Source: Dehalococcoidia bacterium
GTDB lineage: Bacteria; Chloroflexota; Dehalococcoidia; Dehalococcoidales; BS750m-G39
Direction of reading: 5' to 3'
Assembly (NCBI GenBank): GCA_030608005.1
Contig: JAUWIX010000009.1
Coordinates: 1 to 40,888 of the forward strand
DNA: 40,888 bases
Shown here: one piece after another, positions 1-40,888 of the stretch
Layout of the letters: every line of letters starts with the position of its first letter
Position numbering within the stretch: position 1 is the stretch's first letter
Made by a program: the position numbers and the translations under genes
The notes under the pieces: model-generated
Told to the model about the DNA's origin: nothing
The model's database searches: none
Seen by the model: only the letters and a program-made list of their open reading frames with translations

Positions 1-18
1 GGCACTGCCAAGGCGGCA

Positions 19-42
19 ACTCCGGCATGTATAAACCGGAGT
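19..42. other. Short inverted repeat near window edge
   Basis: Perfect 7-bp arms (ACTCCGG at 19-25, CCGGAGT at 36-42) enclose a 10-nt A/T-rich loop. It could be a transcript-end hairpin for a gene left of the window, but no T-run follows on either strand, so a terminator call is weak. Confidence 0.3.
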
Positions 43-112
43 ACTATTATTAAGTCAAGAATTTGAAATGAATTAAGGAATTAGGTCATCTTGCTGCCCG
101 TATCTATTCAGC

Positions 113-415
113 TCACTCCGGTGGTTGTTTTTTGTTCTTGATCTTTTTCGCCTCTCGATCCTCGGTTGTTGCCTTCTCCCTGGCTAAATAGGCTTCCCTT
201 CTTGCCTGTTCTCTAGCTAATTGATCTATTTCCTCTTTGACACGCTTCTCTGATCGCTTGGTTTTCCTTTCTTTCTGGGCCTCTTCAATTGCCTGTTCTC
301 TAGCCAAATAGGCTTTCTTTCTCGTCTGCTCCTTGGCTAGCCGCTCAGCTTCCTCTGCAGCGCGCTTTTCCGCTCGCTTGGCCTCTTTGAGTGACTGTTC
401 TTCTTGGTTTCCCAT
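113..415 (-). CDS. Lys/Glu-rich coiled-coil protein with internal 40-residue duplication
   Basis: A 100-residue, highly charged protein of unknown function, made almost entirely of K, R, E, A and Q, so it should be one long helix or coiled coil. It has no signal peptide or membrane segment. Residues 13-52 and 53-91 are two copies of one ~40-residue unit: both begin KRxEKR and share a block reading LA(K/R)EQ followed by AYLARE. The 120-bp repeat is also visible in the DNA. The ATG at 415 is preceded by an AGAGGT-like ribosome site, and an extended -10 element lies upstream. No partner gene is adjacent. A low-complexity helical protein like this could act in filament, nucleoid or envelope scaffolding, but the sequence does not decide. 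Confidence 0.6.
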   Translation of the reverse strand: MGNQEEQSLKEAKRAEKRAAEEAERLAKEQTRKKAYLAREQAIEEAQKERKTKRSEKRVKEEIDQLAREQARREAYLAREKATTEDREAKKIKNKKQPPE

Positions 416-764
416 CGTTCTCTACCTCTAAACATTGGATAATCATGAAACTGGCCGTAAATCACTATGTTGCAGCAACTCGCCACCTCGATTTCGATAG
501 TGGCCTGGGATATATGCAAACTCCGCACTAGACTAATCATGCAAATTATACCAGAAAACACAGACCAAAATATGTATTAAGATGGTCATAGATCTTCGGT
601 GGCAAGAGAAATCCAGGCCAGCCTACCAGCTTATGGTGATGCCAGTACTTACTTGCACAGTCCGTCATTTTGTGCAAATTGAGAAAGCCTACTAATTTAG
701 TATGCAGAAATAGGCCACTCATCAACCCCAAACAAGATATGGGCCGCTCCAGAAAGTGAGAAGG
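416..764. other. Gene-free stretch
   Basis: No convincing gene. It holds the leader and probable extended -10 promoter of the coiled-coil gene (545-553) and the region behind the VWA gene stop. A 61-codon minus-strand frame at 546-731 has no ribosome site and no recognisable motif. Confidence 0.4.
545..553 (-). promoter_or_regulatory. Extended -10 promoter of coiled-coil gene
   Basis: On the minus strand the sequence reads TGG followed by a consensus TATAAT, i.e. an extended -10 element, with no good -35 box at 16-18 bp. Transcription would start near 538, giving a leader of about 120 nt before the ATG at 415. Confidence 0.4.
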
Positions 765-1949
765 TTACTTCTTCACAATCAATTTTTTCACCGCTTGTCC
801 CAGACCATCGAGGGTAAGTTCGAACATCGGGAAAAGCTTTCCAATCATTTGAACAGTGGGGTGAGGCCAGATGCTTGGGTTGTCAGGATTCAGCCAAACG
901 CTGTGAGTGAAATGTTCGGTAATCCTCTTGAGCCAAACTATCCCTGGAGTTTCATTACGCTCGTAGTAATTGATTGCCCCATACCTCTCCATCAGCTCCC
1001 AGGGAGACATTCTAGCATCTCCCACCAGTAGCAATTTATAGTCGGGCTCCATGGTGCGTAGCAGATAGTCAGTGCTTATTGCCTCTTGTCTCTCAATATC
1101 TTGATAGAGGTTATCATATATACAGTTATGGAAATAGAAGTATTGGAAATCCTTGAAATGACTGCTGGAGTGAGCTGCTGAAAAGAGTTGACTGCACAAT
1201 AGAGCAAAGGGTTCCATCGACCCGCCGACATCCATTAGCAGGAGCACTTTAACCGCATTCTTTCTGCTTCGTGTCCACATTAGCTCAATCTCGCCGGCAT
1301 TCTTAGCAGTAGCGTCGATAGTTTCCTCTAGGTCTAACTCATCCTCGGGGCCAATTCGGCTGAGCTCTCGTAACCCTCTTAGAGCCATCTTAATCTGGCG
1401 GACATCAAGGGTCAGGTCACTGCGATAGTTTCGGAATCTCCTCTCTTGGGCAATTTGTATGGCATGTCTGCCTCTTGATTCGCCACCGATTCTGATGCCA
1501 GCGGGATGATACCCAGAATGCCCAAAAGGAGAGGTACCTCCTCGTCCAATCCAATAACCACCCCCATTATGCTGTTCAGTCTGCTCTTTAAGCCTCTTTT
1601 CGAATTCCTTAATTAGTTCTTCAAAATCCATCCTATCAAGTAAGGCTTGCTCCTCTTCAGTAAGAGTCATCCGGTTAAGGGGGCCTTTAAGCCATTCCAA
1701 TATTTGTTCTGAAATCTCGGCCGGGGCTTCTATTCCCTTGAAATACTCTTGGAAGGCAACATCATAATGGTCATAGTAGGCTTCACTTTTAACCAGTATT
1801 GCTCTTGCCAGATAATAGAATTCATCCAGGTTGGAGATGCAACCCTTGGCAAGAGCCTCCATAAGGGTCATCCACTCTGTAGTTGAAACTGGCACCTTCC
1901 TTTTCCTGAGGGTGTAGAAAAAGTCAGTAAACATATCTATCTTCGCCAT
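765..1949 (-). CDS. VWA-domain protein, CoxE-like
   Basis: A 394-residue cytosolic protein of the CoxE-like von Willebrand A family. These proteins work with MoxR-type ATPases, which remodel or load metal into client enzymes; the client here is unknown. The first ~120 residues are helical, residues 128-165 are Gly-rich, and the VWA domain starts near 234. The metal site reads D240-V-G-G-S244: the usual DxSxS site with Gly in place of the middle Ser, a variant I associate with this family. D311 lies in a later conserved loop (VGDARMSPWEL). Its ATG at 1949 lies inside the end of the MoxR gene (13-bp overlap), so the two are probably translationally coupled. There is no signal peptide or transmembrane segment. 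Confidence 0.85.
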   Translation of the reverse strand: MAKIDMFTDFFYTLRKRKVPVSTTEWMTLMEALAKGCISNLDEFYYLARAILVKSEAYYDHYDVAFQEYFKGIEAPAEISEQILEWLKGPLNRMTLTEEEQALLDRMDFEELIKEFEKRLKEQTEQHNGGGYWIGRGGTSPFGHSGYHPAGIRIGGESRGRHAIQIAQERRFRNYRSDLTLDVRQIKMALRGLRELSRIGPEDELDLEETIDATAKNAGEIELMWTRSRKNAVKVLLLMDVGGSMEPFALLCSQLFSAAHSSSHFKDFQYFYFHNCIYDNLYQDIERQEAISTDYLLRTMEPDYKLLLVGDARMSPWELMERYGAINYYERNETPGIVWLKRITEHFTHSVWLNPDNPSIWPHPTVQMIGKLFPMFELTLDGLGQAVKKLIVKK

Positions 1950-2800
1950 CGGGTAAAGAAAGTATCACCAATCCTAGTCATATGATTATTTACAAAGTAA
2001 TCGTAATCAGTCTCTTTCTTGAGCAGAGTGCCAATAAAGGGGATTTCTGAAGATATTTTCTCGTGGGCTACTCCTCCAGCGATGAGAGCCCGAATCCAGT
2101 CTATCAGTTCGCTGGTCGAGGGCTTCTTTCTGAACTCATCAATCTCCCTCAATGAGTAAAAAGCCTTCAGGGCTTCATGGAGAAGGCTATTCTTAATATC
2201 AGGGAAGTGCACCCTTACGATTTCTTCCATCAGATTAGCGTCAGGGAATTCGATGTAGTGAAATATACACCGACGTAAGAAAGCGTCAGGGAGCTCTTTT
2301 TCGGCATTGCTGGTGATGACTGCTATCGGCCAGTGAATGGCGGTGATGGTCTCATTGGTCTCCGGGATGTAGAAGCTCATTTCATCCAATTCATTGAGGA
2401 GGTCGTTAGGAAACTCAATATCGGCCTTATCTATCTCGTCGATGAGAAGCACCACTTGCTCAGGAGAAGCGAAGGCTTGTCCTAATTTACCCAGCTTGAT
2501 GTACTGTTTGATGTCAGAAACATCTCTATCACCAAAACGGCTGTCGTTAAGCCTCTGCACAGTATCATAGACATATAGTCCTTCTTGAGCCTTGGTGGTT
2601 GATTTGATGTTCCATATAATCAGCTTTTTCCGTAACCCGTGAGCGATGCTGTGAGCCAGTAGTGTTTTTCCTGTCCCTGGCTCTCCCCTGATTAATAACG
2701 GTCTTCCTAGGGCTATACTTACATTAACCGCATTCCTCAAGGGTTCAGAAGTAACATAATCTGACGAGCCTTTGAATTGGTCAAAACCATCATTATTCAC
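1937..2800 (-). CDS. MoxR-family AAA+ ATPase
   Basis: A 287-residue single-domain AAA+ ATPase of the MoxR/CoxD type. Walker A is GEPGTGKT at residues 39-46, Walker B is VVLLIDEID at about 116-124, sensor-1 Asn165 lies in VITSN, and the paired arginines R176-R177 in AFLRRC are candidate arginine fingers. The family acts as chaperone-like ATPases that mature metalloenzymes or complexes together with VWA partners; the overlapping downstream gene is such a partner. The GTG start at 2800 has an AGGAGGT ribosome site about 10 nt upstream, and a strong promoter lies at 2908-2936. No client enzyme gene (CO dehydrogenase, methanol dehydrogenase or similar) is seen nearby. Confidence 0.9.
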   Translation of the reverse strand: MNNDGFDQFKGSSDYVTSEPLRNAVNVSIALGRPLLIRGEPGTGKTLLAHSIAHGLRKKLIIWNIKSTTKAQEGLYVYDTVQRLNDSRFGDRDVSDIKQYIKLGKLGQAFASPEQVVLLIDEIDKADIEFPNDLLNELDEMSFYIPETNETITAIHWPIAVITSNAEKELPDAFLRRCIFHYIEFPDANLMEEIVRVHFPDIKNSLLHEALKAFYSLREIDEFRKKPSTSELIDWIRALIAGGVAHEKISSEIPFIGTLLKKETDYDYFVNNHMTRIGDTFFTRWRR

Positions 2801-2864
2801 TAGCCAAGTACCTCCTGAAGATTGCTTTATCGGGGATAGCTAATTGTCCTTTTGGCCAGTGCGG

Positions 2865-2891
2865 GAAATTGCTTACTACCAAAGCAATTTC
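2865..2891 (-). promoter_or_regulatory. 10-bp hairpin/operator in moxR leader
   Basis: Perfect inverted repeat GAAATTGCTT / AAGCAATTTC with a 7-nt spacer. It lies about 10 nt into the predicted transcript and about 65 nt before the GTG start. It may be a 5'-UTR stem or a dimeric regulator site just downstream of the promoter. No T-run follows, so it is not a simple terminator. Confidence 0.5.
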
Positions 2892-2907
2892 TGCCACACA
2901 GTAGTAA

Positions 2908-2936
2908 ATTATACAAGAACTGAGAGCTAGAATCAA
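2908..2936 (-). promoter_or_regulatory. Sigma-70-type promoter of moxR-VWA operon
   Basis: Minus-strand TTGATT (2931-2936), a spacer of exactly 17 bp, then a perfect TATAAT (2908-2913). The start of transcription would be near 2901. This is one of the best promoter matches in the window. Confidence 0.7.
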
Positions 2937-3036
2937 AGAGACTTAAACTCAGCAAGGATGTGAAGACTAGTCACTGCCGTGAAAAAACACCAGATTGCAG
3001 CAAACAAACAGCCAGATCGTTTAATGAAGTGAAAGA

Positions 3037-3055
3037 TGGGGTGCCCCCATTTTTA
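3037..3055 (+). repeat. Left 19-bp inverted repeat
   Basis: Reads TGGGGTGCCCCCATTTTTA. Its reverse complement recurs at 4010-4028 with one mismatch. Confidence 0.6.
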
Positions 3056-3236
3056 GTACCACCTAGAATGAGAGACTTCCCGCCCTTTTGGTTAGTTGTA
3101 TAGCCTCTGAAGATAAACATGCGAAGTAACCCTTGACTAGATACCAAATCTCGTCCTATACTCAGGGGCGCAACCCAGTAAGTTTATGGAGGTATAAACA
3201 AGGGCTTTTACTGGCACTTACCAGCGTTTAGCTCAA

Positions 3237-3256
3237 TTTATCATTTAATTGATAAA
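3237..3256. promoter_or_regulatory. Palindrome overlapping the regulator start
   Basis: TTTATCA (3237-3243) and TGATAAA (3250-3256) form a 7-bp inverted repeat centred in A/T-rich DNA, ending one base before the ATG at 3258. Its position and symmetry suggest an operator for self-repression by the winged-helix protein encoded just downstream. It also covers the alternative TTG start at 3249. Confidence 0.45.
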
Positions 3257-3257
3257 A

Positions 3258-3485
3258 ATGCGTAAAGAGATTTTAGCGACCAAACTTGATGTCCTTGAGT
3301 TCATAATGAAGAGGAAGCTTGCTTGCCCGTATGAACTTGCTGAAAAATTTGGCTTCAGCCCCAGATATGTGCCGGTACTTCTGAATCGCCTTAAAAGGGC
3401 AGGGCTTGTAATAAACATGACAAGAGGGCGCTGGGAATTAACTGAAGAAGGCTATAAGAGATTGAGATACTATGGCAGGAGGTAA
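3258..3485 (+). CDS. Small winged-helix DNA-binding protein
   Basis: A 75-residue protein that is essentially one winged helix-turn-helix domain. Helices around residues 5-35 include CPYELAEKFGFS, a typical turn plus recognition-helix entry. A basic helix follows (RYVPVLLNRLKRAGL), then a strand-wing segment (GRWELTEEGYKRL), the pattern of MarR/ArsR-like and archaeal-style single-domain regulators. I chose the ATG at 3258; a TTG nine bases upstream would add three residues. Neither has a convincing ribosome site. The next frame overlaps its end by 14 bp. The target is unknown; the palindrome at its start suggests autoregulation. Confidence 0.6.
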   Translation: MRKEILATKLDVLEFIMKRKLACPYELAEKFGFSPRYVPVLLNRLKRAGLVINMTRGRWELTEEGYKRLRYYGRR

Positions 3486-3663
3486 AGAGGGCAGACTGAA
3501 AATAGAAGCTGGGGAAGTTGGGCAAGTTAAAGCACAAAGACGAAATGTCTATTTTCGAAGATTGATTGGGCGAGCTATCGAGGACTATGTTGAGGCCTCA
3601 CCAGCTCCGGAAATCATAGGGCTAGATAAGATTTTCGCATTTACTCTTCGGCTGCCTTGTTGA
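3472..3663 (+). CDS. Small hypothetical protein overlapping the regulator gene
   Basis: A 63-residue frame whose ATG lies inside the last codons of the winged-helix gene (14-bp overlap), with no classical ribosome site. It is basic in the first 40 residues, then acidic (AIEDYVEASPAPEIIG). No known domain is recognised. The overlap suggests coupled translation with the regulator. The last ~8 residues (AFTLRLPC) are doubtful because the opposite strand carries a competing small frame there. It may be real, or the intact part of a truncated gene. Confidence 0.35.
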   Translation: MAGGKEGRLKIEAGEVGQVKAQRRNVYFRRLIGRAIEDYVEASPAPEIIGLDKIFAFTLRLPC

Positions 3664-3789
3664 GCGCTTCCCTTAGGAGCTTCATCCCAAATCCCGTTCC
3701 ACATAGCTTGTCATCTCCCTTCTTATCAAATCTATTGGGTTGTTCAAGCTTAGCGAGCTAATCTCTACCAAAACTCTACGGTGCACCAT
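3641..3789 (-). pseudogene. Possible frameshifted small gene
   Basis: On the minus strand an ATG at 3789 opens a 35-codon frame (MVHRRVLVEISSL...) ending in TGA at 3682. The stop overlaps a second ATG at 3685 that opens a 14-codon frame, MKLLREALNKAAEE, ending at 3641. Read together with a one-base slip they give a ~49-residue amphipathic helical protein. Either this is one decayed or frameshifted gene, or two overlapping tiny frames. No homologue is recognised. It conflicts with the tail of the plus-strand frame ending at 3663. Confidence 0.25.
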
Positions 3790-4338
3790 TATCTAGCTCT
3801 CTCTCAAAGCAAAGGGTCGCCCTATGCATAGTTGCCGTTGTGGAGATTTACAGGCTTACTAGTAATCTAACCCAAGTATTTTAGGCTCTAGGAGAATTTT
3901 GATAGCAATCAATAAGAGCCCAATCTAGGGTTTGTTATCATTAGCTTTGCTTTCGTTATATAAGATAGCCGGATTATTTCATGGGCAGTTCAGTATCTTT
4001 AGCGTTTAATAAAATTGGGGGCACCCCACAGAGGCATGCTCAAAAGCCGAAGGCGAGGGCGCGCATCAGCTTAAAATCATCAAATATTCTCCTTACGGCG
4101 AACAAATGCCGGTTTGGTAGTAAAATAGGGCTGGAAAAAGGCTGAGATTTTCCTGTTCCAACTAGTTGAAACCCACTATTTTCCTACGGGGGAAAGCCTG
4201 ACAAGTAAGCATCGGTTCAATTAAAAGGACACTTAGGTGGATATTCACTAGCACTCACGGGAATTTGTGGAAATGAAGATGACTAACCCCTTTTCCTTGA
4301 GGTCGTGGAGCTTCCAGTAGGCACTCCAAAGGGTATAA
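3790..4338. other. Gene-free stretch containing the right inverted repeat
   Basis: No supportable gene on either strand. It contains the right 19-bp inverted repeat (4010-4028). A TAAGGAG on the minus strand near 4095 leads only into a frame of a few codons. Confidence 0.4.
4010..4028 (-). repeat. Right 19-bp inverted repeat
   Basis: Inverted copy of 3037-3055 (18 of 19 positions). Its outer half reads GGGGGCACCCCA on the plus strand. Confidence 0.6.
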
Positions 4339-4806
4339 TTGAATGAATTTCGCAGGAAAGAAAGCATTGAACATGTCACTCGAGCCTTCCCCTGCAAGAG
4401 AGAACTCGCCGAAGCTCTTGTCATGAAATTTGAGGGGAAATATGGACTTGAGAAAGGATTAGATGCCCTTGCAAGGCTTCTGGAGTATGTAGATTGGAAA
4501 CTCGAACAGGATAGTAGTATTGAAGACATTGAGCCTCTATTTGGGGAATGCGTGAACATCATTTTAGGCAATGAGGATGAAAAAGATAGAATAAGGGAAA
4601 CTATGGTCAGGAGAAGCGAAGGGATATTAAAGCCTGAGGATGATTTGCACGACTTTTTCAATGAATGGCTTAACAGCGAGGATGAAGAAGAGTTTGTAGA
4701 AGGGGTTTTGAAGCTTAATGGTGCCCTTCTGCGGCTTGCAGATGAGCGGTATATACCGTTTGAGGATGTGTTCGGCGAAGACAGCTCATCTGTGGAGGTA
4801 AAATAA
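4339..4806 (+). CDS. Hypothetical acidic helical protein
   Basis: A 155-residue soluble protein rich in Glu, Asp and Leu, predicted mostly alpha-helical, with no motif I recognise. Composition is clearly protein-like (for example GLEKGLDALARLLEYVDW near residues 36-53), while the reverse-strand frame here is a Ser-rich shadow. The start is uncertain: the only full-length initiator is a TTG at 4339 directly after an in-frame stop and with no ribosome site, and the first internal Met is residue 29 (4423). The 5' end may therefore be truncated. A perfect ribosome site for another gene lies 11 bp after its stop, suggesting it once headed an operon. Confidence 0.5.
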   Translation: MNEFRRKESIEHVTRAFPCKRELAEALVMKFEGKYGLEKGLDALARLLEYVDWKLEQDSSIEDIEPLFGECVNIILGNEDEKDRIRETMVRRSEGILKPEDDLHDFFNEWLNSEDEEEFVEGVLKLNGALLRLADERYIPFEDVFGEDSSSVEVK

Positions 4807-4829
4807 GGGCTACAAAGAAGGAGGAAATA

Positions 4830-4967
4830 ATGGCTATTTCATCAGATGAGGCAATAACAAAGCTCCTCATCTTCCCCTTTCCGAGCCGGAGCAATCCACA
4901 AAATCTTGCCCCCCCCCTCGAAAAGGAGAACCAGCTTTTTGCCATCTTTGTCCCAGGTGAGGCCTAA
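4830..4967 (+). pseudogene. Truncated gene start with perfect ribosome site
   Basis: AAGGAGG at 4818-4824 sits 5 nt before an ATG at 4830. The first dozen codons (MAISSDEAITKLL) look like a genuine N-terminus. After about 4870 the frame becomes Pro/Ser-rich, antisense to a plausible minus-strand reading frame, and stops at 4967 after 45 residues. I read this as a real gene beginning whose body was lost at a rearrangement junction near 4865-4875, next to the recombinase region. It belongs in an operon with the preceding 155-residue protein gene. Confidence 0.4.
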
Positions 4968-5114
4968 AAACTTCTTACTCTTCACGCTCTCTGCAGGCAA
5001 GTCCTTTTCCTGCTCCACAGCATTTAACTTCTCAGTCTCCTTAGAGTCTCCTACGGTGATAAGACTCTCCAATTTCAGCCTATGTCGGGACCAAGGACAC
5101 CAGCTCTGAACCAC
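4842..5114 (-). CDS. Hypothetical protein, probably a fragment
   Basis: A 90-codon frame from a GTG at 5114 with no ribosome site. Residues ~25-75 have ordinary soluble-protein composition (Lys/Glu-rich, then FLGLTWDKDGKKLVLLFEGG, which looks like two beta strands). The last ten residues are antisense to the truncated plus-strand gene at 4830, so the natural C-terminus is probably missing. It lies downstream of the recombinase gene on the same strand and could be element cargo. Function unknown. Confidence 0.3.
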   Translation of the reverse strand: MVQSWCPWSRHRLKLESLITVGDSKETEKLNAVEQEKDLPAESVKSKKFLGLTWDKDGKKLVLLFEGGGKILWIAPARKGEDEELCYCLI

Positions 5115-5299
5115 AAGGTCTCAAGAGTCAGACAGCGTAGGCACTGGCAGGCATACTCCTGTGCTCCTGTTGGCAGTTGGTGGCAAGCGATATTTCTTTA
5201 CCCGGGTATGCCCCAAACCACCCCACGCGGACTACCACACGCACCTCGGAGATAAAGCCCTGCCAGCCGGTCATTGCCTGCCGTAATTATTATTCTTTT
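5115..5299. other. Spacer behind the recombinase gene
   Basis: No supportable gene. A 48-codon minus-strand frame (5128-5274, ATG) has only a weak GGCAGG upstream and no recognisable motif. Confidence 0.3.
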
Positions 5300-6319
5300 T
5301 CATTTTTCTCTCCTTTGCCACCCCCAGCCATTATTGCTCTGGCGGTGATAGTTATTCCCCCGCAAAAGGCTATCCAGGGGAGAAAACTGCTGGTGCCCGG
5401 CCAATGCCTTCTTGACATCGATATACCTTGAGTATTTTAAGACCATAGCCAGGGTGGAATGCCCCAAGAGCAGCCGCAGGGTGTTTAAGTCGCCCCCATT
5501 CTCAAGGTAGCGGGTGGCAAAGTAGTGGCGGAAGCAGTGGGGACCGCCCCCACCCCTGATGCCAGCACGCCTTTTTAAGCGCTGAATCATTATCTGGATG
5601 GAGTACGCCGACAGGGGCTGGCCGGCAGAGGTTTGCCACAGCCTGTCACCCCCTGGGGGCCTAATCTCAAGGTAGTGCCTAAGTGCCTTTCTTGCTTCCC
5701 CGCTTATGGGCACCACCCTCATTTTAGCCCCCTTGCCTACAACCTGGATCTGCTGAAGCCTGGGGTCGAGATCGGAGAGGCGGATGTCAGCCAGCTCCGC
5801 CAGCCTCAGCCCGGTATCAATAAACAGGGAGATGATGGTCTTATTGCGCAGGCCGAGGAAGTGAAAGCCGAATCTGGCATCAGCCTCGCACTGCTGGAGC
5901 ATGGCCTGCACCTCCTCGTCGGAGTAGGGCTTGACCTCCTTATAGTGGGGGGAGGGCGGCCTGAATCGGAGGCAGGGGTTGCCCTCGATATACTCCTCAG
6001 CTTCAGCCCAGTTAAAGAAGCCCTTTACCACCACCCCGTAGTGGTGGACGGTGGCTGGGGAAGCCAGCCTGTACCACGACCGCGGCGACTCTGGCCAGCG
6101 GTACTTTTCTCTGGCCACATAGTCCAGGAAGTCACGGATATGCTCCCGGGTGATGAGGCTGAGGTCTGTCGGCCAGCCCTGAGTTCGAGCGTACCACAAA
6201 AACTTGGCCAGGATGTTATTGTAGTACTCCCGGCTCCTTGGGGCCAGGCCGGGGCGGGTGGTGAATCGAGGGATGAGTTCCTCCAGAGTAGGGTTTTTGG
6301 GTTTTAGTTGGGTTACCAT
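5300..6319 (-). CDS. Tyrosine recombinase / integrase (XerC/D-like)
   Basis: A 339-residue site-specific recombinase. Residues ~10-118 form the SAM-like core-binding domain; residues ~130-310 form the catalytic domain. All active-site residues are present: Arg172 (in TGLRLAEL), Lys196 (in VVGKGAKMR), His261-x-x-Arg264 (HCFRHYFAT), His287 (LLGHST) and Tyr296, spaced nine residues after His287 as in XerD. The C-terminal tail after 310 is short and basic. The ATG at 6319 has no obvious ribosome site. Just upstream are direct and inverted repeats and then half of a tRNA-Val gene cut at the anticodon loop, a usual target for this class. It is therefore more likely an element integrase than the housekeeping Xer. 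Confidence 0.93.
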   Translation of the reverse strand: MVTQLKPKNPTLEELIPRFTTRPGLAPRSREYYNNILAKFLWYARTQGWPTDLSLITREHIRDFLDYVAREKYRWPESPRSWYRLASPATVHHYGVVVKGFFNWAEAEEYIEGNPCLRFRPPSPHYKEVKPYSDEEVQAMLQQCEADARFGFHFLGLRNKTIISLFIDTGLRLAELADIRLSDLDPRLQQIQVVGKGAKMRVVPISGEARKALRHYLEIRPPGGDRLWQTSAGQPLSAYSIQIMIQRLKRRAGIRGGGGPHCFRHYFATRYLENGGDLNTLRLLLGHSTLAMVLKYSRYIDVKKALAGHQQFSPLDSLLRGNNYHRQSNNGWGWQRREK

Positions 6320-6344
6320 TATTCATTTTTGCCGTCCGCCGTCT

Positions 6345-6392
6345 TTGACTATTTTTACACTTTTTTGACTTTTTGTGATACTCTTCTTGACT
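6345..6392. repeat. Three spaced TTGACT direct repeats
   Basis: TTGACT occurs at 6345-6350, 6365-6370 and 6387-6392, spaced 20 and 22 bp, each followed by a T-rich run. The ~21-bp period places them on one face of the helix. They lie just upstream of the recombinase start and are candidate arm-type integrase sites or repressor sites. Confidence 0.45.
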
Positions 6393-6445
6393 TCTTTTGT
6401 GTTTTTCCTATTCGATTTCTGCCAATCAACTAGCAAAAGTGTAAA
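6354..6445. repeat. 11-bp inverted repeat reaching into the cut tRNA
   Basis: TTTACACTTTT (6354-6364) and AAAAGTGTAAA (6435-6445) are perfect inverted copies 70 bp apart. The right copy contains the tRNA-Val anticodon loop. This resembles paired recombinase-binding arms or a remnant of the attachment core. Confidence 0.5.
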
Positions 6446-6477
6446 GCAGATGCTCTAACCAACTGAGCTAACCGCCC
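6439..6477 (-). pseudogene. 5' half of tRNA-Val(UAC), truncated at the anticodon loop
   Basis: Reads as a canonical tRNA 5' half: acceptor GGGCGGT, T8-A9, D arm GCTC...GAGC, anticodon-stem strand TCTGC and loop TTTACAC with anticodon TAC (6441-6443). After the loop the expected GCAGA strand, variable loop, T arm and acceptor 3' strand are missing and replaced by A/T-rich DNA leading to the recombinase gene. It lies 5 bp after the tRNA-Arg CCA end, so it was the third gene of a Leu-Arg-Val cluster. No 3' half is visible in the window. Confidence 0.8.
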
Positions 6478-6482
6478 CTGAG

Positions 6483-6559
6483 TGGCGCGCTTGGCGGGGC
6501 TTGAACCCACGACCTCAGCCTCCGCAGGGCTGCGCTCTATCCTACTGAGCTACAAGCGC
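6483..6559 (-). tRNA. tRNA-Arg(GCG)
   Basis: Complete cloverleaf with encoded CCA. The acceptor GCGCTTG/CAAGCGC pairs perfectly. The D arm is GCTC/GAGC, the anticodon stem CAGCC/GGCTG has loop CTGCGGA (anticodon GCG, reads CGC), and the T arm is GTGGG-TTCAAGC-CCCGC. It sits 11 bp after tRNA-Leu and is probably co-transcribed with it. Confidence 0.95.
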
Positions 6560-6570
6560 CGAAGTAAAAA

Positions 6571-6656
6571 TGGTGCCGAAGGGGAGATTTGAACTCCCAT
6601 GCCCTTACGGACACTACGCCCTGAACGTAGCGCGTCTGCCATTCCGCCACTTCGGC
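6571..6656 (-). tRNA. tRNA-Leu(CAG)
   Basis: Complete class II tRNA with encoded CCA. The acceptor is GCCGAAG/CTTCGGC, the anticodon stem CTACG/CGTAG has loop TTCAGGG (anticodon CAG, reads CTG), the long variable arm is typical of Leu, and the T arm is GGGAG-TTCAAAT-CTCCC. Its own promoter lies immediately upstream. Confidence 0.96.
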
Positions 6657-6673
6657 GTCATCGCCACAAAAGG

Positions 6674-6702
6674 ATTATACCTACCTCACAATTAGGCGTC
6701 AA
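6674..6702 (-). promoter_or_regulatory. Promoter of the tRNA cluster
   Basis: Minus-strand TTGACG (6697-6702), 17-bp spacer, perfect TATAAT (6674-6679). The start site near 6667 lies about 11 nt before the mature tRNA-Leu 5' end. It sits between the rpsI stop and the tRNAs, so these need not depend on the ribosomal operon. Confidence 0.75.
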
Positions 6703-6724
6703 GAGAATCGCTTGGGAGTCAATT

Positions 6725-7129
6725 TTACCGCTTGGTATATTGAGGTGCCTTGCGCGCCCGCTTAAGCCCGGCCTTCTTCCTCTCTTTAGCCCGAGAGTCC
6801 CTGGTCAGCAGCCCGTTCTGGCGCAGTACAGGCTTAAGGCTCTCATCAACCCTTACCAGGGCTCGAGCAATACCGTGAGAGATGGCGCCACTCTGCCCTG
6901 ATATGCCACCCCCCTCCACCTTGACCACGGTATTATACTTGCCCAGGCTCTCAGTAACCAAAAGTGGCTGCACTATCACCCGGCGGTGCTCAAAGCGGGG
7001 GAATAGCTCCTCATAGGGGGTACCATTGATGATAATCTCACCAATGCCTGGCACCAACCTCACCCGAGCTACAGCCGTCTTGCGTCTGCCTGTCCCATAA
7101 GAATAGGTTTGCTTCTCCGTTTGAACCAC
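6725..7129 (-). CDS. rpsI: 30S ribosomal protein S9
   Basis: A 134-residue S9. The N-terminal [18 protein letters not shown] block and the C-terminal PQYTKR, whose tail reaches the P-site tRNA on the 30S head, are both intact. The GTG at 7129 is chosen, one base after the rplM TAG; the longer frame to 7195 would add 22 residues lying inside rplM and outside the family's length. A G-rich ribosome site sits about 13 nt upstream. Last protein gene of the superoperon, paired with rplM as in most bacteria. Confidence 0.95.
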
Positions 7130-7130
7130 C

Positions 7131-7568
7131 CTAATTCTCAGCCCCCTTTGTGCTAGCCCCGGTCTGAGCCAGGTGAGGATGACTCTCACCAGCATAGACC
7201 TTGAGCTTTTTCATTATGCTAGCCCCCAGACGATTGTGGGGCAACATGCCCTTGACTGCATGTTCAATCACCCGGGTGGGATGAGTCTGCATCATTCTCT
7301 CCAGACTGATACTTTTAAGCCCCCCGGGGTATCCTGAATGTCTATAATAGAGCTTCTGCTTAGCCTTATTGCCAGTAACTCTAACTTTCTCTGCATTGAT
7401 AATGACGACAAAATCGCCGGTATCCAGATTGCGGCTGAATATTGGCTTATGCTTGCCCATAAGCAGGCTAGCCACCTGAGTAGCCAGCTTGCCCAGAACC
7501 TTACCCGAAGCATCAATCACATGCCACTGACGCTCAATATCAGAGGCTTTGGTGCTATAGGTTTTCAT
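7131..7568 (-). CDS. rplM: 50S ribosomal protein L13
   Basis: A 145-residue L13, an early 23S rRNA-binding assembly protein. Recognisable blocks are [16 protein letters not shown] near residue 15, the MGKHKP segment, [14 protein letters not shown], and [18 protein letters not shown] near the C-terminus. The ATG at 7568 overlaps the truA TAA by one base (TAATG), so translation is probably coupled. Slightly longer than average owing to a short polar tail. Confidence 0.96.
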
Positions 7569-8353
7569 TATACCTCTCCCCCCAAAGGACTGGGGTAATT
7601 TACCCGGTTAAGACGTAACCCACAGGCAGGGGCAGTTGGTCCAGCCACCCCCGGCTTTTTGGCCTCAATTATGCTATGAAATTCATCAACGCTCATCTTA
7701 CCAAAGCCAACCCTGATTAGGGCACCCACAGTATTACGCACCTGATGAGGCAGGAAGGAGTTAGCCACCATATTGAAAATAACCGATTCCCCATCTCTCT
7801 CTATTTCGGCTCTGAACACACGCCTTACAGTGTTCCTTATCCTAGCTCCATCACAACTGGCAAATGAGGCGAAGTCATGCTCGCCAATAAGAGCCTGACA
7901 CGCCCGGTTCATAGCTTCAATATCTAGAGGACTAGCAACAAGATAAGAAAAGGCTTCTCCCATTGGAGAACGGGTCGAGCTGTTTAATATATAGTAGCTA
8001 TATTCCCGGCTAAGAGCATCACGCCTAACATCAAAAGAATTGCCTACTCTATACGCTGCCTTTACTGCAATATCCCTAGGCAAATAGTAGTTTAGCCCGC
8101 TAATAAATGTATGGAGTGGAAGAGATGACCCAGTCCTGAAGCTGACCACCTGCCCCCTAGCATGAACTCCGGCATCGGTTCGGCTTGCTGCTATCACCCG
8201 GGAGCTCTCCCCAGTAAGCCTCTTCAGGGCTTCCTCCGCCTCCCCTTGAATGGAGGGCAGACCAGTCTGCCACTGGAAACCATGGTAGCCTGTGCCATCA
8301 TATTCCATAACCAATAAAATCTTGGTGGTTTGTGCTAAGCTGACAACCTCCAT
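7568..8353 (-). CDS. truA: tRNA pseudouridine(38-40) synthase TruA
   Basis: A 261-residue enzyme that converts uridines 38-40 in the tRNA anticodon arm to pseudouridine. The catalytic aspartate is Asp60 in SRTDAGVHA, at the same position as in E. coli. [12 protein letters not shown] at 18-29 and the later [17 protein letters not shown] are family hallmarks. The ATG at 8353 overlaps the rplQ stop by one base and its stop overlaps rplM by one base, so it is embedded in the operon, an arrangement common in Gram-positive-type genomes. Cytosolic. Confidence 0.95.
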
Positions 8354-8706
8354 TATTTGACTAACTCCAGTTGAACCATAGGCGCCCCATCACCCAATCT
8401 AGGTCCTAACTTGGTGATACGAGTATATCCGCCGGGACGCTCGGCATACCTAGGAGCAAACTCAGTAAATACCTTGTCAGTTACCCTCTTATCCAAAATA
8501 AACGAAAGTGCTTGGCGACGGGAGTGGAGTCCTCCCTCCTTACCCAGTGTAATCATCCGCTCAGCCAAGCCGCGTATTTCCTTAGCCTTGGCCTCTGTAG
8601 TAGTAATCTTCTCATAGTTTAGAAGGTCAGTCACCAAGTTACGATACAGCGCCTTGCGGTGAGCTGAAGACCGACCCAGTCTTCTACCAGCTACCTTGTG
8701 CCTCAT
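8353..8706 (-). CDS. rplQ: 50S ribosomal protein L17
   Basis: A 117-residue L17, which sits near the peptide exit tunnel. It opens with [20 protein letters not shown] and has the usual [22 protein letters not shown] block and the C-terminal [12 protein letters not shown]. Its ATG overlaps the rpoA TGA (ATGA, 4 bp), and its TAA overlaps truA by one base. Confidence 0.97.
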
Positions 8707-9680
8707 GTCGCTTGCTCCTCTGCCTGGCTCTCACTCACTCCCTTCTCAACTTGGGGAGTAAGCGACAACCCTAATTCCCTGAGCCGCTCCTCTACCTCCT
8801 GCTTAGACTTCTGCCCAAAATTGCGTAACTGGAGCAATTCCTTCTCCCCTCTGCTTATGAGCTCCCCAACTATGGTGATGCCACTGCGTCTTAGACAATT
8901 CATGGTACGCACTGACAGCTCCAGCTGCTCCACAGGCATATTATATTTTTCATCGGGGATAGATGCACGAATGAATTGCTTCTCCACCTCTAGCTGAGAG
9001 AGCTTGGCATAATCGATAAACGGAGACAGCTGCTCTGCTAGAATTTTGGCACTATGGCTGATTGCCTCCACGGCTGATATAGTGCCATCTGTCCACACCT
9101 CCAGCTCCAACAGCTCCTGGCTTATCTCCCGACTAATATGGGTCGACTCAACGGTAAAATTAACCTTGCGTATTGGAGTAAAGATGGCATCCAGAGGAAT
9201 CGTCCCTATAGGCAGGTCATCACTGGATTCAGCCTCCCTATAACCTTCACCCAACTCGATGTCAAACTCCACATAAAGCTTGGCTTCAGGCGAATCTAAG
9301 GTAGCTAGATAAAGCTCAGGGTTGGCAATCTCAAAGTCGGTGGAGGGCTGGATGTCAGCAGCGCAAACTCGTCCCTGCCCTTCCACCTCCAGTATTAACT
9401 TACCTGGTTGACCAGAAAGGGGTTTTAACCTCAACGCCTTAACATTAAGTAGAAATTCGGTAACATCTTCATTTACCAATGGGATGGTAGAGAATTCGTG
9501 TTGAATTCCCTCAATCTTAACCCGAGTCACTGCTGCCCCTGGAAGGTAGCCAAGGAGCACTCGCCGCAGAGCATTGCCCAAAGTAACACCAAAGCCCCTC
9601 TCCAGTGGCTCAGCTCGAAAGCGTCCAAAGTTATCCCCACTTTCAACACACTCAATCTTAGCTACAGCTAGACGAGACAA
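8703..9680 (-). CDS. rpoA: DNA-directed RNA polymerase subunit alpha
   Basis: A 325-residue alpha subunit. The N-terminal assembly domain (~1-230) includes [23 protein letters not shown] and [12 protein letters not shown] linker follows, then the C-terminal domain (~250-312; [37 protein letters not shown]), which contacts UP-element DNA and activators. A short polar tail follows. The start is a TTG at 9680, supported by a strong GAGGAGGT site 6-7 nt upstream; no ATG is in reach. It overlaps rplQ by 4 bp. Low-level initiation from TTG may balance polymerase against ribosomal protein output. Confidence 0.97.
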
Positions 9681-9692
9681 AGTGCTACCTCC

Positions 9693-10319
9693 TCATCGCG
9701 AGTAGTATTCAACTATACTCTTGCCCTCAAATTTAGTCTCAATGTCATCAGGAGTAGGCAGAGATAAAACCCGACCAACAAGTTTCTCCCCATCCAAGCT
9801 CAACCAGCTTGGAATAAGCCTACCCTCGATACTTGGAGCTAATTGTTTATAATACTCAGTTTTGGTGCTCCTCTCCCTCCAACCGATGATATCACCCTCC
9901 TTGACCAGACAGGAGGGTATATCTGTTTTGCGCCCATTGAGCATAATGTGCCCATGTTGCACTAGCTGACGAGCTTGTGAGCGAGAGTCAGCGAAGCCCA
10001 AGCGATAGACTGCATTATCAAGCCGCCTCTCCAGCAGCACCAGTAGATTTTCCCCGGTGATGCCTGACTGCCTCTCTGCCTTTCCGAAAAGCCGCCTGAA
10101 CTGCTTTTCCAAAATTCCATAGGTATAGCGGGCTTTTTGCTTCTCCCGAAGCTGCAGTCCACGGTCAGAAAGCCGACGACGCCGACCGAACTGGCGTCCT
10201 GACGGTCTCGCCCGCCTGTCAAGGGCACATTTAGGAGTAAAACACCTGCTACCTTTAAGCATTAATTTCTCGCCGCTACGGCGACATAATCGGCAAACCG
10301 CTGCTGTATATCTCGCCAT
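9693..10319 (-). CDS. rpsD: 30S ribosomal protein S4
   Basis: A 208-residue S4, the primary 16S rRNA 5'-domain binder and, in many bacteria, the translational repressor of this operon region. It is the zinc-binding form, with Cys9, Cys12, Cys26 and Cys31. The S4 RNA-binding domain (~98-160) includes RLDNAVYRLGFADSRSQARQ. I chose the ATG at 10319 (MARYT); the frame can be extended by 13 residues upstream but these lie within the rpsK end. Confidence 0.96.
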   Translation of the reverse strand: MARYTAAVCRLCRRSGEKLMLKGSRCFTPKCALDRRARPSGRQFGRRRRLSDRGLQLREKQKARYTYGILEKQFRRLFGKAERQSGITGENLLVLLERRLDNAVYRLGFADSRSQARQLVQHGHIMLNGRKTDIPSCLVKEGDIIGWRERSTKTEYYKQLAPSIEGRLIPSWLSLDGEKLVGRVLSLPTPDDIETKFEGKSIVEYYSR

Positions 10320-10323
10320 CTGT

Positions 10324-10716
10324 CTACACCCGCCTTCTCTTACGCGGACGACAACCATTATGCGGGATAGGAGTTACATCCCTAATACTGGTAATGGAAA
10401 GACCTGAACCCTGGAGGGAACGAATAGCCGCCTCCCGTCCACTACCCGGTCCTTTAACATAAACCTCCACTTGACGTAAGCCGTGCTCCATGCCTTTTCG
10501 CGCCGCATCACGAGCTGCCAATTGAGCAGCATAGGGAGTGCCTTTGCGTGAGCCCTTAAACCGGGCGGTACCTGAGCTTCCCCAGGCAATAACATTCCCC
10601 TGGGGGTCAGTGAGGGTCACTATGGTATTATTAAAAGTGGATTGGATATAGGCTCTCCCTACAGGGATAGACTTGCGCTCCCGCCTTCTCGTCTTAGTTC
10701 GCTTCTTCTGTGGCAT
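10324..10716 (-). CDS. rpsK: 30S ribosomal protein S11
   Basis: A 130-residue S11 of the 30S platform. Typical blocks are [50 protein letters not shown] and the C-terminal [15 protein letters not shown]. The basic N-terminal 16 residues are RNA-binding. Between rpsM (27-nt gap, with ribosome site) and rpsD (4-nt gap). Confidence 0.97.
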
Positions 10717-10743
10717 TTTACCTTCCTCTAGTTATAACCTCAT

Positions 10744-11133
10744 TTACTTCTTGCCCATGCCTCGCCTCTGTCCCCTACCAGCTACCGTTTTACGGGGACC
10801 ACGCTTGGCACGAGCATTGGTTCGGGTTCGCTGCCCCCTGACCGGCAAGCCATGACGATGCCTGATACCCCGATAGCTACCGACCTCAATAAGGCGCTTA
10901 ATGTTGAGGTCAACCTCTTTTCTAAGCTCACCCTCAACATTATACCCCCGGTTAATAATCTCTCGGAGACGATTAACCTCGACTTCAGCCAGGTCACTTA
11001 CCTTAGTATAGGGATTAACGCCAGCTTGTGCCAGAATCCTTGGGCTCAAGCTAGGACCAATGCCATAGATATACTGCAGTGAAACCAAAACTTGCTTATT
11101 TTTAGGTATATCTACCCCAGCTATACGTGCCAT
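10744..11133 (-). CDS. rpsM: 30S ribosomal protein S13
   Basis: A 129-residue S13 of the 30S head, which contacts tRNA and the 50S subunit. It begins [13 protein letters not shown] and shows [14 protein letters not shown] (helix-two-turn-helix) and [19 protein letters not shown]. The basic tail ending GMGKK reaches the P site. The ATG at 11133 has a GAGGAGG-like site upstream. Preceded by rpmJ at 26 nt. Confidence 0.97.
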
Positions 11134-11159
11134 CTACACGCCTCCTCACTCAGAGGTGG

Positions 11160-11273
11160 TTATCCCTGCCTCTGCTTATGCCTCGGGTTGGAACAAATGA
11201 CCCTGACCACCCCGCGCCGCTTCACCACCTTACACTTTTCACACCTAACCTTAACTGAAGCTCTTACTTTCAT
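11160..11273 (-). CDS. rpmJ: 50S ribosomal protein L36
   Basis: A 37-residue L36, easily missed because of its size. It reads [20 protein letters not shown] and ends PRHKQRQG. The zinc ligands Cys11, Cys14, Cys27 and His32 of the zinc-dependent form are present, so the cell does not rely on a zinc-free paralogue for this copy. ATG at 11273, 15 nt after infA, in the conserved order infA-rpmJ-rpsM-rpsK-rpsD-rpoA-rplQ. Confidence 0.96.
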
Positions 11274-11288
11274 AATTAAGCCACCCTA

Positions 11289-11507
11289 TTACTTAAACCG
11301 ATAGGTAATCCTGCCCCGACTCAGGTCATAAGGAGAAAGCTCTATTAGGACCTTGTCACCGGGTAGGATTCTAATATAATGTAATCTTATTTTGCCCGAA
11401 ATGTGAGCCAGCACCTTATGCCCATTAGGTAACTCAACACGAAACATGGCATTAGGTAGAGGCTCGACTACCGTCCCCTCAACCTCAATAGCCTCCTTCT
11501 TAGGCAT
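11289..11507 (-). CDS. infA: Translation initiation factor IF-1
   Basis: A 72-residue OB-fold protein that occupies the 30S A site during initiation. It begins [19 protein letters not shown] and has the family's [20 protein letters not shown] and [16 protein letters not shown] chose the ATG at 11507: it gives the usual 72-residue length and has AAGGAG 4 nt upstream. The frame could be extended 21 residues into map, but this has no family support. It overlaps the map stop by 8 bp. Confidence 0.97.
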
Positions 11508-12264
11508 AAACTCCTTCCATAGTAGTAAGCACCTCTGGTTCACCGTCAGTAATGACGATGGTATGTTCATAATGGGCGGAAAGGCTCCCGTCAGCGGTTA
11601 GCACTACCCAATGGTTATCACCAACCCGGGTACGCCAGTCACCAACATTCACCATAGGTTCAAGGGCGAGGGTCATGCCCTTCTTTAACACTGGTCCTGT
11701 TCCCGGCAGACCAAAGTTAGGTATTTGAGGCTCCTCATGCATCTCACGCCCAATACCATGCCCGGTATACTCACGCACTACCGAATAGCCCCTTGACTCA
11801 GCATAGTTTTGAATAGCAGCTGAAATATCACCCAATCTTGCCCCAGGATGGGCAGCAGCAATGCCAGCTTTTAGGGCGCCTTCGGTGGTCTCCATAAGCT
11901 CTCTAGCCTGTGAGCCGATTTCCCCCACACCTACAGTAACCGCGGCATCGCCCTGAAAACCCATAAAAGACGCTCCAAAGTCAAGGGATACTATATCACC
12001 CTGGCGTAAAACTCGCTCCCCGGGAATCCCATGCACTATCTCATCATTTACTGACACGCAGAGATTAGCTGGAAACCCCCGGTATCCCTTAAATGAAGGT
12101 TTAGCTCCCAACCTTTCCACCTCTCTAGCCGCGATAACATCTAACTCCCTGGTTTTCATTCCTGGTCTCACTTGCCTACTTAGAATGTCCAGCACAGTGG
12201 CTACAATCCTGCCTGCTTGGCGCATAATAGCAATCTCTCGCTCGGATTTAATAATTATGCTCAT
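11500..12264 (-). CDS. map: Methionine aminopeptidase, type I
   Basis: A 254-residue dinuclear metalloprotease that removes initiator Met from nascent proteins. All five metal ligands are visible: Asp95 (SLDFGA), Asp106 (GDAAVTV), His169 (TGHGIG), Glu202 (LEPMV) and Glu233 (HYEHT), with the substrate-site His79 in VHGIP. It lacks the N-terminal zinc-finger extension, so it is the short bacterial type Ia. The ATG at 12264 directly follows the adk TAG, and its end overlaps infA by 8 bp. The adk-map-infA order is classical. Confidence 0.97.
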
Positions 12265-12927
12265 CTAGCTATAAACGCTCCCTTGAAGGGCTACAAATAT
12301 TCTCCTACCCACCTCATCCACACTTCCCCCTCCGTCTACCTCTAATAGTTTACCAACCTGGGCATAATAATCAATCAGGGGAGCTGTCTCAGCATAGTAG
12401 ACCTCCAGCCGCTTTCTGATGCTTTCCACGGTATCATCAGGGCGTTGATACAGCTCACCGCCGCACTTGTCACACTTACCCCAAACCCTGGGGGGAGAAT
12501 TTGTGATATGGTATGGCGTCTGGCACTGACGGCAAATCAAGCGTCCGCTCAAGCGCTTCAGCAGCTCCTCCTCAGAGACCTTGATATAGAGCACCTTATC
12601 TATAGCCTTGTCCTGCTCTTGTAAGGCTTTATCCAGTGCCTCAGCCTGCACCAGATTCCTGGGAAAGCCATCAAAAACTATCCCAAGCTCACAATCCGGA
12701 GCTGACATACGCTCAAGAACCATTCCTATTGTTAGCTCATCAGGACCTAGTACCCCTTTTTCCATATAAGACTTAGCCTTTAATCCTAACTCGGTTCCTT
12801 GCTCTAGCGCTTGCCGAAACAGGTCGCCAGTAGCGATATGAACTAACCTTAGCTCACGAGCCACATTAGCTGCCTGTGTTCCTTTGCCTGCCCCGGGGGC
12901 ACCCAGAAAGATAATATACACCTTCAC
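12265..12927 (-). CDS. adk: Adenylate kinase
   Basis: A 220-residue enzyme that interconverts AMP + ATP and 2 ADP in the cytosol. The P-loop GAPGAGKGTQ lies at 9-18, HIATGDLFR near 30-38 and FDGFPRN near 85-91. The LID domain is the long form with a Cys4 zinc site (Cys132, Cys135, Cys152, Cys155), as in Gram-positive and thermophilic relatives. The GTG start at 12927 lies 2 nt after the secY stop, and its own stop abuts the map ATG. Confidence 0.97.
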   Translation of the reverse strand: MKVYIIFLGAPGAGKGTQAANVARELRLVHIATGDLFRQALEQGTELGLKAKSYMEKGVLGPDELTIGMVLERMSAPDCELGIVFDGFPRNLVQAEALDKALQEQDKAIDKVLYIKVSEEELLKRLSGRLICRQCQTPYHITNSPPRVWGKCDKCGGELYQRPDDTVESIRKRLEVYYAETAPLIDYYAQVGKLLEVDGGGSVDEVGRRIFVALQGSVYS

Positions 12928-12929
12928 CC

Positions 12930-14246
12930 CTATTTAATAAAGCCCTCGTAGCGCCGCATTACCAGTTGCGCTTCCATCTGCTTCATAGTATCCAGAACAA
13001 CGCCAACCACAATAAGCAAACCCATGCTGGATAGCATTATCACCCGAACATCGGTAATCTCCCGGGCGATAAAAGGCATTATCGCCACTAGAGCCAGAAA
13101 TAAAGCTCCCGCCCAGGTAATATGTTTTATCACCCCATCCAGATATTCCTTGGTATGCGGTCCGGGTCGGATTCCGGGGATAAATCCTCCCTGCCGCTGT
13201 AGGGTGCCAGGCAAATCCTGCTGCTCAAAAATCACCATAGTATAAAAGAAGGCAAAAGCAACCGTCAGCAGGAAATATAGCCCCCAGTAAAGAACGCCCA
13301 TGGGCAGTGTGGCATTGGGATTAAACAGGTCGACAATATAGTTAGCTAAGTTAGGGTCAGCCCCAGCCGGATTGGCAAAATAACTGGCTACCACACCGGG
13401 GAAGATGACCATCGACATAGCAAAGATAAGGGGTATCATCCCGGCGGTGTTTACCCGCAGTGGGATATGGGTTGAGCCTGATTGTCTATACATGCGACCA
13501 CCACGAAAGACGCTGCGAGAATACTGAACTGGAATGCGGCGGTGTGCCTCGGTAAAGATAACTATGAAGACGGTAGTGGCTAGGGCTATAAGAACATAGA
13601 ATGCCAAACCGCCAAAGTTCTCCTTTGCCAGAAAACCACTCTGTATCATTTCAGGTAAGCCAGCCACGATGCCGGCAAAGATTATCATAGATATGCCATT
13701 ACCAATACCATACTCAGAAATACGCTCACCCAGCCAGATGCAGAACATGGTGCCGGCTATCAATGATACCACCATGGTTGCCATGGGCAACACCGCAGCG
13801 CTACCGATAACACCCTCACGCTGGAGATAGACCAACTGTCCATAGCCCTGAAGACCAGCCAGGGGGACAGTTGCCCAATGGGTAATACGATTAATCTTGT
13901 CTCTACCAGCCTCCCCTTCCATAGAAAGGGCTCGCAATTGGGGGATGATAGGCACCAGTAGCTGCATAATAATTGAAGCCGTTATATAGGGATAGACCCC
14001 CATAGCCGCCACACTGAACCGCCTCATGGCACCACCGCTAAACATATCAAGCATACCCAGCAATGCATTACTCTCAAACAGCTCCTGCAAGGCCTCAAAG
14101 TCTACCCCGGGAAGAGGTATATGAGCCACAAAGCGAAAGACTATCAGAATGCCAAAAGTGATAAGAATCCGGCGCCTTAAGTCAGGCAGACTGAAGGCAT
14201 CAAGCATCGCCTGTAAAAGTCGTGGTCTAGCTTGCCTGGGCCGCAT
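12930..14246 (-). CDS. secY: Protein translocase subunit SecY
   Basis: A 438-residue integral membrane protein with ten predicted membrane helices, the central pore of the Sec translocon. The first helix follows DLRRRILITFGILIVFRF, the plug region includes LGMLDMFSGGAMRRFS, and ITASIIMQLL marks helix 2. PGIRPGPHTKEYLDG is the conserved cytoplasmic segment before helix 9. I chose the ATG at 14246 because an AGGAGG site stands about 7 nt upstream; a TTG at 14252 would add two residues, and M16-type starts (14207) are also possible. It overlaps the rplO end by 20 bp. Confidence 0.96.
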   Translation of the reverse strand: MRPRQARPRLLQAMLDAFSLPDLRRRILITFGILIVFRFVAHIPLPGVDFEALQELFESNALLGMLDMFSGGAMRRFSVAAMGVYPYITASIIMQLLVPIIPQLRALSMEGEAGRDKINRITHWATVPLAGLQGYGQLVYLQREGVIGSAAVLPMATMVVSLIAGTMFCIWLGERISEYGIGNGISMIIFAGIVAGLPEMIQSGFLAKENFGGLAFYVLIALATTVFIVIFTEAHRRIPVQYSRSVFRGGRMYRQSGSTHIPLRVNTAGMIPLIFAMSMVIFPGVVASYFANPAGADPNLANYIVDLFNPNATLPMGVLYWGLYFLLTVAFAFFYTMVIFEQQDLPGTLQRQGGFIPGIRPGPHTKEYLDGVIKHITWAGALFLALVAIMPFIAREITDVRVIMLSSMGLLIVVGVVLDTMKQMEAQLVMRRYEGFIK

Positions 14247-14691
14247 GCCCAACCTCCTCCACTTTGCCCCCGGCTGCCTCTATCTTGGCTTTAGCGGCAG
14301 CGGAGAACTTGTTTGCCTTTATCACCAGGGGGTGAGCGATTTCACCCACAGCCAGAATCTTAATTGGGCGCCGTAGAGATTTTACTACCCCGGCGGCTAC
14401 CAGTTTCTCTGGCGTTACCTCACTTCCTGGCTCAAAGATACCAAGTTTATCAATATTAACAATGCTATATTCCGTCCTAAAGATGTTGACAAAGCCACGC
14501 TTTTGTGGCAAGCGCTTGATTAAGGGCAACTGCCCACCTTCAAAGCCAGGGCGCATCTTATAGCCAGCGCGAGACTTTTGCCCCTTACAACCACGCCCGG
14601 AATAGGTGCCATGTCCGCTACCATCCCCCCGACCAACTCTCTTCCTTCCTCTCTTAGAGCCAGGGGCTGGGGAGAGTTTTTCCTGTAGCAT
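14227..14691 (-). CDS. rplO: 50S ribosomal protein L15
   Basis: A 154-residue L15. The Gly/Arg-rich N-terminal extension (KRGRKRVGRGDGSGHGTYSG) penetrates 23S rRNA, and the globular domain includes PGFEGGQLPLIKRLPQKRGF. Its ATG overlaps the rpmD stop by one base (TGATG) and its 3' end overlaps secY by 20 bp, so the rpmD-rplO-secY segment is tightly coupled. Confidence 0.97.
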   Translation of the reverse strand: MLQEKLSPAPGSKRGRKRVGRGDGSGHGTYSGRGCKGQKSRAGYKMRPGFEGGQLPLIKRLPQKRGFVNIFRTEYSIVNIDKLGIFEPGSEVTPEKLVAAGVVKSLRRPIKILAVGEIAHPLVIKANKFSAAAKAKIEAAGGKVEEVGHAAQAS

Positions 14692-14873
14692 CAGCTTTCT
14701 TCCTCCACCTTAATTAGATGCCTCACCTTATCAATCATGCCACGAACTGAGGGGCAGTCATTTTGGATAACACTCTGATTTAGCCGATTAAGTCCCAGAG
14801 CCTTCAAGGTTCTCTTCTGAACCTCGGCATAGCCAATGCCACTCTTAATCAAGGTGATACGCAACTCAGCCAC
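14691..14873 (-). CDS. rpmD: 50S ribosomal protein L30
   Basis: A 60-residue L30 of the short bacterial type. It reads [20 protein letters not shown] and then [14 protein letters not shown], with a conserved [16 protein letters not shown]-terminus. The GTG start at 14873 lies inside the end of rpsE (8-bp overlap), and the stop overlaps the rplO ATG. Confidence 0.96.
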
Positions 14874-15390
14874 CGATTACCCCCTCCTCCACTTCAAGGG
14901 TTCCCCTGCGTCTGGCTAACTCCTTTTTTGGCTCTTTAAGCCGGCTAAGGGCGAGTATGGTAGCCTTAGCTGTGTTAATCCGATTGGCACTACCCAACGA
15001 CTTAGTAAGGATATCCTTAATTCCGGCTGCCTCCACCACAACCCGGATGCTACCACCGGCAATGATACCTGTACCTGGTGCTGCTGGTTTTAACAAGACC
15101 CTGGCGGCTCCAAATTTAACCCTTATTTCATAAGGGATAGTAGCCCCTGCTAACGGAACTTCAATCAAACTCTTTCTGGCGATAGCGCCAGCCTTGTTAA
15201 TCGCATCTGGCACACTGTTAGCCTTACCCACACCAATGCCCACATGTCCATCGCCGTCCCCGGTTACCGACAAGGCGCTAAAGCTGAGGCGCTTGCCCCC
15301 TTTCACCACCTTAGTCACCCGATTGATATACACCAGCTTGTCACTCAGTGTCAATTCTGTTGGGTCTATCCTGCTTATGGGTTCTTTCAC
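14866..15390 (-). CDS. rpsE: 30S ribosomal protein S5
   Basis: A 174-residue S5, involved in decoding accuracy. The N-terminal double-stranded-RNA-binding-like domain ([33 protein letters not shown]) is followed by the ribosomal S5 C-terminal domain ([28 protein letters not shown]). GTG start at 15390 with GGGAGCA about 7 nt upstream. Overlaps rpmD by 8 bp. Confidence 0.97.
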
Positions 15391-15403
15391 CTAAAACTGC
15401 TCC

Positions 15404-15769
15404 CTAAAATTTCAATCCCGCCTGCCGAGCCGCCTCGGCTAGGGCTTTAACCTTGCCATGATATTTGTATCCACCACGGTCGAAAACCACCTGGTTTATC
15501 CCTTTACTTAATGCTCGCCTAGCCACCAGAGAGCCAGCGAGCTCAGCCTTACCTGTCTTTGCCTTACCAGCAGCCTCACCCTCTATCTCTGGCTCAAGGG
15601 TTGAGGCGGAGGTTAGGGTATGCCCTCGGGAATCATCAATGACCTGAGCATAAATATGGTTCAAGCTACGAAAAACACAAAGTCGTGGTCTAGAGGCAGT
15701 GCCCACTACCTTGGCTCTGACTCGGGAGTGTCTTCTTTTACGTGCTACCCTTGGCTCACCTTTTCCCAT
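15404..15769 (-). CDS. rplR: 50S ribosomal protein L18
   Basis: A 121-residue L18 that binds 5S rRNA. It has a basic N-terminus ([15 protein letters not shown]), then [19 protein letters not shown] and the C-terminal [20 protein letters not shown]. The ATG at 15769 overlaps the rplF TAA by one base (TAATG). Confidence 0.97.
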
Positions 15770-16323
15770 TATTTCCTCTTGCCTATAGCTTTACCTGCCT
15801 TGCCTGCCTTAAGACGGACCAACTCTCCAGCATATCTAATACCCTTACCCTTATAAACATCAGGCGGACGAATAGCCCTAATTTTGGCTGCCATCTCGCC
15901 CACTACCTCCTTATCAATCCCGCTGACCCTGATGCGATTTACTCCCTCTACATCCAAGGATACCCCTGGTAACGGTGATACCTCTACTAGGTGCGAATAT
16001 CCAATACGAAGCACTAGCTTATCCTCTTTCTTTTCCGCCCGATAGCCCACTCCAACTATCTCAAGCTTCTTCTCAAAGCCGTCGGTTACCCCCCCCACCA
16101 TATTTGCTAAAAGACTTCGCGTTAGTCCATGTAAGGAACGATGTACCTTGCTATCACTAGGTCGCGACACTATCAGGCTATTATTGTCCAGGGCAATACC
16201 CATATCTGGGTTGAAGCGGCGACGAAGCTCCCCTTTAGGACCGCTTACCGTGACCGCATCCTTTTCGATACTCACCGCCACGCCCGGTGGCACAGGTATC
16301 GGCATCCGCCCCACCCTAGACAT
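15769..16323 (-). CDS. rplF: 50S ribosomal protein L6
   Basis: A 184-residue L6 with two repeated alpha/beta domains. [15 protein letters not shown] opens the protein, the inter-domain block is [17 protein letters not shown], and the C-terminal signature is [18 protein letters not shown] chose the ATG at 16323, with AGGGTG about 7 nt upstream; a GTG at 16332 in the same frame would add three residues. 21 nt after rpsH; its stop overlaps rplR by one base. Confidence 0.96.
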
Positions 16324-16344
16324 ATATATCACCCTGAGACTTAC

Positions 16345-16743
16345 TTACCATACATAGCATAGAAGCTCACCACCAATCCCCTGGCGCCAGGCTCGCTGCC
16401 CTGTCATTACACCCTTAGATGTGGAAATGATAGCGATGCCCAAACCACCATAAGGGCGAGGAATCTCCCTCCGCCCCGCATATACCCTTAGCCCCGGCTT
16501 ACTAGCCCGTTCCAATCCAGAAAGGATTGGCTGATTTTTACCATCATATTTGAGGTAGAGCTTGATTACCCGGTGTGGCTTACCCTTAAGCACCTCATAA
16601 TCACCAACGAAACCCTCCTCTTTAAGGATTCTGGTGATAGACAGCTTCATCCTTGAGGCTGGAATCAGCACAAAATCATGCCTTGCCATAATGGCGTTGC
16701 GTATTCGGGTTAGCATATCTGCTATTGGGTCAGAGATAGTCAT
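16345..16743 (-). CDS. rpsH: 30S ribosomal protein S8
   Basis: A 132-residue S8, a primary binder of the 16S central domain and the classical translational repressor of the spc operon. It begins [20 protein letters not shown], contains the [13 protein letters not shown] motif, and ends GGELLCYVW. 7 nt after rpsN. Confidence 0.97.
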
Positions 16744-16750
16744 ATCTACT

Positions 16751-16936
16751 TCACCAGCTCGATTTTCTCACTCCGGGAATCTGCCCGGCAAGAGCTAACT
16801 TACGAAAACAAATACGACATAAGCCAAACTTGCGAATATAGGCACGAGGTCGACCACACAGGTAACAGCGATTATGCTGCTGTACCTTATATTTGGCAGG
16901 TCGCTTCCATTTTTCAATTTTGGACTTCTTAGCCAT
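16751..16936 (-). CDS. rpsN: 30S ribosomal protein S14, zinc-binding type Z
   Basis: A 61-residue short S14 with a Cys4 zinc site (Cys24, Cys27, Cys40, Cys43 in RCYLCGRP and [10 protein letters not shown]). It ends in IPGVRKSSW, the usual C-terminus of this type. The short zinc form is typical of Gram-positive and Chloroflexota lineages rather than proteobacteria. Between rplE (16-nt gap) and rpsH. Confidence 0.97.
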
Positions 16937-16952
16937 TCCTGTTCCCCTTTAG

Positions 16953-17495
16953 TCAATCCTTGCTAAATGGCATGCCTAATAATTCCAGCAGGTGCCTTCC
17001 TTCCTCGCCTGTCTTAGCAGTAGTGACAATTGACACCTCTAATCCCCGCACCTTGTCTATCTTATCATAATCTACCTCGGGGAAGACGAGCTGCTCCTTA
17101 AGCCCCAAGGTATAATTGCCCTGGCCATCAAAGGAGTCCCTGGAAACCCCGTGAAACTCACGCATCCGGGGCAAGGCAACATTCACCAGCTTGTCAAAAA
17201 AGTGATACATGCGCTCTCCCCTTAAGGTCACTTTCAACCCGATAGGCATCCCTGCCCTCAACCTAAAGGCGGCGATGGATTTCTTGGCACGGGTGATAAC
17301 CGGGTGTTGCCCCGAGATAGCAGTTAAATCCCTCTCCGCCGCTTCCAGAGCCTTAGCATTCTGAACTGCCTCGCCTAAGCCGATATTAAGCACAACCTTT
17401 TCCAGACGCGGTACCTGCATTATATTCTTATATCCGTAAAGCTCCATCAGGCTGGGAATAACCTCCTTTTTATACCTTTCCTTGAGACTTGACAT
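16953..17495 (-). CDS. rplE: 50S ribosomal protein L5
   Basis: A 180-residue L5 that binds 5S rRNA and contacts P-site tRNA. Conserved blocks are [15 protein letters not shown], the [17 protein letters not shown] region and [17 protein letters not shown]. The ATG at 17495 directly abuts the rplX stop. Confidence 0.97.
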
Positions 17496-17807
17496 TTAAT
17501 CAATTACCTCACCGCAAGAGCGACAAACCCTTACCTTCCTACCATCAGTCAAGAAGCGGAAACCAACCCGGGCAGGATGATTGCACTTACTACACAGCAA
17601 CATAACATCTGACACATGAATTGGCGCCTCCCGCTCGATTATGCCCGCCTGCCTAACTGCCCTCCTTGCCCGGCTATGCCTTTTGACAAAGTTGATGCCT
17701 TCCACCAGCACCCGTTCATCCTTAGGGTAAGCAAAGCGCACCTTACCCCTCTTACCCCTATCCTTACCAGCAACAACCAGCACGGTATCGTTCTTTCTGA
17801 TGTTCAT
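17496..17807 (-). CDS. rplX: 50S ribosomal protein L24 with Cys4 motif
   Basis: A 103-residue L24, an assembly initiator near the exit tunnel. The KOW motif lies at the N-terminus (NDTVLVVAGKDRGKRGKV). The C-terminal half carries two CxxC pairs, Cys72/Cys75 (LLCSKCNHPARVG) and Cys95/Cys98 (VCRSCGEVID), a putative zinc ribbon found in Gram-positive-type L24 proteins but lacking in E. coli. Confidence 0.97.
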   Translation of the reverse strand: MNIRKNDTVLVVAGKDRGKRGKVRFAYPKDERVLVEGINFVKRHSRARRAVRQAGIIEREAPIHVSDVMLLCSKCNHPARVGFRFLTDGRKVRVCRSCGEVID

Positions 17808-17813
17808 CCTTCC

Positions 17814-18182
17814 TCACAAGACCTCAGGTGCCAGAGATATAATCTTGGTGAAGTTCTTGTCCCTCAGCTCCCTGGCTACTGGTCCAAATATTCTGGTCCC
17901 CTTAGGATTATTCTTATCGGTAAGAATCACCGCCGCATTCTCATCAAACCTAATATAAGAGCCATCAGGGCGCCGATATGGCTGAGCACAGCGAATAATA
18001 ACCGCCCTAACCACCTCCCCCTTCTTCACCAGCCCCCTTGGGGTTGCCTTTTTTACTGAAGCCACAATAATGTCGCCTACTCGCGCATATTTCCTCCCGG
18101 TGCCACCTAAAACGTTAATGCACATAATCTCCTTAGCACCGGTATTATCTGCCGCCTTAAGTCTGCTATAGGTTTGAATCAT
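17814..18182 (-). CDS. rplN: 50S ribosomal protein L14
   Basis: A 122-residue L14. It begins [20 protein letters not shown] and contains [15 protein letters not shown], the conserved [13 protein letters not shown] and the C-terminal [17 protein letters not shown]. It lies at the 50S intersubunit face next to L19. 23 nt after rpsQ. Confidence 0.97.
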
Positions 18183-18205
18183 ATCACTCTAGCCCGAAAC
18201 CGATT

Positions 18206-18487
18206 TTAGGTTATCTCCTTAGGTTGAACCTCCACTACCTCCCCCCTGGTTATTATCTCAGCTACTCGCCACCGCTTCTCTCTGGACAGGGGGCGAGTTT
18301 CCGCAATTCTTACCTTGTCTCCCACCTTGCACTCATTGTTTTCATCATGAGCTTTATACTTGACCACTCTCTTGGTGGTCTTCTTATATAACGGGTGACG
18401 CTTGGGGGTCTCTACAGCCACAACCACCGTTTTATCCATCCTATCACTCACTACACGACCGAACCTAATTTTGCGCTTGCTTTCCAT
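18206..18487 (-). CDS. rpsQ: 30S ribosomal protein S17
   Basis: A 93-residue OB-fold S17, a primary 16S rRNA binder. Recognisable segments are [36 protein letters not shown] and [17 protein letters not shown]. Slightly longer than the E. coli form at both ends. The 6-nt gap after rpmC implies coupled translation. Confidence 0.97.
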
Positions 18488-18493
18488 AGACCA

Positions 18494-18691
18494 TCACCTC
18501 ATACCTAGCTCTCTCACCCTCATTATTGTCTTCAGCCTGGCAATCTTCTTTTTAACCCTGGGAATTTCACGGTGGTTTACCAATTGTCTGGTAGCCAAGC
18601 GAAGGCGAAGGTTAAACAGCTCTTGGTGAGCTTCCTCCAGTTGCTTTTTCAATTCTCCAGTGCTGAGAGCTCGGATCTCCTCAACCTTCAC
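18494..18691 (-). CDS. rpmC: 50S ribosomal protein L29
   Basis: A 65-residue helical L29, which lies beside the exit tunnel and helps form the docking site for trigger factor and SRP. It reads [19 protein letters not shown], then [20 protein letters not shown]. The GTG start at 18691 lies within the end of rplP (11-bp overlap). Confidence 0.96.
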
Positions 18692-19145
18692 CTTGAATCA
18701 ACCCCCCGGTTGCTAAATCGCTGCCAGCAGCTATGCCGGTTTCCCTGACCACAAATCTGGTGTCTATTGGGAGCTTATGCGAAGCAAGGCGCATCGCCCC
18801 TCTAGCTACTGCCTCGCTAACCCCCCCCATTTCAAATAGGATTCTCCCTGGTTTAACCACAGCCACCCAATGGTCTGGGGGACCCTTACCACTACCCATA
18901 CGGGTTTCAGCCGGCTTCTTAGTGACCGGTTTACCAGGGAAGATACGGACCCAGACGTTGCCACCACGGCGGATGTAATGGGTGATAGCACGCCGCGCCG
19001 CTTCAATCTGTCGGCTAGTAAGCCAGGCAGATTCCAGCGCCTGTAACCCAAAATCGCCAAAATCAACCCTATTTCCTGCCTGGGCTCTACCCCGGCGGTG
19101 TCCTTTATGAGTCTTGCGGTACTTCACCCGCTTGGGCTGTAGCAT
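18681..19145 (-). CDS. rplP: 50S ribosomal protein L16
   Basis: A 154-residue L16, important for A-site tRNA positioning. The start [19 protein letters not shown] and the segments [35 protein letters not shown] and [14 protein letters not shown]-like are diagnostic. The N-terminus matches the family exactly at the ATG at 19145, although this lies 41 bp inside rpsC. A tail of ~13 residues ([15 protein letters not shown]) extends beyond typical L16. Confidence 0.97.
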
Positions 19146-20010
19146 CTGTCTCCCCTTTTTCCTCCGTTACAGGCAGTTTTGCCCTGGTGGTTTTCCTTGT
19201 CCTCCGCTTTGGAGTTTTCTCCTCCGGCTTTACCTCTGACACTGCTTCCGCACCCTCCTTAGCTAGCGGTGCTACCGGTTCAGCCGGTTTTTCTTCCGGT
19301 TCTGAAGTGATAGGGGGCTTTGTCTTCACCCTGCCAACAGCTGCTGGCCCGGCAGGCACTTCCTTAACCTCCAGCCTACTAGGCTCGGGAAGAATATCAC
19401 CCCTATAAATCCAGATCTTCACTCCAATCCTGCCCAGGGCAGTACGCGCCTCAGTAAAGCCATAATCAATATCAGCCCGTAGCGTATGCAAGGGGACTCG
19501 CCCCTGATGTATAACCTCACGGCGAGCTATCTCAGTACCACCCAGTCTACCGGCACAACTGATTCTCATTCCCTTAGCCCCAGCCTGCATGGTGCGGAAC
19601 ATCGCTTGCTTCATTGCTCTGCGGAAAGCAACACGATGCTCAATCTGCTCAGCTACCGCCCTAGCTACCAAATAGGCATCGAGTTCAGGCTGATGAACCT
19701 CCAGGATGTTCAATTGAATCCTCTTCCCGATAAGGCTCTCAAGGTGAAGCCTCATTTCATCAACTCGCTGCCCTCCTCGTCCGATGACGACGCCAGGTCG
19801 GGCAGTATGGATGGTTACCGATACCTTATTCGCCTGGCGGTCAATCTCCACCAGAGAGATACCTGCTCCAGTATATCCTGATTCAATAGCTTGTCGAAGC
19901 TTTAGGTCTTCCTGCAAAAAGCCTGCATAGTTCCTCTCGGCATACCACTTGGCTTGCCAATCTCGGATGACCCCAATTCTAAAGCCAAAAGGATGAACCT
20001 TATGACCCAA
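19105..20010 (-). CDS. rpsC: 30S ribosomal protein S3 with long C-terminal extension
   Basis: A 301-residue S3; the E. coli protein has about 233. The core (1-~215) has the KH domain with GxxG loop VIGRGGQRV at 75-83 and the C-terminal S3 domain ([18 protein letters not shown]). From ~216 on there is a low-complexity Pro/Glu/Lys/Ala tail with a basic patch [11 protein letters not shown] near 268-278. The start is a TTG at 20010 directly after the rplV TAA, with GGAGG 5 nt upstream. The tail overlaps the rplP start by 41 bp, so it must be translated for the usual coupling. Confidence 0.96.
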
Positions 20011-20349
20011 TTAAACCTCCTGCTCGGCAACGATAACCGTTATATGGCTAGAGCGCTTAAGGATAGGGCTTGCTCGCCCCCGTGCCCGGGGGCGAAACCT
20101 CTTCAATGTCCTCGCCTCATCGGCAAAGATGCCCACAATCTTCAAACCTGCAGGGTCCATCTGGAAATTGTTCTCAGCATTAGCCGCCGCTGATTTCACC
20201 ACCTTGGCTACCACTCGGGCTGTAGGTGTAGGGGCAAACTTAAGCAACGCTAGCGCCTCATCTACCTTCTTGCCCCGCACCAAGTCTACCAGTGGGCGCA
20301 CCTTACGTGGTGATATACCAGTATCTTTAGCTACTGCCCTCACTTCCAT
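20011..20349 (-). CDS. rplV: 50S ribosomal protein L22
   Basis: A 112-residue L22, whose beta hairpin lines the exit tunnel. Segments are GISPRKVRPLVDLVRGKKV, the AANAENNFQMDPAGLKI helix end, and FRPRARGRASPILKRSSHI, the tunnel loop. The ATG at 20349 follows rpsS by 8 nt; its stop abuts the rpsC TTG. Confidence 0.97.
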   Translation of the reverse strand: MEVRAVAKDTGISPRKVRPLVDLVRGKKVDEALALLKFAPTPTARVVAKVVKSAAANAENNFQMDPAGLKIVGIFADEARTLKRFRPRARGRASPILKRSSHITVIVAEQEV

Positions 20350-20357
20350 TCTGTGCT

Positions 20358-20651
20358 CTACTTCCTTTTCCTTATCTGGGTAGTTTTCTCCCCTTTAGAC
20401 GTGTGCCCCCTGAAGGTTCGAGTCAGGGCAAACTCGCCCAGTTTGTGCCCCACCATATTTTCAGTGATAAAGATGGGCACATGCCTCCTGCCATCATGGA
20501 CTCCGATGGTAAACCCTACCATCTGGGGCAGGATAGTAGACCAGCGCGACCAGGTTTTTATCACTGCCTTCTGACTAGAACGGCTCAATGCCTCCACCTT
20601 CTTCAGCAGTTTGGCATCAACGGCTGGACCTTTCTTGGTTGACCTTGACAT
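20358..20651 (-). CDS. rpsS: 30S ribosomal protein S19
   Basis: A 97-residue S19 of the 30S head. It begins [20 protein letters not shown] and has [20 protein letters not shown] and [16 protein letters not shown]. The ATG at 20651 matches the family start; the frame reaches 9 codons further into the rplB end without family support. 4 nt after the rplB stop. Confidence 0.96.
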
Positions 20652-20655
20652 TCTG

Positions 20656-21483
20656 TCACTTCCCTCTACGCTTGACAATCATCTTATCTGAAGGCTTTGA
20701 CTTGCGAGTTCTATAGCCCAGAGCTGGCTTACCCCAAGGTGTTTTAGGTCCGGGCAAGCCTATCGGGGATCTACCTTCCCCCCCACCATGAGGATGGTCA
20801 CGCGGGTTAATAGCCGAGCCCCTCACCGTGGGTCGCCAACCCAACCACCGTTTACGACCCGCCTTACCCAAACTAATACCCCGATGGTCAACATTTCCTA
20901 CCTGCCCAATAGTAGCCAAACAATCGCTACGGATACGCCGCACCTCGCTAGAGGGTAATCGAACCAGGGCATATTCACCCTCCTTCGCCATTAGCTGAGC
21001 TGCAGCTCCAGCACTTCGCACCAATTGCCCTCCTCTCCCTACCTCCAACTCAATATTATGTATCGGAGTCCCAGTTGGGATTAGTTTCAATGGTAAAGTA
21101 TTCCCAGGCTTCACTTCAGCATCACCGCCTGACTTTATGACATCGCCAACACTAAGCTCTGAAGGAGCAAGAATATATCTCTTCTCCCCATCGGCATAGT
21201 AAATGAGAGCAATACGAGCAGAGCGGTTGGGGTCATATTCAATGGCAGCCACTTTGCCGGGGACACCAAGCTTATCACGCTTAAAGTCTAGTAAGCGCAA
21301 CCTTCGCTTCGCCCCCCCACCACGATGGCGAACCGTTATTCTCCCCTGATTATTACGCCCAGCCTTCCTCTTGAGGGGCAAGAGCAGCGATTTCTCCGGC
21401 TTGGTTTTGGTTATTTCCTTAAAGGTAGAGCCACTCATACCCCGCCTACCGGGAGAAGTTGGACGATATATTTTTAGTGCCAT
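20656..21483 (-). CDS. rplB: 50S ribosomal protein L2
   Basis: A 275-residue L2, essential for subunit joining and the peptidyl transferase centre. Conserved elements are [19 protein letters not shown] near 44-62, [17 protein letters not shown], and the C-terminal region [16 protein letters not shown] containing the functionally critical histidine loop. ATG at 21483. Separated from rplW by 58 nt, the largest spacer in the superoperon. Confidence 0.97.
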
Positions 21484-21507
21484 TTTCTAATATAATCCCC
21501 TTAGTTT

Positions 21508-21520
21508 GGGGCTTTGCCCC
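21508..21520 (-). other. Small hairpin in the rplW-rplB spacer
   Basis: GGGGC-TTT-GCCCC, a 5-bp G/C stem in the only long spacer (58 nt) of the S10 region. No T-run follows, so at most it is a processing site or a weak stem upstream of the rplB ribosome site (AAGGGGA). Confidence 0.3.
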
Positions 21521-21541
21521 TTCAAACTTCCCCTTCCATTA

Positions 21542-21826
21542 TTATACACCTTCAAAGAGTTCTATCTTGCCCCCTGGCTTAAGGGTGACAATCGCCTTTT
21601 TCCAGGACGGGCTCAAGACCTGCCTTCCCCGCATTCTTCGCTCCTTACCAGGCACTGTCATCACATTAACCTGTGTCACACTGACATTAAATGCCTTCTC
21701 CACAGCCTGTTTAATCTGTTCCTTATTAGCCTCTTCAGCTACCTCAAAGGCATATTTGCCTCGAGCCTGAAGAGCGGAATTCTTCTCCGTTATCAAGGGA
21801 CGGCGCAATACCTCATATAGATGCAT
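21542..21826 (-). CDS. rplW: 50S ribosomal protein L23
   Basis: A 94-residue L23, the main docking point for trigger factor and SRP at the tunnel exit. It reads LYEVLRRPLITEKNSAL, then YAFEVAEEANKEQIKQAVEK, with the rRNA-binding loop around VPGKERRMRGR. The ATG at 21826 overlaps rplD by 14 bp. Confidence 0.97.
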   Translation of the reverse strand: MHLYEVLRRPLITEKNSALQARGKYAFEVAEEANKEQIKQAVEKAFNVSVTQVNVMTVPGKERRMRGRQVLSPSWKKAIVTLKPGGKIELFEGV

Positions 21827-22451
21827 TGCTACCCCCCCATAGCTGCTCTGCCTTGCGCACCGCAGCCTCAGTCATCAATAACACCTTATAGGAAAGAATG
21901 TCAACCACATTGAGTATACTGGCTGGCAGGGTCTTCATCCCCGCCAGGTTACGAGCTGACTTAATTCCGTTTTCCTCCGGCTCACTGGTAACGATAAGAG
22001 CTGAGGAGTCCACCCCTAGTGCCGCCAAAATCCCTGCCATCTCCTTAGTCCGAGGCTCCTCCAGCTTCAGTTGCTCCAAAATCACTAACTCCTCATCCCT
22101 TGCCTTAGCCGATAGGACACATTTTAGTGCTAGTCGGCGCATCTTTTTAGGCATTGCCTGCCGGTAGCTTCTTGGCTTAGGACCAAAAGTGATACCACCC
22201 CCCCGGCGCAGTGGCGACTTTCTGTTGCCCGCCCGAGCCATTCCCGTGTGTTTCTGCCGAAACAGCTTCCGGCTACTGCCGGAGACCTCGCTGCGAGTTT
22301 TGGTGCTAGCTGTTCCCTGACGGGCATTTGCCTGCTGCCTTACCAGTGCCTGGTGCACCACTGCCTGATTAAACGGCACGGCAAAAACCCTATCACTTAT
22401 CTCAATATGTTTAACCACCTCGCCGGTAAGGCTGTAAACCGGGACTTCCAC
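21813..22451 (-). CDS. rplD: 50S ribosomal protein L4
   Basis: A 212-residue L4, an exit-tunnel protein and, in E. coli, the S10-operon autorepressor. The internal extended loop SSRKLFRQKHTGMARAGNRKSP reaches the tunnel constriction; FGPKPRSYRQAMPKKMRRLAL follows. GTG start at 22451 abutting the rplC stop, with GGGGAGG about 7 nt upstream. Overlaps rplW by 14 bp. Confidence 0.97.
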   Translation of the reverse strand: MEVPVYSLTGEVVKHIEISDRVFAVPFNQAVVHQALVRQQANARQGTASTKTRSEVSGSSRKLFRQKHTGMARAGNRKSPLRRGGGITFGPKPRSYRQAMPKKMRRLALKCVLSAKARDEELVILEQLKLEEPRTKEMAGILAALGVDSSALIVTSEPEENGIKSARNLAGMKTLPASILNVVDILSYKVLLMTEAAVRKAEQLWGGSNASI

Positions 22452-23072
22452 CTACTTCCTCCCCGATTTCTTTATCAGCAGCAGTCCGTTCCTGGCCCCG
22501 GGAACTGCTCCCTTAACCAGCAACAGGTTGCGAGCTGGGTCGGCTTTACATACCTCCAGATGACGAACCGTCACCCGGCTATTGCCCATATGTCCTGCCA
22601 TACGCATCCCCTTAAATACCCTACCAGGAGAGGTAGTAGCCCCTATGGAGCCTGGAGCACGGTGTCGGTCAGACTGCCCATGCGTTTTGGGTCCGCCAGC
22701 AAAATGATGTCGCTTTACTACCCCAGCAAAGCCCTTACCCTCTGACACCCCGGTAATATCAACTAGGTCACCCTGCTTAAACAGGCTGACATCAACCCTA
22801 TCCCCCACTTTAATAGCCTCAGTATCAGCTACCCTGAATTCTCGTAGATACCTAAACTGCCCTAGCCCCTTGAGATGCCCCCGCTGGGGAGAGTTGAGCC
22901 GCTTGGCTTCGCCAAATCCAAGCTGGGCAGCATTATATCTCTCCTTAGCCGCAGTTTTAACCTGGGTCACAGTGCATGGACCAGCCTCAATAGCGGTTAC
23001 CGCCTCCGCCTTGCCGTTGTCTCTGAATATCTGCCCCATGCCCAGCTTTCTGCCGATAATACCTTGAACCAT
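22452..23072 (-). CDS. rplC: 50S ribosomal protein L3
   Basis: A 206-residue L3, an early assembly protein near the peptidyl transferase centre. It begins MVQGIIGRKLGMGQIF and includes VSEGKGFAGVVKRHHFAGG, HGQSDRHRAPGSIG and the C-terminal VPGARNGLLLIKKSG. ATG at 23072, 11 nt after rpsJ. Confidence 0.97.
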   Translation of the reverse strand: MVQGIIGRKLGMGQIFRDNGKAEAVTAIEAGPCTVTQVKTAAKERYNAAQLGFGEAKRLNSPQRGHLKGLGQFRYLREFRVADTEAIKVGDRVDVSLFKQGDLVDITGVSEGKGFAGVVKRHHFAGGPKTHGQSDRHRAPGSIGATTSPGRVFKGMRMAGHMGNSRVTVRHLEVCKADPARNLLLVKGAVPGARNGLLLIKKSGRK

Positions 23073-23083
23073 ATCTTCAGACC

Positions 23084-23392
23084 TTATAACTTAATATCTA
23101 TTTCAACCCCTGCGGGTAGATTCAGGCTGCTCAGGGCGTCTATCGTTTTAGACGTCGTCTCTACAATATCAATAAGACGCTTATGGGTTCGAATCTCAAA
23201 CTGCTCCTGCGAGTCCTTATCGATAAACGGGGAGCGGATAACACTGAACTTCTGGATGCGGGTGGGCAAAGGCACCGGTCCAACAACAACTGCCCCCGTC
23301 CGCTCCACTGCGGCTACAATCTGCTCCGCAGACTGGTCAAGAATCTTGTGGTCATAACCCTTTAGCTTAATACGAATCTTCTGCTTAGGCAT
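23084..23392 (-). CDS. rpsJ: 30S ribosomal protein S10
   Basis: A 102-residue S10, a 30S head protein and, as NusE, part of transcription antitermination complexes. It reads [39 protein letters not shown] and [11 protein letters not shown] at 23392. It follows fusA directly (15 nt) because tuf is absent from its common site between them. Confidence 0.97.
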
Positions 23393-23407
23393 ATAACAAC
23401 CCTCTTG

Positions 23408-25486
23408 CTATCTAACCATAGCTTTACCGGTTATCTGGTCTGCCAGTTCGGCTGGCAACTCCTGATAATGATAGAACTCCAGGGAGTGGGTAGCTCTACC
23501 CTGAGTTAATGACCTGAGAGTAGTGGCATAGCCAAAGCTCTCAGCTAAGGGTATAAGGGCATGAATAACAGACATCTCATCATGTGCCCCGATAGACTCA
23601 ATATGTCCCCGCCTTGAATTAAGGTCACCCATTATATCACCAAGAAACTGCTCCGGTGCAACTATTTCCAGCCTCATAATCGGCTCCAGAAGGATAGGCT
23701 TAGCTTTAATGACACCGTCCCGTAGCGCTATTGAGCCTGCCATCTTAAAGGCTATTTCTGAAGAGTCAACCTCGTGATAGCTACCATCATAAAGGATTGC
23801 TTTAATATCAACTACTGGATAGCCAGCCACTACCCCAGTTTCCATAGCCTCCTTAATGCCCATCTCTGCTGCCAGAATATACTGCTTGGGGAGAGCGCCG
23901 CCTTTAACCCGGCCGACAAATTGAAAGCCACTGCCACGCTCCATAGGCTCAAGCCGGATAAAGACATGACCATACTGACCATGCCCTCCAGTTTGCCGAA
24001 TAAATCTTCCTTCCACCTGCGTGGGTAGAGTAATAGTCTCCTTATAGGCAACCTTGGGCTTACCTACCTTTGCCCCCACCCCAAATTCACTAAGTAACCT
24101 GCTTACCAGGAATTCCAGGTGGAGCTCGCCCATGCCAGAAATAACTGTCTGCCCTGTCTCGTGGTCGTAATTTACCTTAAAAGTAGGGTCCTCCTCAGTC
24201 AGCCTGTTTAGGGCTTCCCCCAGTTTATCTTGGTCAGCCCTGGTTTTGGGCTCAACGGCGACAGCGAGCACAGGCTCAGGAAAGCGGATAGGTTCCAGAA
24301 GCACCGACTGAGAAGAATGGCACAGGGTATCGCCGGTGAAGGTATTTTTAAGACCTAGGGTGGCTACGATAGCTCCGGTATCTGCCTCGGTTACCTCCTC
24401 ACGGTGATTGGCGTGCATTCGCAGTAAACGTCCGATGCGCTCTCTCTTGCCTCGAGTTGAGTTAAATACCTGTGCCCCCGCTTTCACCCTACCCGAATAC
24501 ACTCTAAAATAGACCAGCCTGCCGACAAAGGGGTCAGAAACCACCTTAAACGCCAGCGCTGAAAAGGGGGCATCATCTCTGGCTGGGCGAGTGACTTCAC
24601 CTCCTACCTTGGTATCAATAGCCCTTACTGGCGGCATATCCACCGGGGAAGGAAGATAGCTTATAATAGCATCAAGTAATGGACGAATACCTTTATTCCT
24701 CAGCGCACTGCCACAAACAATAGGTACCCCTTTTGCCGCCAAGGTCACCCTTCTCAAGGCTTGTCTTAACTCGGAGGGGGTAATACCGCTACCCTCTAGA
24801 TAAGCCGCCATAATCTGGTCATCACTTTCAGCCAATTTATCAATCAGTGCTTGACGAAACTGGGTATATCTTGCCCGCTCAGACTCAGGAATAGCCACCT
24901 CTGCCGGCGGTGAATCAGGACTACCCTCAAAACGCCACGCTTTGTTCTCCACAAGGTCAATAATGCCGTCATATGAGGCTTCACTGCCTAAAGGGAGTTG
25001 CACAGGCAGGGGCTTGGCATGCAGTCGCCCTTCAATCATGGACAGAGTGCGGTCGAAGTTGGCACCAATCCGGTCCATCTTATTGATAAAGCAAATTCGG
25101 GGCACACCATATCTATCAGCCTGCCGCCATACCGTCTCTGACTGAGCCTCAACCCCAGCCACAGCATCGAAAACCACCACTCCCCCATCCAGCACTCTGA
25201 GGCTTCGCTCCACTTCAGCGGTAAAATCCACATGCCCTGGGGTATCAATAATATTGATGCGGTGGTCTTGCCAATAACAGGTAGTAGCCGCAGCGGTGAT
25301 GGTGATGCCGCGCCTCCTTTCCTCCTCCATCCAATCCATCACTGCCGTGCCTTCATCCACCTCACCAATCTTATAGGTACGACCGGTATGGTATAGCATT
25401 CTTTCGGTGACGGTGGTCTTACCGGCATCAATATGAGCGATAATAGCAATATTCCGTATGCGGTCTAATGGGAAACTCCTAGGCAC
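23408..25486 (-). CDS. fusA: Elongation factor G
   Basis: A 692-residue translocation GTPase. With the GTG at 25486 as residue 1, the P-loop AHIDAGKTT falls at 17-25. The switch II motif DTPGHVDF, G4 motif NKMD and the EF-G-typical [10 protein letters not shown] follow. Domain IV includes [15 protein letters not shown], and domain [18 protein letters not shown] and [25 protein letters not shown] site about 7 nt upstream supports this GTG; the frame continues 23 codons into rpsG without family support. 10 nt after rpsG. Confidence 0.97.
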
Positions 25487-25496
25487 AGTCCTCTCC

Positions 25497-25967
25497 TCAC
25501 CATCTGTAGTGGGCAAAGGCTCTATTAGCCTCAGCCATTCTATGAGTATCCTCACGCCTCTTTACAGTTATCCCTTGCCCCTGCGAGGCATCACTGAGTT
25601 CAGCAGCCAGTTTCTCCGCCATAGATTTGCCCGCTCTAGCTCGAGTTGATGCTACCAGCCAGCGCAAAGCCAGAGACAGACCACGCTCAGGACGAACCTC
25701 CACTGGCACCTGATAGGTGGCACCTCCAACCCGTCGTGGCTTAACCTCAAGCTGAGGAGTAGAATTCCTCACCGCCTGTTCTAAAACAGTGACTGGCTCT
25801 TTTGACCACTGCTGCTCCATAATCTCAAGGGCACTATACACTATTCCCTCAGCCAAGCTCTTCTTGCCCCACATCATCACCCGGTTAATCAACCTGGCTA
25901 CGGTTTCACTTTGATATTTAGCATCAGGGGGTATCTCTCTTCTTATAGCTCGAGCCCGCCTTGGCAT
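25497..25967 (-). CDS. rpsG: 30S ribosomal protein S7
   Basis: A 156-residue S7, the primary 16S 3'-domain binder and the classical repressor of the str operon. It begins [15 protein letters not shown] and includes [24 protein letters not shown]-like helices (split here), [20 protein letters not shown] and [20 protein letters not shown] at the C-terminus. ATG at 25967, 9 nt after rpsL. Confidence 0.97.
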
Positions 25968-25976
25968 TTCTATCTC

Positions 25977-26414
25977 CTATACTTCAGTAGCCTCAGTCAA
26001 TTCTTTAACCCGTTTGCTTCCATACTTACTGCGACCTTGACGGCGATTAGCCACACCGCTAGTATCCAGTGCACCGCGGATAATATGATACCGAACACCG
26101 GGTAAATCCTTCACCCGCCCTCCACGAATCAGAACCACCGAGTGCTCCTGAAGCTCATGCCCCTCACCGGGGATATAAGCTGTTACCTCTATGCCATTAG
26201 TCAGCCTCACCCTAGCTATTTTGCGTAGCGCCGAATTAGGCTTCTTGGGGGTAGCAGTCTTAACCTGAACGCAAACCCCGCGCTTCTGCGGAGAGCCCTT
26301 CCCCTGCACCATTTTATTCTTCAACGCATTATAGCTGAGGCGCAATGCTGGCACTTTGGTCTTCTTGCCCACCTTCTTACGCCCTTTACGGACAAGCTGA
26401 TTAACTGTAGGCAC
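25977..26414 (-). CDS. rpsL: 30S ribosomal protein S12
   Basis: A 145-residue S12 of the decoding centre. [13 protein letters not shown] opens it, [20 protein letters not shown] and [20 protein letters not shown] are intact, and KYGSKR lies near the end. Between VPAL and SPQKRGVC there is a ~13-residue insertion ([12 protein letters not shown]) like that in Bacillus-type S12 and absent in E. coli. The GTG at 26414 has AGGAGGAAGACAG before it. Streptomycin-site lysines (TPKKPNS) are wild-type-like. First gene of the superoperon. Confidence 0.96.
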
Positions 26415-26440
26415 CTGTCTTCCTCCTAGCACACAATTGT

Positions 26441-26466
26441 AATGGATGAGCCGTAGCTCATCCATT
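26441..26466 (-). promoter_or_regulatory. cUACGg-tetraloop hairpin in the rpsL leader
   Basis: The transcript can form a perfect 11-bp stem (AAUGGAUGAGC with GCUCAUCCAUU) closed by C(UACG)G, the exceptionally stable UNCG-class tetraloop. It lies 27 nt before the rpsL GTG and ~70 nt after the predicted start of transcription. No U-run follows, so it is not an intrinsic terminator. Candidate roles are mRNA 5' stabilisation, an S7-type or other autoregulatory site, or a processing signal. Confidence 0.7.
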
Positions 26467-26542
26467 TAAAGCTGAAGTCAATGATTGAGCCTCAGATTTC
26501 AACCTATCGACTATCAACCGAACTACCTGACGCTAATTTTTA

Positions 26543-26571
26543 ATATTACCACAGCCATAACTAACTGTCAA
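26543..26571 (-). promoter_or_regulatory. Main promoter of the ribosomal superoperon
   Basis: Minus-strand consensus TTGACA (26566-26571), exactly 17 bp, then TAATAT (26543-26548) preceded by TGG, an extended -10. A/T tracts upstream (26575-26605) could serve as an UP element. The start near 26536 gives a ~120-nt leader. Confidence 0.75.
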
Positions 26572-26665
26572 CAAATTTGCTATAAATAATAAATTATTAA
26601 TGAATTACGCTGAGCTAGTTCAGATAGATTGGTGACACAGATTATTATGCTTTGTTTCTCGATGG

Positions 26666-26854
26666 CATTGACCCCATCCCCCTGACCCCCTTCCCCTGGA
26701 GGGGAAGGGGGAAGATTTTGTTAAGAGGGGCTAGCGCCCCTCTTAAACACCCCAGAGAATAGAGAGCCCAAGAGAGGCGAAGCCTCTCTTATATAACCAA
26801 TTTCCCCCTCCCTTTGTAAGGGAGGGGGACAAAGGGGGTGGGTTGCTAAGTAAA
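26666..26854. repeat. Hairpin-rich repeat, copies A+B (head to head)
   Basis: Four perfect stems in a row: CCCCCTTCCCC/GGGGAAGGGGG, TTAAGAGGGGC/GCCCCTCTTAA, AAGAGAGGC/GCCTCTCTT and CCCCCTCCCTT/AAGGGAGGGGG. The left half is in reverse orientation to the right half. The right end reads GGGGGTGGGTTGCTAAGTAA, the family's terminal motif. Probably a MITE- or REP-like element between two divergent promoters. Confidence 0.65.
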
Positions 26855-26917
26855 TGTCTAAGGGGGTGAGGTGCAGAAAGTTGAGGTGTCACTAATCATA
26901 CGAACGAGTATAGTATC

Positions 26918-26947
26918 TTGACGCTAACATAGGCTCTCTGTTAAAAT
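26918..26947 (+). promoter_or_regulatory. Promoter of the beta-oxidation genes
   Basis: TTGACG (26918-26923), 18-bp spacer, TAAAAT (26942-26947). The start near 26954 leaves a ~59-nt leader to the ATG at 27013. Confidence 0.5.
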
Positions 26948-27012
26948 TCACTACGGCGTTCTTCTTTTTGAGTCCGCTATTAACTCTCAAAAATCACGAA
27001 GGGAGGTTTATC

Positions 27013-27786
27013 ATGGTTATTGATTATGAGAAGGAAGGTAGAGTTGCCATCTTTACCATTAATCGCCCCCAGGCGATGAACGCAATGAATATGGAGGTAG
27101 CCCGAGAACTCTATGAGGCAATAGTAAACTTTAGGGATGACCCTGAACTGTGGGTTGGTATTATTACCGGTGCTGGTGACAGAGCCTTTTGTGGTGGTGC
27201 TGATATAAAGGACACGCTGCCATTTATGAGGGAGCATCTTGGCTGGGAGCACTGGGCGTTCCCACCGACCATAATGCGTGGAATTGAGCTATGGAAGCCG
27301 CTCATTGCTGCTATCAATGGTCTGGCATTAGGCGGGGGTCTGGAAATAGCTCTGACTTGCGATATAAGAATAGCTTCAGAGAACGCCCGTTTTGGCACGC
27401 CAGAGGTGGGCTTAGGGTTAATCCCTGGCTGGGGAGGAACACAGAGGCTATCCCGAATGGTTCCCTGGTGTAAGGCGGCTGAGATGTTGCTTATGGGAAA
27501 ACTTATTGATGCTCAGGAGGCATACCGTATAGGCTTGGTAAATAAAGTTGTTCCCCAGGGAGAGGTTATGCCTACGGCTAGAGAGTGGGCAGAATCTATC
27601 TCTAAGTTGGCTCCTTTGGCAGTCAGAGCCGCTAAAGAGGCAATGATTAGAGGTTATAGCTTGACTCTAGAGGATGGACTTCGGCTAGAAACTTCATTAG
27701 AGGCTCGTGTAATGGAAACTGAGGACTTTATCGAGGGGACAACGGCTTTTAAGGAAAAAAGGAAACCTGTCTACAAAGCAAAATAA
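27013..27786 (+). CDS. Enoyl-CoA hydratase (crotonase family)
   Basis: A 257-residue cytosolic enzyme that hydrates trans-2-enoyl-CoA to 3-hydroxyacyl-CoA. The oxyanion-hole region is FCGGADIKD near 59-67 and LGGGLEIALTCD near 106-117. Both catalytic glutamates of a true hydratase are present: Glu111 (GGGLE) and Glu131 (GTPEVGLG), 20 residues apart as in rat Glu144/Glu164. The ATG at 27013 has GGGAGG 6 nt upstream; a longer in-frame start at 26968 lacks one. It is followed by the dehydrogenase and thiolase of the same pathway. The chain-length preference cannot be read from sequence. Confidence 0.92.
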   Translation: MVIDYEKEGRVAIFTINRPQAMNAMNMEVARELYEAIVNFRDDPELWVGIITGAGDRAFCGGADIKDTLPFMREHLGWEHWAFPPTIMRGIELWKPLIAAINGLALGGGLEIALTCDIRIASENARFGTPEVGLGLIPGWGGTQRLSRMVPWCKAAEMLLMGKLIDAQEAYRIGLVNKVVPQGEVMPTAREWAESISKLAPLAVRAAKEAMIRGYSLTLEDGLRLETSLEARVMETEDFIEGTTAFKEKRKPVYKAK

Positions 27787-27802
27787 AAAAGGAAGGAGCA
27801 CT

Positions 27803-28654
27803 ATGGAAATCAAGAAGGTCGGTGTAGTTGGCTGTGGGGTGATGGGTTCTGGCATCACTCAGCTCTGCGCTCAGTCAGGCTATCAGGTGGTAGTATCAGA
27901 GATAAATGATGAGCTTCTGAATAGGGGGTTAGCATCCATTGAGAAAATACTGGCTAGGAGTGTGGAGAAGGGGAGGATATCTCAGCAGGATAAGGACGCC
28001 ACACTCGGTCGCATTAAGGGCACTACCAATACCAAGGACTTCTCTGACTGCGACCTAATAATAGAGGTAGCCATTGAGAATATGGATTTGAAGAAGAAGA
28101 TATTTGCTGAGCTGGATGAAATTTGCCCTAAACATGCCATCCTGGCTACTAACTCCTCGGTTCTATCCATAATCGACATGGCGGTATCAACCAAAAGACC
28201 AGATAAGGTGTTGGGAATGCACTTCTTTAATCCAGCGCCGATTATGAAGCTGCTAGAAATCGTGAGGACCATTGCTACTAGTGATGAGACCATTGAGGTA
28301 TGCAAAGAGTTCGGTAAATCTGTAGGAAAGACCGCGGTCATCGCTCAGGATAAGCCGGGCTTTATTGTAAACCGACTTTGGATACCCTACATGCTTCATG
28401 CCGTCAGCTTGCTGGAGGATGGTGTTGCCAGCAGGGATGATATTGATGCTGCGGTTACCGCAGGGCTGAATTACCCTATGGGACCTCTCACCTTGGTGGA
28501 CTTAACTGGTCTTGATGTTCTCCTATTTGTAGCTGATGCTATGTATGAGCAGCTCAAGGACCCACGATATATTGCGCCTACATTATTGAAGAAGATGGTC
28601 ACTGCCGGCTGGCTGGGGCGCAAGGCAGGAAAGGGATTCTACGAATATAAATGA
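27803..28654 (+). CDS. 3-hydroxyacyl-CoA / 3-hydroxybutyryl-CoA dehydrogenase
   Basis: A 283-residue NAD-dependent dehydrogenase oxidising (3S)-hydroxyacyl-CoA to the 3-keto form. The Rossmann motif GCGVMGSG lies at 10-17. Ser119, His140, Glu152 and Asn190 align with human short-chain enzyme residues 137, 158, 170 and 208 at a constant offset of 18. The C-terminal helical domain ends with GRKAGKGFYEYK. The ATG at 27803 has AAGGAG upstream and lies 16 nt after the hydratase stop, so the genes form one operon. In an anaerobe the same enzyme could run in the butyrate-forming direction. Confidence 0.94.
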   Translation: MEIKKVGVVGCGVMGSGITQLCAQSGYQVVVSEINDELLNRGLASIEKILARSVEKGRISQQDKDATLGRIKGTTNTKDFSDCDLIIEVAIENMDLKKKIFAELDEICPKHAILATNSSVLSIIDMAVSTKRPDKVLGMHFFNPAPIMKLLEIVRTIATSDETIEVCKEFGKSVGKTAVIAQDKPGFIVNRLWIPYMLHAVSLLEDGVASRDDIDAAVTAGLNYPMGPLTLVDLTGLDVLLFVADAMYEQLKDPRYIAPTLLKKMVTAGWLGRKAGKGFYEYK

Positions 28655-28716
28655 AAGCCCCATTTAAATCAGCCTGATGAAATAGGTAGCTAGGGTTAGA
28701 AAAAGGAGGATATTTT

Positions 28717-29997
28717 ATGACAGAAGTGGTAATTGTCAGTGGGGTAAGAACAGCTATAGGTAATTATGGAGGAGCACTACGGGATACCCCGGTAGTAAAA
28801 ATGGGTAGCATTGTTATTAAGGAGGCGTTAAACAGGGCTGGGCTGCGACCTAAGAGAGACCCTGAGGTGCTAAGCTATGCCCCTGAGGTATTTAAAGGCG
28901 ATGGTTTGATTGAGCTGGAGAAGAAATACTATGACTGGGACGATTCCTTAACCGAGGTGAGGATAGACGAGGTTATAATGGGCAATGTTCTCCAGGCAGG
29001 TCAGGGTCAAAATACAGCTCGCCAGTCGGCCATCTACGCCGGTATTCCCAAAGAGGTAACTGCCCTGACAGTGAACAAGATTTGCGCCTCCGGGATGAAG
29101 GCTATAGCCCTAGCTGCTCAGGCAATAAAGGCTAGCGATGCTGAAATTATTGTTGCCGGTGGCATAGAAAATATGAGCGCTGTCCCTTACTATCTACCCA
29201 CCGCTAGGTGGGGAGCTAGAATGTTCAATACTGAGATGATTGATGGTATGGTCTATGATGGCTTGTGGGAGACATTCTATAATTATCATATGGGGCTAAC
29301 CTCAGAAAATATAGCCGAAAAATTTGGCATAACCAGGGAGGAGCAGGATAAGCTCGCTCTGATGAGCAACCAAAGAGCATTAGCGGCGATAAGAGATGGC
29401 ACATTTAAGCCGGAGATAGTCCCGGTTGAGGTTAGGGAGAAGAAAGCGGTTAAACTGTTTGATACCGATGAACACCCCAGAGAGACCTCTATGGAGGCTT
29501 TAGCCAAACTACCCGCCGTATTCAAAAAGGATGGGGCAGTAACGGCGGGCAATGCCTCGGGGATAACTGATGCCGCTGCTGCCTTAGTGATAATGTCGGC
29601 GGAAAAGGCAAATGAGCTAGGGCTAAAGCCAATGGCAACTATTAGGTCTTATGCTACCGGTGGCGTTGACCCGGCATATATGGGTCTGGGGGCAGTTCCA
29701 GCAACCAAGAAAGCACTAAAACTGGCCGGACTTAGCCTGAAGGATATAGACTATATTGAATTAAATGAAGCCTTTGCCTCTCAGGCAATAGGTGTAATGA
29801 GAGAGCTTGGTTTTGATTATGGGAAGACAAATTCCCATGGTAGCGGAATCTCACTAGGGCATCCTATAGGCTGTACTGGTGCCAGGATTATAGTCACCCT
29901 TATCCATGAGATGCTCCGCCAGAATTACCAGTTAGGTTTGGCAACACTCTGCATCGGTGGCGGTCAGGGAATGGCTACCATTGTAGAGAGAAAGTAA
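28717..29997 (+). CDS. Acetyl-CoA acetyltransferase / thiolase with N-terminal insertion
   Basis: A 426-residue thiolase cleaving 3-ketoacyl-CoA, or condensing acetyl-CoA. The nucleophile is Cys123 in VNKICASGMKA; His382 (GHPIGCTG) and Cys412 (CIGGGQGMA) complete the active site with NEAFAS. Usual family length is ~390; the excess is an insertion of ~35 residues at about 46-82, between NRAGLRP and DEVIMGN, rich in charged and aromatic residues (ELEKKYYDWDD). AAGGAGG stands before the ATG at 28717. Third gene of the operon after the hydratase and dehydrogenase. Confidence 0.93.
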   Translation: MTEVVIVSGVRTAIGNYGGALRDTPVVKMGSIVIKEALNRAGLRPKRDPEVLSYAPEVFKGDGLIELEKKYYDWDDSLTEVRIDEVIMGNVLQAGQGQNTARQSAIYAGIPKEVTALTVNKICASGMKAIALAAQAIKASDAEIIVAGGIENMSAVPYYLPTARWGARMFNTEMIDGMVYDGLWETFYNYHMGLTSENIAEKFGITREEQDKLALMSNQRALAAIRDGTFKPEIVPVEVREKKAVKLFDTDEHPRETSMEALAKLPAVFKKDGAVTAGNASGITDAAAALVIMSAEKANELGLKPMATIRSYATGGVDPAYMGLGAVPATKKALKLAGLSLKDIDYIELNEAFASQAIGVMRELGFDYGKTNSHGSGISLGHPIGCTGARIIVTLIHEMLRQNYQLGLATLCIGGGQGMATIVERK

Positions 29998-29999
29998 GG

Positions 30000-30176
30000 C
30001 TATTTCCCCCGTTTCTCATAATCAGGACACCAGGTGGCATTGGGTCTCTCTGGTCTATGACATGTGCTGCGCCAATCCCATTTGCAGCTATCGCAGAGGA
30101 AGATGTTCATTCCTAGCGTCTTCTTAATTCTAACTTTGAACTTATGACCCCATGGGGGCTTTGTTCTAGCCTTCAT
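30000..30176 (-). CDS. Small Cys-rich putative zinc protein
   Basis: A 58-residue basic protein with Cys28, Cys31, Cys39 and Cys50 (CDSC, then TCH, then WCPDY), a plausible single zinc-ribbon or knuckle. The rest is Lys/Arg-rich (KFKVRIKKT), suggesting nucleic-acid or ribosome contact, but that is inference. I chose the ATG at 30176; the frame runs back to a TTG at 30248, which would add 24 residues reaching the CorA upstream region. No clear ribosome site at either. Convergent with the thiolase gene, 2 bp between stops. Confidence 0.6.
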   Translation of the reverse strand: MKARTKPPWGHKFKVRIKKTLGMNIFLCDSCKWDWRSTCHRPERPNATWCPDYEKRGK

Positions 30177-30301
30177 TTTTTTGACACCAAATGATTTAGC
30201 AAGCAATCTTTTGTTATAAAATATATCAGATCGGGTGCTATTTAGCAATGATTGTGGTAAAATATGGCAAGGTCTGGCAAAGGATTTCTGGAGATGATCC
30301 C

Positions 30302-31288
30302 ATGGCTATCCCAAAGGTAAGAAAAAGGAAAACAGCGGCTACCCCGAAGGTCAGAAGAGAAGCTCGGGAGCTAAATATCGAGTCGGTTACCTGGGATGAG
30401 CTAACCTGGGTTAATATTGAGGCTCCCACAAAACAGGAGACAGAATATCTGGCTCAAAACTACCCCTTCCACCCACTGGATTTAGACGACTGTCTCAGCC
30501 GAATACAGCGACCAAAGATAGATGAATATGAAGACTATCTGTTTTTGGTCTTCCACTTCCCCGTATTCAGCAAGGAGTCAAGGGTAACCACCACTAGCCA
30601 GGTATCGGTGTTTATTGGCGAAAACTACCTCATTACCCTGCATACGGGGGAACTTAAGCCACTGGTGAAGCTATTCAAGGGGTGCCAGCTTGAGGAGGAC
30701 ATGAGGCAGGAGAATTTCAGCCAGGGTTCCGGCTACCTCCTCTACCGGATAACTGACAGGCTGATCGATTACTGCATCCCCATACTAAATAAGATTGGTG
30801 TTAATATTGAACGCACTGAAGACAACATCTTCTCAAGTAAATTTGTGCCCAGGGCAATTGAGGACATGTCCATACTTCGGCGTGATGTTATCTCCTTCCG
30901 CCGCATTATCTGGCCAATGAGAGCTGTTATTGGCAGCCTGGAACCTAAAATTCGCCGCTTTGCCAAGATGGATATGGCGGTTTACTTCGGAGATATGGTT
31001 GACCACGTGGATAAAATTTGGGACGTCTTAGATGAATATAAAGAGATAATTGAGGGTCTAAATGATACCCATGATTCCCTGGCAACTAATCGCACCAATG
31101 AGGTCGTGCGAATGTTGACCGTCATTGCTACCATTCTATTGCCTCTAACTGTAATTGCCTCTATTTATGGGATGAATGTCCCATTGCCGTTCCAAAACTC
31201 CCCCTATTCCTTCATACTTGTGTTCTTTATCTGGGCACTGGTTGTAGCAGGCATGCTCTACTTCTTCCGTCGCCACCGATGGATCTAG
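30302..31288 (+). CDS. corA: CorA-family magnesium/metal transporter
   Basis: A 328-residue CorA-type channel. The large N-terminal cytoplasmic domain (1-~265) includes the LDLDDCLSRIQRPKIDEYEDYLF region and a long stalk helix. Two C-terminal membrane helices follow, with the selectivity motif YGMNV at 289-293 between them, and a basic C-terminus (FRRHRWI). I chose the ATG at 30302 because GGAG lies 9 nt upstream; an ATG at 30248 without a ribosome site would add 18 residues. Substrate is Mg2+ most likely, Co2+/Ni2+ possible. The next gene starts 1 nt after its stop. Confidence 0.92.
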   Translation: MAIPKVRKRKTAATPKVRREARELNIESVTWDELTWVNIEAPTKQETEYLAQNYPFHPLDLDDCLSRIQRPKIDEYEDYLFLVFHFPVFSKESRVTTTSQVSVFIGENYLITLHTGELKPLVKLFKGCQLEEDMRQENFSQGSGYLLYRITDRLIDYCIPILNKIGVNIERTEDNIFSSKFVPRAIEDMSILRRDVISFRRIIWPMRAVIGSLEPKIRRFAKMDMAVYFGDMVDHVDKIWDVLDEYKEIIEGLNDTHDSLATNRTNEVVRMLTVIATILLPLTVIASIYGMNVPLPFQNSPYSFILVFFIWALVVAGMLYFFRRHRWI

Positions 31289-31289
31289 A

Positions 31290-31898
31290 ATGATTCCAGC
31301 AGTATTAGCTACATTATTTGTTACCTGCCTACTTGTAGCAAACATCATAACAGTAAAGCTTGTTTCTATTGGTGGCTGGGTTGTCCCAGCAGGAGTAATC
31401 GCTTATCCATTAACATTCTTATTTACCGATGTAATTACCGAGCTTTATGGTAGAAGAATAGCCTCCAGAGTTGTTTGGTTAGGTTTTGGTGCCAATATAC
31501 TCATGGTAATACTGGTCTTTGGTGGTGGATTATTGCCCCCGGCCCCATTCTGGGAAGACCAGCCAGCCTATGAGTCCATCTTGGGTATGGTACCCAGGAT
31601 TGTCTTGGCATCGATGATTGCTTACCTGATAAGTCAGCATCATGATGTCTTCGCCTTCCACTTCTGGCGGAAAAAGACGAAGGCCAGGTTCTTATGGTTA
31701 CGTAATAATGCCTCCACCATGGTGTCCCAAGCACTGGATACCGGGGTATTCATAACAATTGCTTTCTGGGGACTTGTGCCTACAGGAATTCTGGTAAACA
31801 TGCTAGTTAGTCAATATATAATTAAGCTCGCTATAGCAGCAGGTGACACCCCGTTCTGTTACATATTGGTCGGTTTACTAAAAGGGAAGGTTAAGTAG
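31290..31898 (+). CDS. Queuosine precursor transporter (YhhQ/VUT family)
   Basis: A 202-residue membrane protein with about six hydrophobic segments. The family block AYPLTFLFTDVITELYGRR lies at about 38-56, as in E. coli YhhQ, an importer of the queuosine precursors preQ0/preQ1 used for the tRNA anticodon base. Slightly shorter than the ~220-residue norm. The start is 1 nt after the corA stop without a separate ribosome site, so translation should be coupled. No queuosine synthesis genes are nearby. Confidence 0.88.
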   Translation: MIPAVLATLFVTCLLVANIITVKLVSIGGWVVPAGVIAYPLTFLFTDVITELYGRRIASRVVWLGFGANILMVILVFGGGLLPPAPFWEDQPAYESILGMVPRIVLASMIAYLISQHHDVFAFHFWRKKTKARFLWLRNNASTMVSQALDTGVFITIAFWGLVPTGILVNMLVSQYIIKLAIAAGDTPFCYILVGLLKGKVK

Positions 31899-31941
31899 CC
31901 GCCACCTATAGGCGCTGAAGCTTGGGTTTGAAGGTTGGAAG

Positions 31942-32712
31942 ATGAACATCCGGGTCTTGGGAGCGCACAACTGTGAATCGCAAAGCTCAAAGCTCATCAG
32001 CCTATTGATTGATGATGTCCTGGCTATAGATGCCGGTGGGCTTACCTCCAGCCTGTCGCTTGAGGCTCAACAAAAAATTAAAGCCATCCTGCTCACCCAC
32101 CAACATTATGACCATATTAGGGACATCCCGACTATAGCTATGAACTTTTTCCTTCGTGATGCCACAATCAAGGTTTACTCTATCCCGCCGGTATATGATG
32201 CCCTCGCCACCCACCTGCTGAATGGTGAGCTTTATCCCAATTTCCTGCAACAGCCTCTACAGAATCCCACGGTTAGGTTCACTATAATAGAGTCAGGTAA
32301 GCTCCTGCAGATTGAAGGCTACAGCATCCTGGCTGTCCCGGTAAATCACAGCACCCCTACTGTTGGCTACCAGGTCGCCTCTCCAGATGGTAAGGTGGTA
32401 TTCTATACTGGGGACACCGGCCCCGGCTTGGCTGACTGCTGGCAGCGTGTTTCGCCCCAACTACTCATCGCCGAGGTTACTGCGCCAGATAGATATAAAG
32501 AGTGGGCGGCTAAGTCAGGACATCTCACCCCGAGTCTGTTAAAGCAGGAGCTAACCAGCTTCCGAGAGCTCAATGGCTACCTCCCCCAGGTAGTGGTGGT
32601 TCACATGAACCCCGCTCTGGAGAAGGAGATAGAGGCTGAAATAGCGGCGGCAGGCGAAGCACTTAGTAGTTCAATCACCCTTGCCTATGAGGGAATGCAA
32701 CTTCACTTGTAA
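31942..32712 (+). CDS. MBL-fold metallohydrolase
   Basis: A 256-residue metallo-beta-lactamase-fold enzyme. The metal motif is His53-x-His55-x-Asp57-His58 (THQHYDHI), then His136 (VNHSTPT), Asp158 (TGDTG) and His221 (VVHMNP), so a dinuclear site is complete. The layout resembles RNase Z and class II cyclic-nucleotide phosphodiesterases, with His194 in GHLTPS. Substrate unknown. There is no signal peptide, so it is cytosolic. 43 nt after the transporter gene; a GGTTGGAAG weak ribosome site precedes the ATG. Confidence 0.88.
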   Translation: MNIRVLGAHNCESQSSKLISLLIDDVLAIDAGGLTSSLSLEAQQKIKAILLTHQHYDHIRDIPTIAMNFFLRDATIKVYSIPPVYDALATHLLNGELYPNFLQQPLQNPTVRFTIIESGKLLQIEGYSILAVPVNHSTPTVGYQVASPDGKVVFYTGDTGPGLADCWQRVSPQLLIAEVTAPDRYKEWAAKSGHLTPSLLKQELTSFRELNGYLPQVVVVHMNPALEKEIEAEIAAAGEALSSSITLAYEGMQLHL

Positions 32713-32734
32713 CAATAACCCGGTCATAAATGAG

Positions 32735-32837
32735 ATTGTTTACTAACCCATAGGGGCTTGGCTCATCAGCCTCAGGGGTGTTGGAGCGAAGCCCCCGAAA
32801 TCCAACCTGGGGTGGGGGGGAAGAAAGAGTTGCTAAA
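32735..32837. repeat. Degenerate hairpin repeat, copy E
   Basis: The left end ATTGTTTACTAACCC and the right end GTTGCTAA match the inverted terminal motifs of the repeat family; the centre is G/C-rich. Lies between the MBL and Mut7-C genes. Confidence 0.4.
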
Positions 32838-32875
32838 AAACCTCATAAATGGAAAGCGATAAGGAGGTGAGGTCG

Positions 32876-33352
32876 ATAAACGCTCCCAAATTCATAGTTG
32901 ACCACAATGTGGGCAAGCTAGCCAAGTGGCTGAGAATAATGGGGTATGATACCCTGTTCTTCAACGGCAGTGATGATTCCCATCTGGTTGCTATTGCTCA
33001 AGCCGAAGGCAGAGTGATATTGACCAGAGATACACAGATTATGAAAAGACGGGTGATAACTAGCGGGCAACTTAAGGCCGTCCTTATCCAGAGTGATGAA
33101 CCTGAGCTACAGATGCATCAGGTAGTAGATACATTAGACCTGGATTGCCGGTTGGGACCGTTCTCTATCTGTCTGGAGTGCAATCAACCTTTGGTGGAGA
33201 GGAGCAAAGGGCAGGTGAAAGACCTAGTGCCACCCTATGTCTTTAAGACTCAAAGCCAGTTTATGCAGTGCCCCGCCTGCCACCGCATCTATTGGAGGGG
33301 AACCCACTGGCAGGCAATGACTAAGAGACTGAACAGGTTTGTGAAGAGTTGA
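32876..33352 (+). CDS. Mut7-C RNase-domain protein with zinc ribbon
   Basis: A Mut7-C (DUF82) protein, a PIN-like nuclease fold. The core KFIVDHNVGKLAKWLRIMG includes the first catalytic Asp; a second acidic pair (GSDDSHL) and ILTRDTQIMK give further metal ligands. The C-terminus has a zinc ribbon (CLECNQPL and CPACHRIYW). The start is unusual: the perfect ribosome site AAGGAGGTGA (32861-32870) is followed 5 nt later by ATA (32876), which fits the family N-terminus almost exactly (ATA-AAC-GCT-CCC then KFIVD). The nearest ATG (32849) lies upstream of that site and has none of its own; using it would add 9 residues. Substrate RNA unknown. Confidence 0.85.
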   Translation: MNAPKFIVDHNVGKLAKWLRIMGYDTLFFNGSDDSHLVAIAQAEGRVILTRDTQIMKRRVITSGQLKAVLIQSDEPELQMHQVVDTLDLDCRLGPFSICLECNQPLVERSKGQVKDLVPPYVFKTQSQFMQCPACHRIYWRGTHWQAMTKRLNRFVKS

Positions 33353-33359
33353 CCATAGA

Positions 33360-33418
33360 GATTGTTTATTGACCTCAGGGGAAGAGATTTTAGAGAGGGG
33401 GTAGGTTACCAAACAATC
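33360..33418. repeat. Minimal 59-bp repeat, copy F
   Basis: GATTGTTT at 33360-33367 and AAACAATC at 33411-33418 are inverted ends; extended, the arms match at 12 of 15 positions (…TTGACC / GGTTACC…). These are the same terminal motifs as in the larger copies. Confidence 0.45.
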
Positions 33419-33429
33419 CCTGCAATCCC

Positions 33430-33458
33430 TTGACCATCGCCTAGGATATTGTTACACT
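33430..33458 (+). promoter_or_regulatory. Possible promoter of second crotonase operon
   Basis: TTGACC (33430-33435), 17-bp spacer, TACACT (33453-33458). The start near 33465 lies ~27 nt before the ATG at 33492. Confidence 0.4.
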
Positions 33459-33491
33459 TCAAATTGATAACATTAGAAATGGGGGAGAGCG

Positions 33492-34256
33492 ATGAATTTT
33501 GAAAACATACTGCTGGAAAAGAAGGAGGGGGTGGCGAAGCTCATCATTAATAGACCACCGTTAAATATCTTGAATATTGACACCTTAGAGGAGATGAACC
33601 AAGCCCTGGCGGAGCTAAGGACGGATGACGAGGTAAAGGTGGTAGTGATTACTGGCGCTGGTGATAGAGCCTTTTCTGCTGGGGTAGATGTTGGTGACCA
33701 TCTGGGCGAGAAGCTACCCAAAATGGTGGAGGTATTCCATAAATTATTTATATCATTAATAGGGGTAGATAAGCCCACTATCGCCGTAGTCAATGGTGTT
33801 GCCCTGGGTGGGGGTTGTGAGATAGTGGCTGGCTGTGATATGGCTATCGCCTCAGAGAAGGCGCAACTGGGACAGCCGGAGGTTAAGCTGGGGGTATATC
33901 CTCCCCCAGCCTCAGTCCTCTTCCCCAGGCTTATAGGCAGACAAAAGGCATTTGAGCTTATTCTATCGGGCGATAGTGTCAGTGCTAAGGAAGCGGAGAG
34001 GATTGGTCTGGTAAATAAAGCCGTCCCTGAGGAGGAGTTTGAAAAGGCAACTGAGGAGTTTATCAGGCGGTTTACTGCTAATAGTGGGCTAACCCTGACC
34101 CAGGCCAGGCGGGCTCTTTATCATAATTTTGACCTGGAATTTCATAAGGCTATGGAAGTCACTGGCATTGATTCCACGCTGGTCATGGCGGGGAAGAATA
34201 GTGTTGAGGGGCTGACCGCCTTCTTGGAGAAGAGAAAGCCGGTCTGGATAAGGTAG
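33492..34256 (+). CDS. Crotonase-family hydratase, dienoyl-CoA hydratase-like
   Basis: A 254-residue crotonase. Glu110 (GGGCEIVAGCD) and Glu130 (GQPEVKLGV), 20 apart, suggest a working hydratase. The stretch PEVKLGVYPPPASVLFPRLIG resembles cyclohexa-1,5-diene-carbonyl-CoA hydratases of anaerobic aromatic degradation, but no benzoyl-CoA genes are in view, so this is only a resemblance. ATG at 33492 after GGGGGAGAG. 22 nt before the nnr gene, so probably co-transcribed with it. Distinct from the hydratase at 27.0 kb. Confidence 0.88.
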   Translation: MNFENILLEKKEGVAKLIINRPPLNILNIDTLEEMNQALAELRTDDEVKVVVITGAGDRAFSAGVDVGDHLGEKLPKMVEVFHKLFISLIGVDKPTIAVVNGVALGGGCEIVAGCDMAIASEKAQLGQPEVKLGVYPPPASVLFPRLIGRQKAFELILSGDSVSAKEAERIGLVNKAVPEEEFEKATEEFIRRFTANSGLTLTQARRALYHNFDLEFHKAMEVTGIDSTLVMAGKNSVEGLTAFLEKRKPVWIR

Positions 34257-34278
34257 CCTTTTTTGAAGGGAGATAGAG

Positions 34279-35838
34279 GTGAAAATTCTGACCACTATCC
34301 AGATGCGCCAGCTAGAGCAGAGTTGTGCCCAGATTGGTTTGCCCGCAGACGTGCTTATGGAAAATGCGGGCAAAGCCGTGGCTGAAGAGGTCAGGCAAAT
34401 CCTGGGCAATATTGACCAACGACATATTCTATTTCTAATTGGACCTGGTAACAATGGTGGGGATGGATTAGTCGCCGCTCGCCATCTTCATGACTGGGGA
34501 GCAAGGGTTACCATCTACCTCCTTGGACAGAGAGCAGCAGATGACCCAGAACTTAAGCCGATTCGGCAACGTCGCATCACTCGTGTTGAGGCGCTTAAAG
34601 ATGAAGACCTAGACAAGCTTGGTGGATTTCTGACCTCAGCCGATGCCGTTATTGATGCTCTATTTGGCACTGGTACCGCCCGCCCCTTCAGTGGTCACCT
34701 CCTGATGGTGCTGGACAAGGTGAACCGAGCCAGAAAGAAGCGTTTGAGGCTACGTATCATTGCTCTGGATTTGCCCTCAGGGCTCAACGCTAATAGTGGG
34801 GCGGTAGACCCTGGCTGCCTGTATGCTGATAATACTATAACCCTGGGGTTTCCCAAGCCAGGCTTATTCAAATTCCCCGGGGTAGAAAGGGTAGGTAAGT
34901 TAACCGTGGTTGATATTGGTATGCCCGAATATCTGGCAGAGGATGTAGCTACAGAATATATCACCGGCGAATGGGTTAAATCGGTTCTCCCTAGGCGTCC
35001 GCTTCAAGCTAATAAAGGGGACTTTGGCAGAGTCCTGGTGGTGGCTGGCTCCATAAATTATATTGGTGCCGCCTATCTTGCTTGCAGCGGTGCCCTACGA
35101 GTTGGGGCAGGATTGGTAACACTGGCTACAGCTATCAGACTACAGTCTATCCTAGCCTCAAAACTAACCGAGGTAACCTATCTCCCCTTACCTGAATCCC
35201 GTCCCGCCCTCATCTCCCCTGAAGCAGCCAAGCTGATACCCCAGCAATTCGACCGGTATAATGTCCTGCTTCTAGGCTGTGGACTGGGGCAGAGCCAGTC
35301 AGCAATAAAATTCATTAGGTCTATTCTTATCGGTAGGCATAAGCAGGCATTGCCGTCTTTAGTCCTTGATGCCGATGCGCTCAACACCCTGGCTAATACC
35401 CCAGGATGGTGGAAGCAGCTAACCACCGATGCCATACTTACCCCTCACCCGGGAGAAATGGCAAGGCTGGCTGGAATGACGGTGGAAGAGGTGCAGTCAG
35501 ACCGAGAAGGAATGGCTAAAAAGTGGGCTGCTGAATGGAATAAAACCATTGTCCTGAAAGGAGCCTATACCGTTATTGCCTCGCCACAAGGTCAAGCCAG
35601 AATCAGCCCCATAGCCAATCCCGGGCTGGCATCAGCCGGGACCGGTGATGTGCTAACTGGAGCCATAGCTGGACTGGTGGCACAAGGTCTATCGCTCTTT
35701 GATGCTGCTGCCTGTGGTGTATACCTCCATGGGGAAGCTGGTGAAATGGTTAAGGCTAGGCTAGGCGATGCTGGTATGATTGCTACTGACCTTTTGCCGG
35801 AACTGCCTCAAGTTATTAAGCGGTTAAAGGAAAATTAG
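34279..35838 (+). CDS. nnr: Bifunctional NAD(P)H-hydrate epimerase / dehydratase
   Basis: A 519-residue repair enzyme for damaged NAD(P)H. The N-terminal YjeF/NnrE domain (1-~225) has IGPGNNGGDGLVAARHL at 54-70 and DALFGTG near 126-132. The C-terminal NnrD kinase-like domain (~235-515) has NKGDFGRVLVVAGS, TPHPGEMARL near 388-397 and the ADP/ATP-binding NPGLASAGTGDVLTG at 447-461. It epimerises R-NAD(P)HX and dehydrates the S form. GTG start at 34279 with AGAGG-like site. The coaX gene follows 6 nt after its stop, a common linkage of cofactor genes. Confidence 0.95.
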   Translation: MKILTTIQMRQLEQSCAQIGLPADVLMENAGKAVAEEVRQILGNIDQRHILFLIGPGNNGGDGLVAARHLHDWGARVTIYLLGQRAADDPELKPIRQRRITRVEALKDEDLDKLGGFLTSADAVIDALFGTGTARPFSGHLLMVLDKVNRARKKRLRLRIIALDLPSGLNANSGAVDPGCLYADNTITLGFPKPGLFKFPGVERVGKLTVVDIGMPEYLAEDVATEYITGEWVKSVLPRRPLQANKGDFGRVLVVAGSINYIGAAYLACSGALRVGAGLVTLATAIRLQSILASKLTEVTYLPLPESRPALISPEAAKLIPQQFDRYNVLLLGCGLGQSQSAIKFIRSILIGRHKQALPSLVLDADALNTLANTPGWWKQLTTDAILTPHPGEMARLAGMTVEEVQSDREGMAKKWAAEWNKTIVLKGAYTVIASPQGQARISPIANPGLASAGTGDVLTGAIAGLVAQGLSLFDAAACGVYLHGEAGEMVKARLGDAGMIATDLLPELPQVIKRLKEN

Positions 35839-35844
35839 GATGCC

Positions 35845-36612
35845 ATGTTATTAGCCGTTGATATAGGGAATACTGACATTACCTTAGGTGTTTTTGAAGG
35901 CGAGGAGCTTCATGCCACCTGGCATATGGCTACTGGCATCCACCGCATGGCAGATGAGTATGCAGCTTTGCTGCTTAACCTGCTGCGCCACCAGGGTTTA
36001 GACGCATCTGATATTAAGGCGATAGCCTTATGCAGCGTTGTCCCTCCATTGATATCCACCTTTGATGAGCTATTTCAACGCTATTTTCATCTCTCGCCAT
36101 TGGTGGTTGGGGCAGGGGTCAAGACTGGGGTACGCATCAGGATGGATAATCCCAGGGAGGTTGGTGCCGACCGCATTGTAAACGCCGCCGCCGCCCATCG
36201 CCTCTATGGTGGTCCGGTAATTATCACTGACCTGGGCACAGCCACTACCTTTGATACTGTATCCAAAGAGGGCGACTATCTGGGAGGGGCTATCGCCCCC
36301 GGCATAATGACTGCTGCTGAGGTTTTATTTACCCGGGCAGCAATGCTGCCCAGAGTGGAGTTAACTCGTCCTAAACATGCTATTGGCACCAATACCATTG
36401 CTGCCATGCAGTCGGGGATTATCTTCGGCTATGTAGGACTTATTGAGGGCATAGTAGCTCGTATCCAACAAGAATTAGGAGAAAAGGCTAAGGTGGTAGC
36501 TACCGGGGGCATGGCTAAACTCATAGCTAAGGAAACAGCGGTAATTGATGTGGTAAACACCAACTTGACGCTGATTGGATTAAGGCTTATCTACCTGATG
36601 AATAAAGCTTAG
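35845..36612 (+). CDS. coaX: Type III pantothenate kinase
   Basis: A 255-residue ASKHA-fold kinase phosphorylating pantothenate, the first committed step to coenzyme A. The P-loop is DIGNT at 6-10, GADR at 107-110 carries the catalytic Asp109, and DLGTATTFD at 129-137 is the third phosphate motif; the GAIAPG segment follows. Type III enzymes are typically insensitive to CoA feedback and need a monovalent cation. ATG at 35845; another ATG at 35841 is out of frame. Followed, after a repeat insertion, by coaBC of the same pathway. Confidence 0.95.
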   Translation: MLLAVDIGNTDITLGVFEGEELHATWHMATGIHRMADEYAALLLNLLRHQGLDASDIKAIALCSVVPPLISTFDELFQRYFHLSPLVVGAGVKTGVRIRMDNPREVGADRIVNAAAAHRLYGGPVIITDLGTATTFDTVSKEGDYLGGAIAPGIMTAAEVLFTRAAMLPRVELTRPKHAIGTNTIAAMQSGIIFGYVGLIEGIVARIQQELGEKAKVVATGGMAKLIAKETAVIDVVNTNLTLIGLRLIYLMNKA

Positions 36613-36663
36613 CTTGGTAAGGAGGTTTTTATTAGGGGTAGATTGAAGGGGCGAATTATACGG

Positions 36664-36810
36664 GGTTCCCCGCAAAAACGCAGTTTTTGTGGGGTGAAAA
36701 GCCCCAGATACATTGTAGGGAGCTTTAGAGGGACTTCGTCCCTCTTCAGAAAAAATCTTCCCCTTCCCCTTGTCAAGGGGAAGGGGATACAGGGGATGGG
36801 GTTCTAAGAA
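36664..36810. repeat. Hairpin-rich repeat, copy C
   Basis: It contains a stem CCCCGCAAAAAC/GTTTTTGTGGGG with a GCA loop (36668-36694, one G-T pair), then AGAGGGAC/GTCCCTCT and CCCCTTCCCCTTG/CAAGGGGAAGGGG, ending in GGGGATGGGGTTCTAAG. It separates coaX from coaBC. An orphan AAGGAGG ribosome site without a reading frame stands just left of it at 36619-36625. Confidence 0.6.
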
Positions 36811-36824
36811 TTAAGGGGGCAATA

Positions 36825-38024
36825 ATGCTAGCTGACAAGACTATAGTATTGGGCATAACCGGGAGTATAGCCGCCTACAAGGCAGCAGATATCGCCAGTA
36901 AGTTAACTCAAGCCGGGGCTAAGGTTGAGGTGGTTATGACCGACTCAGCTACCAAATTTGTAGCCCCGCTCACCCTTCGCAGCATTACTGGCAGACCGGT
37001 GATAACCGACATGTTTGAGCCAGCCGCTGAGTTCAAAATTGGGCATATAGCCCTAGCCGAGGCGGCTGATGTGGTGGTTATTGCCCCAGCTACTGCCAAT
37101 ACCATCGCTAAACTAGCCGCCGGTATTGCTGATGATATGCTTACCTGCGTTGTGCTGGCGACTAAAGCCCCAATTATTCTGGCACCAGCAATGAATGTTA
37201 ATATGTTTGAGAATTCCATCACCCAAGATAACCTGGCTAAACTTAAAGCCAGAGGCTTTACTATTGTTGACCCTGCCTCTGGTCGTTTAACCTCAGGCAA
37301 GATAGGTTTGGGGCGTCTGGCTGATATTGACAAAATCATAGGCATTATAAAGCAAGTATTGGGCAGAAGCGGTGACCTGGCAGGTAAACGCCTGGTGGTT
37401 ACTGCCGGTGGTACCCAGGAACCCATTGACCCTGCTCGCCATATTGGGAATCGCTCCTCAGGTAAAATGGGTTATGCCATGGCTGAGGCAGCTAGAGACA
37501 GGGGGGCAAGGGTAACCCTGATTACTGCCCCCACCTCCCTTCTAGAACCGATAGGTATGGAGGTTGTCCATATTGAAACTGCTGCCCAGATGAAGGAGGC
37601 GGTGGCTAGGGCTGTAGCTCAAGCTGATGCTCTGATTATGGCTGCTGCTGTAGCTGACTACCAGCCAAAGGCAGTAGCTAAGGCTAAGATTAAAAAGGAG
37701 AGCCCTAGTTTAACTCTGGAGCTAATCAGAACGCCGGATATTCTGACTGAGGTAAAGGGCGACTTCCTCAAGGTTGGCTTCGCCGCCGAGAGCCAGGATA
37801 TAGTAGCTAATGCCAGGCAAAAACTTGAGAAAAAGAAGCTTGACCTCATTGTAGCCAATGATATTACCGACAAAGAGAGTGCCTTCGGCGCTGATACCAA
37901 TAAAGTAACCCTGATTGACCGAGATGGTAAAGTGGATAGTCTGCCCCTGCTAACCAAAAGAGAGGTAGCTGATAAGATACTGGATAGGGTGGTGGGGTTT
38001 TTAGCCAAGAAAGCCAGAAAGTAG
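36825..38024 (+). CDS. coaBC: Bifunctional phosphopantothenoylcysteine decarboxylase / phosphopantothenate-cysteine ligase
   Basis: A 399-residue Dfp-type enzyme for steps two and three of CoA synthesis. CoaC half (1-~178): flavin-binding GITGSIAAYKA at 10-20, catalytic His74 (IGHIALAEAAD) and PAMN at 121-124. The segment that carries the catalytic Cys in E. coli (ACGDxGxGR) reads TSGKIGLGR here, so Ser157 replaces it. CoaB half (~185-399): VVTAGGTQEPIDPARHIGNRSSGKMG (two blocks), AAAVADYQP and KIKK at 288-291. ATG at 36825 with AGGGGG upstream. The 5' neighbour coaX belongs to the same pathway. Confidence 0.94.
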   Translation: MLADKTIVLGITGSIAAYKAADIASKLTQAGAKVEVVMTDSATKFVAPLTLRSITGRPVITDMFEPAAEFKIGHIALAEAADVVVIAPATANTIAKLAAGIADDMLTCVVLATKAPIILAPAMNVNMFENSITQDNLAKLKARGFTIVDPASGRLTSGKIGLGRLADIDKIIGIIKQVLGRSGDLAGKRLVVTAGGTQEPIDPARHIGNRSSGKMGYAMAEAARDRGARVTLITAPTSLLEPIGMEVVHIETAAQMKEAVARAVAQADALIMAAAVADYQPKAVAKAKIKKESPSLTLELIRTPDILTEVKGDFLKVGFAAESQDIVANARQKLEKKKLDLIVANDITDKESAFGADTNKVTLIDRDGKVDSLPLLTKREVADKILDRVVGFLAKKARK

Positions 38025-38071
38025 TAAAATGTTACTGATCAAGCCCTGAGATGGGGGCTATGGGAGGGAAT

Positions 38072-38764
38072 ATGGCAACTTCCAATAATGGGTTGAATGG
38101 ATGGCGCACTAGACCTACATATACTGTAGCCCAAGCGGCGAAACTCGCAAGCACGTCCTCGGCTACTGTAAGACGTTGGTTATATGGGTACGAGAGCGAA
38201 AGGGCACGGATGCGTCCTGTCTTCGGGATTAAAAAGAAGACTAAAGAAGCAAGCGTTGAGATTTCGTTCCTTCAATTAGCTGAAATCGTAGTGGTAAGTC
38301 GCTTTCGCCATAGGTATGTCAAGCTTGAGCGACTACGGCGGGCACATCGTTATGCATGTGATTCCCTTCATATAGATTACCCATTCGCTTGGTTAAAACT
38401 CAAGACAGATGGTGCTCATGTACTGAGTGTGTTCCAAGAACAAGAACCTGGTGAAAGGCTTGTATCTCTCGACCAGTATGGTCAATTTACTCTTCCGGGG
38501 GATGTGGTCAAAACGCTAGAATTGTTTGATTATGAGGAAGAGTTCGCTGCACGTTGGTTCCCAATTGGAAGACATGTTCCGATTGTTATTGACCCCCGAT
38601 ATGGTGCTGGCAAACCAACTATCCCCGAGAGGCGACTCACAGTCGAAACAATTTACAAGCGTTGGAGAGCTGGGCAGACCATAAAGTTCATCGCTTCGGA
38701 CTTTAAGTTACTCCCATCTCTAGTGGAGACTACTCTCCAATATGCGGAGAATTACATTACGTGA
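38072..38764 (+). CDS. VapB45-like antitoxin (MerR-type HTH + DUF433)
   Basis: About 230 residues in two parts. An N-terminal MerR-like helix-turn-helix (TVAQAAKLASTSSATVRRWLYG) would bind its own promoter. A middle region follows, then a C-terminal DUF433-type domain (LTVETIYKRWRAGQTIKFIASD, then LVETTLQYAE). Domain order and size match M. tuberculosis VapB45 (Rv2018). I chose the ATG at 38072 with GGGAGGG just upstream; in-frame ATGs at 38051 and 38060 lack a site. The toxin gene start overlaps its stop by 4 bp. Codon use looks more mixed than in neighbours, in line with a mobile defence or addiction module. Confidence 0.78.
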   Translation: MATSNNGLNGWRTRPTYTVAQAAKLASTSSATVRRWLYGYESERARMRPVFGIKKKTKEASVEISFLQLAEIVVVSRFRHRYVKLERLRRAHRYACDSLHIDYPFAWLKLKTDGAHVLSVFQEQEPGERLVSLDQYGQFTLPGDVVKTLELFDYEEEFAARWFPIGRHVPIVIDPRYGAGKPTIPERRLTVETIYKRWRAGQTIKFIASDFKLLPSLVETTLQYAENYIT

Positions 38765-39141
38765 TATTGCTCTGCGATGAGGATGTAGGAACCAAAGTCC
38801 CGAAAGCGCTAAAGCTTGTTGGTATCAAGAATGTCAAGTCAATGGCTGACAGCGGCTTCGGACTAGGCAAGGATGATGTTGAATGGCTCAGGGATGTCGG
38901 CAAAAGGGGGTGGCTTGCCTTTAGTTGTAACAAGAAGATGCTCGATGTACCACGGGAACGGGATACTATCATTGCAGAGAAAGTGGGTATAGTGTTTCTG
39001 ACTAGCGGACAGGAGTATCTACAGCAAGTATTGCGATTGCTCCTTAATAAATGGAAATGGCTGGAACATATTGACCAAACAACACCACGACCATTTGCCT
39101 ATTTTCTCTATCCATACGGTCGTACACGTAAGGTGCTCTAG
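38761..39141 (+). CDS. VapC45-like PIN-fold toxin
   Basis: A 126-residue protein beginning ILLCDEDVGTKVPKAL, where Asp/Glu residues near positions 6-8 match the first acidic cluster of PIN-like nucleases (DUF5615/VapC45 type). Later acidic residues include D39/D40 (KDDVEWL) and the RERDTI segment. The expected product is an endoribonuclease neutralised by the upstream gene's protein. GTG start at 38761 overlapping the antitoxin TGA (GTGA), the usual coupled TA layout. The canonical PIN Asp set cannot be fully assigned by eye, so activity is not certain. Confidence 0.75.
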   Translation: MILLCDEDVGTKVPKALKLVGIKNVKSMADSGFGLGKDDVEWLRDVGKRGWLAFSCNKKMLDVPRERDTIIAEKVGIVFLTSGQEYLQQVLRLLLNKWKWLEHIDQTTPRPFAYFLYPYGRTRKVL

Positions 39142-39213
39142 CAGCATGAGCCTCGCCCTATACTTGTCTAGATGGGATAATTACCTAAAATTTTAAATGA
39201 GCAGAAAGAGAGT

Positions 39214-39356
39214 GCTTAGCAACCCATTCTCCCATCCTCTTTTAAGGAAAGAACTACAAACGGAGAGTCAAAGAGAGGCGAAGCCTCTCTTAAAAGACCT
39301 CCTCCCCCTCCCTTTCAAAGGGAGGGGGGATACAGGGGGTGAGGTTGATAAGTAAT
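39214..39356. repeat. Hairpin-rich repeat, copy D (most complete)
   Basis: The left end CTTAGCAACCCATTCTCCC and the right end GGGGGTGAGGTTGATAAGTA are imperfect inverted repeats. Inside are AAGAGAGGC/GCCTCTCTT and CCCCCTCCCTTT/AAAGGGAGGGGG stems, closely matching copy B at 26.77-26.85 kb. It lies between the toxin gene and valS. Confidence 0.65.
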
Positions 39357-39372
39357 ACCTAGAAAGGCGAGT

Positions 39373-40888
39373 ATGACAGAAGCGCTTGATGTCCAATATG
39401 AAATGCCCAAAGCCTATGAGCCGGGGAAGGTAGAACAGAAGTGGTATAAGTTCTGGCTGGAGAAGGGCTACTTCAAACCCAAGATAGACCCAGAAAAGAA
39501 GCCCTTTGTCATCATCATGCCCCCGCCTAATGTCACCGGCGAGCTCCACATCGGGCATGCCTTAACCGCTACTTTAGAGGACATTATGACCCGCTGGCAT
39601 CGGATGAAGGGTGAGCCTACCTTATGGCTTCCCGGTGTTGACCATGCTGGCATTGCTGCTCAGGTAGTGGTAGAGCAACTACTGGCTGTAGAGGGGCTAG
39701 GCCGGCACCAGTTGGGCAGGGATAAATTTATAGAGAGAATGAAACAGTGGGCAAGCAAGTGCCGAACCACTATTGCTGGGCAGCACCAGAGACTGGGTGC
39801 TTCCTGCGACTGGAGCCGGGAGAAATTTACCTTGGATGAGGGACCGAGCCTGGCAGTGCGTACTGCCTTTGTCCGTCTGTATGACAGAGGTTTAATCTAC
39901 CGCGGGGAGCGGATTATCAACTGGTGCCCTCGCTGTGCTACCGCCCTCTCTGACCTTGAGGTAGACCACAAAGAGGTAATGGGGTATCTATATTATGTTC
40001 GTTACCCCCTAGCTGGAGGCAATAAAGAATCTATAACCGTGGCTACCACCCGTCCTGAGACTATACTTGGTGATACCGCTGTAGCTGTCAATCCCAGGGA
40101 CGAGCGGTTCAAGGCTATGCTTGGTAAAGAGGCCATCCTTCCCGCAGTTAATAGGGCGATACCTATTATAGCTGATGAAGCCGTTGACCCTGACTTTGGC
40201 ACCGGAGCGGTAAAAATCACCCCTGCCCATGACCCGGTGGACTTTGACATAGCTCAGCGGCAAGGACTGCCCTTGGTAAATATACTAAACCTGGACGCCA
40301 CTATGAATGAAAACGCCGGGCCATATGCCGGGCTTGACCGTTTTGACTGCCGTCGGGCTATACTGGCTGACTTGGAAAAGGATGGGCTTCTGGTCAAGGT
40401 TGAGCCCTATACCCATTCAGTGGGACATTGCGACCGTTGCCAGGTGGTTATTGAGCCAATAGCCAGTAAGCAATGGTTTATCAATACCCAGCCCTTGGCT
40501 CAAGCTGCTATCAAAGCCGTCCTTGATGGGCGTATTGCCATCATCCCCCGGCGCATGACTAAGGTCTACCTCAACTGGATGGAGAATATTCGTGACTGGT
40601 GCATTAGTCGCCAGCTATGGTGGGGGCACCGAATCCCGGTGTGGTATTGCCACGACTGTGGCGAATTAACAGTAACCATTAACGATGCCAAGCAGTGCAG
40701 TCACTGCGGCTCGCCCAATATAGAGCAAGACCCCGATGTTCTTGATACCTGGTTTAGCTCGGCGCTATGGACTCACTCTACCCTGGGCTGGCCCGATGAT
40801 ACCGAAGAGTTGGGCTATTTCTACCCCACCGCAGTAATGGAAACCGGCTATGACATCCTCTTCTTCTGGGTAGCCAGAATGATTATGA
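39373..40888 (+). CDS. valS: Valine-tRNA ligase (partial, runs off the window)
   Basis: 505 codons of a class I synthetase that charges tRNA-Val and edits threonine. The ATG at 39373 starts MTEALDVQYEMPKAYEP, and KWYKFW follows. The signature HIGH lies in PPPNVTGELHIGHALT near residues 54-69. The CP1 editing domain is represented by VATTRPETILGDTAVAV and GTGAVKITPAHDPVD; WCISRQLWWGHRIPVWYC marks the return to the catalytic domain. The KMSKS motif and the C-terminus lie beyond the window end. It sits on the same replicon stretch as the broken tRNA-Val gene, though 33 kb away. Confidence 0.95.
   Translation, partial: MTEALDVQYEMPKAYEPGKVEQKWYKFWLEKGYFKPKIDPEKKPFVIIMPPPNVTGELHIGHALTATLEDIMTRWHRMKGEPTLWLPGVDHAGIAAQVVVEQLLAVEGLGRHQLGRDKFIERMKQWASKCRTTIAGQHQRLGASCDWSREKFTLDEGPSLAVRTAFVRLYDRGLIYRGERIINWCPRCATALSDLEVDHKEVMGYLYYVRYPLAGGNKESITVATTRPETILGDTAVAVNPRDERFKAMLGKEAILPAVNRAIPIIADEAVDPDFGTGAVKITPAHDPVDFDIAQRQGLPLVNILNLDATMNENAGPYAGLDRFDCRRAILADLEKDGLLVKVEPYTHSVGHCDRCQVVIEPIASKQWFINTQPLAQAAIKAVLDGRIAIIPRRMTKVYLNWMENIRDWCISRQLWWGHRIPVWYCHDCGELTVTINDAKQCSHCGSPNIEQDPDVLDTWFSSALWTHSTLGWPDDTEELGYFYPTAVMETGYDILFFWVARMIM

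What the first reader, a model, noticed from the sequence alone, without database searches (positions are those of the whole stretch)
6320..6482. tRNA-Val(UAC) gene cut at the anticodon loop beside a complete tyrosine recombinase
The 5' half (6439-6477) is canonical through position 38 of the tRNA, then stops. Anticodon-loop crossover is a known target class for tyrosine integrases, but such elements normally carry a matching 3' half so the tRNA is rebuilt at the junction next to the native 5' half. Here it is not, so either the element destroys its target, a later deletion removed the 3' half, or the gene is split by a long insertion. The cell then needs another tRNA for GUA codons.
Basis: partly seen in the sequence, partly recalled or inferred. 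Interest (0 to 1): 0.65.

Follow-up and report, generated by a model that had tools for sequence, protein, structure and literature searches.

The report
Integrase element splitting a tRNA-Val gene
A mobile DNA element has inserted into the middle of a valine tRNA gene and left only its front half next to the element's integrase; the same clade of integrases does this to other essential tRNA genes in related cold-seep bacteria, so a working copy must be supplied elsewhere, which makes this an uncommon but known style of integration.

Summary
Window 6439-6477 (- strand) is the 5' half of tRNA-Val(UAC), third gene of a Leu(CAG)-Arg(GCG)-Val(UAC) trio found with an intact Val across the order. 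It is identical to a relative's gene through C38 and then stops. A complete tyrosine recombinase starts 120 bp further on. The 3' half is nowhere in the held genome (1.12 Mb, 86.8% complete), nor is any other Val(UAC) gene. Among 156 genomes of the order only this one has the cut Val.

It is not a one-off. All five integrases of a 100/100-supported clade lack a rebuilt tRNA: four sit beside 5' halves cut in the anticodon loop or just past it (Val, Phe, Met, Gly), and the fifth sits in a protein gene at a sequence resembling the Gly target. Their sister clade sits beside rebuilt tRNAs with a 3' half in attP. So this is an attachment junction, not decay or an artefact.

The far end is not assembled. 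Best reading: attP carries a tRNA 5' half and the gene is rebuilt at the far end (Islander lists 159 such 5'-fragment islands among 3,919). Main rival: tRNA-dependent integration, where the element brings a whole replacement tRNA. Both kinds are known; interest is moderate.

The parts
6439..6477 (-). native 5' half of tRNA-Val(UAC), G1 to C38, displaced fragment at the attachment junction
   Evidence: 100% identical to G002's gene up to C38; trio synteny across the order
6483..6559 (-). tRNA-Arg(GCG), intact host gene upstream of the cut tRNA
   Evidence: ARAGORN and Rfam
6571..6656 (-). tRNA-Leu(CAG), intact host gene, first of the trio
   Evidence: ARAGORN and Rfam
6674..6702 (-). sigma-70-like promoter of the trio (TTGACG-17-TATAAT, 11 of 12); no terminator-like site before the integrase, so it may also drive int
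   Evidence: consensus scan; function inferred
6320..6438 (-). element end / attP-derived arm between the anticodon-loop crossover and int; first ~16 nt variable among relatives, rest related
   Evidence: comparison of six junctions; boundary inferred from the end of tRNA identity
5300..6319 (-). tyrosine recombinase (integrase), 339 aa, complete catalytic set
   Evidence: Pfam PF00589, PHROG 1 integrase, alignment A1
3249..5114 (.). probable element interior: winged-helix regulator ORF 3249-3485 (+), ORF 4339-4806 (+) and ORF 4842-5114 (-) without confident family
   Evidence: ORFs; regulator matches PHROG 2440; no DNA match in 30 relatives; membership inferred
765..2800 (-). CoxE-type VWA protein and MoxR-type AAA ATPase genes; island cargo or host genes, not settled
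   Evidence: Pfam; present at other loci of family members, two copies in G005

Best explanation
The junction at window 6438/6439 is one attachment junction (attL) of an integrated element. Its tyrosine integrase exchanged strands in the anticodon loop of the host tRNA-Val(UAC) gene, leaving the native 5' half (with the native promoter) on the integrase side and pushing the native 3' half to the far end, which is not in this assembly. Shown: native 5' half, exact cut, int, absence of a 3' half at this junction, and the same arrangement at other tRNAs beside the same integrase clade. Inferred: the element's attP carries a copy of the tRNA's 5' half instead of the usual 3' half, so that the joined far end (element 5' half + native 3' half) is a working tRNA. 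The int gene then lies downstream of the host tRNA promoter.
For: Native 5' half in conserved synteny. All five members of the integrase clade (support 100/100) lack a rebuilt tRNA: Val (window), Phe after rpoC in G031, Met(CAU) in G043 after the same transporter gene that precedes an intact Met gene in G005, and Gly(UCC) in G005. The fifth, in G060, lies in the 3' end of a DUF72 gene at AGTCCTGCCT, like the Gly target AGTCCCTGCCT. G005 holds a 5' half of tRNA-Gly after hisF (contig C18) and a second, slightly different 5' half at contig C13 embedded in mobile DNA (HTH regulator, second integrase) directly in front of the same arm and int: what an attP or tandem copy carrying a 5' half would look like. 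A phage contig (L217) has exactly a tRNA-Val(UAC) 5' half, cut after C38, between its integrase and other ORFs, with recombination and replication genes and an excisionase nearby: an attP with a 5' half at the same tRNA and the same base. In G031 a 30-nt 5' piece of tRNA-Gly(UCC) lies just upstream of the complete gene. Islander lists 159 islands with a displaced 5' fragment (PMC4383910). In a complete relative, G070, a related integrase also sits at the displaced-fragment side with the intact tRNA 12.5 kb away.
Against: No rebuilt tRNA is found in any of the four genomes with a cut tRNA (Val in G000, Phe in G031, Met in G043, Gly(UCC) in G005), although they are 69-93% complete. The C13 5' half has no close promoter. 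If the C13 half were part of an element-borne whole tRNA hit by a second element, the same contig would fit the rival. G031's contig runs 26 kb beyond int without any tRNA. The window contig's left end overlaps no other contig, so the far end cannot be followed.
Confidence: 0.5

Rival explanations
1. tRNA-dependent integration: attP shares only a short core with the anticodon loop, integration destroys the host tRNA, and the element carries a whole tRNA of the same isotype that keeps the cell alive.
For: This system is proven for actinobacteriophages with the same anatomy: anticodon-loop attB, ~10 bp core, no reconstruction, close relatives that do reconstruct, different tRNA targets within a phage group, secondary sites in protein genes (PMC10865867). 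The sister clade here reconstructs with a 3' half in attP while this clade does not. No free 5' half was found in G060, where the element sits outside a tRNA.
Against: No cognate whole tRNA is found in the assembled parts of any element or in the held genomes. It needs both the native 3' half and the replacement tRNA to be missing from four assemblies. The 5' half in mobile context at G005:C13 needs an extra step.
Confidence: 0.3
2. Broken remnant: the element integrated in an ordinary way, and later deletion or integrase-driven rearrangement removed the 3' half; the functional tRNA lies elsewhere by duplication.
For: Host-like genes (VWA/MoxR pair) lie only 2.5-4 kb beyond int in the window, and metabolic genes lie beyond int in G031; no 3' half between them. 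The N-terminal part of int in G031 versus G043 shows dN about equal to dS.
Against: Four different tRNAs in four genomes are cut in or next to the anticodon loop beside one clade, while sister integrases sit beside rebuilt tRNAs; independent deletions would not share an endpoint. The int ORFs are intact, and G005 versus G060 shows purifying selection (dN 0.16, dS 0.59).
Confidence: 0.14
3. Assembly chimera that joins a tRNA 5' half to an unrelated integrase contig.
For: The tRNA 5' half shares a 34-nt stretch at 94% identity with tRNA-Val(GAC), and mobile DNA often misassembles.
Against: The join lies beyond that repeat, contigs of this assembly overlap by up to 127 nt at their ends, pointing to long k-mers, and the same anatomy recurs in independent MAGs.
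Confidence: 0.03
4. A real split tRNA gene whose halves are transcribed apart and joined, as in some archaea.
For: The cut lies in the anticodon loop, where archaeal split tRNAs are also divided (own knowledge), and no intact copy is seen for four essential tRNAs.
Against: No 3' half is found anywhere in the held genome; I know of no trans-spliced tRNA in bacteria; integrase linkage explains the cut.
Confidence: 0.01

Closest known systems
Genomic islands with a displaced 5' tDNA fragment (Islander class; 159 of 3,919 islands, PMC4383910)
   Same: tyrosine integrase, tRNA target, anticodon-centred crossover, displaced 5' fragment upstream
   Different: the regenerated tRNA and the far end are not visible here, so the defining pair (fragment plus whole tRNA) is incomplete
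tRNA-dependent lysogeny of actinobacteriophages (Fionnbharth, LeBron, Gaia; PMC10865867)
   Same: anticodon-loop attB, junction without a rebuilt tRNA, related integrases that do rebuild, several tRNA isotypes as targets, secondary sites in protein genes
   Different: host is a Dehalococcoidia relative, element type unknown, cognate tRNA on the element not found
Ordinary 3'-half tRNA islands of the same order (e.g. G070 tRNA-Pro(GGG), 16.5 kb; G050 attP with a tRNA-Pro 3' half)
   Same: related integrases (35-42% identity), int downstream of the tRNA in the same orientation, anticodon-loop crossover
   Different: their attP carries the 3' half and the tRNA is rebuilt beside int

Membership tests
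5'-fragment tRNA island (Islander type) | integrase gene next to or within the interval | tested here: met
   integrase 5300-6319, PF00589
5'-fragment tRNA island (Islander type) | displaced tRNA 5' fragment at one end | tested here: met
   6439-6477, 100% identity through C38
5'-fragment tRNA island (Islander type) | complete regenerated tRNA at the other end, same orientation | tested here: inconclusive
   no tRNA-Val(UAC) in the 86.8% complete genome; far end not assembled
5'-fragment tRNA island (Islander type) | element attP carries the 5' half | tested here: inconclusive
   only G005:C13 resembles this, with a 5' half in mobile context before the same arm and int
tRNA-dependent lysogeny | tyrosine integrase with attB in a host tRNA gene | tested here: met
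tRNA-dependent lysogeny | tRNA not reconstructed at the attachment junctions | tested here: inconclusive
   not reconstructed at this junction; other junction not assembled
tRNA-dependent lysogeny | element encodes a tRNA of the disrupted isotype | tested here: inconclusive
   none in 6.4 kb of window nor in the held genome; element incomplete
tRNA-dependent lysogeny | element is a temperate phage whose lysogeny needs that tRNA | not testable with these tools
   no structural phage genes seen in the assembled part; a genetic test would be needed

The most novel reading that the evidence does not exclude
A clade of integrases in cold-seep Dehalococcoidia uses tRNA-dependent integration: it cuts single, essential tRNA genes of several isotypes at the anticodon loop and keeps the host alive with an element-borne replacement tRNA, extending the mechanism well beyond actinobacteriophages and possibly addicting the host to the element.
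Probability: 0.28. Interest if true: 0.55.

Novelty: new member of a known kind. Interest (0 to 1): 0.37.

Why it matters
It shows one integrase clade switching away from the standard 3'-half rebuild while still hitting essential, apparently single-copy tRNAs. Either outcome is instructive: a 5'-half attP means the element must also bring a promoter for a core tRNA, and tRNA-dependent integration would make the host depend on the element. For annotation, it explains apparently missing core tRNAs in MAGs and shows that a half tRNA beside an integrase marks an island end.

Tried and rejected
Integrase searches of the genome and viral contig collections with the single protein: no relatives; with the alignment, only the MAGs already found plus remote hits. 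Phages and plasmids: nothing at or above 60% identity, best listed places about 26-37%. Junction patterns in viral contigs: none for the window junction, the Gly cut or the int leader; the Val cut pattern gave 36 hits, of which one (L217) is a real 5' half. An inverted-repeat test around the anticodon loop for a mirrored integrase half-site was not significant overall (Fisher p = 0.16; only G043 alone, p = 0.004). Contig-end overlaps did not extend the window contig. The tRNA-like call at G005:C13 5697 was rejected as a rebuilt or cognate tRNA: no Rfam gathering hit, best sub-threshold match tRNA-Sec at 26.7 bits. Contig C13 is not circular. Failed inputs.

Full report
Observation. The window is the whole of contig C19 (40,888 bases) of a 1.12 Mb, 38-contig MAG, 86.8% complete; the order-level relatives that carry a named record are CSMAG bins (two of three titled Dehalococcoidia or Dehalococcoidales), which I take to be cold-seep metagenomes from the name. 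On the - strand, tRNA-Leu(CAG) and tRNA-Arg(GCG) are intact. Next comes GGGCGGTTAGCTCAGTTGGTTAGAGCATCTGCTTTACAC, 100% identical to tRNA-Val(UAC) of relative G002 through C38, and then unrelated sequence where G002 continues GCAGGGGGTC. The Leu-Arg-Val trio with an intact Val is present in nearly every relative whose locus could be read, and the sequence after the tRNA's CCA differs in all five family members compared: an integration hot spot. Only this genome among 156 has the cut Val. No 3' half and no other Val(UAC) gene is in the held assembly. GUA is 20% of valine codons in 15 housekeeping genes, so a working copy must exist outside the assembly.

The integrase. ORF 5300-6319 is a complete tyrosine recombinase. 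A search of the order found four close relatives. Reading their upstream DNA gave the main result. G031 int (63-65%) sits beside a tRNA-Phe(GAA) 5' half after rpoC. G043 int sits beside a tRNA-Met(CAU) 5' half after a transporter gene that also precedes the intact Met gene of G005. G005 int sits beside a tRNA-Gly(UCC) 5' half. G060 int lies in the 3' end of a DUF72 gene at a sequence resembling the Gly target. The identity ends in the anticodon loop (Val, Gly) or a few bases into the 3' side of the anticodon stem (Phe, Met). None is followed by a 3' half. G005 also has a second cut tRNA-Gly, after hisF (named by eye), with a related arm (77% over 99 nt) and then the contig end. A tree of 34 integrases puts the five together with 100/100 support. 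Their sister group of 12 sits beside complete tRNAs (Pro, Val, Met, Gly) or, in G050, carries the tRNA-Pro 3' half alone, i.e. an ordinary attP. In the complete genome G070 the ordinary arrangement is seen with both ends: intact tRNA-Pro by int and a 50-nt 3' fragment 16.5 kb away. Also in G070, a different integrase clade has int at the displaced-fragment side and the intact tRNA-Val(CAC) 12.5 kb away. So int beside a displaced fragment, with the good copy at the other end, is real in this order.

Which mechanism. Intact copies of the cut tRNAs were not found in G031 (Phe), G005 (Gly UCC), G043 (Met) or G000 (Val). All four are incomplete, and G000 has only 33 tRNAs above the cut-off, so tRNA genes are missing there more often than the completeness figure suggests. 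Reading one: attP carries the 5' half. For it: the second Gly 5' half of G005 lies in mobile DNA (HTH regulator, another integrase) and differs from the copy after hisF in the D-loop region; phage contig L217 carries a tRNA-Val(UAC) 5' half cut after the same C38 next to its integrase; G031 has a 30-nt 5' piece of tRNA-Gly just upstream of a complete tRNA-Gly; and Islander counts 159 of 3,919 islands with 5' fragments. Reading two: tRNA-dependent integration as described for actinobacteriophages, which predicts everything seen at this junction and also the secondary site in a protein gene, but needs a cognate tRNA on the element that was not found. I give 0.50 and 0.30. A deletion remnant is weaker because the same cut is shared by four tRNAs.

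Promoter. The trio has a strong promoter-like site and no terminator-like site before int, and the G031, G043 and G005-C18 halves show promoter-like sequence just upstream when read by eye. Int may therefore be read from the host tRNA promoter after integration (inference).

Boundary. Where the element ends on the left is not known. The VWA/MoxR pair at 765-2800 occurs elsewhere in family members, twice in G005 and near tRNA-Ser(GCT) in G005 and G008, so it may be cargo. Window 6-628 has an 84% match in G010. The contig's left end has no overlap with any other contig end.

Verdict. A real, well-placed attachment junction of a mobile element of a clade that does not rebuild its tRNA at the integrase side; new as a clade, but of a kind already known. 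Membership in either known kind is left open because the far junction is missing.

Noticed in passing
L217 (IMGVR_UViG_3300034280_000763) 5725-5763, - strand: Phage contig with a tRNA-Val(UAC) 5' half cut after C38 between its integrase and a 217-aa ORF; it looks like an attP that carries a 5' half.
   Followed up: partly
L166 (G031:C121), 1020-1297, - strand: A 30-nt 5' piece of tRNA-Gly(UCC), then a 61-aa ORF, then the complete tRNA-Gly(UCC): looks like a small 5'-fragment insertion.
   Followed up: partly
L100 and L103, ~16 nt between the tRNA cut and GCTAAAATTAGG: G031 and G043 elements are about 90% identical from int through the arm, but the 16 nt next to the tRNA cut are unrelated, as if swapped as a unit with the change of target from Phe to Met.
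   Followed up: partly
L101 (G005:C13) 5697-5771: Odd tRNA-like sequence called Met(CAU) by ARAGORN, below Rfam gathering, best sub-threshold match tRNA-Sec.
   Followed up: partly
L194 (G060:C65) and L143 (G005:C21) near 7324: Two displaced tRNA-Met 3' halves: the first just before a dCTP-deaminase-like ORF (named by eye), the second downstream of the intact tRNA-Val(UAC) and an integrase remnant.
   Followed up: no
L047 (G027:C1): A run of 100 N starts inside the same tRNA-Val gene, so this locus was also hard to assemble in another genome.
   Followed up: no
L093 (G033) and L094 (G001): Integrases of another clade sit beside a reversed, displaced tRNA-Lys(UUU) 3' half with no 5' half.
   Followed up: no
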